Source: Candidatus Polarisedimenticolaceae bacterium (lineage in GTDB: Bacteria; Acidobacteriota; Polarisedimenticolia; Polarisedimenticolales; DASRJG01). From it: a stretch of 64,000 nt of DNA. Positions 1 to 64,000 of the stretch are shown here, piece by piece. The position numbers and the translations under genes were made by a program. The DNA is taken from assembly GCA_036376135.1 (NCBI GenBank), contig DASVAW010000158.1:1-64000 (forward strand). Reading direction: 5' to 3'. How positions within the stretch are numbered: the stretch's first letter is position 1; each line of letters opens with the position of its first letter. The notes under the pieces were generated by a model, which worked only from the letters and a program-made list of their open reading frames with translations, did not search any database and was not told the origin of the DNA.

Positions 1-535
1 GCCGGAACTTCAGCTCCTCGGGAATCATCGGGCCGGGGGGGCGCTTGCGAAGCCATTCGGACAGCGTCAGGCCGCGGACGAGCTCCATCGCGAAGTAGTG
101 GAGTCCGTCCTTCGTCGCTCCCGTTTCGTAAAGGGCCGCGATGCCGGGGTGACGAAGGAGGGCGAGGGTCTGGACCTCGCGCTGGAACAGCCGCAGCGTG
201 TCGGAGGAGACGTGCGCGCCGCCCCGGATCACCTTCAACGCGACCGGCCGGTGCGGATGCTGCTGCTCCGCCTCGTAGACGACCCCCATCCCGCCTTCGC
301 CCAACTTGCGGACGAGCCGGAAGTCCCCGATGGTGCGATCGCCGGGCTGGTCCACCACCACCTTGCCGGTGGCGGTCTCCGTCCCGTCCGCCATCCGCAG
401 CATCGGCTGGAGCCGCTTCAGGCCCTCGCGGACCTCGGACTCCTCGATCCCTTCGGCAGCCCAGTCGATCGCTTCACCGTCGAGCAGTCGACGCGCGAGG
501 TCGAGGAGTCGGTCGTCGCGGGCGGACGCGTCCAT
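1..535 (-). CDS. Ser/Thr protein kinase, N-terminal part (runs off the window edge)
   Basis: The first 178 residues of a Hanks-type serine/threonine kinase are visible. About 70 residues of acidic N-terminal sequence precede the kinase domain. The glycine-rich loop reads GEGGMGVVYEA, and the ATP-anchoring lysine follows in VALKVIRGG. A hinge-like stretch HYFAMELVRG and the start of the C-lobe come next. The catalytic loop (HRD) and activation segment lie beyond base 1, so activity cannot be judged. ATG at 533-535 is the first start before the conserved region. Proteins of this class phosphorylate other proteins in the cytoplasm and often carry a membrane segment and sensor domain at the C-terminus, which is not visible here. 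The next gene on this strand ends 150 bases upstream. Confidence 0.9.
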   Translation of the reverse strand, partial: MDASARDDRLLDLARRLLDGEAIDWAAEGIEESEVREGLKRLQPMLRMADGTETATGKVVVDQPGDRTIGDFRLVRKLGEGGMGVVYEAEQQHPHRPVALKVIRGGAHVSSDTLRLFQREVQTLALLRHPGIAALYETGATKDGLHYFAMELVRGLTLSEWLRKRPPGPMIPEELKFR

Positions 536-685
536 CGTGGTTCGGGGCCCCTCGCGAAGACAATACGGACCGACATCACGGACCCAACGCGTCCTTGACC
601 GTTGTTTGGCGTTTTGTTCGTGCCGCGGCGCGGCGGGCGCGGAACGGGGGCCGGGCCCCGGGAACGGGCTCGACCCCCGCGGTGC

Positions 686-1216
686 CTACGTCGTGAAGAT
701 GTTCGTGGTGAACACCTGGTTGTTGACGACGTGGAAGAAACGCGCGATGTCGAAGTCGGCCTCGAGCCGGGTCTCGACGTAGATCTCCGGCGTCGCAGGA
801 TCGCCGGGGAACGCCTTCAGGGCCTCGAACTCGATGGTCTTCCTCACGACCGGCATGCCGGGGGTGAGGACGTTGGTCATGGGAACGGCGATCGTGGTCC
901 CGGTGACCGGCTTGGCGTACGTCGTGCCCTTGATGGTGGCGGTGACGTCGCGGTAGAGCGGCAGGCCCAGCTCCTCGGTCGGGCAGTTCGGAAGCGGCCC
1001 GAGCCAGAGGGTGAACTCGACCTTGAACCGCTCCCCGACGTTGATGTGCATGCCCGGCTTGTCGACGATCGTGGCGTGCAGGTGAAGCGCCTGCACCGCC
1101 TCGTTGCGGAGCTTGTTCAGCTCCACCCAGTAGTTCCACGCGATGTTGGGGAGCATCCGCTCGAGCTGCTCGACGGGGAGCATCTCGCGCACTTCCTTCT
1201 CCTTGACCGTGGACAT
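686..1216 (-). CDS. Hypothetical protein, 176 aa, beta-rich
   Basis: I do not recognise a family. The protein starts MSTVKEKEVREMLP. A short amphipathic helical N-terminus (about residues 1-45) is followed by alternating hydrophobic strands to the end, which looks like a beta-sandwich or barrel. There is no signal peptide and no membrane segment. The ATG at 1214-1216 was chosen over the longer open frame because a clear GGAGG ribosome site sits 8 bases upstream (complement of 1225-1229), and the longer reading has low-complexity Arg/Pro/Ala sequence typical of non-coding GC-rich DNA. It is a single gene between the kinase and the TerB-like gene, with 264 bases free upstream. Confidence 0.72.
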   Translation of the reverse strand: MSTVKEKEVREMLPVEQLERMLPNIAWNYWVELNKLRNEAVQALHLHATIVDKPGMHINVGERFKVEFTLWLGPLPNCPTEELGLPLYRDVTATIKGTTYAKPVTGTTIAVPMTNVLTPGMPVVRKTIEFEALKAFPGDPATPEIYVETRLEADFDIARFFHVVNNQVFTTNIFTT

Positions 1217-1480
1217 CGTCGAACCCTCCAGATCACGAAAGGCGAAACGGCGAAACCGTGAAACGGACGAAGCGTTGAGTTGGGAGGGGTTCCTCGAGGT
1301 GCGGATTCCCGGCGGCGCCCGCGCGCGCGGCGCCCGGATCCGCTTCGAGGGGCGGGCGGCTCGGTGTTGCATGGCCGCTCTCGCGTAAACCCGGAATCAC
1401 CCGTGAACGCACGCACCATAGCGCCGACGCGCATCGCGCACACGGGTTCGGGCGGAGATTTTTCTGCCGTGGCGCGGCGC

Positions 1481-2047
1481 CTACTTCAGCGCGGCCTCGA
1501 TCTCGTCCAGCACCGCCTGCTCGGCGGCGGAGATCTTCGAGCCCAGGCCCAGGAACCCTCCGGCCGCCTCGGCCACGCCGCGGGTGATCCGGCGCATCCG
1601 CTCGCGCAGCTCCCCCCGCTCGTGCTCGGTCAGCTGCGGCCAGAAGCTCTCCATGTACTTCGCCCACGCGGTGCAGATCGAAGGACCGGGTTTGTGGTCG
1701 AGCCACGCCTCGAGAAGGTCGCGGCTGGGGGTCCCGGGGAGGACGCCCCGATCCTCCGCCGCCTTCAGGATCGCCTGGCGTTCCTTCGCGTCGATCACCC
1801 CGTCCGCCCACGCCACGCGGGCGAGGGGCAGCAGCGTCATCGCGAGCACGGTCTCCGCGCCGATCCCCAGGGCGAGCAGGTGATCGAGCAACGCGTCGTC
1901 GGCGCCCTTGATCACGTGGCGCAGGCTGTCGCGACGCTCCTGCAGCTCCGCTTTCCTGCGCATCTCCTCCAGGAGCTTGGCGTTCTCCTGAGCGAAGAAG
2001 GCGTCTTCGAGGGTTCGGGCATCGGGGTTGATCGGGGGCTTGGACAT
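1481..2047 (-). CDS. TerB-like (tellurite-resistance fold) helical protein
   Basis: A 188-residue all-helical soluble protein. Residues about 60-110 contain VAWADGVIDAKERQAI, the pattern of the TerB/DjlA helical fold in which a short acidic loop (ADGxIDxxE) may bind metal. The N-terminus is a charged helix, possibly coiled coil. TerB-fold proteins occur in stress and membrane-associated assemblies, but many have no known role, so tellurite resistance should not be assumed. No ter genes are nearby. It lies 39 bases before the end of the methyltransferase gene and may share its transcript. Confidence 0.65.
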   Translation of the reverse strand: MSKPPINPDARTLEDAFFAQENAKLLEEMRRKAELQERRDSLRHVIKGADDALLDHLLALGIGAETVLAMTLLPLARVAWADGVIDAKERQAILKAAEDRGVLPGTPSRDLLEAWLDHKPGPSICTAWAKYMESFWPQLTEHERGELRERMRRITRGVAEAAGGFLGLGSKISAAEQAVLDEIEAALK

Positions 2048-2086
2048 GCTGGTTTCTCCGGGCCGGAGATTCTACCAGCGCCCCCG

Positions 2087-2899
2087 TCAACGGCGGACGA
2101 CCACCTCCAGGTACTCCCCGGGAACCACGAGCGACGTTCCTCCCGACCGATCGTGCCGGGCGAGCAGCTCCCGCAGGTCGCGGTCGAGCGCGGCCTGGCC
2201 GTCCGCGTCGAGCGCCGCGAAGGCGCGATGCACCGGTCCGTACCAGCGACGGAACACGTCGATCCAGTGCCCGGCCGACCGGTAACGGAAGACGAAGTGA
2301 CGGCGCGTCGTCCCGATCTCGGTGACCGTGCCGCCGAACAGCTCGCGCAGCCCGTCGGCGGTCCCCCAGTAGGCGGGCGACCGCAGTCCCGGCGGGGGGG
2401 GGACGTGACGGCCGACGACGCGGAACAACTCGCCGATGAACCCCTCGGGAGTCCAGTTCGCGAGCGCGATCACCCCGCCGGGGCGGCAGACGCGCGCGAG
2501 CTCGGCCGCGGCACGCGCCTGATCGGGCGCGAACATCACGCCGAACGTGGACAGGACGGCGTCGAACGAACCGTCCTCGAACGGGAGGTCCTCCGCGTCC
2601 CCCTCGTGGAAGGCGACGTCGAGTCGCTCGCCGGTCGCGCGGTCGCGGGCGCGCTGCACGAGCGACGGGACGTAGTCGACGCCGACCACGTCGCAGAAGC
2701 GACGGGCCGCCGCGAGCGAGGCATTGCCGTTGCCGCACGCGACGTCGAGCACGCGCGAGCCGGCGCGGAGGTCGGCGGCTTCGCAGAGCGTCTCGCCGAC
2801 GACCTGAAGGGTCGTGCCGATGACGGAGAAGTCGCCGGAGGCCCACATGGCCTGCTGGCGTGCCTTGATCTCCTGGAACGGGACGGAGGGGGCCTGCAT
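2087..2899 (-). CDS. Class I SAM-dependent methyltransferase (UbiE/COQ5-like)
   Basis: A 270-residue protein with a Rossmann methyltransferase core. Motif I is VLDVACGNGNASL (about residues 47-59), followed by the acidic ribose-binding region VVGVDYVPS, then EGDAEDLPFEDGSFD (motifs II/III) and the post-core CRPGGVIALANWTP. This is the Methyltransf_11/UbiE type acting on small molecules. The substrate is unknown, and no quinone or secondary-metabolite genes surround it. Start: ATG preceded by AAAGGAG at a 5-base spacing. The longer open frame upstream runs into the permease genes and was rejected. Confidence 0.85.
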   Translation of the reverse strand: MQAPSVPFQEIKARQQAMWASGDFSVIGTTLQVVGETLCEAADLRAGSRVLDVACGNGNASLAAARRFCDVVGVDYVPSLVQRARDRATGERLDVAFHEGDAEDLPFEDGSFDAVLSTFGVMFAPDQARAAAELARVCRPGGVIALANWTPEGFIGELFRVVGRHVPPPPGLRSPAYWGTADGLRELFGGTVTEIGTTRRHFVFRYRSAGHWIDVFRRWYGPVHRAFAALDADGQAALDRDLRELLARHDRSGGTSLVVPGEYLEVVVRR

Positions 2900-3042
2900 C
2901 GTCTCTCCTTTCGGGGATCCGTTCGGATCGAACTCCTCCCCATCACGGAAAGTACCCTGCCCCGGGGTCATGGGACATGACCTCGCGTCCGAGGTGCTTG
3001 CCCGTCCGTCCGGCCCCCTCGCCGAATCAGAGGAAATAGAAG

Positions 3043-4308
3043 CTACTCGTACCGCAGGGCCTCGATCGGATCCTGCCGCGCGGCCTTCACGGCGGGCCAC
3101 ATCCCGAAGACGAGCCCGACGGTCGTCGACACCCCGAACCCGAGCACGACCGACCACCACGGCGCGGCGGCCTGGAAGTGCAGCAGGGCGCGGACGAGGA
3201 AGGCGGCCGAGAGACCGAAGGCGATCCCGACGATCCCCCCGACCCCGGTGAGGGTGACCGCCTCCACGAGGAACTGCGACGCGATGTCCCGGCGGGTGGC
3301 GCCGAGCGCCTTCCGCAGCCCGATCTCGCGCGTCCGCTGGGTGACGTTGACGAGCATGATGTTCATGACTCCCACGCCGCCGACGACGAGCGCGATACCC
3401 GCGACGACGAGCATCGCCGCCGCGACGCCGTTCGTGATCTGCTTGAACTGCTCGAGGCGTCCCGCGCTCGTCCAGACCGCGAAGTCGTTCTCCTGGTCGG
3501 CGCGAAGGCCCCGGCGCTGACGCAGGACCGCGGTCCCCTCCTCGATGAGCTCGTCCACGAGCTCCGGGCTTCGCGGGACCGTCGCGATGTGGATCGTGTC
3601 GCCGCCGCCGTTCTTGATCTCGGGGAACTGATCGTCGAACGCGGTGATCGGGATCGCGATGTAGTTGTCGACGCTGCCGTCGAAGAATCCCCCCTTGGGC
3701 TCGAAGACGCCGACCACGCGATACCCGCGCCCGTTGAGCAGAAGCTCCCGGTCCATAGGGTCCTGCAGGGGGAACAGCGCGGTCACGAGGTCCGGGCCGA
3801 TCACGCAGACGCGATTGGCGAGGCGCACGTCGGCGTCCGTGACGAACCGGCCGTCCTCGACGAAGTGGGTGTTGGCTTCCTGGTAACCGGGGACGATGCC
3901 GGCGACGACGGCGCCGTTGGCCTCGTAACGACCCGCGCGCGCGGTCGCGCGGCCGTCGGTGATCCAGCGCTCGGCGGAGACCGCCTTCACGGAGGGGCTC
4001 AGCCGCGCGATCGCCTCGGCGTCCTCGATCGTGAGGTCGCGCCGGTTCCGATGCTCGTCGGGGATCTCGCCGTGCCCGAAACGCGGCTCGAACTTCTGGA
4101 ACTGGACGAGGTGCGTGCCGAAGGCGGTGAACGAGGCCGTGACCTGGCGGTCGAAGCCGACGACGAAGCTGACCATCATGATGACGGTCGCGACCCCCGC
4201 CATCACGCCGAGGACGGTGAGGAAACTGCGCAGCTTCTGCTCGCGCATCGCGCCGAGCGCGAATCGGACGTTCTCGAGCCATCCCGACCCGACGCCGCGC
4301 GGCTTCAT
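3043..4308 (-). CDS. MacB/FtsX-like ABC transporter permease (second of pair)
   Basis: A 421-residue permease with the MacB_PCD plus FtsX layout. There is one N-terminal membrane helix (LTVLGVMAGVATVIMMVSF), a large extracytoplasmic domain of about 230 residues, and three C-terminal helices beginning near VAGIALVVGGVGVMNIMLV. Family members form mechanotransmission pumps that drive periplasmic or outer-membrane export, with energy from a LolD/MacB-type ATPase. Its start overlaps the stop of the upstream permease gene in ATGA (4305-4308), so the two are probably co-translated and may form a heterodimer. No ATPase gene lies in this cluster. Confidence 0.88.
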   Translation of the reverse strand: MKPRGVGSGWLENVRFALGAMREQKLRSFLTVLGVMAGVATVIMMVSFVVGFDRQVTASFTAFGTHLVQFQKFEPRFGHGEIPDEHRNRRDLTIEDAEAIARLSPSVKAVSAERWITDGRATARAGRYEANGAVVAGIVPGYQEANTHFVEDGRFVTDADVRLANRVCVIGPDLVTALFPLQDPMDRELLLNGRGYRVVGVFEPKGGFFDGSVDNYIAIPITAFDDQFPEIKNGGGDTIHIATVPRSPELVDELIEEGTAVLRQRRGLRADQENDFAVWTSAGRLEQFKQITNGVAAAMLVVAGIALVVGGVGVMNIMLVNVTQRTREIGLRKALGATRRDIASQFLVEAVTLTGVGGIVGIAFGLSAAFLVRALLHFQAAAPWWSVVLGFGVSTTVGLVFGMWPAVKAARQDPIEALRYE

Positions 4309-5528
4309 GCCTCGTCCCTCAGCGCGTCGACGACGACGAGATTCGAGGCGTTGCGGGCCGGGAAATAACCGGCGGTGAGACCGACGGCGACCGCCAGCCC
4401 GAAGGCGGACCCGAGGATGATCGGGGTGACCCGGACCGGGAAATCGAGGGCCGCCTGCACGCCGAACGCGGCGCCCGCGCCCAGCGCCAACCCCGCCGCA
4501 CCGCCCCCCGCCGCCAGGAGCGTGGCCTCGAGGAGGAACTGGCGGCGGATGTCCCGCTTGCGCGCGCCGAGCGCGAGCCGGACGCCAATCTCCTTCGTCC
4601 GCTCCACGACGCCCACGAGCATGATGTTGGCGATCACGATGCCGCCGACGCCGAGGGAGACGCCGGAAATGAGCATCGTCAGCAGGAACGCGGCGGTGGA
4701 GATCTGCCGCCACAACGTCTGCAGCCCCTCCGCGGTGACGACGCCGAAGGGGTCGGGATCCCGGAACGGCGTGTGCCGCAGGGCGCGAAGGACCGACCGG
4801 ACCTCGTCGGAGGCGGTCGCGACCCCCGGAACGCCGCCGCGCGCCTTCACGAGGAAATCGACCGTGTTGCGCGTGCCCCACGTCTGCCGGAACGCGCGCA
4901 ACGGGACGAAGGCCTGGTCGTCGAGGCTGGGTCCGAGGGAGCGCCCCTGTTTCGCGAGGACCCCGACGACCCGGAACGCGACGCCGTTGAGGGTGAGGTC
5001 GCGTCCCACCGGATCGAGGCCCCCGAACAGCTCGTCCTTGACGTCCCAGCCGATGACCGCGATGCGCTGCGCGGCGGTGTCGTCGACCTCGGCGAAGTAG
5101 CGGCCGGCGGCGAGATCGAGGTTCATCAGGGCGCCGTAGTTGGCGGTCGTGCCGTGCGCCGTCACCCCGCCGAGGCGCCGGTCGCCCCGCTTGGCGGCGA
5201 CCTGGGTCGTCACGTCCGCGGCGAGCGCCTCGGCCCGCGTGAGACGCGACGCCAGCACGTCGAAGTCGCGCAACGTGAGGTCCGGACGCTTCAGGGCCTC
5301 GAAGAACTCCTCGCGCGAGGTGATCACCCCGAACTTGGTGACGACGAAGACGTCCGGGGAGAGCAGGATCACCTTCTCGCGGACGAAGGCGTCGAGCCCC
5401 GCGATGACCGAGGCGACGCCCACGATCGTGGTCACGCCGATGACGACGCCGAGGAGAGTGAGCGCGCTGCGAAGCGCGTGCGCTCGGATCGACTCGAACG
5501 CCGCGCGAGCGAGCTCCCGCAGGACCAC
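4305..5528 (-). CDS. MacB/FtsX-like ABC transporter permease (first of pair)
   Basis: A 407-residue paralogue of the neighbouring permease with the same topology: an N-terminal helix around LTLLGVVIGVTTIVGVASV, a MacB-type extracytoplasmic domain, and three C-terminal helices starting near LLTMLISGVSLGVGGIVI. The motif GVVERTKEIGVRLALGARK between the helices is characteristic of FtsX-domain permeases. The start codon is GTG (5526-5528), four bases after the stop of the adaptor gene. The ATPase subunit such permeases need is not fused and not adjacent. Confidence 0.88.
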   Translation of the reverse strand: MVLRELARAAFESIRAHALRSALTLLGVVIGVTTIVGVASVIAGLDAFVREKVILLSPDVFVVTKFGVITSREEFFEALKRPDLTLRDFDVLASRLTRAEALAADVTTQVAAKRGDRRLGGVTAHGTTANYGALMNLDLAAGRYFAEVDDTAAQRIAVIGWDVKDELFGGLDPVGRDLTLNGVAFRVVGVLAKQGRSLGPSLDDQAFVPLRAFRQTWGTRNTVDFLVKARGGVPGVATASDEVRSVLRALRHTPFRDPDPFGVVTAEGLQTLWRQISTAAFLLTMLISGVSLGVGGIVIANIMLVGVVERTKEIGVRLALGARKRDIRRQFLLEATLLAAGGGAAGLALGAGAAFGVQAALDFPVRVTPIILGSAFGLAVAVGLTAGYFPARNASNLVVVDALRDEA

Positions 5529-5532
5529 GGCG

Positions 5533-6723
5533 TCAGCCCTCCTTCGCGGCCCCTTCGGGGGGCGCCTCGCGCACGCCGTCGCCGGGCTTCAACGCGCGCA
5601 GCTCCCGGAACGGGCCGGTGACGATCGTCTCCCCTTCCTTCACCCCGTCGAGCACCTCGACGGCGAGCTCGCCGAGCAGTCCCGTCTTCAGCGGACGGAA
5701 CGCGACTTTGCCGCCGTCGACGACGTACACCCCTTCCGTCTCCTCGCGCCGTTCGTCCTCGCGAACGACGAGCGCCTGGATCGGGACGGTGACGACCTTC
5801 TCGCGGAACCCCGTGAGGATGTCCGCCTGCACGGAGAGCCCGGGCTTGATCCCGTCCGGCGGGTTGTCGATGCGCACCTTCACCTTGAACTTGATCGCCT
5901 CGGTTCCCCCGGCCGTCGCGGTGATCGGGGAGTTGCCGACCTCGGTGACCGTGCCGTCGAAGGTCCGGTTGGGGTAGGCGTCGATGTGCACCCGCGCCTT
6001 CTGGCCGAGGGCCACCGACGGGATCGAGGTCTCGTCGATCTCCATTTCCGCCTCGACGACGGACATGTCCGAGATGGTCAGGAGCACGGTCCCCGGCTGG
6101 TTCTGCACGCCGATGACCGCGACCTCCCCCTCCTCGATGCGCCTCGCGGTGACGATGCCGTCCATCGGGGAGCGGATCGTGGTCTTGGAAAGCGTGTCGC
6201 GGACCCCCTCGAGGGAGGCGCGCGCCTGGTCGACCCGGCGCTCCGCGCCGAGGAGGGCCGCACGGCGGGTCGCCTCCTCGGTTCTCGCCCGCTGCCGCTC
6301 GGCCTCGGGGAGGATCCCGGCGCGGAAGTTCTCCTCGGCGCGGGCCGCGTCCGCGCTGGCGAGCGTGAGGGCGTGCCGCGCGGCGTCGAGGTCCTCGAGC
6401 AGGGCCTGCATCGAGAACTCGCTGCTGCGGGCCTGCGCCCGGGAGTTGGCCGCGTCGATCTGGAGCAGGAACTGTCCCTTCCGGACGGCGTCCCCCTCCC
6501 GCACGGCCAGTTGGGTGACCTGCCCCGCGACGGTCGCGGAGATATCGACTTTCTTCTGGGCCTGGACGCGACCGTTCGCGCTCACCTTGGCCTGAAGGTC
6601 CTCGCGTGCCACCTTGGCGAAGACGACCGCCGCCGGCTTCGGTCCCCGGCGCGACACCACGAAACCGGTCGCCACCGCGACGCCGAGCAACACCCCGACC
6701 CCGACCCACACCTTGCGTTTCAT
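5533..6723 (-). CDS. MacA/HlyD-type periplasmic adaptor (membrane fusion protein)
   Basis: A 396-residue adaptor. An N-terminal membrane anchor (residues about 5-24) is followed by a lipoyl-like half-motif, an alpha-helical hairpin (about 95-175), the second lipoyl half (SPMDGIVTARRIEEGE), a beta-barrel domain and a membrane-proximal domain. Such proteins link an inner-membrane pump to an outer-membrane channel. It is first in the adaptor-permease-permease unit and four bases from the first permease. In MacAB systems the pump has a fused ATPase. Here both permeases lack one, so an ATPase must come from elsewhere if the system is active. ATG start at a plausible N-terminus. Confidence 0.88.
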   Translation of the reverse strand: MKRKVWVGVGVLLGVAVATGFVVSRRGPKPAAVVFAKVAREDLQAKVSANGRVQAQKKVDISATVAGQVTQLAVREGDAVRKGQFLLQIDAANSRAQARSSEFSMQALLEDLDAARHALTLASADAARAEENFRAGILPEAERQRARTEEATRRAALLGAERRVDQARASLEGVRDTLSKTTIRSPMDGIVTARRIEEGEVAVIGVQNQPGTVLLTISDMSVVEAEMEIDETSIPSVALGQKARVHIDAYPNRTFDGTVTEVGNSPITATAGGTEAIKFKVKVRIDNPPDGIKPGLSVQADILTGFREKVVTVPIQALVVREDERREETEGVYVVDGGKVAFRPLKTGLLGELAVEVLDGVKEGETIVTGPFRELRALKPGDGVREAPPEGAAKEG

Positions 6724-6731
6724 CGAGGCCC

Positions 6732-6778
6732 GACCCTCCGAACCTCAGTACGCAGCGAGTGTACCGAGGTTGAGGGTC
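6732..6778. terminator. Interrupted inverted repeat ahead of the MacA-like gene
   Basis: The arms ACCTCAGTAC (6742-6751) and GTACCGAGGT (6761-6770) pair at 9 of 10 positions around a 9-base loop. An outer pair GACCCTC (6732-6738) and GAGGGTC (6772-6778) extends the stem with a small bulge. It sits in the 94-base gap between the membrane-protein gene and the adaptor gene, both on the minus strand. It could end the upstream transcript or control entry into the efflux operon. There is no clean U-run, so a simple intrinsic terminator is uncertain. Confidence 0.45.
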
Positions 6779-6817
6779 GACCTCCGGGGAATGCGGTGAA
6801 CGGCCCTTATCGACGGC

Positions 6818-7504
6818 TCAGCGGGCGTCGACCAGGACCGTTTCGGTCTCGCGGGCGCCGAACTCGACCGAGATCGAACCGGCTCCGATGTACTGCTCGA
6901 GCTCGACCGACCCGGGCCGGGCGGCCGTGATCGTCCCCCGGTGCGTGCGGCCGTTCTTCGTCAGGATCTTCGCCGCGCGGCCGACGTATTGCTTCGCGTC
7001 CGCGAAGGGGACCGGGGCGTAGCCGTCCCGCGTGACCGTCTCGGGGTCGAACTCGGACTTCGGAAGGGACGGGTGCGGGAGGGTGTTGAGCACGAAGGGG
7101 GCGGGCGACGGGCTTTCCGCTTCGTGGAGGGGGGAAGCCGAAGGCGCGGGCTCCTCATGCGACGCCCCGCCGTCCCGACTCATGCGGGCCTGCTCCTGCT
7201 TCATTTCTTCCTGCATCCGGCGGGCCATCTCGCCGCCGACCGCGCTCGCCGCCATCGTGCCGGCGACGACGAAACAGAGGCCCGATGCGACCGCCGGGAC
7301 GAAGCTCGTGAGGAACGGCTTCTTGGCGTCGGGCCAGAACTTGACGGCGAAGACGATGTTCGCGAAGGGAACGAGCAGGGTGAGGAACCCCCAGAGCGGT
7401 CCCCCCTTCCGGAAGGCCACCACGATGAGCCAGACCGAGCCCACGAAGGCGACGAACCCCAGGAGCGCGCCAAACGCCACCAACCCCATCGCGGAACCGA
7501 GCAT
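6818..7504 (-). CDS. Three-helix membrane protein with possible Sm-like C-terminal domain
   Basis: A 228-residue protein of unknown function. Three membrane segments (about residues 7-31, 37-57 and 63-90) are followed by a charged Met/Gln/Glu-rich helix, a Pro/Ser-rich linker (about 115-165) and a compact C-terminal domain of about 55 residues. The C-terminal pattern, AKILTKNGRTHRGTI followed by spaced hydrophobics and a final ETVLV, resembles the strand layout of LSm folds (short strand, NG turn, G-x-I). That match is by eye and is an inference. The start is shared with a divergent promoter region facing the oxidoreductase genes. Confidence 0.7.
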   Translation of the reverse strand: MLGSAMGLVAFGALLGFVAFVGSVWLIVVAFRKGGPLWGFLTLLVPFANIVFAVKFWPDAKKPFLTSFVPAVASGLCFVVAGTMAASAVGGEMARRMQEEMKQEQARMSRDGGASHEEPAPSASPLHEAESPSPAPFVLNTLPHPSLPKSEFDPETVTRDGYAPVPFADAKQYVGRAAKILTKNGRTHRGTITAARPGSVELEQYIGAGSISVEFGARETETVLVDAR

Positions 7505-7616
7505 GGTCGACCCCTCCGGCGACGAAACTTAGGGTCCCGGGGCGGCCGGTCAAGGCGGCACCGGGAATTGACCCCGGTCTGTCGCGCCCGGCGACCGGTC
7601 GTCCTACCCTTCGCTC

Positions 7617-8750
7617 ATGCCCATGAACCTTCCCGAACTGGTCTCCGGCAATCGCCTGACCGCCCTCGGTGCGATCGAGGCGGGATGCCGGTTCTTCGCC
7701 GGTTACCCGATCACGCCTTCGAGCGAGATCTATCAGACGATGATGGAGGAGCTGCCGCGCCGCGGCGGGCTCGCCGTGGCGTCTCCGGACGAGATCACCG
7801 CCCTTTGCGCCTGCGTCGGCGCGTCGATGGTGGGGCACCGGGCGATGACCGCGACGTCGGGGCCGGGGTTCTGCCTCATGACCGAGACGATGCAATACGC
7901 CGTGATGACCGAGACCCCGGTCGTGGTCGCGTTCGTTCAGCGTCTCGGACCGTCCACGGGGGGAGCGACGCAGGGGGGGCAGGGGGACGTCCTGCTCGCC
8001 GAACACTGCACGTCGGGGGGATACACCGTTCCGGTCTTCGCCCCCGCCACGGCAGCCGAGTGTTTCACCCTGACGCAGACGGCGTTCGCCTGGGCCGAGC
8101 GGCTGAGAACCCCCGTCGTGCTTCTCTCCGACAAGGAGGTCGGGATGACCCTCGAGGGGGTGGAGGTCGGCGCCCTCGACCGCGTCGAGGTCGTCGCACG
8201 GCGTGCGTTCGAAGGGGGCGACGCCAAGTACGCCCCCTACGGCCGGCCGTGCGCCGAGGAGCCGCCCCCCTTCGTGCCGGTCGGCGGCGATCTCAAGGTC
8301 GTGGCGACCGGCTCCGCGCACGACGCCGAGGGACGGTTGAAGAAGAACTCCGCGGAGGTGTTGTCCCTGCTCCGGAGCCTGCAACGGAAGATCGAGGCGC
8401 ACGCCGGAGAGATGGAGCTCGTCGGGGAAGACCTGCAGCCCGGGGCCGAGACGCTCGTGTTGAGCTGGGGGATCACCACGCGCGCGGCCCGGGAGGCGGT
8501 CGGCCGGCTTCGCGCCGCGGGGCGCCGCGTCTCGTTCCTGCAGGTTCGGACGTTGTTCCCGGTCCCCGAGGCCGCGCTCGCGCGCGCGGCGGCCGGCGCG
8601 AGCCGGGTCGTGGTCGCCGAGGAGAACCTCACCGGCCTGTACGCCGCCGTGCTCGAGCGCCATCTGCCCGGCGTTCGCGTCGAACGGGTCAACGCGATCG
8701 GGGCCATGATCCCCCCCTCCGCGATCGTCGAGGCGGTGGAGGGCGCATGA
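7617..8750 (+). CDS. korA: 2-oxoacid:ferredoxin oxidoreductase, alpha subunit
   Basis: A 377-residue alpha subunit of the pyruvate/2-oxoglutarate:ferredoxin oxidoreductase family, which reversibly converts a 2-oxoacid and CoA to acyl-CoA, CO2 and reduced ferredoxin. The family signature GYPITPSSEIYQTM near the N-terminus and the central SGPGFCLMTE and GGATQGGQGD loops are present. The C-terminal domain II ends with an intact Rossmann-like region. No gamma domain is fused at the N-terminus, unlike many KorA proteins. The gene overlaps the beta subunit in ATGA (8747-8750). The substrate (2-oxoglutarate or another 2-oxoacid) cannot be decided from sequence. A second in-frame ATG sits two codons downstream of the chosen start. 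Confidence 0.88.
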   Translation: MPMNLPELVSGNRLTALGAIEAGCRFFAGYPITPSSEIYQTMMEELPRRGGLAVASPDEITALCACVGASMVGHRAMTATSGPGFCLMTETMQYAVMTETPVVVAFVQRLGPSTGGATQGGQGDVLLAEHCTSGGYTVPVFAPATAAECFTLTQTAFAWAERLRTPVVLLSDKEVGMTLEGVEVGALDRVEVVARRAFEGGDAKYAPYGRPCAEEPPPFVPVGGDLKVVATGSAHDAEGRLKKNSAEVLSLLRSLQRKIEAHAGEMELVGEDLQPGAETLVLSWGITTRAAREAVGRLRAAGRRVSFLQVRTLFPVPEAALARAAAGASRVVVAEENLTGLYAAVLERHLPGVRVERVNAIGAMIPPSAIVEAVEGA

Positions 8751-9988
8751 GCGACAGCGGATTCCTCAAGCCCGACGCCGCGCTCCCCTACTGCAAGGGG
8801 TGCGGCCACGCCCACGTGCTCCGCGCGATCGACGCGGCCCTCGACGCCCTCGAGCTCCCCGCGCGCGACCTGTGCGTCGTGACCGACATCGGGTGCGTGG
8901 GGCTCGCCGACGCGCAGATCGACCGGCCGCACACGGTGCACACCACCCACGGGCGATCGACCGCGTTCGCCACCGGCATCGCGCTCGCGGACGCCGTGCT
9001 CGGCGCCGGCCGCCTCAAGACGCTCGTGATGATCGGCGACGGCGGATCGATGATCGGACTGAACCATCTCGTGTTCGCCGCGTCGATCAACGCCGACGTC
9101 ACCGTGGTCGTTCACAACAACTTCCTGTTCGGGATGACCGGGGGCCAGCACTCCGCCTTCTCCCCCATGGGCTTCGTGACGGCGACGACGCGCGAGGGGA
9201 ACCGCGTGCCCCCGCTCGATCTGGGCGCGCTGCTCGCCGCCGCTCGGGCGCCGTTCGTCGCGCGCGCCTTCGCCACCGACGGCGAGCTGCCGTCGATTCT
9301 CCGGCGCGCGATCGCGCACCCGGGGTTCGCGGTCGTCGAGGTGCTGGAGCTGTGCACCGCGCACGGCTCGCGACGCAACCCGCTCGGGGCGTCGCGCATG
9401 AAGGAGATCGTCGCCGAGGCCGGATACGCGCTGGGGGTTCTCCGCGACGAGGAGCGGCCGCATCCCCTCGAGCGCGCGGCGGAAGAGTCCGCGGAGGAGG
9501 GTGGCGCCCCCGCTGCGGTCGCCACGTTCACGGCGAAGCTCGATCGCCGGTACGGCGTGGTGCTGGCGGGAACCGCCGGCGAAAGGGTCCAGTCCGCGGC
9601 CACCTCGCTCGCGAAGGCCGCCCTCGCCTGCGGACTCCACGTCTCGCAGAAGAACGACAACCCCATCACGCAGGGGAGCGGGTTCTCGCTGTCCGAGCTG
9701 ATCCTCAGCCCGCACCCGATCGACTACACCGGGATCGAGACTCCCGACGCCGTGCTCGTCGCCTCCGACGACGGCGCTCGCGAGCTCGCCCGCTCGGGGA
9801 CCTTCTCACGGTGCGGCGAGGGAACCCTCGTGCTCGCCGACGAAGGGGTGGCGCTTCCGAACGTCGCCGGGGACGTGCGTCGGGCTCCGCTGCGCGCCGG
9901 TGCGGGGGCCAAGGGAGCGGCGGCCGCCGCCGTCTTGTGGTGGGTGGAGTTGACGGGAGCGATCGACCGCGCAGCCGTCCGAGGGTAG
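8747..9988 (+). CDS. korB: 2-oxoacid:ferredoxin oxidoreductase, fused beta-gamma subunit
   Basis: A 413-residue protein in two parts. Residues about 1-230 are the thiamine-pyrophosphate beta subunit: a CKGCGH motif near the N-terminus, HTTHGRSTAFATGIAL, and the TPP/Mg signature MIGDGGSMIGLNHL with NNFLFGMTGGQHS. Residues about 265-405 match the gamma domain of the same enzymes (start DRRYGVVLAGTAGERVQSAA, later NPITQGSGFSLSELILS). Gamma domains usually carry GxGGQG in the first turn; here it reads AGTAGERV, so this part is divergent. Beta-gamma fusion in this order is uncommon. It is co-translated with the alpha gene and converges on the Hfq-like gene, which ends six bases away. Confidence 0.85.
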   Translation: MSDSGFLKPDAALPYCKGCGHAHVLRAIDAALDALELPARDLCVVTDIGCVGLADAQIDRPHTVHTTHGRSTAFATGIALADAVLGAGRLKTLVMIGDGGSMIGLNHLVFAASINADVTVVVHNNFLFGMTGGQHSAFSPMGFVTATTREGNRVPPLDLGALLAAARAPFVARAFATDGELPSILRRAIAHPGFAVVEVLELCTAHGSRRNPLGASRMKEIVAEAGYALGVLRDEERPHPLERAAEESAEEGGAPAAVATFTAKLDRRYGVVLAGTAGERVQSAATSLAKAALACGLHVSQKNDNPITQGSGFSLSELILSPHPIDYTGIETPDAVLVASDDGARELARSGTFSRCGEGTLVLADEGVALPNVAGDVRRAPLRAGAGAKGAAAAAVLWWVELTGAIDRAAVRG

Positions 9989-9994
9989 GCGCTC

Positions 9995-10441
9995 CTACGC
10001 TTCGGCCTGCGGAGTCTCCGGTTTTCCGCCTTCCTCTTCCTGCTTGTACACGTATTTGATCGCGTGTTTGAAGACGAGCAGGTTGGGGGCGTCCTCGCGG
10101 TTGACCTTGATGCAGTTCCGGTCGTACCACTCGATGTGGCCGCGCAGCTGCTCGCCACTGTCGAGCACGACCACCATCGGGGTCCGCGCGTTCATCTGTT
10201 TGACGTAATAGAACGCTTCGGCGCTCGTCGAATCCGGAGGAACGGGTCGGCGCCGCGGGCCGTGGTCGGGACGTCCCGGCGGGCCGGCCGGGGTCTCACG
10301 CGCAGGCGCGGAGGGGGCGGGACCTCCTGGGATCGGCGGGGCGGTGGCCACCCCGTTGGGGCTCATCGCCGGCCGAACGGGTGCGTTGAACTTCTCTTTC
10401 AGCTCGGCGAGGTTGGGACGAACGAGCTTGCGATTGACCAT
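9995..10441 (-). CDS. hfq: Hfq-type RNA chaperone with a 70-residue N-terminal extension
   Basis: A 148-residue protein whose C-terminal half (about 73-133) is an Hfq core. The Sm1 region has TPMVVVLDSGEQLRGHIEWY, and the Sm2 region has FKHAIKYVYK at 124-133, equivalent to the YKHAI signature of Hfq. Hfq forms hexameric rings that pair small RNAs with mRNAs. Standard Hfq begins a few residues before the Sm core and may have a C-terminal tail. Here the order is reversed: residues 1-72 are a basic helix-like start followed by a Pro/Ala/Gly/Arg-rich, likely disordered arm. The ATG at 10439-10441 begins the whole reading; no start codon lies close to the Sm core, so the extension is probably translated. 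Confidence 0.85.
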   Translation of the reverse strand: MVNRKLVRPNLAELKEKFNAPVRPAMSPNGVATAPPIPGGPAPSAPARETPAGPPGRPDHGPRRRPVPPDSTSAEAFYYVKQMNARTPMVVVLDSGEQLRGHIEWYDRNCIKVNREDAPNLLVFKHAIKYVYKQEEEGGKPETPQAEA

Positions 10442-10598
10442 CGCGCCTCTCCAGGGGCCGGATCCATCAAAAACGCTCGACGCACTCGCTTCCGGACGTC
10501 ACCGCCCAATTCGTCTCCGTCGATGGTGGCGGAAGGTTCGGGCGTTGGAAGCTGTCGGGATGTTACCCGTAGGTTTCAAAAAGTGCAACCCTTATGTC

Positions 10599-11594
10599 TC
10601 ACCGCGTGACCTGGGACACGCGGTTCTGATATTTCGGCATCACGACGATGGTGGCCTCGCTTCGGGCGCGCACGATGAACGCATTGTACCCGGCCTCGAA
10701 CTTCTCGTTCGAGAGCTTCTGGCGGACTTCCTCGCGTACCTCGTCGAGCGACCGGATCCGTGCGTCGGTCCGCTCCTCGACCTTCAGGATGTGAAAGCCG
10801 TAGGGCGTCTCCATGACGCCGCTGACCCCGCCGACGGGGAGGGTGAAGCTCGCCGTATCCAGCGCCTCCGCGAGGTCCCCTTTCGTGACCGTCCCGAGAA
10901 GCCCCCCCTTCTCCTTCGTGCCCGCGTCGGAGACCTCCGCGGCGATCGCGGCGAAGTCGGCGTCGGGCGCCGCGGCGCGGGCCCGGATCGCCTCCGCGTC
11001 GGCCCGGCGCGCCTCCTTCTTGTCCCCCTCGGCGAGCAGGACGATCTCCCGGACCGTGGCCTGGGCGGGGAGGCTGAATGCTTCGGGGTGGGCCGCGTAG
11101 TAGGTCTCGACGTCCCGGTCGGCGATCGAGATGCGGTCGGACACCTCGAAGCGGATCACCTCGGACGGCGCGGACATCTCCACGAGGCGTTTCTTGAGCT
11201 CGTCGGCGGTGATCCCCTCGGCGGCCAGCGCCTTGGCGAGGTCCTCGTCCGACAGGTTCTGCTGCTCCTTGAACATCTTCAGGTACATGTCGCCGACCTT
11301 GGTCATGTCGAACAGCTTCTGCGCCCGGTGGAGCAGGACCTTGTCGTCGATCATGCGCTGGAGCACGAGCGCCTTCGCCTCGGCCACCCTGGCGTCGAGC
11401 TCGGGGCCGGTGAATGCCCGGTACAACTCCGCCAGGACCTGCTGCTCGCGATCCTCGAGGTCGGACTTGGTGATGACGTCGTCGTTCACCTTCGCGACGA
11501 CCTCCTCGAGAACCTCGCCGGCGATGACGCCCGGCATCGCGAGCGCCAGCGTGAAGAGGCAAGCCGCGACCGCCCGATTGCGGGATCGACCCAT
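10599..11594 (-). CDS. Periplasmic PpiC/SurA-type peptidyl-prolyl isomerase
   Basis: A 331-residue exported foldase. A signal peptide (about residues 1-25, ending AMPGVIA) leads into a SurA-like N-terminal helical domain (VAKVNDDVITKSDL), which in this family holds unfolded outer-membrane proteins. A parvulin domain follows (about 180-290) with TVREIVLLAE, GGLLGTVTKGDL and the ending ETPYGFHILKVEERT. The C-terminal helix packs back on the N-terminal domain in SurA. ATG is preceded by GGAGGT at six bases. It follows a smaller lipoprotein resembling only the SurA N-terminus and mfd, a run of outer-envelope and repair genes on one strand. Confidence 0.88.
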   Translation of the reverse strand: MGRSRNRAVAACLFTLALAMPGVIAGEVLEEVVAKVNDDVITKSDLEDREQQVLAELYRAFTGPELDARVAEAKALVLQRMIDDKVLLHRAQKLFDMTKVGDMYLKMFKEQQNLSDEDLAKALAAEGITADELKKRLVEMSAPSEVIRFEVSDRISIADRDVETYYAAHPEAFSLPAQATVREIVLLAEGDKKEARRADAEAIRARAAAPDADFAAIAAEVSDAGTKEKGGLLGTVTKGDLAEALDTASFTLPVGGVSGVMETPYGFHILKVEERTDARIRSLDEVREEVRQKLSNEKFEAGYNAFIVRARSEATIVVMPKYQNRVSQVTR

Positions 11595-11662
11595 CCGAGT
11601 ACCTCCAGCGTGGAATCGGAAACCCGAGTGCCCGGAGTCTAACAGCCGAGGGAACGCCGCGC

Positions 11663-12211
11663 TCACGACCCCTCCGGGCGATAGGGGAACGGGAGCCGAT
11701 CCGGCCGGGGCTCCACGCGGTGGCGGCTCGCGACCTCGCGCCGGATCGTCCGCTCGTCCTTGCCGGGATTCTCGAGCACGAGGTCGTCGAGCAGCCGGCG
11801 CAGGGTCAACTCGCGCCGGGCCCGCTCGCGCCGCTGGGCCGCCTGGGGCCCGTCCTCCTCCGGGGCCTCCCCCGAGAGCCAGGCCCGGACCTCCACCTCC
11901 CCCACGCGGATTCCCCGGGCTTCCGCCTCCGCCAGCAGCGTCTCCTCCGAGACGAAATCGTCGAACAGGCGGCTGCGTACCCGGGCGTCGTCCGCCGGAG
12001 CGAGCGGCTCCTCCAGCTCGGACGGATCGAAGTTCGCCGCGACGTAGGCGTCGAAGTGTTCGGTGGGGACGCCCCGGCCGTCGATCACGAGGATGGCGTC
12101 CGCGGGGGGCGGCGACGGCGCGGCCGGGGGTCCGGCGGCCGGTGGGGTCGCGGGCGATCCGCATGCGGCGAGAAACACCACCGAGACGAGGCCGACGCGC
12201 GCTGCGATCAT
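11663..12211 (-). CDS. Lipoprotein with SurA-like N-terminal domain, no isomerase domain
   Basis: A 182-residue lipoprotein. The lipobox LAAC places the acylated cysteine at residue 17. A Pro/Ala linker follows, then ILVIDGRGVPTEHFDAYVA and helices containing SEETLLAEAEARGIRV. This is the same layout as the helical chaperone module of PpiC/SurA proteins. The parvulin domain that normally follows is absent, and the protein ends in a Pro-rich tail. It may be a chaperone without isomerase activity or a partner of the full-length PpiC next door. Its ATG overlaps the mfd stop (12208-12211). Confidence 0.75.
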   Translation of the reverse strand: MIAARVGLVSVVFLAACGSPATPPAAGPPAAPSPPPADAILVIDGRGVPTEHFDAYVAANFDPSELEEPLAPADDARVRSRLFDDFVSEETLLAEAEARGIRVGEVEVRAWLSGEAPEEDGPQAAQRRERARRELTLRRLLDDLVLENPGKDERTIRREVASRHRVEPRPDRLPFPYRPEGS

Positions 12212-15200
12212 GCTGCCGCCTCCCCGAGCCGCTCGAGCATCTCGCGGGCGGCCCGGATGCGCTCCCCCGCCCCGGAGGGAGCCGGGACGATCATCATGCC
12301 CGAAGAGGTCCAGGTCCCGCGCTCCCGTGCGAGCAGATCGACGAGCCGCGCGGGGTCCAGCTGCGCGGCATCGTGGAATCGGATCTGGAATCGGCCCTCG
12401 ACGAGGTCCACGCTCCGGACGCCGAGCCGGTCGGCGACCAGGCGCAGGCGCGCGAGGTCGAACAGGTGTTTCCCGGCGGCGGGAAGGTGCCCCCGACGGT
12501 CCTCCGTGTCGGCCTGCAGCGTGTCGACGTCGGCCTCCGCCCGCGCGGCCGAGAGCCGCTTGTACAATGCGAGCCGGTCCCCCACGTCGGGGATGAAGCT
12601 CTCCGGGATCTTGATGTCGATGCCGAGATGGAGGGTGGCGGGCGCTCGCTCGGGAGCCGCCTCGCCGCGCAGCTCCGAAACCGCCCGCTCGAGCATCTGC
12701 GTGTAGAGATCGAATCCAAGGCTCGCGATATGTCCGTGCTGGCGCGCGCCGAGGAACTCCCCCGCTCCGCGGATCTCGAGGTCGGCCGCGGCCAGCCGGA
12801 ATCCGGAGCCGAGGTCGCTGAACTCCTGGAGGGCACGAAGCCGTCGCCGGGCCACCTCGGTCAGGACGTGCCGGCCGGGGATGAGGAAATAGGCGTACGC
12901 GCGCTGCTCGGAGCGGCCCACCCGGCCGCGCAGCTGGTAGAGCTGGGCCAGCCCGAAGCGGTCGGCGCGGTTCACCACGATCGTGTTGGCCGCGGGAATG
13001 TCGAGCCCGTTCTCCACGATCGTCGTCGAGACGAAGACGTCCGCCTCGTGGTGGATGAACTGGAGCATCACGCGCTCGAGCTCCCGGTCGTTCATCTGGC
13101 CGTGCCCGACCACGATGCGCGCCTCGGGCACCATCTCGCGCAGCGCGCGGACCAGCGCCGGGATCGTCTCGACGCGGTTGTGCACGAAGTAGACCTGGCC
13201 CTGGCGCCGGAGCTCCTGGCGGATGGCCTGCGCCACCACGTTCTTGCGGAACGGGATCAGGTAGGTCTGAATCGCCGACCGGCCCGGCGGCGGGGTTTCG
13301 ATGATGGAGAGGTCGCGCACGCCCGCGAGCGACATCTGGAGGGTCCTGGGAATCGGGGTCGCCGTCATGGAGAGCACGTCGATTCCCAGCGACAGGCGCT
13401 TGAGCCGCTCCTTGTCGGCCACGCCGAACCGCTGCTCCTCGTCGACGACGAGCAGGCCCAGGTTGCGGAAGGAGACGTCCTTCGACAGGAGGCGGTGCGT
13501 GCCGACGACGACGTCCAGCTCTCCGGTCGACAGGGCCCGGAGGGACTCGCGCACCTCTCCGCTCGACCGGAACCGCGAGACCATCCCCACCTTCACGGGA
13601 AACGGCGCGAAGCGTTCGCGCAGCGTCTCGTGGTGCTGGGCGGCGAGCACGGTGGTCGGCGCGAGGAGGGCGACCTGGCGGCCGTCCATCACCGCCTTGA
13701 ACGCCGCGCGCACCGCGACCTCGGTCTTCCCGAAGCCGACGTCGCCGACGAGCAGGCGATCCATCGGGTGCGGCGACTCCATGTCGGCCTTCACCTCGGC
13801 GAGCGCGCGCACCTGGTCCGGCGTCAGGGCGTACGGGAACGACGCCTCGAGCTCCCCCTGCCACGTCGTGTCGGGCGAAAACGCATGGCCCGTGGCGGCG
13901 CGCCTGCGTGCGTAAAGCTCGAGGAGCTCCTTCGCCATCGACTCGACCGACTTGCGGACCCTGGACTTGACCCGCTCCCACCCCGGGCCGCCGAGCTTGT
14001 CGAGGGTCGGCGTCGACCCCGCGACGCCGCTGTACTTCTGCACGAGGTCGAGGCGATCGACGGGGACGAAGAGGCGGTCGCCTCCCGAGAATTCGAGGAC
14101 CATGAAGTCGCGGTTGAGCGACCCGCCCTTGGGACGTCCCAGTCCGGTGTACCGCGCGACGCCGTGGTCCACGTGGACCACGAGATCCCCGATCCTGAGG
14201 TCGCGGAAGTCGGAGACGAACGCCGCCTTCGAGCGCGTCCGGCGCTCCGCGGGGCGGGCCTCCTCGCCGAAGATCTCGCGCTCCGACAGCACCACGAGCG
14301 CCTGGGCCGGCAGCTCGAAGCCGTGGCGCAACCCGCCGACGACGACGAACAGTCCGCCCGGGGCCCAGGCCTCGGCCGGGATCGCACCGTCGTCGGCGGC
14401 GAGGGCGTGCGGCAGCGCGTACTCGCCGAACACCTCGGCGAGCCGCCTGGCGCTCCCGGCGGTGCGCATCACGCACACGACGCGCACGCCCCGGCGCACC
14501 TCCGCGCCGACCGCGCCGGCGAGCTCGCCCAGGCGCCCGGCGTAGGATCGCGCGCCGCGGCCCGGGAGCTCGAGCGCCGCCTCCACCCCCGCCGGCGGAT
14601 CGCCGCGAAGCTCCTGGAGCGCCAGGTCCCACGCGTCCAGCCGCGCCAGCACGCGTCGTGGGTCGAGTGCGAGGACGTCGGGCGGAGGGAGGATCCGCGT
14701 GCCCGCCTGCTCGTAGGCCACGCGGCGCTCGTGCGCGGAGCGTGCGATCTCCTCGGCGACGCGCTCGGGCTCGTCGACGACGAGCGCGAAGCCGGGCGCG
14801 TGCTCGAACAGGTCGGTCGGGCGCGACGCGGTGAGCGCGGCGAGCGCCTCGAGCCCGGGGAAGTACCCCTCGGTGCGGAGGATCTCGAGCCGTTCCCGCA
14901 GGGGGAGCACGGGCGCATCGGCGCTGCGGGCCCGCGCGGCGGCGTCCTCGATCCACCGCGCGAGACGCTCCACCGCCTCGTCGGTGGCCGGGCTCTCGAT
15001 GACGGCGCCGACGACGGCGCGGTCGAGCGCGCCCGTCGAGCGCTGGTGGTCCGTGTCGAACCGCCGCAGCGACTCGATCGTCTCGCCGAACAGCTCGATC
15101 CGGACCGGCTCCTCGGACTCCACGGGGAAGATGTCCACGATGCCGCCGCGGCGGCTGACCTCCCCGGGCGCGGCCACGACGTCGACCCGCCGGTACCCCC

Positions 15201-15702
15201 AGCGGATCGCCTGGAGGACGAACCGATCGGGGGCGAGCGCGTCCCCGACGCGCAGGACGCGCACCCGCGCCGCGATCTCCTCCGGAGCCGGAAGCGGATC
15301 CAGCAGGGCGCGGGCCGGAACCAGGAGGACGCCGATCTCGCGCCGGGCGAGCCTCGACAACGCGATGACCCGCTCCCGGCCGACCTCGGGGTGAGGCGCG
15401 ATGTCGTCCCACGGATCCGCGTCGAAGGCGGGGAACATCGCGACCGCGGAGCTCTCCCCCGCCGCGAGCGTAAAGGCCGCCGCGAGGTCGCGGCGCCAGC
15501 TCTCCGCCGCCGCGTCGTCCGGGACGACCACGAGGAGTTGCCGTCCGGCGCGCGCGCGAAGCAGCGCGAGCACGACCGCACGGGCCCCCTCCACGAGCCC
15601 CGCCACCGCCGTTCGCGGCGCGCGCGAGGCCAGCCGCCGCTCGATCTCGAGGAAGGTCGGATCTCCGACGAGCGGAGCGAACAGCGCGTGCGCCGCGTCC
15701 AT
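12208..15702 (-). CDS. mfd: Transcription-repair coupling factor Mfd
   Basis: An 1164-residue ATP-dependent translocase that pushes stalled RNA polymerase off damaged template strands and recruits UvrA. Domain order is as usual: a degenerate UvrB-like N-terminus; the CarD-like RNA polymerase interaction domain (DLVVHVDHGVARYTGLG); a RecG-like motor with Walker A VGDVGFGKTEVAVRAAF and motif II VVDEEQRFGV; helicase motif VI QLRGRVGRSEQRAYAYF; and the C-terminal TRCF domain. Length is close to the bacterial norm (about 1150). It sits 18 bases downstream of the glycosyltransferase gene. The ATG start is supported by the alignment of the N-terminus; no strong ribosome site is visible. Confidence 0.96.
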   Translation of the reverse strand: MDAAHALFAPLVGDPTFLEIERRLASRAPRTAVAGLVEGARAVVLALLRARAGRQLLVVVPDDAAAESWRRDLAAAFTLAAGESSAVAMFPAFDADPWDDIAPHPEVGRERVIALSRLARREIGVLLVPARALLDPLPAPEEIAARVRVLRVGDALAPDRFVLQAIRWGYRRVDVVAAPGEVSRRGGIVDIFPVESEEPVRIELFGETIESLRRFDTDHQRSTGALDRAVVGAVIESPATDEAVERLARWIEDAAARARSADAPVLPLRERLEILRTEGYFPGLEALAALTASRPTDLFEHAPGFALVVDEPERVAEEIARSAHERRVAYEQAGTRILPPPDVLALDPRRVLARLDAWDLALQELRGDPPAGVEAALELPGRGARSYAGRLGELAGAVGAEVRRGVRVVCVMRTAGSARRLAEVFGEYALPHALAADDGAIPAEAWAPGGLFVVVGGLRHGFELPAQALVVLSEREIFGEEARPAERRTRSKAAFVSDFRDLRIGDLVVHVDHGVARYTGLGRPKGGSLNRDFMVLEFSGGDRLFVPVDRLDLVQKYSGVAGSTPTLDKLGGPGWERVKSRVRKSVESMAKELLELYARRRAATGHAFSPDTTWQGELEASFPYALTPDQVRALAEVKADMESPHPMDRLLVGDVGFGKTEVAVRAAFKAVMDGRQVALLAPTTVLAAQHHETLRERFAPFPVKVGMVSRFRSSGEVRESLRALSTGELDVVVGTHRLLSKDVSFRNLGLLVVDEEQRFGVADKERLKRLSLGIDVLSMTATPIPRTLQMSLAGVRDLSIIETPPPGRSAIQTYLIPFRKNVVAQAIRQELRRQGQVYFVHNRVETIPALVRALREMVPEARIVVGHGQMNDRELERVMLQFIHHEADVFVSTTIVENGLDIPAANTIVVNRADRFGLAQLYQLRGRVGRSEQRAYAYFLIPGRHVLTEVARRRLRALQEFSDLGSGFRLAAADLEIRGAGEFLGARQHGHIASLGFDLYTQMLERAVSELRGEAAPERAPATLHLGIDIKIPESFIPDVGDRLALYKRLSAARAEADVDTLQADTEDRRGHLPAAGKHLFDLARLRLVADRLGVRSVDLVEGRFQIRFHDAAQLDPARLVDLLARERGTWTSSGMMIVPAPSGAGERIRAAREMLERLGEAAA

Positions 15703-15720
15703 CGGAACGGACCCGCGCCC

Positions 15721-16488
15721 TCAGGCCCGGGGAGCGGTCGCTTCGGGGTTGTACCGACCGCGACGGAAGCGCCACCGCACGCGGGCGACGTCCGCCAGCA
15801 TGTTGAGCGGGTCGCGGAAGATGCTGACCTTCGAGCCCGGCGCGTTGCGCCAGACGACCGGGACCTCGACGACGGCGAGGCCGAACTTCCGGCACAGGAA
15901 CAGGAACTCGACGTCGAAGGCGAACCGGTCCACGACCATCTTCTCGAACAGCGGGCGCACGCGCTCCCGATCCATCAGCTTGAAACCGCACTGGGTGTCG
16001 CGGAAGGGAAGACCCGTCATGGTGCGGATCGCGAGGTTGAAGGTCTTGCCCATCGTCTGGCGGACGAGGTTCTGGCGGACCTCGACCTTCGACTCCGGAA
16101 GCCCGCGCGAGCCGATGGCGACGTCCGCGTCGCGCTCGCGCGCGGCGGCGGCGAGCGTGTCGTACTCCTCGATCGGCGACGAGAGGTCCGCATCGCTGAG
16201 GAGCACCCATCGGCCGTGGGCCTCGAGCACGCCTCGCCGGACCGCGGCGCCCTTCCCGCGATTCTCGGGCTGCCGGAGCACGCGGCCCCGACGGCCCTTG
16301 AGCTGGTCGGCGGCCACTCGGGCGGTCCCGTCGGAGGAGCCGTCGTCGACGACCACGAGCTCGCCGTCGATGCCGCGGGACTCCAGCCACCCGGCGATGC
16401 GCTCGAGCGACGCCCCGAGCCGCCGCTCCTCGTTGTACGCGGGCACCACGACCGTCAGGAAGGGCCGGCCCGCCGGCTCCGGATTCAT
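15721..16488 (-). CDS. Family 2 glycosyltransferase, dolichyl-phosphate-sugar synthase type
   Basis: A 255-residue GT-A enzyme. VVVPAYNEERRL opens the nucleotide-binding domain. VVDDGSSDGTARV and LLSDADLSSPIEEYD give the acidic metal/UDP site, and DTQCGFKLMDRE is typical of the dolichyl-phosphate glucosyl/mannosyltransferase-like subgroup. No C-terminal membrane helices are present, so it is a short form that probably charges a polyprenyl phosphate with a sugar at the inner face of the membrane. It overlaps the preceding lipoprotein gene in ATGA (16485-16488). No other glycan genes are near, so the product's use is unknown. Confidence 0.88.
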   Translation of the reverse strand: MNPEPAGRPFLTVVVPAYNEERRLGASLERIAGWLESRGIDGELVVVDDGSSDGTARVAADQLKGRRGRVLRQPENRGKGAAVRRGVLEAHGRWVLLSDADLSSPIEEYDTLAAAARERDADVAIGSRGLPESKVEVRQNLVRQTMGKTFNLAIRTMTGLPFRDTQCGFKLMDRERVRPLFEKMVVDRFAFDVEFLFLCRKFGLAVVEVPVVWRNAPGSKVSIFRDPLNMLADVARVRWRFRRGRYNPEATAPRA

Positions 16489-17623
16489 GGAACGCTCCCC
16501 GGGATCGCCCCCCCCTGCTCGATGAAGAGCTCGTACGGCACGGGCGTGCCGCGACGGATCACGTAAAGGCGGGGGTAGCGCTGGACGTCGCCGTTGGCGT
16601 CGAACGCGATGCGACCCGTCGCGCCGACGTGGTCGCGCATCGCCGAGAGGGCGAGACGAACCGCGTCCGGGTCCGACGATCCCGCGTCGTGAACCGCCTT
16701 CGCGAGGACGCGCATGGCGTCGTATCCCTGGGCCGCCTCCGGACCCGGGGTCTCGCCGTATTCGGCCCGGTAATGCTCGACGAACTCGCGCGTGGGGAGC
16801 TCGGTCGACTCCGGATCGAAGTCGAACCGCGGAAAAACCGTCCCCTCGGCCGCGGACCCGGCCCGCGCCGCGAACTCGGCGCCGATCGCGGAGCTCGCCA
16901 GGATCACGCCGCGGAAGCCCGCCTCCCGCAGCCGGCGCGTGATGGCGGCCGCCTCCGCCTCGTAGGCGCCCAGGTAGACGCCGTCGGGACGCGCCGCGAC
17001 GACCTCCGCCGCCATCGCGTCGAGCACCGCCGCGTCGACCTCGGTGAACGAGATCCCCGCAACGATGCGACGGCGCGGGCCTTCGAAGCGGCGCCTGAAG
17101 GTCGAGCGAAGTCCGTCGCCGTAGGCTCCCGCGACGGCGAGGACGGCGACCCTCGACAGGCCGAGGTCCCGGGCGAACTCCGCCATCGCGTTTCCCTCGA
17201 GTGTGTCCGACGGCGCGACGCGGAAGACGAACTCCCCCGCCTGGGAGAGCTCCGGCGCCGAGGCGGAGGGCGACACGAGGACCACCCCGCGCGACTCGCA
17301 GGTTTCGGCCAGGGCCAGCGACACGGGAGACGTCACCGCGCCGATGGCCAGTCGCACGCCGTCGCGTTCGATGCGCGCGCGAAGGACCTCGACGCCGTGC
17401 GAGGGCAGGGTCCGGTCGTCGTCGGAGAGCACCACGAAGCGGCGGCCGAACCAGCCGGCCTCCGCGTCGAGCTCCCGGCGCGCGAGCTCGATGCCTCGGG
17501 CCACCTTCTCGCCGTACGAGGAGGCCGCCCCCGTCGTGGAGATGACGGCGGCCACACGGACCTCGCGCGAGCACGCACCGGCGGCGAGAGCCGCGAGCGC
17601 GAGCGGAAGAGCGACGGCCTTCC

Positions 17624-17627
<4 letters not shown>
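16485..17627 (-). CDS. LivJ-type periplasmic substrate-binding lipoprotein (type I fold)
   Basis: A 380-residue lipoprotein. The signal peptide ends in the lipobox AAGAC (Cys19). The remainder is a two-lobed type I periplasmic binding protein: AAVISTTGAASSYGEKVARG near the N-terminus, the hinge region VVLVSPSASAPEL and a C-terminal lobe with AQGYDAMRVLAKAV. Family members bind branched-chain amino acids, amides or similar ligands for an ABC importer, or act as sensors. No permease or ATPase genes are adjacent. It starts with GTG overlapping the atpC stop (17624-17627), so it is an unexpected passenger at the end of the ATP synthase operon. Confidence 0.85.
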
Positions 17628-20356
<2,729 letters not shown>

Positions 20357-20359
20357 CGA

Positions 20360-21922
<1,563 letters not shown>

Positions 21923-21928
21923 GCGTGG

Positions 21929-22471
21929 CTACTCCTCGGCCATCCTGCGGCGCAGGCGGCTGAGCTGGGTTCGAACGCTTCCGTCGTAAATCGTCGATCC
22001 GACCTGGGTGACGGCCCCTCCGAGCACCGCGGGGTCCACCTTCATTTCGAGGCGCACCTTGCGCCCGGAGAGTCTGTCGAGGGAGGTCGAGAGGCGCTCG
22101 AGGAGGTCCGGGGCCATCCCCGAGGCGGTGGTCACGACCGCCGGAACCACCCCGATGTACCGCTCCCGCGCCTCCCGGAACATCACGGCGATGGTCGGGA
22201 TCGCCGAGAGCCTCCCGTGATCCGCCACGGTGAAGAGGAAGTTCCGCACCTCACGCACGACCCCGCGCCCCTCGGTCAACGCGGCGAGGATCTGCTTGCG
22301 CTGCTCGCGGCCGACCGCGGGATTGAGGAACACGTCGCGAAGCTCCGGGGAGGTTTCGAAGGCCTCCGCCAGGGCGCTGAGGAACGTGTCCGCCGCCTCG
22401 GCGGCGCGTTCGTCGGGAAGCGCGGCGAGGAGGGCCCGGGCGTAGCGCGCCGCGAGATTGCGATCCTTCAT
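21929..22471 (-). CDS. atpH: ATP synthase F1 delta subunit
   Basis: A 180-residue delta (OSCP) subunit that ties F1 to the peripheral stalk. A six-helix N-terminal domain begins AARYARALLAALPD. The C-terminal motif KVDPAVLGGAVTQVGSTIYDGSVRTQLSRLR is split here only for description: its key parts are GGAVTQVGSTIYDGS and the final basic helix. In most bacteria atpF (b subunit) lies immediately upstream; here the next gene upstream is bactofilin. ATG start. Confidence 0.94.
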   Translation of the reverse strand: MKDRNLAARYARALLAALPDERAAEAADTFLSALAEAFETSPELRDVFLNPAVGREQRKQILAALTEGRGVVREVRNFLFTVADHGRLSAIPTIAVMFREARERYIGVVPAVVTTASGMAPDLLERLSTSLDRLSGRKVRLEMKVDPAVLGGAVTQVGSTIYDGSVRTQLSRLRRRMAEE

Positions 22472-22575
22472 CGAAGCCCCAGGTGGCGGTGGCGCTCGGC
22501 AGGTCGTAACCGAGGGCAGCCGTGCCTAAATCGCTGCAAAAGAGCGGGGAAAGTAGCACGGCGGCTTTTCGAGGG

Positions 22576-22956
22576 TCAAGCCGAGGCGGCTGCGTCCTCC
22601 GGCATCTCGACGGTGCCTTCGAACTGTCCGCCGGGGGCGATGACCAAGCCCTTGGTCTCGAGCACGACGTGCCCGATGACCCGTCCTCCCGGCTGGATCT
22701 CGAGACGCTCGCGGACGTGGAGCGTTCCGCGAACGACGCCGGCGACGCACAACGTCGCCACGCGAAGCTCCTGCGACTCGATCACGCCGTGCGGTCCGAC
22801 GATGAGCGCGGAAGACGATTCGATCTTGCCGCGAATCTCGCCGTCGACGCGAAGGACTCCTCGGACGTTCAGGTCGCCCTCGAGGAGGGTGCCTTCGCCG
22901 AGGAAGCCGAGGATCTCGTCGGGAGCCGCTTCGTTCCGGGTCTTTCGTCCGAGCAT
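22576..22956 (-). CDS. Bactofilin (polymer-forming cytoskeletal protein)
   Basis: A 126-residue bactofilin. A short disordered N-terminus is followed by a right-handed beta-helix of repeated six-residue turns (GDLNVRGVLRVDGEIRGKI and similar), ending in an acidic Ala-rich tail. Bactofilins self-assemble into nucleotide-free filaments that position cell-wall enzymes or, in Myxococcus, the ParABS machinery. Its place directly downstream of parB supports a link to chromosome segregation, by comparison with Myxococcus (established for that genus, inferred here). The 222-base gap toward parB contains a palindrome array that may control it. Confidence 0.92.
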   Translation of the reverse strand: MLGRKTRNEAAPDEILGFLGEGTLLEGDLNVRGVLRVDGEIRGKIESSSALIVGPHGVIESQELRVATLCVAGVVRGTLHVRERLEIQPGGRVIGHVVLETKGLVIAPGGQFEGTVEMPEDAAASA

Positions 22957-23070
22957 GCCGTACTGCGTTGCCAGATGCGTACCAGGGAATTCGATTGAGG
23001 GAATCGGCTTTATCTCGGTGCGGCTTACGGCCCGGGGCGATCGGTCACGGAATTGTAGTGTCTGACTTCA

Positions 23071-23175
23071 GCCGACGAAATTGTCGGCGACACCTATGCG
23101 CCGACATTTGTGTCGGCATACTTCACTAGCAGACATAATTGTCGGCAGATTGCATTTGCCGACCATTCTGTCGGC
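23071..23175. repeat. Array of four 18-bp palindromes with exact 29-bp period
   Basis: Four copies of GCCGAC-N6-GTCGGC begin at 23071, 23100, 23129 and 23158, each start exactly 29 bases after the last. The six central bases are AT-rich (GAAATT, ATTTGT, ATAATT, CATTCT). Copy 3 has one arm change (GCAGAC). The three 11-base spacers (from 23089, 23118 and 23147) share no sequence. A weaker fifth copy may lie at 23043-23060 (11 of 18 matches, 28-base offset). The array fills the gap between the parB stop and bactofilin. It could be a protein-binding array (operator or centromere-like) or a series of RNA hairpins. It does not match the parS consensus and is not CRISPR-like. Confidence 0.9.
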
Positions 23176-23178
23176 GAG

Positions 23179-24117
23179 TCACGCCGACGGTGGATTGCGG
23201 CGGCGGCCGGCGTCGAAGAGGAGGTTGTAGAGACGATCGAGCTCTTCCGGCCCGAAATAGTGCAGCTCGAGCCGACCCCCCTTCCCCCGCCCCACGATCC
23301 GGACGCGGGTGCCGAGGACGCGCTCGAGCTTCTGCTCGGCCGCGGCGACGTTCGGGTCTTTCCGCGTCGCGACGGTCTTCCTCGCCGAAGCCGCCCCTTC
23401 GCGGCTCTGGCGGGTGACCCACGCTTCCACCTGGCGAACGGACCAGCCTTCCTTTTCGACCCGCTCGGCGAGCTCGATCTGCGCGTTGGGCGTCGCGAGA
23501 CCCAGGATCGCTCTCGCCTGCCCCATCGAGAGTTTTCCCCGTCGAACGCGTTCCTGGACCTGCCGGGGCAGCTGCAGGAGCCGGAGCACGTTCGTGACCG
23601 TGACCCGGCTCTTCCCCACGCGGTCCGCGACCGCCTCCTGCGTCAACCCGAGGTCCTGAAGGAGCACCTGGTACGCCTGCGCCTCCTCGATCGCATTGAG
23701 CTCCGCGCGCTGGACGTTCTCGATCAAGGCCAGCTCGAGGAGCCGCGCGTCCGGGACATCCCGCACGACGGCGGGGATCCGGTGCAGCCCCGCGCGCTGG
23801 GCGGCCCGCCAGCGTCGCTCGCCGGCGATCAGCTCGAAGTGCCCATCGCCACGGGGTCGGACGACGACCGGCTGGATCAGCCCTTGGGACTTGAGGGACT
23901 GCGTGAGCTCGGCCAGCGCCTCCTCGTCGAAATCCTGACGAGGCTGTCTGGGGTTGGGGTGGATCCGATCGATGTCGATGTGGCTCTCGCCGGAGGGGAC
24001 CCCACGGGTCTTCGTGTCGGGGGCCGCGGCAGCCGGAACGCCCGGTGTCGGGGGGGCGGGACGTGGTGCTTGGGGGATGAGGCTACCGAGGCCCTTCCCC
24101 AATGCCTTGCGCTTCAT
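23179..24117 (-). CDS. parB: Chromosome partition protein ParB (CTPase clamp)
   Basis: A 312-residue ParB/Spo0J. The N-terminal KALGKGLGSLIP contacts ParA. After a Pro-rich linker comes the CTP-binding domain with IHPNPRQPRQDF, the box LIAGERRWRAAQRAG and ALIENVQRAELNAIEEAQAY. The helix-turn-helix (LTQEAVADRVGKSRVTVTNVLRLLQLP) binds parS. The C-terminal part is the dimerisation domain. ParB loads at parS and spreads as a sliding clamp to segregate origins. It overlaps parA by 35 bases. The palindrome array begins just past its stop. Confidence 0.96.
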   Translation of the reverse strand: MKRKALGKGLGSLIPQAPRPAPPTPGVPAAAAPDTKTRGVPSGESHIDIDRIHPNPRQPRQDFDEEALAELTQSLKSQGLIQPVVVRPRGDGHFELIAGERRWRAAQRAGLHRIPAVVRDVPDARLLELALIENVQRAELNAIEEAQAYQVLLQDLGLTQEAVADRVGKSRVTVTNVLRLLQLPRQVQERVRRGKLSMGQARAILGLATPNAQIELAERVEKEGWSVRQVEAWVTRQSREGAASARKTVATRKDPNVAAAEQKLERVLGTRVRIVGRGKGGRLELHYFGPEELDRLYNLLFDAGRRRNPPSA

Positions 24118-24874
24118 GTTCGAGGAACTCCTTGGCGAGATTCAGGTACGCCTCCGCCCCTTTGGAGCGGATGTCGTACAGGAAGATCGGCTTGCCGTGG
24201 CTCGGCGCCTCGCCCAGACGGATGTTGCGAGGGACCACCGTGCGAAAGACGCGATCGCCGAAGACCGCCCGAACTTCGTCGACGACTTGTCTCGAGAGGT
24301 TGGTCCGCTCGTCGTACATCGTCATGAGGACACCCCCCACCGTGAGGGCCGGATTCAGGACCTCTCGGATTCGATCCAGCGTATCCATCAGCTGCGCGAT
24401 CCCCTCGAGGGCGAGGTATTCGCACTGGACGGGAATGAGGACCGCATCCGCCGCCGTCAGCGCATTCACCGTCAGCAATCCGAGGGACGGAGGGCAATCC
24501 AGGAAGACGTGATCGTAGGCGTCCCGAACGCCTCCGAGCGAACCACGCAGCCGGTACTCCCGTCGCTCGGCGTCCACGAGCTCCACCTCCGCTCCGATGA
24601 GGTGTCGGTCCGACGGGACGAGGGCGAGGCAGGGGAGACCGGGAACGGGAACGGCCAGCGAGGCCAGTTCGGCGTCGCCGACAAGCGCGTCGTAGAGCGA
24701 CGCCCGCTCGGCGTCTTCCGGGAAACCCAGCGCGCGGGTGGAGTTGGCCTGGGGATCGGCATCCACCAGGAGAGTCCGGCGCTCGGCGATCGCGAGGGCG
24801 GCGGCGAGGCTCACCGCCGTCGTGGTCTTCCCGACCCCGCCTTTCTGATTGACGATCGCGATGACTTTGCCCAA
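24083..24874 (-). CDS. parA: Chromosome partition ATPase ParA (Soj)
   Basis: A 263-residue deviant-Walker ATPase. IAIVNQKGGVGKTTTAVSLA holds the signature lysine and P-loop, VDADPQANST is motif A', and HVFLDCPPSLGLLTVNAL is Walker B. Start: TTG at 24872-24874 gives the usual N-terminus GKVIAIVNQKGG and has GGGAG five bases upstream. A longer reading from ATG at 24928 would translate through a parS-like site (MFHVERR...) and has no similar ribosome site, so it is less likely. ParA binds DNA non-specifically and moves ParB-parS complexes. Confidence 0.93.
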   Translation of the reverse strand: MGKVIAIVNQKGGVGKTTTAVSLAAALAIAERRTLLVDADPQANSTRALGFPEDAERASLYDALVGDAELASLAVPVPGLPCLALVPSDRHLIGAEVELVDAERREYRLRGSLGGVRDAYDHVFLDCPPSLGLLTVNALTAADAVLIPVQCEYLALEGIAQLMDTLDRIREVLNPALTVGGVLMTMYDERTNLSRQVVDEVRAVFGDRVFRTVVPRNIRLGEAPSHGKPIFLYDIRSKGAEAYLNLAKEFLEHEAQGIGEGPR

Positions 24875-24912
24875 CGACGCTCCCGGGCCGCGGAATCTAG
24901 CACGAGCACGGC

Positions 24913-24926
24913 GTTCCACGTGGAAC
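24913..24926. promoter_or_regulatory. parS-like site 1
   Basis: GTTCCACGTGGAAC is a perfect 14-base palindrome, differing from the canonical parS core GTTTCACGTGAAAC at two symmetric positions. It lies about 40 bases before the TTG start of parA. parS sites near parAB are the normal loading points for ParB. Confidence 0.88.
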
Positions 24927-24953
24927 ACGGGACCCGCGTGCTCGAGGCGGGGA

Positions 24954-24967
24954 GTTCCACGTGGAAC
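24954..24967. promoter_or_regulatory. parS-like site 2
   Basis: A second identical GTTCCACGTGGAAC, 41 bases from the first (start to start). Two identical sites so close, in the parA upstream region, support real ParB binding and possible autoregulation of parAB. Confidence 0.88.
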
Positions 24968-25002
24968 GTCGGCACGCCACGCGAGCCGCTGCCGAGGCCG
25001 CT

Positions 25003-25030
25003 CATGTTTTTCTTTTAATTCTTAAAGTTT
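25003..25030. other. AT-rich patch between feoB and parA
   Basis: A run of A/T-rich bases in a very GC-rich region, including the near-palindrome CTTTTAATTCTTAAAG (25012-25027). It may be a promoter for parAB or part of the feoB transcript end. A short GGCCAC-G-GTGGCC repeat at 25061-25073 lies nearer feoB but is too far from the A/T run for a standard intrinsic terminator. Nothing else is seen in the 220-base gap apart from the parS-like sites. Confidence 0.35.
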
Positions 25031-25094
25031 GAGGAGGGTGGAGCGGGCCGACATGTCGCCGGCCACGGTGGCCGCGACGAACGGCCGACGGACT

Positions 25095-27314
25095 TCAGAA
25101 CCCGGCGACCCAGCGCCCGATCTGGGCGACGACGAAACAGATCGAGAACCCAAGCACGAGCGGAAGGGCGACGGAGACCGTCGTCCACTTCATCGAGCCC
25201 GTCTCCTTGTAGATCGTGTAGATCGTCGTGGAGCACGGGTTGTGAAAGAGGCTGAAGAGCATGAGGTTCACACCCGTCAACGCCGTCCAGCCCGCGCCGC
25301 GCAGCAGGACCTCGACCTCCTGCGCCTGGTCGAGCTCGAACATCACGCCGGCCCCGGCTCCGACGCCGACGATGCCCCGGGTCAGCACGGTCAGCATCAG
25401 GATCGTGGGGATCACGATCTCGTTGGCGGGGATCGCGACGACGTAGGCGAGGAGGATCACCCCGTTCAGACCGATCAGCAACCCCACGGGATCGAGCCAA
25501 TCGACGAGCACGTGCGCGAGCGTCTGTCCGCCGAGGTGGATGTTGCCGACGAGCCAGATCGCCGCCCCCGCGGGAGCCGCGAAGACGACCGCACGCCACA
25601 GGACGATCAGTGTCCGGTCGACGAGCGAGGTATAGAGCGTGCTCAGGATCCGGGGAGGACGGTAGGGGGGCAGCTCGAGGCTGAAGGTCGTCGGCTCGCC
25701 GCGAAGCGCGGTTCGGGTGAGAAACCAGGACGAGACCAGCGCGGCGGCGACCCCGAGCAACGTCACCGCCACCACCGCGCCCGCGGCGACGAGCCCGGCG
25801 AGCCCCGCCGGAGCGACGGAGCCGAGGAAGATCGTCGCGACGAGGATCTGCGTCGGCCATCGCCCGTTGCACAACGAGAAGTTGTTGGTGAGGATCGCGA
25901 CGAGCCGTTCGCGGGGGCTGTCGATGACTCGCGTCGCGACGACGCCCGCCGCGTTGCAGCCGAACCCCATGCACATCGTGAGCGCCTGCTTTCCGTGGGC
26001 GCCGGCTCGACGGAACAGGGGATCGAGGTTGAAGGCGACGCGGGGGAGGTATCCGAAGTCCTCGAGGAGGGTGAAGAGCGGGAAGAAGATCGCCATCGGA
26101 GGCAACATGACCGCGATGACCCACGCGGTGGCCAGGTAGACCCCGTCGGCCAGCAGACCGGTGAGCCACGACGGCGAGCCGACGGCCACGAGCGCCGCGC
26201 GCACCCAGCCGTGGCCGTGGTCGACGAGCGCGGTCGCGAGCATCGAGGAGGGGACGTTCGCCCCGGCGATCGTCAGCCAGAAGACGACCGCGAGCATCAG
26301 CAACATGACGGGGAAACCCCAGAGGCGGCTGGTCAGCAGGCGGTCGAGGGTCCGATCGAGGTCGAAGCGGGCCCGGCGCAGTCCGGAGAGCTGGACCTTC
26401 GCCGCGATCCGCTCGGCGGCGGCGAAGATGGCCTCGGTGATCCGGTCGTGAAAGTCGGGAGGGAGCTTCCAGCGCTCGTCTCGGGCGACCGCGAGGATCC
26501 GCACGCCCTCCGGATGGTCCGGCGGATCGGCTTCGTCCCGCTCCGATGGCCTCGAACCGCCCGCGACGTCCGCGGCCAGCGCGCCCAGCTCCCGCTGGCG
26601 CACGGCACGGGCGACGCGTTCGTCGGCGTTCAGCAGGCGCAACGCGACCCAGCGGGCATTCGGCAGCCCCGGGATCGCCGCCTCCACCGCATCCGCAACG
26701 GTCGCGATCCGCGATTCGATCTCGACGGCGTGGCGGAGGATGCGAAACGGCCGCGTCGGCTGCTCGCCGCGGGCCATGCGCGCGATCGCCTCGCGCAGCG
26801 CATCGATGCCTTCGCCTTTCCGCGCGGATGCCGCGATCACCGGTACACCGAGCTCGCGGGAGAGAGCCTCCGGATCGATGCCGATGCCGTGGCGTCGCGC
26901 CTCGTCCATGAGATTGAGGCAGAGGACGACGCGGTCCGTCACCTCCAGGACCTGGAGCGCGAGGTTCAGATTCCGCTCGAGGCGGGTCGCGTCCAGCACG
27001 ACGACGGTCACGTCGGGGCGCCCGAACAGCAGGAAGTCGCGCGCGACCTCCTCGTCGGTGCTCCCCGCCTGCAGGCTGTACGTTCCGGGGAGGTCGACGA
27101 TCTTGAATCGCTTCCCCTCCTGCTCGAAGCGACCCTCGGCGCGTGACACGGTCTTCCCGGGCCAGTTCCCGGTGTGCTGGCGCATGCCGGTGAGGGCGTT
27201 GAACACCGTGCTCTTGCCGGTGTTCGGGTTCCCCGCGAGGGCGACGACGAAGTCGAACCGCTCCGGGCGGGCGTCGATCTGGACGAGTTTCGGAGCGCGG
27301 CCGACGCCGATCAC
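25095..27314 (-). CDS. feoB: Ferrous iron transporter FeoB
   Basis: A 739-residue Fe(II) permease with a cytoplasmic G-protein domain and a polytopic membrane domain. G1 is [17 protein letters not shown], switch region [14 protein letters not shown]3 [11 protein letters not shown] and G4 LNLMDEA. The membrane part has two Gate regions, including [15 protein letters not shown] and [16 protein letters not shown] with the conserved Cys, and a later [13 protein letters not shown]. Start: GTG at 27312-27314 overlapping the stop of the regulator gene (GTGA). Coupling to a FeoA-containing protein fits its role. Its position between rsmG and parA is unusual. Confidence 0.95.
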
Positions 27315-28354
27315 GAGGACACCGCTTCGGATGCGGTCTCGACGGGATCGAGCTCGATCCACTCCGCCTGGGCTCGGCGGAGCGCGATCAGGGCGCCGCG
27401 TACGCGGTAGGCGACGGGGTCGCCGCCCAGGCTCGCGAATTCCGCACGGATCGAGGTGCCCGGGACGATCCCGAGGTCGAGGAGCCGGCGCCGCTGTGCC
27501 CCCTGGCAGGCGGGGGAGAGACGCCGGACCCTACCGCTCCTGCCCGCCGCGAGGCCCGCGAGGGTGCGAACCCCCGGCGCTTCGAGCTCGGTCGTGGGAA
27601 ACACCGTGATCGCCGGCGCCAGCACGCGGGCCAGCTCGGTGACCCGACCTTCGATCTCGACACGCACCGTCGACGGGGTCGACTCACGCAGCCGCACGAG
27701 CGAACCCACGTGGAGACCGGCCGATCGGAGGCGCTCGAACGCCTCGGGAGGCTCGTCCTCGAGATGGACCACCCGCCCCCCGTCTCCCGGCGCGAGCGCC
27801 GAAAGCGCCACCCCGCGGGACGGCGGGAGCTCGCCGTCCGCGGTCGGAATCGGATCCCCGTGTGGATCGAACCGGGGGTGGCCCATCCGGGCGGCGAGCG
27901 CCTCGACCTCTTCGCGGGAAAGTTCGTGCTCCCTGGCGTCGGCGAGGGCGTGCCATTCCTCGGGCTCCACTCCCGTGCGATCGGCGAGGTACCGCTCGAG
28001 GAGGCGGTGGCTCCGTACGATCCGCAGCGCGTAGGCGCGTCCCTCCTCGGTGAGCACGACCCCCGCCCCTTCGGCTCGGGCGAGGGCGCGGTCCTGGAGG
28101 CGGGTGAGGATCTCCAAGGCGCGCTCCCGACGGATCTCGAGAGCACCGGCCAGGGTGTCCGCGTGGGCCGGCTGGCCGTCCGCCGTGGCGTGAAACAGGT
28201 GCTTGAGGGCGTCCTCGATCAGGACCTGTTCCGACCGCCGGGGCGACCGCGCACGGGTCGGACCTCCCCGTCGAGGCCACAGCAACAACACGATCACGAC
28301 CGCGACGAGGACGAACGTCAGCAAGGCGACGCGTGGATCGATCACAGAAAGCAC
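27311..28354 (-). CDS. Membrane-anchored DtxR-like protein with tandem FeoA domains
   Basis: A 347-residue multi-domain protein. Residues 9-26 form a single membrane helix, followed by a basic cytoplasmic linker. Residues about 42-110 are a winged helix like DtxR/MntR. Residues 114-170 hold the DtxR dimerisation and metal region ([30 protein letters not shown] with likely ligands H135, E142 and H143, and PHGDPIP). Residues about 181-252 and 262-336 are two SH3-like FeoA domains. DtxR proteins repress iron or manganese genes when metal-loaded; FeoA stimulates FeoB. Here both are joined and tethered to the membrane, ahead of and overlapping feoB. Start codon GTG (28352-28354); a second in-frame GTG lies three codons on. 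No strong ribosome site is visible. Confidence 0.82.
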
Positions 28355-28368
28355 GACTTAGAGATACT

Positions 28369-29052
28369 TCAAACTTCAGATTTTGGCCAGCCAAAAAAAC
28401 ATGCGGGGGCGAACTGGACGACCCGTCCCCGCTCGAGGGAGGGGAGGGGGCGCTCCGCCACCCTGCGCCATCGGTCCCACGACGAGCGTCGGGCGATCTC
28501 GTCGATCCCGTCCCCAGCCCAGACCAGCAGGCAACCCTCCTTCGAGACCACCGAAGCGAGCTTCGGGAGCAACCGCTCCCACCCCCCCATCGCCCGCGTC
28601 GCGAGCACCGCGATCGGCCCGACGGGTTCGAGATCCGACGGGCGCTGCACGTTCGATTGAAGGACCCGTCCTCCGCCGAGGCCCGAAACGCTCAGAGCCC
28701 GAGAAAGAAACTCCGCCTTCCGCGGGGAGCTTTCCACCAATACCGGGATCAACCCGGGCCTGGCCAGCGCGAGGGGGATTCCCGGGTAGCCGTTGCCGCT
28801 GCCGAGGTCGACGAGGGTCCCGCCCAGGGTCGCGTCGAGCAGCGCAGCGCCGACCAGCGACTCGCTGACGTGCCGTTGGACGAATGCCTTCGGATCGCGG
28901 ATTGCGGTGAGATGAAGTCTCTCGTTGCAGCCGTCCACGGCGCGGGCGTGGGCGGCGAGCGCGGCGACCTGCTCCGACGTCAGGGGCACGCCCACCTCGG
29001 CCCCGACGCGGTCGATCGCCCCCTCGAGGTCGAAGGCGTCGAACAGGCTCAC
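28369..29052 (-). CDS. rsmG: 16S rRNA m7G527 methyltransferase RsmG
   Basis: A 227-residue methyltransferase that modifies G527 of 16S rRNA. The N-terminal helices include [20 protein letters not shown]. The SAM motif is [18 protein letters not shown], followed by [13 protein letters not shown] and the catalytic-region [16 protein letters not shown] start overlaps the mnmG stop (29049-29052). The classic mnmG-rsmG-parA order is kept, except that two iron genes are inserted before parA. Confidence 0.94.
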
Positions 29053-30863
29053 CGCGCGCACTCGCGCTCGACGTAGGCGGCGAGCAAGGCGAGCGCGGGA
29101 GGGGTCATGCCGTCGATGCGACCGGCGCGGCCGATCGTTTCGGGTCGGATCCGCTCGAGTTTCTCGACGATCTCGTGCGAGAGGCCGGGCAGCCCCCGGA
29201 AGCGCATGTCCTCCGGAATGCGCCGCGACCCCGATCGGCGGACCCGTTCGGCCTCGCGCCGCTGCCGTTCGACATAACCCGCGTACCGGATCCGGTCGGC
29301 CACCGCCTCGCGATCGCGCGAAGACAATCGAGCGAGCGACGGGCTCCCGGCGCACACCGACCCGACGTCGCCGTCGGGCCGGCGCAGGAGGTCCGCGGTG
29401 GTGAGCGACCCCTCGCGGCGCTCTCGTTCCGCCGCCGCGCACGCGGCGTCGAGCATCGCGCCGCGCGCCGCTTCCCGCTCCGCGACCGCCTTCCCGACGA
29501 GACCCAGCCGCCGTCCGTGCGGATGGAGTCGTCGCGGCGCGGACTCGACGCCGAGCAGGAGCCGGTACTCGGCCCTCGAGGTGAACATCCGGTACGGCTC
29601 GCTCGTGCCGCGAGTGACGAGATCGTCGACGAGGACGCCGAGGTAGGCCTCCTCGCGGCCGAGGACCAGGGGAGGTGCCCCCGCGGCGGCGAGGGCCGCG
29701 TTGATCCCCGCCATCAGGCCGAGCCCGGCCGCCTCCTCGTACCCCGTCGTCCCGTTGATCTGGCCGGCGAGGTACAGGCCGCGCACGCGTTTCGTCTCGA
29801 GGGTGGGATGCAGCTCCGTGGGGTCGACGTAGTCGTACTCGACGGCGTATCCCGGCCGGATGATCTCGGCGGACTCGAGCCCCTCGACGGCGTGCACCAT
29901 CTCCAGCTGCACGTCCGGGGGCAGCGACGTCGAGAACCCGTTCACGTAGAGCAGGTCGCTGTCCAGCCCTTCCGGCTCGAGGAAGAGCTGATGTCGGTCC
30001 CGGTCGGAGAACCGCACGACCTTGTCCTCGAGGGATGGGCAATACCGCGGCCCCCGGGCGCGGATCGCCCCGCTGAACAGCGGGCTGCGGTCGAGGTTGG
30101 AGGCGACGGTCCGATGGACGCGCTCGTTGGTGAAGGCGATGTGGCAGGGGACCTGCGGCAACGTCGGTGCCGTGGTGCGGGACGAGAAGAAGCTGGGCTC
30201 CACGTCGCCGGGCTGCGAAGGGAATCGATCCAGGTCGACGCTCGACCGGCGCAGCCGCGGCGGCGTGCCGGTCTTGAACCGCCCCATCCGGAACCCGAGC
30301 CCGCGGAGAGACTCCGACAGCGCGTTCGCCGGCTCCTCGCCGACGCGCCCGCCGGGGGCCTGCTCGAGCCCCACGTGCAGCAGGCCCCGCAGGAACGTCC
30401 CCGTCGTGACGACCACGCGTTCGGCGAGGCAGTTCCTCCCGTCCGCGAGCTCCACGCCGCGCGCCACGCCCCCCTCCACGACGAGGCGGGTGACCTCGCC
30501 CTCGAGGAGCGTGAGCCCGGGGCACTCCCGTACCGTCGCCAGCATCGTCCGGTGGTAGATCTCCTTGTCCTGCTGGGCGCGCGGCCCACGGACCGCGGGC
30601 CCGCGCGAGCGATTGAGAAGCCGGAACTGGATCCCGCACGCATCCGCGACGCGCGCCATCGCGCCGCCCAGCGCGTCGATCTCTGCGACGAGATGCCCCT
30701 TGGCCAGCCCTCCGATCGCGGGATTGCAGGACATCCTTGCGACCGAAGACGGGCGCAAGGTGACGAGCGCGGTCGCGCGCCCCATGCGCGCCGACGCCAG
30801 CGCCGCCTCGCATCCGGCGTGCCCCGCGCCCACGACCACCACGTCGAACCGGTGCACGCTCAC
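29049..30863 (-). CDS. mnmG: tRNA U34 carboxymethylaminomethyl-modifying enzyme MnmG
   Basis: A 604-residue FAD enzyme that, with MnmE, builds the cmnm5 group on wobble uridine. The FAD-binding [17 protein letters not shown] is near the N-terminus. [37 protein letters not shown] and [20 protein letters not shown] are family signatures. The C-terminal helical domain, which binds MnmE, ends [22 protein letters not shown] start at 30861-30863 overlaps the mnmE stop. Slightly shorter than typical (about 620). Confidence 0.96.
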
Positions 30864-32209
30864 TTCCCGATGCAGAACGTGGAGAAGATCCGATCGTACA
30901 GCGCGTCGTGCGCGAGCTCGCCCACGATCTCCGCGAGGCTCGCTTGCGCCTCCCTCAGGTCCTCGATCGCGAGCTCTTCCGAGAGGCCCGAGGACAGCGC
31001 CGAAGCGGCGCGCTCCATCGCCTCCACCCCCGAGCGGATCGCCTCCGCGTGGCGGGCGTCGGTGACGAGCGCGTCCTCGGCGGGCCGGCTGCCCGCGAGC
31101 GCGGCGCCGAGCGCCGCGCGCAAGGCGTCGAGCCCCGAGCCGGTCACCGCCGAGACCGGCACCGCCCCCTCGGGAGGTTGCGCGTCGCCCCCGGGCAGGT
31201 CGCACTTGTTCCACGCGAGGATCGCCGGACCGTTCCGTGCCAGGACCTCCCGCTCGACCTCGCCCGGAGCACGCGTCCGGTCGAGGACCAGGATCACGAC
31301 GTCGGCGCCGGCCACGGCCTCCCGCGCGCGCCGGACCCCCTCGCGCTCCACGGGGTCGGCGTCGTCCCGCAGACCCGCCGTGTCCACGAGCCTCGCCGGG
31401 ATCCCGTCGACGTCGAGGGTCTCCTCGAGCGTGTCCCGCGTCGTGCCCGGAACCGGGGAGACGATCGCCCGTTCGCGAGCGAGGAGCGCGTTGAACAGCG
31501 AGGACTTGCCGGCGTTGGGACGCCCGGTGAGGGCGACGGTCGCCCCCTCGCGGACCAGCCGGCCGGTGCGGTACGAAGCCAGCAGCGACGAGGCCTCCGC
31601 GAGGAGCGACGCGAGGCTCTCTTCGAGCGCCCGCGGCGGGAGGTGCACCTCCGACTCCTCCACGAACTCGACGGCGGCCTCGGCCCGGGCCACGAGGTCG
31701 AGCAACCGCTCGCTCAGCGGCCGGATCCGCGCCGAGATCGCCCCCTCGGCCTGGGCGAGCGCGACGCGGGCCTGATAGGCCGTACGCGCCTCGATCAGGT
31801 CGCGTACGGCCTCGGCTCGCGGCAGATCGAGGCGACCGTTCCGAACGGCGCGATAGCTGAACTCACCCGGGCCGGCCGCCGCGCACCCGCCGCGCAGCGC
31901 CGCGTCGAGCAACGCCCGCAGCACCGGCGGGCTCCCGTGGGTCCACAGCTCCGCGGCGGGCTCGCCGGTGAACGACGACGACGCGGCGAACAAGACGAGG
32001 AAGCCGTGGTCGATCGCCCGGCCGTCCCCGTCGAGGAACGTCCCGAACACCGGTCGGCCCCCCGGAAGGGGGCGAGCACCCTCGCGGCGGGCGCGGAACC
32101 GCGCGAGCGCCTGCCGATGGGCGTCGGGTCCGCTCAGGCGCACGGCGCCGATCCCGCCGCGGCCCGCGGGAGTCGCTACGGCAGCGACGGTCCGCTCGAG
32201 GTCCAGCAT
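30860..32209 (-). CDS. mnmE: tRNA modification GTPase MnmE
   Basis: A 449-residue GTPase. The N-terminal formyl-THF-binding domain starts [21 protein letters not shown]. The G domain inserted in a helical domain has G1 [18 protein letters not shown]2/G3 GTTRDTLEE and [17 protein letters not shown], and G4 WNKCDLP. The protein ends in CIGK, the C-terminal Cys motif needed for tRNA modification. It works as a complex with MnmG, whose gene overlaps it. ATG start. Confidence 0.96.
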
Positions 32210-32221
32210 CGCGGCACGAGC

Positions 32222-32911
32222 TCAGTCCGACCCACGCTCGATGCGCACGCGTTTGAGGAAGCCCTCGCCCTCGGAGCGAGAGACGACCCCCTGGGTCTCT
32301 CGAACGGTCAGGTGCACGAGGCGCCGCTCGTAGGGGTTGAGCTCGTCGAGAACCTCGCTTTTCCCCGTTCGCGACACCGCGAGCGCGGTCTCGCGCGCGA
32401 GCGCGACGAGCTCCTCGTCGCGGCGGTCGCGGAACCCGGCGCACTCCACGCGTACCGAGCCCGCCTCCGGCCATGACCGGCGGCCCATGCGCTGCAGCAG
32501 GAACTCGAGGGCTTCGAGCACCTCCCCGTCGTTGCGCAGCAGCGGCTTGAGGTCGGGGCCGTCGATGCGCAGCGTCCACCCGGAGGCGTGCGCGACGGCG
32601 CTTGCGCTCGCGCGCAGCCCCATCAGCGACAACATCCGGTTGGCGGTGCTCTCGAGGCCGGCGGGGGGCGAGACGCGCGGCGCGGGCGCGGGCGCGGCGA
32701 TCGACGTCGGTTCCGCGGGGGGGACGGACGTCGCGTGTGTTTCCCCCGTCGCGACGCGCACGCGCACCTGGCGCGCGCCGAGGCCGAACACGCCGCGGCG
32801 CCCTTCGTCGACGAGCTCCCAGGCGAGCTCGTCCACCGGGCGACCGAGGGCGGAGCTCGCGGCGCCGAGCGCTTCGTCGAGGTCGTTGCCTTCGAATTCG
32901 CGCGCGTTCAT
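32222..32911 (-). CDS. jag: Jag/KhpB RNA-binding protein (Jag_N, KH, R3H)
   Basis: A 229-residue RNA-binding protein. Jag_N at residues 1-52 (EFEGNDLDEALGAASSAL, WELVDEGRRGVFGLGARQVRVRV in part) is followed by a Pro/Ala linker (about 60-85), a KH domain, and an R3H domain ending VHLTVRETQGVVSRSEGEG. Jag/KhpB binds mRNA and sRNA and is nearly always encoded between yidC and mnmE, as here. Three bases separate it from yidC. Confidence 0.92.
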   Translation of the reverse strand: MNAREFEGNDLDEALGAASSALGRPVDELAWELVDEGRRGVFGLGARQVRVRVATGETHATSVPPAEPTSIAAPAPAPRVSPPAGLESTANRMLSLMGLRASASAVAHASGWTLRIDGPDLKPLLRNDGEVLEALEFLLQRMGRRSWPEAGSVRVECAGFRDRRDEELVALARETALAVSRTGKSEVLDELNPYERRLVHLTVRETQGVVSRSEGEGFLKRVRIERGSD

Positions 32912-32914
32912 CGC

Positions 32915-34654
32915 TCAGCCCTGCGACGGCGCGGCGGCCTGGAGCCTCGCGACGTGACGGTTCACGAGCCACTGCTGCCCGATCCCGAGGAGATTGTTGA
33001 CGAACCAGTACAGAACGAGTCCGCTCGGCAGGTTGAGGAACATGACGGTGAAGACGATCGGCATCAGGAGCAGCATCCGCTGCTGCGCGGGGTCCATTCC
33101 GGAGGCCGGGGTCATCTTCTGCTGGATGAACATCGTCGCGCCCATCAGCAGCGGGGTGATGTAATACGGATCGCGCTGCGTGAGGTCCTGGATCCAGCCG
33201 AAAAACGGTGCGCCGCGCAGCTCGACCGCGACCGTCAGCATGTTGTAGAAGGCGATGAGAATCGGGAACTGGATCAGCATCGGCAGGCACCCCGAGACGC
33301 CGCCGAAGGGATTCACGCCCTCCTTCTTGTAGAGGGCCATCACCTCCTCGTTCATCTTCTGACGCGACTGCGGGTCCTTCGACTTCTTCCACTTCGCCTG
33401 GATCGCCTTCATCTTCGGCTGGACCCGCTGCATCTGCAGGCCGGTCTTCTTCATCTTGACCATCGAGTACTGGTTCAACGGGAAGAAGACGACGCGCAGC
33501 AGGACGGTCGCGAGGATGATCGCCACGCCCCAGTTCGCGACCGTGTTCGAGTGGATCCACGCCAGCGCGAGGAAGAGGTACTTCGCGCAGATGTAGATGA
33601 GCCCGTAGTCGGAGAACCAGACCACGTCCTCGAGCCCGTGGCCGAGCGCGCGCAGGGAGTGGAACTGCTTGGCGCCGACGAACAGCTGCCCCTTGCCGTC
33701 GGGGAAACCCACCGCAGCGACCAGTTGCGGCACGGCCTTCGGCGCTTCGGTGGTCCCGGCCTCGGCGGCGGGTGCGACGTCGGCGCGCCGGATCACGACG
33801 TCCCCCGGCACCGATGGAAGGAACAGCGCCGCGAAGTACTGCTCTTCCAGCCCGGCCCAGGTCGTCCCCGCGGCGGCGGGCAGCGCGAGGGTCTCGTCGA
33901 CCTTGTCGCGGCGCAGTCGCTTGGGCAACGCTCCGGGAACGCGATAAACCGCCTGACCGGTGTAGTGGATGTACCCCCCGGTCACGGCGTCGTCGGCCTC
34001 GAGGCCCGGCCCCCACGCCAGGCGCACGGGGACCCTGCGCCCCCGATCGACGACGTCGACCTGCAGGTCGACGAGCGGGCTGTCGGGCCGGAACTCGAGC
34101 ACCTTCGTCGCCGAGAGGCCGCTCGCATCGGACCAGGAGAACGCGACGCGATCGACGTCGCCGGCCCTCGAGCGCTCCACCTTGAAGAGCGCCTTGTTGA
34201 GCGTTTCGCTCAGGGCGGCATCGTCGACGTCGAACGCGAGGGGAAGCCGACCCGACGCGCGTGCCGCCGCCGGGACGAGATTCACGGTCGCGCCGTCGTT
34301 CGCCCCGTTGCCCTTCACCTTCCACGCGAGGACCCGGCCCCCCTCGTTGGTGAGCGCGACGTCGAAGAGCGCGGTGTTGATCTCGATCCGTTCCTCCCCC
34401 GTCGCCGCGACGGGCGAAGCCGCCGCCGGTTCCGTCGCCGGCGACGACGCGGCGGGGGGCACGGTGGGGGCGTCGGCCGGGCTGTTCGGGGCGGGCGCGG
34501 GCGCCGCCGCGACCGGCTCGGCCGAGGGGGTCGGTGCCGGCGCCTTCGTCGGGAAGAGGAAGCCCCATCCCACGAGGATCAGGACGGAGAGTCCGAGGGC
34601 GACGATGAAGCGCCGCTCGAGTCCGGGCTCGTCGGGGCGAAGGGGATCGGTCAT
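32915..34654 (-). CDS. yidC: Membrane protein insertase YidC
   Basis: A 579-residue insertase. Residues about 14-34 are the N-terminal membrane helix. A Pro/Ala-rich linker (about 36-85) leads to a large periplasmic beta-sandwich of the Gram-negative type. The conserved insertase core follows, with five helices, the cytoplasmic hairpin [19 protein letters not shown] and the polar helix NQYSMVK. The presence of a full periplasmic domain indicates a diderm cell. ATG start overlaps the yidD stop (34651-34654). Confidence 0.96.
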
Positions 34655-34914
34655 CTCAGGCTCCGCTCGACGCGACCCTTTCGGGTGCGCGAGACGACTT
34701 CGGGGACGGGATCGAACCCGCCCTCGTTCCAGGGGTGGCAACGGGACAGCCGTCGCGCGGCCATCCATCCGCCGCGCACCACGCCGTGCCGATCGATGGC
34801 TTCGGCGGCGTACACGGAACAACTCGGATGGAAGCGACAGGCCGGGGGCAACAGCGGGGACACGAACCTCTTGTAGCCACGCAGCAGCCCGACGAGCACG
34901 ACGCGCGGCTTCAC
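34651..34914 (-). CDS. yidD: Membrane protein insertion efficiency factor YidD
   Basis: An 87-residue protein with the YidD signature [15 protein letters not shown] and the downstream [15 protein letters not shown]. It assists YidC-dependent insertion from the inner face of the membrane. GTG start at 34912-34914 overlaps the rnpA stop. Confidence 0.94.
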
Positions 34915-35354
34915 GACTTGAACCGGAGGGCGACGGCGCGAACCTGGTCGCAGAACTCCGCGTCCAGTCGGGCGAACGGCGTCGACCCCGCCCCCTGACG
35001 GACGTTCACGACGAGATCGAGTCCGGCCGGCAACGTGCCGCGGCGCAGCCGGAAGATCTCGCGGAGTCTTCGTTTCATGAGGTTGCGAGCCACGGCGCCG
35101 CCGAACTTCCTGCTCACCGTCAGCCCCAGACGGGACCAGGCGAGCTCGTTGGGCGAGGCGAAGACCACGATCGACGGGCCCGCGGCGCGCTGGCCGCGGT
35201 CGTACACGCGCAGGAACTCCCGCCGGGCAAGCAGGCGAACGGTCGACGGAAACGACCGATCCGCCGGCGGAGCGTCAGGCGGCGAGGCGCTTGCGGCCCT
35301 TCTGGCGGCGCCGGGAGAGGACACCGCGGCCTCCCTTGGTGGCCATGCGGGCAC
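34911..35354 (-). CDS. rnpA: Ribonuclease P protein component, start inside rpmH
   Basis: A protein subunit of RNase P, which supports the catalytic RNA in 5' tRNA processing. The conserved core begins [16 protein letters not shown] and contains the RNR-like helix [19 protein letters not shown]. The frame is open through the end of rpmH, and no ATG, GTG or TTG exists between the rpmH stop (35275-35277) and the core. Translation must therefore start upstream, at GTG 35354 (147 aa) or GTG 35324 (137 aa), both inside rpmH in another frame. The extra N-terminus is Ala/Pro/Ser-rich. A similar overlap is known in Thermus. The exact start is unresolved. Confidence 0.85.
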
Positions 35355-35409
35355 GGAAACCGTGCGTCTTCTTTCGCCGGCGGTTGTTGGGCTGAAACGT
35401 GCGCTTCAT
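35275..35409 (-). CDS. rpmH: Ribosomal protein bL34
   Basis: A 44-residue protein, [20 protein letters not shown] and onward, ending KGRKRLAA: full-length bL34. ATG at 35407-35409 has GAGGGA about seven bases upstream. It is the first gene of the long leftward operon, divergent from dnaA. Confidence 0.97.
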
Positions 35410-35834
35410 GACGTCGATCCCTCGAAGCTCGCTCGCAAAAGCGGGCATGGTAGGGAACACCCCCGGGGGTGTCAAGCGGCCGATCGCCCCCTCCTTCCCG
35501 CCCCTTTCGCCGCCGTTTCCGTTGCCCGCGTCTTCGACCCTGTGGTACGGTCCGGCCGCGATCCAACCGCCAATTCGAGAGCACGCTCACCCTGAGGGGT
35601 GTTGTCGGCCGGGCCTACCCTCGGCGGGTCTCGGGAAGGTGGGGGGAGCACGGGTCAAATGTCTGAAAATGTTAGACTTAGGGGGCAGCCGGCGCTCAGT
35701 TTACATAATGTTCATGCGCCTTCTGTGAGCACTGTCCGGAACCCCCTGGAGCCATGGCACTTAGACCTGCACCGCGATTTCCACACGTGTGGAAAACCTG
35801 TGCAGAGATAGGTGCCCAAGGGGGGAGCGTGGCC
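35410..35834. promoter_or_regulatory. rpmH-dnaA divergent intergenic region (promoters, possible origin half)
   Basis: A 425-base gap with no convincing gene. It contains two A/T-rich patches, 35656-35680 and 35698-35714 (with TTTACATAATG), in otherwise GC-rich DNA, suited to a dnaA promoter or unwinding element. An 18-base palindrome of two facing DnaA-box-like halves lies near its right end. Promoters for both the rpmH and the dnaA operons must lie here. All genes switch strand across it. Confidence 0.6.
35777..35796. promoter_or_regulatory. Facing pair of DnaA-box-like sites
   Basis: TTTCCACAC (35778-35786) meets its complement GTGTGGAAA (35787-35795) to form an 18-base perfect palindrome. 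On the minus strand 35788-35796 reads TTTTCCACA, a good match to the DnaA box TTWTNCACA. Its place just before dnaA fits autoregulation, and suggests that dnaA starts downstream of it. Confidence 0.7.
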
Positions 35835-37169
35835 GTGGAGACCTTGAACGGCAACACCTGGGAACGGGTCCTCGCGAAGTTGCACGGGAAGGTGAACCCC
35901 CACTCCTACACGACCTGGTTCAAGCCGACCTCGCTGCTGAGCGAGGACGGCGAGCACCTCCGCGTCCGGGTGCCGAACGCCTGGTTCGCGGAGTGGCTCC
36001 GCACGAACTACCTGGCGCTGATCCACGACACGCTGCGCGAGATGCAGCGTTCCGGCGTCGCGGTGCAGTTCGTCGTTCCGGAAAGGGAACCTTCGGCGGC
36101 CCCCTCCGCGCCGCAACCCGCCGCGATGACCGCCCCGGCCGTCGAGCACGCGACTCCCGCGTTCAATCCGCGCTACACGTTCGAGAAGTTCGTCGTGTCG
36201 TCGTGTAATCAGTTCGCGCACGCGGCGGCGATGGCGGTGTCCGAGCAGCCGACGCGCACGTACAACCCGCTCTACGTCTACGGCGGCGTCGGCCTCGGCA
36301 AGACGCACCTGATGCAGGCGATCGGAAACCACCTCGCGACCAAGCGCCGCAACGTGCGCATGCGGTACATCTCGACCGAACATTTCATGAACGAGCTGAT
36401 CAACGCGATCCGCTTCGAGAAGACGCTCGAGTTCAAGGAACGCTACCGTTCCGTCGACCTGCTGCTCATCGACGACATCCAGTTCCTCGCGGGAAAGGAA
36501 CGCACGCAGGAGGAGTTCTTCCACACCTTCAACGCGCTCTACGACGCCCAGAAGCAGATCGTGATCACGAGCGACTGCCCGCCTCGGGAGATCCCCACGC
36601 TCGAGGACCGACTTCGGTCCCGGTTCGAGTGGGGGCTCATCGCGGACATCCAGCCGCCGGATCTGGAGACGAAGGTGGCGATCCTCCGCAAGAAGGCGGA
36701 GGCGGAGGGGTCGCGGCTGCCGGACGACGTCGCCCTCTACATCGCCTCGAGCACGAAGTCGAACATCCGCGAGCTCGAAGGATCGCTCATCCGCGTCGTC
36801 GCGTACGCGTCGATGTCGGGTCGGGAGATCTCGCTCGACCTCGCCAAGGACACGTTGAAGGACGTGCGTCCGACGGAGGCTCCGGGCGTCACGGTCGAAG
36901 CCATCCAGAAGACCATCGCCAATCACTTCAACATCCGGGTGTCCGAGCTCCGGTCGAAGAACAACAGCCAGACGATCGCCTTCCCGCGCCAGATCGCGAT
37001 GTACCTCTGCAAGCAGATGACGCCGTGCTCGCTCCCGGAGATCGGCCGGCGCTTCGGGGGCAAGCATCACTCGACGGTGATCCACGCGATCCAGAAGATC
37101 GAGGGCAAGCGGGCGAAGGAGAAGGAATTCGACAGGTTGATCGAACACTTCTCCACGGCCCTGCGGTAG
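35835..37169 (+). CDS. dnaA: Chromosomal replication initiator DnaA
   Basis: A 444-residue AAA+ initiator. Domain I begins near TWERVLAKLHGKVNPHSYTTWF. A short linker follows. The AAA+ domain has YGGVGLGKTHLMQAIGNH and LLLIDDIQFLAGKERTQEEF. Domain IV ends in GRRFGGKHHSTVIHAI, the DNA-binding signature. Start: GTG at 35835 has GGAG seven bases upstream. An upstream ATG (35754) and a GTG (35829) are in frame, but the first would translate through the DnaA-box palindrome and the second sits too close to the ribosome site. The start is therefore a judgement. Leads dnaA-dnaN-recF-gyrB-gyrA. Confidence 0.93.
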   Translation: METLNGNTWERVLAKLHGKVNPHSYTTWFKPTSLLSEDGEHLRVRVPNAWFAEWLRTNYLALIHDTLREMQRSGVAVQFVVPEREPSAAPSAPQPAAMTAPAVEHATPAFNPRYTFEKFVVSSCNQFAHAAAMAVSEQPTRTYNPLYVYGGVGLGKTHLMQAIGNHLATKRRNVRMRYISTEHFMNELINAIRFEKTLEFKERYRSVDLLLIDDIQFLAGKERTQEEFFHTFNALYDAQKQIVITSDCPPREIPTLEDRLRSRFEWGLIADIQPPDLETKVAILRKKAEAEGSRLPDDVALYIASSTKSNIRELEGSLIRVVAYASMSGREISLDLAKDTLKDVRPTEAPGVTVEAIQKTIANHFNIRVSELRSKNNSQTIAFPRQIAMYLCKQMTPCSLPEIGRRFGGKHHSTVIHAIQKIEGKRAKEKEFDRLIEHFSTALR

Positions 37170-37418
37170 TTGCACGGTTTTCCGCAGGCGTCCACAGCGG
37201 TGGGCCTGTGGACGGGACGCGGCCACCCGGTTCATCATGGCCGGGCACAGGAGCCTGAAGGAGGAGCAGGGCGGTTTCCACACCGCCGCGTACGGTTGAA
37301 GCGAAGGCAAACACTGGGGTTGCGCCGCGATCCACAATTCGGCGTCCCCTAGTGCTGGAACTACGATTTCTCTTTCTCGAAGAAATCGTTCGAGTAGGAA
37401 ACCAAGGCGAGGAAACCC
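37170..37418. other. dnaA-dnaN intergenic region, candidate oriC with DnaA-box-like sites
   Basis: The 249 bases hold several DnaA-box-like 9-mers: TTTTCCGCA (37178-37186), GCGTCCACA (37188-37196), TGTGGACGG on the opposite strand sense (37207-37215), GTTTCCACA (37274-37282) and CGATCCACA (37328-37336). Most differ from TTWTNCACA at one or two positions. Near dnaN is an inverted repeat, ACGATTTCT (37363-37371) and AGAAATCGT (37381-37389), with a 9-base loop in a lower-GC stretch. Together these suggest oriC, or part of a split origin with the region before dnaA. Confidence 0.6.
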
Positions 37419-38570
37419 ATGGAGTTCGTGATTCGTCGGGAAGATCTGGTTCGCGAGCTGCAGACCGTGACCGGGGTCGTGGAGAAGCGTGCGACGCTCC
37501 CCATCCTCGCGAACCTCCTGCTCGAGGCAGGCCCCAACGGGCTCGAGGTCGGAGCGAGCGATCTCGAGGTCACCGTGCGCGGGACCACCAAGGCCACGGT
37601 GCGCAAGCCCGGGAGCGTGACCCTGCCCGCGGCCAAGCTCTACGAGATCGCGCGCTCGCTGCCGGACTCGGAAGTCCAGTTCAAGCTCGGCGACCGCAGC
37701 CAGATGGCCATCGTCTGCGACAGGACCCGCTACAAGATCGCCGGGCAGTCGCGAGACGAGTTCCCGAAGTTCCCGGACGTGGACGTGACCAAGGGCGTGC
37801 GCCTCCCCGCCGCGGCCCTTCGCGAGATGATCGACCGCGTGAGCTTCGCGATCACGACCGAGGATCCCCGCTACTCGCTGCGCGGGGCGTTGCTCCTGCT
37901 CCACGAAGGCAACCTGACCCTGGTCGCGACCGACGGTTACCGTCTCGCCTACGTCCGTCGCACGATCGAGACCCCGAAGGGCGCGGGGGAGACGCGCCTG
38001 GTCGTTCCGAGGAAGGCCCTGGCCGAGGTATCCAAGCTGGCGGCGGAGCTTCCGGAGGGGGAGTTCGTCACGCTCGGTCGCAGCGGCGAGCACATCTTCT
38101 TCGCCGTGGGCGGCCACGTCCTCACGACCACCGTTCCCGAGGGCGCCTTCCCGAAGTACGAGGAAGTGATGCCCAAGCAGTGCGCGACCAGCGTGAGCCT
38201 GTCCACGGCCGAGCTGACGGACGCCGTGCGGCGCGTCTCGTTGCTCGCGAGCGACCGGTTCGGCAAGGCGGTCCGCTTCGCCCTCTCCCAGGGGCGACTC
38301 GAGCTGTCGAGCGAGACCGAACTCGGGGAAGCCCACGAGGAGCTCCCGGTCGACTACGCCGGCGACGAGAAGACCATCGGGTTCAACGCGAGGTACCTGC
38401 TCGACTTCCTCTCCGTCGTCTCGACGGATCGCGTGCGCATGGAGCTCGATCCGAAGCGACCCGGGGAGGACGACTCGAAGCGCAAGGCGGGGGACAAGCC
38501 CGGGCAGTTCCAGCCCGAGCCCCCGGGCGAGCTCGAGTACCGCTACATCGTGATGCCTCGGGATCTGTGA
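37419..38570 (+). CDS. dnaN: DNA polymerase III beta sliding clamp
   Basis: A 383-residue clamp of three repeated domains that encircles DNA and tethers the polymerase. It begins MEFVIRREDLVRELQTVTGV and contains LPILANLLLEA and FPKYEEVMP, all typical. Near the C-terminus a charged insert (about residues 345-372, LDPKRPGEDDSKRKAGDKPG and onward) precedes the last strand YRYIVMPRDL. Most clamps end MPMRL-like without such an insert. ATG follows AGGCGAGGAAA. Confidence 0.96.
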   Translation: MEFVIRREDLVRELQTVTGVVEKRATLPILANLLLEAGPNGLEVGASDLEVTVRGTTKATVRKPGSVTLPAAKLYEIARSLPDSEVQFKLGDRSQMAIVCDRTRYKIAGQSRDEFPKFPDVDVTKGVRLPAAALREMIDRVSFAITTEDPRYSLRGALLLLHEGNLTLVATDGYRLAYVRRTIETPKGAGETRLVVPRKALAEVSKLAAELPEGEFVTLGRSGEHIFFAVGGHVLTTTVPEGAFPKYEEVMPKQCATSVSLSTAELTDAVRRVSLLASDRFGKAVRFALSQGRLELSSETELGEAHEELPVDYAGDEKTIGFNARYLLDFLSVVSTDRVRMELDPKRPGEDDSKRKAGDKPGQFQPEPPGELEYRYIVMPRDL

Positions 38571-38582
38571 TCGTCCCCGCCT

Positions 38583-39695
38583 TTGTGGCTGCGTCGACTC
38601 ACGGCGGATCGCCTTCGTAACCTCAAGGCCATATCCGTCGATCTCGCCTCGGGGCTCACCGTCGTCACGGGGCGCAACGGCATGGGCAAGACGAGCCTGC
38701 TCGAGGCGGTCTATCTGCTCGGCACGGGGCATTCGTTCCGCACGCGGCGCCTGGAAGAGCTCATCGCCCGGGACGGGGGCCCGTTGCGCGTGGGGGGGGA
38801 GATCTCCCGCCGCACCGGCGAGGAGCGGCTCGCCGTCGTGCTCGAGCGGAACGAACGCCGGCTGCTCGCCGGCGGCGGCGAATGCGACCTCGAGCGTTTC
38901 CTGGGAAGGCTCGACCTCGTCGCGCTCCCCGGGGACGCGCCGCGCGTGCTGCGTGAAGGTCCCGACGGTCGCCGTCGTTTCCTCGACAGCGGGCTCGTCG
39001 GCGTGCAGCCCGGGTTCCTACGGGCGCTGGGGGAATACCGGCGCACCCTTGCCGAGCGCAACGCCCTGCTCAAGGCCCGCGGGCGCGACGACGCCTCCCG
39101 GCGGCGGGAGCTGGCGGCCTGGGACGAGAGGCTGGCCGGCAGCGCCGCGCGACTCCACCGGGAGCGCCGCGCCTACGCGACCGCGCTGGCGGCGAGGCTC
39201 GGCGAGGTCGAGCGGGCGCTGTTCCCGGACGGCGAGACCTTCACGCTGCGTTACCTTCCGTCGCCGGAGGCCGTCGTCGAGGAAGATCCGATCCGCTTTC
39301 CGGAGCTCTACCTCGAGCGACTCGATCGCGATCGGGGGCGCGACCTCGCGCTGGGCTTCACCGGCTCGGGGCCGCATCGCGACGACTTCGCCCTCGAGCT
39401 CGACGGGAGCGACCTCCGCCGGTTCGGATCCGGTGGGCAGGTTCGCGCCGCCATGGTAGCCTTGAGCGTCGCCAAGCTCGGTTTCCTGAAGGAATTGCGG
39501 GGCGAGTCTCCGCTGTTCCTGATGGACGATTTCGATTCGGATCTCGACGAGCCGCGCGGCGCCGCCCTGGCCGAGTACCTGCACGGCGGGAGCTTCCAGG
39601 CGGTGCTCGTCACGGCCAAGGAAGGGTTGGCGGGCAACCTGGTGGTGCCGTCGCTCAGGATCCGGATGGAGAACGGCGAGGCCTCGAAGAACTGA
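38583..39695 (+). CDS. recF: DNA replication/repair protein RecF
   Basis: A 370-residue SMC-like ATPase that helps load RecA at gaps. Walker A is VVTGRNGMGKTSLLEAVYLL. The signature region reads FGSGGQVRAAMVALSVAKLG in place of the usual SQGQQRT-type motif. Walker B is PLFLMDDFDSDLDEPRG. Start codon is TTG 12 bases after dnaN; no better start is available, and no clear ribosome site is seen. Position after dnaN is the standard one. Confidence 0.9.
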   Translation: MWLRRLTADRLRNLKAISVDLASGLTVVTGRNGMGKTSLLEAVYLLGTGHSFRTRRLEELIARDGGPLRVGGEISRRTGEERLAVVLERNERRLLAGGGECDLERFLGRLDLVALPGDAPRVLREGPDGRRRFLDSGLVGVQPGFLRALGEYRRTLAERNALLKARGRDDASRRRELAAWDERLAGSAARLHRERRAYATALAARLGEVERALFPDGETFTLRYLPSPEAVVEEDPIRFPELYLERLDRDRGRDLALGFTGSGPHRDDFALELDGSDLRRFGSGGQVRAAMVALSVAKLGFLKELRGESPLFLMDDFDSDLDEPRGAALAEYLHGGSFQAVLVTAKEGLAGNLVVPSLRIRMENGEASKN

Positions 39696-44710
<5,015 letters not shown>

Positions 44711-44714
<4 letters not shown>

Positions 44715-45355
44715 AGTTCTTCATCGATACCGCGAACATCGACGAGATCCGCGAAGCCGCGTCGCTGGGGATCGTCGACGGCGTGACCACCAACCCGAGT
44801 CTCGTCGCGAAGGAGGGGCGCTCGTTCCACGACGTCGTGCGCGAGATCGCCTCGATCGTCGACGGCCCGATCTCCGCCGAGGTCACCGCCCTCGACGCGC
44901 CGAGCATGCTCGCGCAGGGAAAGGAGCTCGCCAAGATCCACGACAACGTCGTGATCAAGGTGCCGCTCACGAAGGAAGGCCTGAAAGCCTGCAAGGCGTT
45001 CCGCTCGCAGGGAATCCGGGTCAACGTGACGCTCTGCTTCTCGCCGACGCAGGCCCTGCTCGCGGCGAAGTGCGACGCCAGCTACATCAGCCCGTTCGTC
45101 GGGAGGCTCGACGACATCTCGCACGACGGGATGGAGCTCATCGCCCAGATCCGCCAGATCTACGACAACTACGGCTTCACGACCGAGATCCTCTCGGCGT
45201 CGATCCGGCACCCGATCCACGTGGTGCAATCGGCGCTCGCGGGGGCGGACGTGGGCACCATGCCCTTCAAGGTCATGATGCAGCTCTACGAGCACCCGCT
45301 CACGGACCTCGGCCTCAAGAAGTTCCTGGCCGACTGGGAGAAGCTCAAGAAGTAA
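44711..45355 (+). CDS. Transaldolase / fructose-6-phosphate aldolase family protein
   Basis: A 214-residue TIM-barrel class I aldolase. [34 protein letters not shown] and the Schiff-base lysine in [14 protein letters not shown] are present; [20 protein letters not shown] and SPFVGRLDD follow. This is the short TalC/Fsa group, which either transfers a dihydroxyacetone unit (pentose phosphate pathway) or cleaves fructose 6-phosphate; the two cannot be told apart safely here. Start overlaps gyrA, an odd partner. A long palindrome begins at its stop codon. Confidence 0.92.
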
Positions 45356-45415
45356 ACAGGGACAGGCAGCGTCTTCTGCGCGCTTGCGCGCGGAAAACGG
45401 TGCCTGTCCCTGTTT
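45354..45415. repeat. 62-base near-perfect palindrome at the aldolase stop
   Basis: Perfect 15-base arms AAACAGGGACAGGCA (45354-45368) and TGCCTGTCCCTGTTT (45401-45415) enclose a second, nearly complementary part (CGTCTTC with GAAAACG, and TGCGCGC-TT-GCGCGCG). The whole folds as one long hairpin with only a few mismatches. The first two bases of the left arm belong to the TAA stop. It could be a terminator or a copy of a dispersed REP/MITE-like element; only a genome-wide count would tell. Confidence 0.88.
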
Positions 45416-45433
45416 GTCGTTCGAGGGGGACCC

Positions 45434-48491
<3,058 letters not shown>

Positions 48492-48495
<4 letters not shown>

Positions 48496-48986
48496 ACCTC
48501 ACCGCGCGCAAGGGCGAGGCGGTCCACGAGGTCCGCATCGAGCGGCAGGCGGGGCAGTTCCTCGTGGTGGTGGACGGCGTGGAGCACCTGGTCGACGCGC
48601 AGAAGCTCGACGCGGACTTCTACTCCATCCTCATCGGCGCAAAGTCGTACGAGGTCTCGATCGAAGCGGCCGGCACGAAGTACTTCGTCCGCCACGGCTC
48701 CGCCGAACAGGTCGTCCACCTCACCGATCCCGCGCGTGAGGGGCGCGACGAGCTGCACCGCGCCGGCGAAGGCCCCGAGGTCGTCACCGCGACGATGCCG
48801 GGGAAGGTCGTGCGGGTGATGGTCTCGGAAGGGGACACGATCGAGCCCGGCCACGGCCTCGTCGTGCTCGAGGCGATGAAGATGGAGAACGAGATCACCG
48901 CCCCACGCGGCGGGAAGGTCGCCCGCGTGGCGGTCAAGCCCGGGCAGACCGTAGAGAGCGGCGCGGAGCTCGTGGTCGTCGAGTAG
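48492..48986 (+). CDS. accB: Biotin carboxyl carrier protein
   Basis: A 164-residue carrier. The C-terminal biotinyl domain has [15 protein letters not shown], with the biotinylated lysine, and ends GAELVVVE. The first 90 residues are strand-rich, like the BT domain that joins carrier and carboxylase in PCC-type enzymes. ATG overlaps the accC stop (48492-48495). With the two upstream genes it makes a complete carboxylase. Confidence 0.92.
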
Positions 48987-48993
48987 CGGGGGT

Positions 48994-49018
48994 CGAAAAG
49001 GGGCCTGGCCCCTTTTCG
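48994..49018. terminator. Perfect 12-base inverted repeat after accB, likely terminator
   Basis: CGAAAAGGGGCC (48994-49005), one central T, then GGCCCCTTTTCG (49007-49018). It lies 8 bases after the accB stop, with the U-rich CCTTTTCG on the transcript side. It separates the carboxylase unit from the repair genes. Confidence 0.7.
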
Positions 49019-49073
49019 TTCGACGTCCGAAAACGGCGTGCGACGACGGGGACCCGCGCGTACGCTTCCGGGC

Positions 49074-50477
49074 ATGAACGCCCTCGACCCCGAAAGCTGC
49101 TGGCGCGCGGTGCGCACCCACGACGCCCGGTTCGACGGGCGTTTCTTCGTCGGCGTGACGTCGACACGCATCTATTGCCGTCCGATCTGCCCCGCACGGC
49201 CCCCCAAGCGCGAACACTGCACCTTCCACCCCTCCGCGGCCGCGGCGGAGTCGGAGGGTTTTCGGCCGTGCCTGCGCTGCCGCCCGGAGCTCGCCCCCGG
49301 CTTCTCGCCGGCCGATGCCCCGCGCCGGCTCGCCTACGCGGCGGCGCTTTGGCTCGAGGAGGGGAACCCGGCGACGCTCGAACGGCTCGCGAGGCGACTC
49401 GACGTCACCTCCCGCCACCTGCGGCGCGTGTTCACCGCGGAGTTCGGCGTGAGCCCCGTCGCGTACGCGCAGACCCAGCGGCTGCTCTCCGCGAAGCGGC
49501 TCCTCACCGACACGGGCCTCTCCGTGACCGACGTCGCCCACGCGAGCGGGTTTCGGAGCCTTCGCCGCTTCCAGAGCTCGTTCAAGGAGCGTTATCGACT
49601 CGCGCCGTCGGAGCTCCGCCGCGACACCGCGAGGACCCGCGGCCCCGAGCTCGTCCTCGAGCTGGCGTACCGACCCCCGTACGCGTGGAACGAGATCCTC
49701 GAGTTCCTCGGAGCCCGCGCGATCACGGGGGTCGAGGCGATCGAGAAACGAACGTATCTCCGGACGGTCTCGATCGACAGGCACGACGGCTGGCTGCGCG
49801 TCGAGAACGCGCGTGGCCGCGACGCCCTTCGCGTGACCCTGTCCGCGTCGCTCGCTCCCGTGGTCCCCGCGGTCCTCGTTCGCGTGAAACGACTGTTCGA
49901 CCTCGGGGCCCGTCCCGACGCGATTGCGAAGGTGCTCGGGTCGCTCGCCGCGAAGCGCCCGGGGCTGCGCGTGCCCGGAGCCTTCGACGGATTCGAGGTC
50001 GCCGTGCGCGCGATTCTCGGCCAGCAGGTGAGCGTCAAGGCGGCGAGCACCCTCGCGGGACGCGTGGCCACGGCGTTCGGGCGATCCATCGAGACGCCGC
50101 ACGCGGAGCTGACCACGATCTTCCCGACTCCATCACGCCTGAAGGACGCCGCGATCGAGGCGCACGGCATCCTCCGCGCCCGAGCCGATGCGATTCGCGC
50201 GCTCGCGGCGTCGGGGATCCGTCTCGAACCGGGTACGGACGTTCCGTCGACGCTCGATTCCCTGCTGGCGCTTCCGGGAGTCGGCCCCTGGACCGCGCAG
50301 TACCTGGCGATGCGGACCCTCGCATGGCCGGACGCGTTTCCCGAGGGGGACCTCGTCCTCCGCCGGGCGCTCGGCGGCGTCGCGGCGCGCGAGGCGCTCA
50401 CCCGCGCGGAAGGGTGGCGCCCCTGGCGGGCCTACGCGGCCATGCACCTCTGGCAGTCGATCAAGGAGGAACGATGA
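49074..50477 (+). CDS. Ada-AlkA fusion: methyl-phosphotriester sensor plus 3-methyladenine glycosylase
   Basis: A 467-residue three-part protein. Residues 1-75 are the Ada zinc domain with Cys35, Cys39, Cys66 and Cys69 (CRPIC, CLRC), the set that accepts a methyl group from DNA backbone. Residues about 85-185 are an AraC-type double helix-turn-helix ([20 protein letters not shown]). The C-terminal part is Alk[17 protein letters not shown], the helix-hairpin-helix [15 protein letters not shown], and the catalytic Asp in [10 protein letters not shown]. It probably senses alkylation, activates transcription and removes alkylated bases. Overlaps ogt in ATGA. ATG chosen by the Ada domain start. 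Confidence 0.93.
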
Positions 50478-51013
50478 ACGTGCGCATGCATTCCCCGATC
50501 GGTACGGTCGAGATCGAAGCCGAGGCCGGCGCGATCACGGCGATCCGCTTCGTGGACGGACCGCCGACCTCGACCGAGGATCCGTTGCTTCGTCGGGCGG
50601 TGGAGGAGCTCCGGCAGTATTTCGAGGGGAGGCGCGAGCGCTTCGAACTGCCGCTCGCTCCCAAGGGGACGGACTTCCAGCGCCGGGTCTGGCGGGAGCT
50701 GGAGACGATCCCCCTCGGGACGACCCTCTCGTACGGCGAGCTGGCCGGTCGGGTCGGCGATCCGAAGGCCTCGCGCGCGGTCGGGGCGGCCAACGGGAGG
50801 AACCCGATCGCGATCGTGGTCCCGTGTCATCGGGTGATCGGCGCGGACGGGTCGCTCACGGGGTACGCGGGGGGGCTGGCTCGGAAGGGGGCATTGCTGC
50901 GGCTCGAGGGGTCGATCGGACCGGCCCGGTGTACAGTGCCTCCGGGTCCCCAACCCGTGAGGCATGATTGCATCCCAAGTTCGCACCGGCGAGCGAGTTC
51001 CATTCCGAGCTGA
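50474..51013 (+). CDS. ogt: Methylated-DNA-protein cysteine methyltransferase
   Basis: A 179-residue suicide repair enzyme for O6-alkylguanine. [19 protein letters not shown] holds the acceptor cysteine. [20 protein letters not shown] and [19 protein letters not shown] form the DNA-binding region. After about residue 152 the sequence continues as a divergent, Pro/Arg-rich tail not expected in the family and overlapping the desaturase gene by 46 bases. Completes an alkylation-repair pair with the upstream gene. AAGGAGGAACG precedes the ATG. Confidence 0.92.
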
Positions 51014-52035
51014 AAGCCAAGGTAGAGGCCTATTTTGCGCGCGCCGGGGCTTCCCCGCGCGGGGGCTCACGCCTTTGGACGAAGACCGGCACCATCGCCT
51101 GCTGGCTGGCGGCCAGCTACGTCGCCCTCGTGTTCGTCGCAAGCGGCCCCGTCACGATCGCCCTGGCCGCCCTCTCGACCGCCCTCGCGATCGCCGCGGT
51201 CGGGTTCAACATCCAGCACGACGCCAACCACGGCGCCTTCTCCGAACGTCCGTGGGTCAACCGCGCGATGGGGTACGCCCTCGACGCGATCGGCGGCAGC
51301 TCGTACATCTGGTTCTACAAGCACAACGTCTACCACCACACCTACACGAACCTCGCCGGGGTCGACGACGACATCTCGATCGGGATCCTCGGCCGGCTCT
51401 CGCCCGCGCAGCGCCGCCTGCCCTTCCACCGCTTCCAGCAGTTCTATCTCTGGCCGCTGTATGCGGTCATGGGCGTGAAGTGGCAGCTCTTCGACGACTT
51501 CTTCCGCGTGGCGCGCGGTCGTCTCGGCGAGCAGCCGCTCCCGCGTCCCAAAGGCAAGGACCTCGCGCTGCTGATCGTCGGGAAGGTCTTCTTCTTCGGC
51601 GTCGCGTTCGGCGTCCCCTCGCTCCTGCATCCGTTCGGGGCCGTACTCGCGATCTACCTCGCCGTCATGGGGGCGGTGGGCATCGTGCTCGCGGTCGTCT
51701 TCCAGCTCGCGCACAGCGTCGGGGAGGCCGAACATCCGCTGCGACAGCCCGAGCCCCAGGTCGTCGCGGACGACTGGGCGCGCCACCAGGTCCAGACGAC
51801 GGTGGACTTCGCGCGCGGCAGCCGGCTACTCGCCTGGTACGCCGGCGGGTTGAACTTCCAGATCGAGCACCACCTCTTCCCCCGCGTCTCCCACGTGCAC
51901 TACCCCGAGATCGCGAAGATCGTCGAGGACGTCAGCCGGCGCTTCGGCGTGCGCTACTCCGCGCATCCGACGTTCGCGTCGGCGATCGCGGCGCATTATC
52001 GATTCCTTCGCGAGATGGGGAAGGCCGCGGCCTGA
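50968..52035 (+). CDS. Membrane fatty-acid desaturase
   Basis: A 355-residue di-iron desaturase of the acyl-lipid/linoleoyl type. Three His boxes: HDANH (in [11 protein letters not shown]), [10 protein letters not shown] and QIEHHLFP. About four membrane helices lie around them. Such enzymes introduce double bonds in membrane lipid acyl chains using O2 and a reduced electron carrier, so the host probably meets oxygen. TTG start with GAGG upstream; no ATG fits the conserved N-terminus. It overlaps the end of ogt by 46 bases. No cytochrome b5 domain is fused. Confidence 0.88.
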
Positions 52036-52044
52036 GCAGGCCGC

Positions 52045-52067
52045 GGAGGCGGCTTGGAGCCGCCTCC
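52045..52067. terminator. Strong hairpin after the desaturase gene
   Basis: GGAGGCGGC (52045-52053), loop TTGGA, GCCGCCTCC (52059-52067): a perfect 9-base stem. It lies between convergent desaturase and HU genes and may end transcripts from both sides. No long U-run follows. Confidence 0.65.
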
Positions 52068-52110
52068 GGACCTTGGGTGGGATTTCTTTCAGGATCTCTT
52101 GGGCGAACGA

Positions 52111-52386
52111 CTACTTGTTGAGCTTCTTGGTGAGCTGGGCGCCCGCCTTGAAGCGAGCGATCGTCTTCGCCTTGATCTTGATCGACTCGCCGGTCTGCGG
52201 GTTGCGCCCCGTACGAGCCTTGCGCTTGCTGACGCCGAACGTGCCGAAGCCGACGAGCGTCACGCGCTGACCCTTCTTGAGCGTCGTCGTGATCCCCTCG
52301 ATGAGGCTCTCGACGGCGGTCGCCGCGGCGGCGCGGGTGATCCCGGCGTCGTCCGAGATCTTGGCGATCAGGGTTGCCTTGTTCAT
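52111..52386 (-). CDS. hup: HU-family DNA-binding protein
   Basis: A 91-residue nucleoid protein. The helical start is MNKATLIAKISDDAGITRAA, and the DNA-binding arm contains GFGTFGVSKRKARTGRNPQT, the HU/IHF signature with the intercalating proline. It bends and compacts DNA as a dimer. AAGGAGGTGA lies upstream of the ATG, the strongest ribosome site in the window, fitting high expression. Confidence 0.96.
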   Translation of the reverse strand: MNKATLIAKISDDAGITRAAAATAVESLIEGITTTLKKGQRVTLVGFGTFGVSKRKARTGRNPQTGESIKIKAKTIARFKAGAQLTKKLNK

Positions 52387-52526
52387 TCGATTTCACCTCC
52401 TTCCGTAATGGTCTCTTCGCTCCCGCGAAGGCAAACGCATTACAGCTTTCGCGCGCGGAGGTGTCAAGATCGAAACCCGCGAAAACCCGCGCCGGACGCG
52501 GGATTCCACGCGACGCGGTCGCGACT

Positions 52527-52883
52527 TCAGTGCGCGCCGGCGGCGAGGAAGCGCGCGAGGCGCTCGCGCCCGGCGTCGTCGACGTGGGTGAAGAACAACG
52601 CCAGCTCGAAGCGAGGGCCGTTCCCCGTCGGGGACTTCAGCTTCTTCCTGCGGACGACGACCGCTTCCGCATCGACCGGTTCCGGGCCGGCGCCGTTGGG
52701 CAGCAACATGCGGACGGCAAGGCGGGTCATCTCCGGGAAGTCGTGGGTGGAGGAGCAGTAGAGCCCGCCGAGCGAGAGGTCGCTGGCGGTCATTCGGGCG
52801 ATCGTCGCGCCGTCCTGCCCCTCGATGTCGAACGAGCGCTGGAATCTCGCGTGCGAACGGCGTTCGGCGTGTTGCTTGCTCAA
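52527..52883 (-). CDS. PilZ-domain protein
   Basis: A 118-residue single-domain PilZ protein. The cyclic-di-GMP motif RSHAR (residues 9-13) and the second motif DLSLGG are both present, so ligand binding is likely. Start: TTG at 52881-52883 with GGAGGGGG upstream. A longer frame from 52946 adds non-conserved residues and was rejected. Partner unknown; neighbours are HU and larB. Confidence 0.85.
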   Translation of the reverse strand: MSKQHAERRSHARFQRSFDIEGQDGATIARMTASDLSLGGLYCSSTHDFPEMTRLAVRMLLPNGAGPEPVDAEAVVVRRKKLKSPTGNGPRFELALFFTHVDDAGRERLARFLAAGAH

Positions 52884-52963
52884 GGAATCCCCCCTCCGGG
52901 TCGCGGAAATGTAGCACGGTGGGCGATAATTCCGGCCTTCCCGCACGAGGTTCCGGAGACCCC

Positions 52964-53740
52964 ATGGACCAAGCCGCGCTGCGCCGACTGCTCCTCAAGG
53001 TTCGATCGGGGACGACGAAGGTCGAGGACGCGATCGACCGGCTGCGCGGCATGCCGGCGGACGAGCTCGGCTTCGCGACACTCGACATGCACCGTGCATT
53101 GCGACGCGGGATTCCCGAGGCGGTCTACGGTGCGGGAAAGTCGGTCGAGCAGATCGTCGCGATCGTCGGGCGATTCAAGCACCATGGTCAGACAGCCCTC
53201 GTCACCCGGGTCGGTCCCGAGGTCCACGCCGCGGTCGCGGCCGCGCACCCGGAGGTGGAGTACCACGCGGCGGCGCAGGCGCTCGTGCTCCGTGCGGGAC
53301 GGCGGAGGAAGGGACGGCCGGGGGTCGTCGTGATGACCGCGGGGACCTCCGACCTTCCGATTGCCGAGGAAGCGGCGCTGACCGCCGAACTGCTCGGGGA
53401 ATCCGTGCACCGCATCGAAGACGTGGGAGTCGCCGGACTCCACCGGCTCTTCCGCCACCGCAAGGCACTCGAGTCGGCGAGGGTGATCGTGGTCGTGGCG
53501 GGGATGGAGGGGGCCTTGCCGTCCGTGGTCGCAGGCCTGGTCGACTGTCCCATCGTCGGCGTGCCGACCAGCACCGGCTACGGTACGGGGGCAGGGGGGT
53601 ACGCCGCGCTGCTCGCGATGCTCAACAGTTGCTCGGCCGGGGTGGCCGTGGTCAACATCAACAACGGCTACGGGGCCGGGGTGCTCGCTTCCCTGATCAA
53701 CCGCAACCGGCGGTCCGGACACCGGATTTCCGCGTCGTAA
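52964..53740 (+). CDS. larB: LarB, nickel-pincer cofactor synthesis carboxylase
   Basis: A 258-residue protein. A short helical N-terminus (LLLKVRSGTTKVEDAIDRLRG) leads to an AIR-carboxylase-like (PurE) domain with VVVMTAGTSDLPIAEEAA, GVPTSTGYGTGAGG and NINNGYGAG. LarB carboxylates and hydrolyses nicotinic acid adenine dinucleotide in the synthesis of the nickel-pincer nucleotide of lactate racemase-like enzymes. LarC, LarE and LarA are not in the window. ATG chosen at the conserved N-terminus. Confidence 0.92.
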   Translation: MDQAALRRLLLKVRSGTTKVEDAIDRLRGMPADELGFATLDMHRALRRGIPEAVYGAGKSVEQIVAIVGRFKHHGQTALVTRVGPEVHAAVAAAHPEVEYHAAAQALVLRAGRRRKGRPGVVVMTAGTSDLPIAEEAALTAELLGESVHRIEDVGVAGLHRLFRHRKALESARVIVVVAGMEGALPSVVAGLVDCPIVGVPTSTGYGTGAGGYAALLAMLNSCSAGVAVVNINNGYGAGVLASLINRNRRSGHRISAS

Positions 53741-53838
53741 TCGTCGCAATTCCCACGCCTCGGTGTGGACAGCGGCGAATACCCCCCGTATATAAAGCCC
53801 GAAGCGTGAAAGCCCACATTGCCGGTCCGGCCGCTCGC

Positions 53839-53868
53839 TTGACGGTGCCGTGGGGGCGAGACTAGGAT
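53839..53868 (+). promoter_or_regulatory. Sigma-70 type promoter for rpsU-dnaG-rpoD
   Basis: TTGACG (53839-53844), 18-base spacer, TAGGAT (53863-53868), about 50 bases upstream of rpsU. It is the best-matching -35/-10 pair seen in the window. Confidence 0.65.
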
Positions 53869-53919
53869 GGCGCGTTTGCCACGCATCCATTCTGGTAGGA
53901 AAGGCGGGTGAGTTCGAAC

Positions 53920-54126
53920 ATGCCGCTGATCAAGGTGCGCGAGGACGAGAGCCTCGAAAACGCCTTGAAGCGCTTCAAGCGGAAGTGCGAGAAGTCGGGG
54001 ATCCTTACCGAGATCAAGAAGCGCCAGCATTACGAGAAGCCGAGCGTCAAGCGTAAGCGCAAGGCGCTGGCCGCGCGTAAGAAGCTTCTGAAGCGTCTCG
54101 CACAGGAACGCCGCCAGAACGCTTAG
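53920..54126 (+). CDS. rpsU: Ribosomal protein bS21
   Basis: A 68-residue bS21: [20 protein letters not shown] then a very basic tail. It sits first in the macromolecular-synthesis operon with dnaG and rpoD. ATG gives the family's usual N-terminus; a GTG four codons upstream is possible but adds unconserved residues. Confidence 0.94.
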
Positions 54127-54142
54127 ACCCTTTGTCCGGCTC

Positions 54143-54168
54143 GGGGCGGGACCGGCAGGTCCCGCCCC
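54143..54168 (+). terminator. Hairpin between rpsU and dnaG (attenuator-like)
   Basis: GGGGCGGGACC (54143-54153), loop GGCA, GGTCCCGCCCC (54158-54168): a perfect 11-base stem, then TTGTCG. E. coli has a terminator at the same place that reduces dnaG expression relative to rpsU. The same role is inferred here; the U-run is weak. Confidence 0.75.
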
Positions 54169-54181
54169 TTGTCGTCGGCTC

Positions 54182-55942
54182 GTGGGTGCCCCGTTGGGCG
54201 TGGCCTTGACGAAGGACTTCGTCGCGACCGTCCGAAGCGCCGCGGACATCGTCCGGCTGGTTTCGGACTATGTCCCCCTCAAGCAGGCGGGACGTCGCCT
54301 CAAAGGTCTCTGCCCTTTCCATCAGGAAAAGACCCCCTCGTTCTCCGTCGATCCCGACCAGCAGCTCTTCTACTGTTTCGGGTGTCAGGCCGGGGGGGAC
54401 GTCTTCAAGTTCGTCCAACTCTACGAAAAGACGGATTTTCCCGGCTCCGTCGAGTTCCTCGCCCGCCGCTTCGGGGTGAAGATCCCCGAGCAGACCGATT
54501 CACCCGAGGACCGGCTCCGCCGCCGACTCATCGAAATGAACGATGCCGCCGCGGCCTGGTTCCGGGAGCGGCTGCTCGACCCGGTCGATGGTCGCGAGGG
54601 CCGGGCCTACCTCGCCAAGCGGGGAATCGACGACGCCACCGCCGAGCGCCTGGATCTCGGGTGGGCCCCCGACAGCTGGGACGGGTTGTCGAACCACCTT
54701 CGGGCCCGGCGCTTCACGGAACAGGAGTGCCTGGCGGGTGGTCTCTCGGTGCCTCGGAAGACCGGCACCGGATCGTACGACCGCTTTCGCGGTCGCCTGA
54801 CCTTCCCGATCCGGGATGTTTCGGGGCGGACGGTGGCCTTCGGAGGACGCATTCTGGGGGCCGGGGAACCGAAGTACCTGAACTCCCCCGAGACCCCCGC
54901 TTACGTGAAGGGGGAGCACCTCTACGGGCTCCACCTCGCCAAGGAAGCGATCCGGAAGGAGGGTTTCGCGATCCTGGTCGAGGGGTACCTCGACCTCGCC
55001 GCGCTCCACCAGGCGGGGTTCGGCCACGCCGTCGCCTCGCTCGGGACCGCGCTGACCCCGTCCCAGGCCCGCCTCCTAGGACGGTACGCGAACCGGGTCG
55101 TGGTTTCCTACGACGGCGATGCCGCCGGAGGCTCCGCCGCGGCGCGCTCCTTGGACACCTTCCTCGATCGTGGGTTCGAGGTCCGGGTCGCCGCGATTCC
55201 GGGGGGGATGGACCCGGACGACTATCTCCGTAAGGAGGGTTTCGAAGCCTACGACCGGCTGGTCCGCCAGGCGCCGGGGTATCTCGACTTCCTGATCGCC
55301 CGGGAGGCGGCCGCCCGCGACGTGGCGACGGTCGCCGGGAAGGTCGAGGCGGTGAACGCCCTCCTTCCCCGCCTGGCGAGCCTTCCGAACGCAATCGAGC
55401 GGGCCGCATGGGCCGGGAAGATCGCCGGGGTCCTCGGAATCGAGGACGAGCTCGTCCTCCAGGAGCTACGCGGCGCGTTGCGCCACGGAAAGGCCGCCAT
55501 CCGGCACCGGGCCGAGCCGCAGGCCGCCGTGTCGGCGCTGGAGTCCCGGATCGTCGCCCTTTTGCTCCGCGACCCCGCCTGCCGGGACCAGGCCCGAAAG
55601 GGGCTCGACCCCTCCGAGCTCGACGCGGATCGCGTGGCCCCGATCGTGCAGATCATCCTCGATCTCGAGGGGGCCGGAGCTTCGGTGGACCCACCGTCGG
55701 TGATGGCCGCTCTCGACCGGGACGACCTGCGCGATCTCGTCGCGCGGATCGCCTTCCACGACGAGGCCGAGCCGTCGGACAACGAATTCGCCGGGTGCCT
55801 CGAGACCCTTCGCCGCCGCCGCCTGCGGCGGGAGGGGCGCGACGTCGCCCGCAGGATCCAGGACGCCGCGCCCGACGCGGTGGACGACCTTCTCGCGGCG
55901 AAGCTCCGCCTCGCCCGCGAGATCGACGCGTTGCAGAGATAG
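54182..55942 (+). CDS. dnaG: DNA primase
   Basis: A 586-residue primase that makes RNA primers for replication. The CHC2 zinc motif is CPFHQEKTPSF followed by CFGCQAGGD. The TOPRIM domain has FAILVEGYLDLAALHQAG and VVVSYDGDAAG. The C-terminal helical part should bind DnaB. Several in-frame start codons (GTG 54182, TTG 54194, GTG 54200, TTG 54206) precede the conserved DFVATVRSAADIV; none has a good ribosome site, so the start is uncertain by up to eight residues. Confidence 0.93.
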   Translation: MGAPLGVALTKDFVATVRSAADIVRLVSDYVPLKQAGRRLKGLCPFHQEKTPSFSVDPDQQLFYCFGCQAGGDVFKFVQLYEKTDFPGSVEFLARRFGVKIPEQTDSPEDRLRRRLIEMNDAAAAWFRERLLDPVDGREGRAYLAKRGIDDATAERLDLGWAPDSWDGLSNHLRARRFTEQECLAGGLSVPRKTGTGSYDRFRGRLTFPIRDVSGRTVAFGGRILGAGEPKYLNSPETPAYVKGEHLYGLHLAKEAIRKEGFAILVEGYLDLAALHQAGFGHAVASLGTALTPSQARLLGRYANRVVVSYDGDAAGGSAAARSLDTFLDRGFEVRVAAIPGGMDPDDYLRKEGFEAYDRLVRQAPGYLDFLIAREAAARDVATVAGKVEAVNALLPRLASLPNAIERAAWAGKIAGVLGIEDELVLQELRGALRHGKAAIRHRAEPQAAVSALESRIVALLLRDPACRDQARKGLDPSELDADRVAPIVQIILDLEGAGASVDPPSVMAALDRDDLRDLVARIAFHDEAEPSDNEFAGCLETLRRRRLRREGRDVARRIQDAAPDAVDDLLAAKLRLAREIDALQR

Positions 55943-55957
55943 GACGAGCGAGGAGCG

Positions 55958-57690
<1,733 letters not shown>

Positions 57691-57694
<4 letters not shown>

Positions 57695-58371
57695 TCGTCG
57701 ACCGGATCCGTTCGCTCCCGCTGTTCGCCGAGCTCGAGGAAGAATCCCTCGCGGAGCTGGCGGGTATCGGGCGGATCCTCCATCGGCGGCGCAAGGAGAT
57801 CCTCTTCGCCGACGGGGAGCCCTTCGAGGGCTCCTACGTCGTGCTCACGGGGCTCGTCGTCGTCTACCGGCTCGCCGAGGACGGCCGCATGCTGATCCTC
57901 CACGTCTGCCGTCCGGGGGACGCGGTGGCGGTCGCCGGAGTCTTCGGGAGGGACCGCGACACCTACCGGGCCCACGCTCGCGCGACCCGGGACGCCGATC
58001 TCCTCTTCCTCCCCCGCGAGCGCTTCGTCCCGTTCCTCAAGCGCCACCCGGAGCTGGCGTGGGACGTCGCGCGGGCCCTCGTCGCCCGCAACGACGAGCT
58101 CAGCCAGCAGCTCGAGAACGTGACCATGCGCGAGGTGGAGGCGCGCGTGGCCCGGTACCTCCTGCGCGAGCTCGAACGCGCGGGAGTCGCCGGCGACCCG
58201 CAACCGTCGCTCACGCTCCCGCTCGCGAAGAGCTCCCTGGCCTCCTACCTGGGGACGGTGCACGAGACGCTCTCGCGGACCTTCTCCCGCCTGATCCGGC
58301 AGGGGATCGTGCGCGTCGACGGTCCCCGGGTCACGGTGCTCGACCCCGCGAAGCTGCGCCGGCTTACCTGA
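57691..58371 (+). CDS. Crp/Fnr-family transcription regulator with probable CTG start
   Basis: A 226-residue regulator. A cyclic-nucleotide-binding-type beta-roll starts at [36 protein letters not shown] replaces the PEGELGE-type phosphate cassette, so the ligand is unclear. The C-terminal winged helix has [20 protein letters not shown]. No cysteine cluster for iron-sulphur binding is present. No ATG, GTG or TTG lies near the domain start. CTG at 57691 sits in CTGA with the rpoD stop, 8 bases after GGAG, matching the overlap style of this genome. Adding such a regulator to the sigma operon is unusual. Confidence 0.85.
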
Positions 58372-60112
58372 GCCCGACGGCCGCCGCGATCCGCTCGAAG
58401 GCCGGAGACTTGCGCAGGGACCGCAGCTCCGGGTCGTTCCGCAACTGGACCATCTCGAGGGCGTGGACGCGCAGCCCCTCCTCCAGGAATCCGATCGCCG
58501 CCTCCTCCTCGCCCAGCGCGGCGTGCACCCGCGCGATGTGGACGGGCGAGTGGTACGTCGACCGGCACGACGGGTCCATCTCCGCGAGCAGTCGGCGCGC
58601 CTCGTGCGGGTACCCGGCGAGCGCCAGCGCCGCCCCGAGCGTCGCGGAGACGTAGGGCGTCCCCCCCGCCGTCGCGACCGCGCGGCGCGCCGCGTCGACC
58701 GCCTCGTCGAAGCGGCCGACCGCGAGCAATCCCCGCGCCTTGGAGTTCCACGCGACCGCGTAGTCCGGGTCCATCTCGAGGACGCGGCCGATCACCGCCT
58801 GCGCCTCGTCGTTCCGTCCGGCGTTGACGAGAAGGCACGACTCCTCGCTGCGCATCACGAGGGAGTACGGGTCGAGGCGGATCGCCCTCCGCAGCGCGTC
58901 GATCGCGTCGTCGTGACGCCCCCGGTGGGAGAGGAACTGCGCGTAGTTGTGGAGCGCGGACGAGCAGCTCGGGTTGAGTTCGATCGACCGGGTGTACGCC
59001 TCCTCGGCCGCGGTCCAGTCCCACTCCCAGCGGTGCTTCAGGAACCCGAGCGTCATGTACGCGTCGCCCGCCGCCGGGTCGGTCTCGAGCGCGAGGAGCA
59101 CCGACTCCTTCGCCTCGGGGAGCGCGGATTCGGGTCGGAACACTCCGTACTCCACCCCGAGCGCGAGCGTCTCCGCGATCGACGCCAGGGTGACCGCGCA
59201 GGCCGGGTCGATCGCCTGCGCGCGGCGGAAGTACTCGAGCGAGGCGCGCAGGGCGTCCGGCGTGCGCTTGGCGAGCCAGTGCCGGCCGACGAGGTAGACC
59301 TCGCGCCATTCCGAGAGCTTGACGGGGGTGTCCGCCGCCTCCGTGTCCTCCGGGAGGAACTCCAGCGCGAGCGCCCCTGCGACGTGGGTGGAGACCTCGC
59401 GCTGCACGGCGAACTCGTCCGAGGCGTCGCGTTCGATCGTGTCCGCCCACAGGACCGTGCGATCGCGCACCTGGATGAGCTGCGCGCCGATCCGCACCCG
59501 GCCGTTCGCGCGTCGCACGGTGCCGTCGAGGACGAAGTCCACACCCAGCTCGCGCCCCACGCGTTCGGGAGCCCGGTCGCCGTTGCGGTAACGCTGCACG
59601 GACGGGGTGGCGATGATGCCGAGCTTGGAACGGCACAGGCGGCCGAGACGGATCACCATCTCCTGGGTCAATCCGTCGGTGAACAACTCGTGGCGCGGAT
59701 CCTCGCCGACGTTGCGGAAAGGAAGGACCGCGAGCATCGAGCGCTCCACCCGCACCTCGAGGTCGCCGGTGGCCGACCAAGGGGAGACGAGGAACCGGTA
59801 ACCCCGCCGGGGCAGGGTCTCGATGAAGCGGGGACTCGACGCGGCGTCCCCCAGGGCGTCGCGGAGCTTGTTCATCGCCGCGTTGAGCCCGTGCTCGAAG
59901 TCGACGAAGGTGTCCTGCGCCCAGAGGCGTTCGCGCAACTCCTGCCGGGTGACGACCCGTCCCGATCGCTCGAGGAGCAACTCGAGGATGCGGAACGGCC
60001 GGTCCTGCAGGCGAACGCGCGTGCCGCGCTTTCGCAGCTCCCCGGCATCGAGGTCGACCTCGAAGACGCCGAATCGAATCACGCGGCGCGGATGGACGGC
60101 TTCCAAACCCAT
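58364..60112 (-). CDS. Winged-helix (OmpR-type) regulator with FlgO-like and TPR domains
   Basis: A 582-residue soluble protein. Residues about 12-105 are an OmpR/CadC-type DNA-binding winged helix (GVFEVDLDAGELRKRGTRVR, ERLWAQDTFVDFEHGLNAAM). Residues about 120-255 resemble the FlgO/TolB-like middle domain (MLAVLPFRNVGEDP, LGVDFVLDGTVRRANGRV). Several tetratricopeptide repeats fill the rest (AIDPACAVTLASIAETLALG, ELNPSCSSALHNYAQFLSHR). Unlike CadC/ToxR, no membrane helix separates the parts. ATG has GAGGG upstream. Convergent with the Crp gene, overlapping it by 8 bases. Confidence 0.85.
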   Translation of the reverse strand: MGLEAVHPRRVIRFGVFEVDLDAGELRKRGTRVRLQDRPFRILELLLERSGRVVTRQELRERLWAQDTFVDFEHGLNAAMNKLRDALGDAASSPRFIETLPRRGYRFLVSPWSATGDLEVRVERSMLAVLPFRNVGEDPRHELFTDGLTQEMVIRLGRLCRSKLGIIATPSVQRYRNGDRAPERVGRELGVDFVLDGTVRRANGRVRIGAQLIQVRDRTVLWADTIERDASDEFAVQREVSTHVAGALALEFLPEDTEAADTPVKLSEWREVYLVGRHWLAKRTPDALRASLEYFRRAQAIDPACAVTLASIAETLALGVEYGVFRPESALPEAKESVLLALETDPAAGDAYMTLGFLKHRWEWDWTAAEEAYTRSIELNPSCSSALHNYAQFLSHRGRHDDAIDALRRAIRLDPYSLVMRSEESCLLVNAGRNDEAQAVIGRVLEMDPDYAVAWNSKARGLLAVGRFDEAVDAARRAVATAGGTPYVSATLGAALALAGYPHEARRLLAEMDPSCRSTYHSPVHIARVHAALGEEEAAIGFLEEGLRVHALEMVQLRNDPELRSLRKSPAFERIAAAVGLR

Positions 60113-60293
60113 CGATTCCCTCGGGTGATGCCGGAGATTGTACGGGCTCGGGCCGTTTCGGGCACGGAGAATCGTCGAAAACAACGATGCTCAACCCGCA
60201 TGAGATCAACGAGTTACGCGGTGAGATTCGTTTGAGGTTCGCCTGAGGCTCCGGGCACGGAGATGAGGCGCGCGACGGTGTGGTGTGTCGGGC

Positions 60294-60746
60294 ATGAAAG
60301 CCCACTACATCGTCGTGCTCGCCCTCGTTTCCTCTCTTGCCCTCCCGGCGCAGGCCGGCGGCGAGCTTGCGCTCTGGAAGCGCCTCGCTCCGGTCGTCGA
60401 CCGGGGCGTCCTGCGGTCGCCCACCCTCGCCCGGGTCCTCGAGGAGGTCCGCGCGCTCGACGGCGTCAGCCTGAGCGTGACCCAACGCCCCCAACCCACC
60501 TCCCGGGTTCGCGCCCATTCGAACCTGCGCGTCGAACGCGCCTCGCGGCCGGTCCGCGTGGACGGAGAGGTGCTGCTGCCGGTCGGGCGAGGGGAGTCGG
60601 CGACGCTCGCCCTGCTCGCCCACGAGCTCGCGCACGTGCTCCAGCAGGCGGGCGCGCTCGTGCCCGACGCCGACGACGCGAAGGGGGAGCGCCAGGCGAC
60701 GAGTATCGAACGGGCCGTGCTCGCGGAGCTGGCGGAGCGCGGCTAG
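60294..60746 (+). CDS. Small secreted protein with HELAH metalloprotease-like motif
   Basis: A 150-residue protein with a signal peptide (about 1-22, ending PAQA). The motif LLAHELAHVLQQAG (HELAH at 110-114) matches the zinc-binding helix seen in DUF4157 and other zincins. E132, 18 residues after the second His, could be a third ligand. It is much shorter than usual metallopeptidases, so it may be a minimal or partial version. A GTG start three codons earlier is also possible. Function unknown. Confidence 0.65.
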   Translation: MKAHYIVVLALVSSLALPAQAGGELALWKRLAPVVDRGVLRSPTLARVLEEVRALDGVSLSVTQRPQPTSRVRAHSNLRVERASRPVRVDGEVLLPVGRGESATLALLAHELAHVLQQAGALVPDADDAKGERQATSIERAVLAELAERG

Positions 60747-60755
60747 CATGCGCCC

Positions 60756-61130
60756 ATGGCCGCTCGCTGGTTCGCCATCGGTTCGATCCTCGGCGCCCTG
60801 GGGGTCGCCCTCGGCGCCTTCGGCGCGCACGGCCTCAAGTCCCGCGTGGGGCCCGATCTCCTCGTGGTGTGGGAGACGGCGGTGAAGTACCACCTCGTCC
60901 ACGTCCTCGCGCTGCTCGCGACCGCCTGGGCCTCGGAGCGCTGGGGCGGCGGATGGACGCAGGCGGCCGGGTGGCTGTTCGTCCTCGGGATCGCGATCTT
61001 CTCCGGAAGCCTGTACGTGCTCGTGCTCTCCGGGCAGCGCTGGCTCGGGGCGATCACGCCGATCGGTGGAGTCGCCTTCATCGCGGGTTGGATCGCCCTC
61101 GCCGTCGCCGCGCTGCGCATCCGTGGTTGA
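60756..61130 (+). CDS. DUF423 small membrane protein (YgdD-like)
   Basis: A 124-residue membrane protein with four hydrophobic helices and the DUF423 signature GALGVALGAFGAHGLKS, plus WETAVKYHLVHVLALL. The family is widespread and unassigned. Starts nine bases after the HELAH gene, possibly the same transcript. Confidence 0.9.
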   Translation: MAARWFAIGSILGALGVALGAFGAHGLKSRVGPDLLVVWETAVKYHLVHVLALLATAWASERWGGGWTQAAGWLFVLGIAIFSGSLYVLVLSGQRWLGAITPIGGVAFIAGWIALAVAALRIRG

Positions 61131-61188
61131 CCCTCCAGGGTCCTCGCCGTACCCTCCGCCCGATTTGCACCTTCAGGAGGAGGGAACC

Positions 61189-62583
61189 GTGCGTTCGAAC
61201 ACTTTCGTCCGTGGACTCGTGTGCGCCGCCGCGGCGCTGATCCTCGCGGCCGCCCCGGCCGCGGCGGCCCCCGCGCCGAACAAGGTCGGTGAGCTCGAGC
61301 CCCTGCAACTCGCCTCGCCGAGCCCCTACGGCAAGGCCTTCGGGGCGGACGCCCGCGAATTCGTCGTCCGGCATCCCGGCGCGACTTACATCCGCGTCCA
61401 CTTCTCGAAGTTCGACCTCGCCCCGGGGGACTGGGTGACGATCGCCAGCGCGGACGGCGGGGAGTCGTTCACCTACACCGGCAGGGGGCCTCACTCCACC
61501 GGGGAGTTCTGGGCCCAGGCCATCCTCGGGGACACCGCGATCGTGCGCCTGCAGGCGACGGTGGGCGGTGAGGGCGGGTTCGAGATCGACGCGTTCGGCC
61601 GCGGCATCGTCGACCTCGTCGGCGAGCGTCCGTCCGACCCGTCCCCCGAGAGCGTCTGCGGCACGCAGGACTGGAAGGACGCCGCCTGCTATGCGTCGGG
61701 GACGTACACGACCGAATACGAGAAGTCGCGCGCAGCCGTCCTCGCGCTGATCGGCTGCTGCTCGTCGTGCACCGCGTTCAAGGTCTCCGACAGCGGGCAG
61801 TTCCTCACGAACAACCACTGCACCGCTTCGACGAGCGGCGTGCAGTCCACGGAGCTGCGCTTCATGTATCAGACCCCGGGATGCGCGACGGGGACGGCGG
61901 GCTACACCGGCTCCGTGATGGGCTCGCAGCTGGTCCGGACCGACGCCACCCTCGACTACACGCTCATGACCACGACCGGCGACGCGACCTCGATCCCGTG
62001 CCTCACCCTCGAGAATCGCCTCCCCGCCGTCGGGGAGCGGATCTACATCGCCGGACACCCCGGCGGCGGGCCCAAGAAGCTCTCCATCGAGTCGGCGTCC
62101 AACACCGGCGGCCTTTGCCGCGTCGACGCCGCCCCCTACGCCGGGAACAGCGCCACCTCCGACGTCGGCTACTACTGCGACACGGCGGGCGGCTCCTCCG
62201 GTTCGCCGGTCCTCTCGGGGGAGACGCACCAGGTGATCGCGCTCCATCACTTCGGCGGCTGCCTCAACAGCGGCGGTCGCAGCGACCTGATCCTCGGCCA
62301 GATCGGAAGCGACATTCAGACCTGCTCGTCGGGCGGTGGCGGCGAGAACTGCGGGAACGGCGTCGTGGATGCCGGCGAGCAGTGCGACGGGTCCGACCTC
62401 GGCGGGGAGACCTGCGAAAGCCGTGGATTCCCCGGCGGGACGCTCTCCTGCACCTCCTCGTGCACGTTCAACACCTCGGCCTGCACCCCGGCGTGCGCCC
62501 CCTTCAACGCGCCGTGCCGGCGCGGCACCGACTGCTGCTCGGGCCTTTGCCTGGGCAAGGGGAAGAACAAGGCCTGCCGCTGA
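61189..62583 (+). CDS. Secreted trypsin-like serine protease with Cys-rich C-terminal repeats
   Basis: A 464-residue exported protease. A signal peptide (about 1-27) leads to a beta-rich domain (about 55-145), then a chymotrypsin-fold domain with likely catalytic His210 (LTNNHCTAS), Asp256 (ATLDYTLM) and Ser337 (GGSSGSPVL). The tail has a Myxococcus-type disulphide repeat (NCGNGVVDAGEQCDGSDLGG) and a knot-like CRRGTDCCSGLC. By sequence it resembles lysyl-endopeptidase-like enzymes of predatory or soil bacteria. GTG start with AGGAGG upstream; a longer frame was rejected. Converges on the next gene with one base between. Confidence 0.88.
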   Translation: MRSNTFVRGLVCAAAALILAAAPAAAAPAPNKVGELEPLQLASPSPYGKAFGADAREFVVRHPGATYIRVHFSKFDLAPGDWVTIASADGGESFTYTGRGPHSTGEFWAQAILGDTAIVRLQATVGGEGGFEIDAFGRGIVDLVGERPSDPSPESVCGTQDWKDAACYASGTYTTEYEKSRAAVLALIGCCSSCTAFKVSDSGQFLTNNHCTASTSGVQSTELRFMYQTPGCATGTAGYTGSVMGSQLVRTDATLDYTLMTTTGDATSIPCLTLENRLPAVGERIYIAGHPGGGPKKLSIESASNTGGLCRVDAAPYAGNSATSDVGYYCDTAGGSSGSPVLSGETHQVIALHHFGGCLNSGGRSDLILGQIGSDIQTCSSGGGGENCGNGVVDAGEQCDGSDLGGETCESRGFPGGTLSCTSSCTFNTSACTPACAPFNAPCRRGTDCCSGLCLGKGKNKACR

Positions 62584-62584
62584 T

Positions 62585-64000
62585 TCATCGAACGCTCGCC
62601 GCGGTCGCCAGCAGGTGACCGCGGCGGGCGTTCGCGCAGAGGCGATCGAACGGTTCCCCTCCCGCGAGCTTCGCCGCCGGGGACGGCCCCGCGGCGAGCG
62701 CGGCCGCGAGCCGCTTCCACTCCGTCGAGGCACCCGCGGGAGAGGCGGCGGGCCGCGTCGAGCGCGGCGCGGCCACCGCGAGCGCGAGCCGCGCCCACCG
62801 CTTGCCTTCGTCGTCGGCGTCCCTGGCGACGGTCTCGAGATGAGCCGCCGCGTCCTTCGCGGCCCGTAGCAGCCACGGCTCGTCCTTGCCGCGCACCGCC
62901 GCCTCGGCGAGCGCCCACGTGGCGAGGGCGTGGACGCCGACGTCGTCGGAGATCGCGCCTCCCTTGCGCTGCGCCGCGAGCAAGGCGGCGAGGGACGGTG
63001 TTCCCCCCGAGGGGGAGAGCCTGCCGTCCTCCGCGAGGTCGGCGAGGACGCGAAGGGCCGCGTCGCGCAGCCGGGCGGAGGCCTCGAGCTGCGGGCGGAA
63101 CACCTCCACCTCCTCGATCGAGTCGGCGTTCACCCGAGAGATCCAGGCTGCCGACAGCGGGTCGGAGGCCGACGGCCCGCTCACGTTCGCGCGGAAGTCC
63201 CGGTCCCTCGCGCCGAGGACATTCGGATTGCCGTCGCCGTCGGCCTCCCGCGCGTCGACCACGAACTTGGCCGAGAGGGCCGCCGTCCGCTCGAGGACCG
63301 GCGCCGCCGCGGTCACGGTCACCGTTTCCGTCATCGCGCTTGACGCGCGGCGAACGGGGGACTGCGGAGCCGGGGGCGGGGCAACGGGGACCCCTTGGCC
63401 CACGACTCCTCCCGGCACGCCACCGACGTAACCCAACGACTTCAACCGGGCCCGCTCCTGCCGCACGCCGTGAAGCGCCTCGGCGGGAATCGCGTCCTCG
63501 GGCACCGCCGCACGGGTGTCGGCCAGGAACGCCGCCGGACCGTCCGCGCCGAAAATCCCTTCGAAGGAGACGTGCTCGGGCATCGGCAGGGCCTGGTGCA
63601 GGGTCGTCTGCGCGCCTCCGGGGTTGGCGACACGCGCGGTGTCGACGGCGAGGAACGAGGTGTACGCCGTGAGGATCCGGTGCTCGAGCGCGAGCGCCGT
63701 CACCTCGGCGCGGATCGAGTCGGGGACGTCGCCGTCGCTCTCGAGCATCAGCCCCTCGACGCGCCGGCGGGCCCACAACGAAGCGAGCGACGCGTGCCGC
63801 GCCGCGCGTTCGGGGAGATCGACCTTCACGCGTCGCTCCCACGGGACGCCCCCGAGCTTCCCGCGCACGACGACGTCACCGGACGCGGCACCCACGTAAC
63901 GCCCGACGAGCGTGAGCGTCTGCCCGGAGAAGAGATCGCGCGGTCTCGCGGGGATCACGTCGGCGACGGGAAGCCCGCCCCAGTCGATCTCGAGGTCGGT
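62585..64000 (-). CDS. VIT/VWA-type protein, C-terminal part (runs off the window edge)
   Basis: The last 471 residues of a larger protein. The segment EGLMLESDGDVPDSIRAEVT followed by HRILTAYTSFLAVDT is typical of the end of bacterial VIT/von Willebrand A proteins (inter-alpha-trypsin-inhibitor-like). A linker then contains ETVTVTAAAPVLERTAALSA, like the plug start of TonB-dependent transporters, followed by a helical Ala-rich C-terminal domain. No membrane helix is seen here. The VWA domain itself, with its metal site, would be beyond base 64000. Family assignment rests on this C-terminal part only. Confidence 0.7.
   Translation of the reverse strand, partial: TDLEIDWGGLPVADVIPARPRDLFSGQTLTLVGRYVGAASGDVVVRGKLGGVPWERRVKVDLPERAARHASLASLWARRRVEGLMLESDGDVPDSIRAEVTALALEHRILTAYTSFLAVDTARVANPGGAQTTLHQALPMPEHVSFEGIFGADGPAAFLADTRAAVPEDAIPAEALHGVRQERARLKSLGYVGGVPGGVVGQGVPVAPPPAPQSPVRRASSAMTETVTVTAAAPVLERTAALSAKFVVDAREADGDGNPNVLGARDRDFRANVSGPSASDPLSAAWISRVNADSIEEVEVFRPQLEASARLRDAALRVLADLAEDGRLSPSGGTPSLAALLAAQRKGGAISDDVGVHALATWALAEAAVRGKDEPWLLRAAKDAAAHLETVARDADDEGKRWARLALAVAAPRSTRPAASPAGASTEWKRLAAALAAGPSPAAKLAGGEPFDRLCANARRGHLLATAASVR

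Follow-up and report, generated by a model that had tools for sequence, protein, structure and literature searches.

Results

A palindrome array beside parB1

The window analysed here, a stretch of 64,000 nucleotides from the genome of a Candidatus Polarisedimenticolaceae bacterium, contains a chromosomal parAB locus on its minus strand. It comprises parB1 (23179..24117), encoding a canonical chromosomal ParB with ParB_N, HTH_ParB and ParB_C domains, and parA1 (24083..24928), a ParA-family ATPase gene whose start codon is uncertain. Two canonical parS-like sites with the core GTTCCACGTGGAAC, neither assigned to a strand, lie at the parA1 start: CGTTCCACGTGGAACA (24912..24927), a putative ParB1 site, and AGTTCCACGTGGAACG (24953..24968). 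The gap between the parB1 stop (23179, minus strand) and the neighbouring bactofilin gene (22576..22956, also minus strand) holds an array of four unstranded palindromes, GCCGACGAAATTGTCGGC (23071..23088), GCCGACATTTGTGTCGGC (23100..23117), GCAGACATAATTGTCGGC (23129..23146) and GCCGACCATTCTGTCGGC (23158..23175).

The unit starts at 23071, 23100, 23129 and 23158 are exactly 29 bp apart, the strict periodicity for which the array had originally been singled out. Three of the four units match the form given for all of them, GCCGAC-N6-GTCGGC, and the third carries one mismatch, a C-to-A change that turns one half-site into GCAGAC. A weaker fifth copy proposed at 23043 was discarded, with 6 of its 12 arm positions mismatched. 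Shuffled versions of the window gave 2.6 scattered matches per 64 kb at up to one mismatch, and four copies never fell within 110 bp in 60 Markov simulations; clustering of this kind is beyond chance expectation. The whole source genome holds 11 exact copies of GCCGAC-N6-GTCGGC, among which only the three in the array have an AT-rich centre. When a four-base AT core is required and one mismatch is allowed, six matches are found, namely the four array copies, one copy 5' of a second parA gene (parA2, below) and one other. The four-palindrome array beside parB1 is thus a real element.

The array travels with parB1 throughout one order

In all ten genomes examined from the order (the Candidatus Polarisedimenticola group of the Acidobacteriota), two to seven palindromes lie directly 3' of parB1. 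The parB1 loci of 14 class members from outside the order were read, and none has the array; everted clusters were absent elsewhere among 247 genomes of the phylum, and a single chance-like case of repeated dyads 3' of parB1 was met beyond the order. The gene that follows is bactofilin in the source genome and two relatives (G000, G001, G002), atpH in five others (G003-G006, G008), and something else again in G007 and G009. The association is therefore with parB, and not with bactofilin or ATP synthase; the proposed setting at a segregation locus holds, the bactofilin neighbour is not constant, and the suggested control of bactofilin or ATP synthase expression is not supported. Conservation across the order had been named as a test and was found for the palindromes, though not for the exact 29-bp period. 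Neither a lack of conservation in close relatives nor a multitude of copies across the genome, the two outcomes held to count against the element, was observed. The array is an order-wide, order-specific DNA element that travels with parB1.

Two loci depart from the usual arrangement. In G007 the array sits between parB1 and a convergent gene, with no promoter following, and in G003 an extra palindrome pair, 30 bp apart, lies within mnmE. The G007 region 3' of parB1 (L211:990-1950) also combines its seven palindromes with long inverted GC-rich repeats, and is perhaps a small mobile insertion. Palindromes of the form GCCGAC-GTCCTC/GAGGAC-GTCGGC, with a REP-type look, occur in Gallionella, Verrucomicrobia, Phycisphaerae and others among the matches listed (L065-L177). 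Membership of the array in the REP/MITE repeats was considered and rejected, as genome-wide dispersal was not found.

In the order's 42 array sites, a unit is 18 bp long and consists of two everted copies of one 7-bp half-site, GCCGACA-N4-TGTCGGC. The half-site reads GC(C/A)GAC followed mostly by A, with positions 1, 4, 5 and 6 invariant: 83 of 84 half-sites are GCCGAC or GCAGAC (the latter in 9/84), the seventh-base A is weaker (57/84), and the full GCCGACA is present in 49/84. The centres are AT-rich, as first noticed (21% G+C over the 42 sites). Spacings of 19, 29 or 30 bp make up 26 of 32 intervals, the others being 26, 26, 46, 68, 392 and 428 bp; the mnmE pair adds one further 30-bp spacing beyond those 32. 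Units are mostly paired, 19 or 29/30 bp apart, a difference of about one helical turn, and these steps of ~10-11 bp are suggestive of phasing along the helix. Short inter-unit linkers measure 1, 8, 11, 12, 28 or 50 bp, and never 2.

The conservation pattern is that of DNA, not RNA

The original prediction had offered two roles, binding of a factor to DNA or serial RNA hairpins. Hairpins 3' of parB that control bactofilin or ATP synthase, or that terminate or stabilise the parB mRNA, would fit the observation that, for either strand, the region folds better than shuffled versions of it (z -4.8 and -6.2), but such folding is expected of any palindrome array. Arm covariation, which had been put forward as potential support, does not follow the pattern of RNA: arm pairing is broken, not preserved, in 7 of 8 variant units. 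Palindromes placed between convergent genes (G007) or inside the coding sequence of mnmE (G003) fit hairpins poorly, as does the presence of the same half-sites at parA2, and there is no Rfam match within the window. We regard an RNA role as very improbable. Because RNA-like covariation is missing, and given the G007 array and the mnmE pair, we take it to be a DNA element, and the proposal of a binding factor fares better: the array probably binds a protein.

A second parAB operon and its palindrome, parS2

Outside the window, the source genome encodes a second parAB operon, parA2B2 (G000:C129, L196:2553-4317). ParB2 has ParB_N and HTH_ParB domains; the Pfam ParB_C domain, matched in ParB1, is unmatched in ParB2, which possibly has a diverged dimerisation domain. 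A half-site palindrome lies 7 nt 5' of a TTGACA box at this operon, and a unit 5' of the parA2 promoter is found in four genomes (the source genome and three others, in families f1 and f2) and is absent in family f3. In some genomes of the order, what may be a second dyad (CCACA/TGTGG type) separates the parA2 start from the promoter, and one genome (G004) has several ParB-like matches beyond ParB1 and ParB2.

Within parB2 of the source genome lies the 16-mer TGTCGGCGCGCCGACA. It is an instance of TGTCGGC-NN-GCCGACA, a 16-bp palindrome of parS format that we name parS2. The pattern emerged from an unguided search for dyads common to par loci, in which many arm-gap combinations were examined; later genome-wide counts used the fixed pattern with a reversed-pattern control. 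parS2 is present at the second par locus across the class (35 of 41 class genomes, usually once per genome, with zero control matches) and in 105 of 247 Acidobacteriota genomes, about once in each. With ParB2 orthologues defined by E below 1e-43, a cut-off that we placed where the listed values leave a gap, 103 of the 247 genomes have both site and protein, 2 the site only, 38 ParB2 only and 104 neither (Fisher p about 3e-34, a significance inflated by genome relatedness). Of 79 mapped sites, 75 lie in parB2 or at most 50 kb away: 22 inside the gene, 38 no more than 2.5 kb from it and 15 farther off. Some genomes have a cluster around parB2, with five sites in 16 kb in G236 and four in 53 kb in G128.

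In genomes of the order, parS2 falls in parB2 codons for CRQADI or CRRADI. Beyond the order it often lies outside parB2, so it cannot be put down to amino-acid conservation alone. Among ParB2 carriers without an exact parS2, 16-mers with the single mismatch GCAGACA occur inside parB2 (G027, G090, G170) or within about 1 kb of it (G095). In sum, parS2 is a 16-bp palindrome at its own parAB locus that co-occurs with a putative cognate ParB, and it is likely, from this distribution, to be the cognate site of ParB2. The 16-mer was not found in the literature searched, in which coverage of subscription journals was small; parS2 is apparently an undescribed second chromosome-partition site, spread phylum-wide at the second parAB locus.

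Chromosomal positions of the two par loci

The usual place of chromosomal parS is close to the origin (PMC7333895). Positions were read from sampled, coarse cumulative GC skew in three readable assemblies (G005, G154 and G128), the skew of G037 being uninformative. In the single contig of G005, the skew minimum near 3.6 Mb coincides with parB1 at 3.639 Mb; the sign change, at 0.65-0.8 Mb, is close to parB2 (0.815 Mb). parB2 also lies at 4.257 Mb in G154, where the skew switches at about 4.05-4.25 Mb, and at 1.299 Mb in G128, within the skew maximum at 1.26-1.44 Mb. These data support a position of parB2 at the replication terminus in the three skew-readable genomes; a terminal position phylum-wide is not established. 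Both parB genes were placed in G005 only, the one genome in which parB1 was seen at the origin. Like parS, the array is thus close to parAB and to the origin, the latter as judged in G005 alone.

The array and parS2 share a half-site

The array and parS2 are built from one and the same half-site, GCCGACA/TGTCGGC, arranged differently: everted with N4 in the array, inverted with N2 in parS2. The heptanucleotide repeated in the array is therefore, at the sequence level, one half of the putative ParB2 site. The same C-to-A substitution (GCAGAC) is tolerated in arrays and in parS2-like sites, and in G002 the everted and inverted forms overlap upstream of parA2, as GCCGACATTTTTGTCGGCGCGCCGACA. Specificity of ParB versus Noc is set by residues in and near the recognition helix (PMC7383237). 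Some ParB2 residues are constant within the order and not seen beyond it. Three of the clear ones map to the HTH region, a Q and an R preceding the HTH and a V/I position in its recognition helix, and ParB1 shows no such residue there; the correlation is one on a single branch.

Discussion

We propose that the array is an order-specific DNA site, on the origin side, at which ParB2 docks; this protein is the putative centromere-binding partner in a second chromosomal ParABS. This is our preferred reading, held with moderate confidence, and the everted versus inverted geometry is the main doubt about it. Inter-unit linkers that never measure 2 bp, the weaker seventh base and the lack of a unit at the parA2 promoter of family f3 also speak against it. 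Under this proposal, the HTH domains of ParB2 would bind the array half-sites cooperatively, and the array would hold ParB2 beside parB1 at the origin. In families f1 and f2, the lone unit ahead of the parA2 promoter may serve to autoregulate the parA2B2 operon, and roles of the array could include ParB2 titration, coupling of the two par systems or help with origin organisation.

Alternatively, the array might be an operator through which an unrelated protein encoded elsewhere in the order, a dimeric transcription factor or a nucleoid protein, regulates par genes, its identity with the parS2 half-site being partly coincidental. Gapped 18-bp palindromes are ordinary dimer sites, four genomes have one ahead of the parA2 promoter, and the distribution is order-specific, all of which an operator would accommodate; we nevertheless think it rather unlikely, since coincidence would have to explain both the seven-base identity and the shared tolerance of one substitution, and the array accompanies parB even where no promoter follows (G007). 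No candidate factor turned up incidentally. The constant position directly 3' of parB1 could also point to a second binding mode, or a spreading or condensation site, of canonical ParB1. That protein, however, already has canonical parS-like sites with a different half-site at parA1 and shows no order-specific residue in its HTH, and the unit occurs at parA2 too, which together make a ParB1 site quite doubtful. That the units are mobile or REP-like palindromes without a function for the host is scarcely credible: GCCGAC palindromes with GTCCTC/GAGGAC-type centres are indeed dispersed in other phyla, among the matches listed, but in the order the AT-centred units gather at par loci, and few stand alone at other places.

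Among known systems, parS of the ParB/Noc family is the closest relative of parS2 (PMC7383237, PMC7333895). parS2 is likewise a 16-bp palindrome that starts with TGT and ends with ACA, and it lies in or beside its parB, sometimes clustered around parB2; it differs in its core, in belonging to a second ParB and in lying near the terminus where placed. The array is not a parS site, as had been recognised at the outset, because its units are 18-bp everted dyads and not 16-bp inverted palindromes. It resembles more the half-parS sites of Pseudomonas aeruginosa, 7-nt sequences bound by ParB (PMC10419367), in consisting of 7-bp half-sites of a putative ParB site. Those half-sites are scattered over the genome, whereas the array presents phased palindrome pairs at one conserved place and is known from its sequence. 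An array of ParB2 half-sites in everted form would be a new geometry. Noc and its NBS sites offer another parallel, that of a ParB paralogue having a DNA specificity of its own (PMC7383237), which for ParB2 is suggested by sequence; Noc lacks the usual ParA-stimulating N-terminal peptide (PMC7333895), whereas ParB2 shares an operon with its own parA2.

Taken as a whole, a widespread second ParABS of the Acidobacteriota with a terminus centromere, whose ParB2 is brought to the origin by everted arrays in the Polarisedimenticola group, is a tentative picture that we consider possible. If it is true, the replication axis carries the same partition protein at either end. Terminus parS2 together with origin half-site arrays would make ParABS action on the terminus, or linking of terminus and origin, directly testable, and the array and parS2 would represent a natural case of ParB site geometry changing alongside changes in the ParB HTH.
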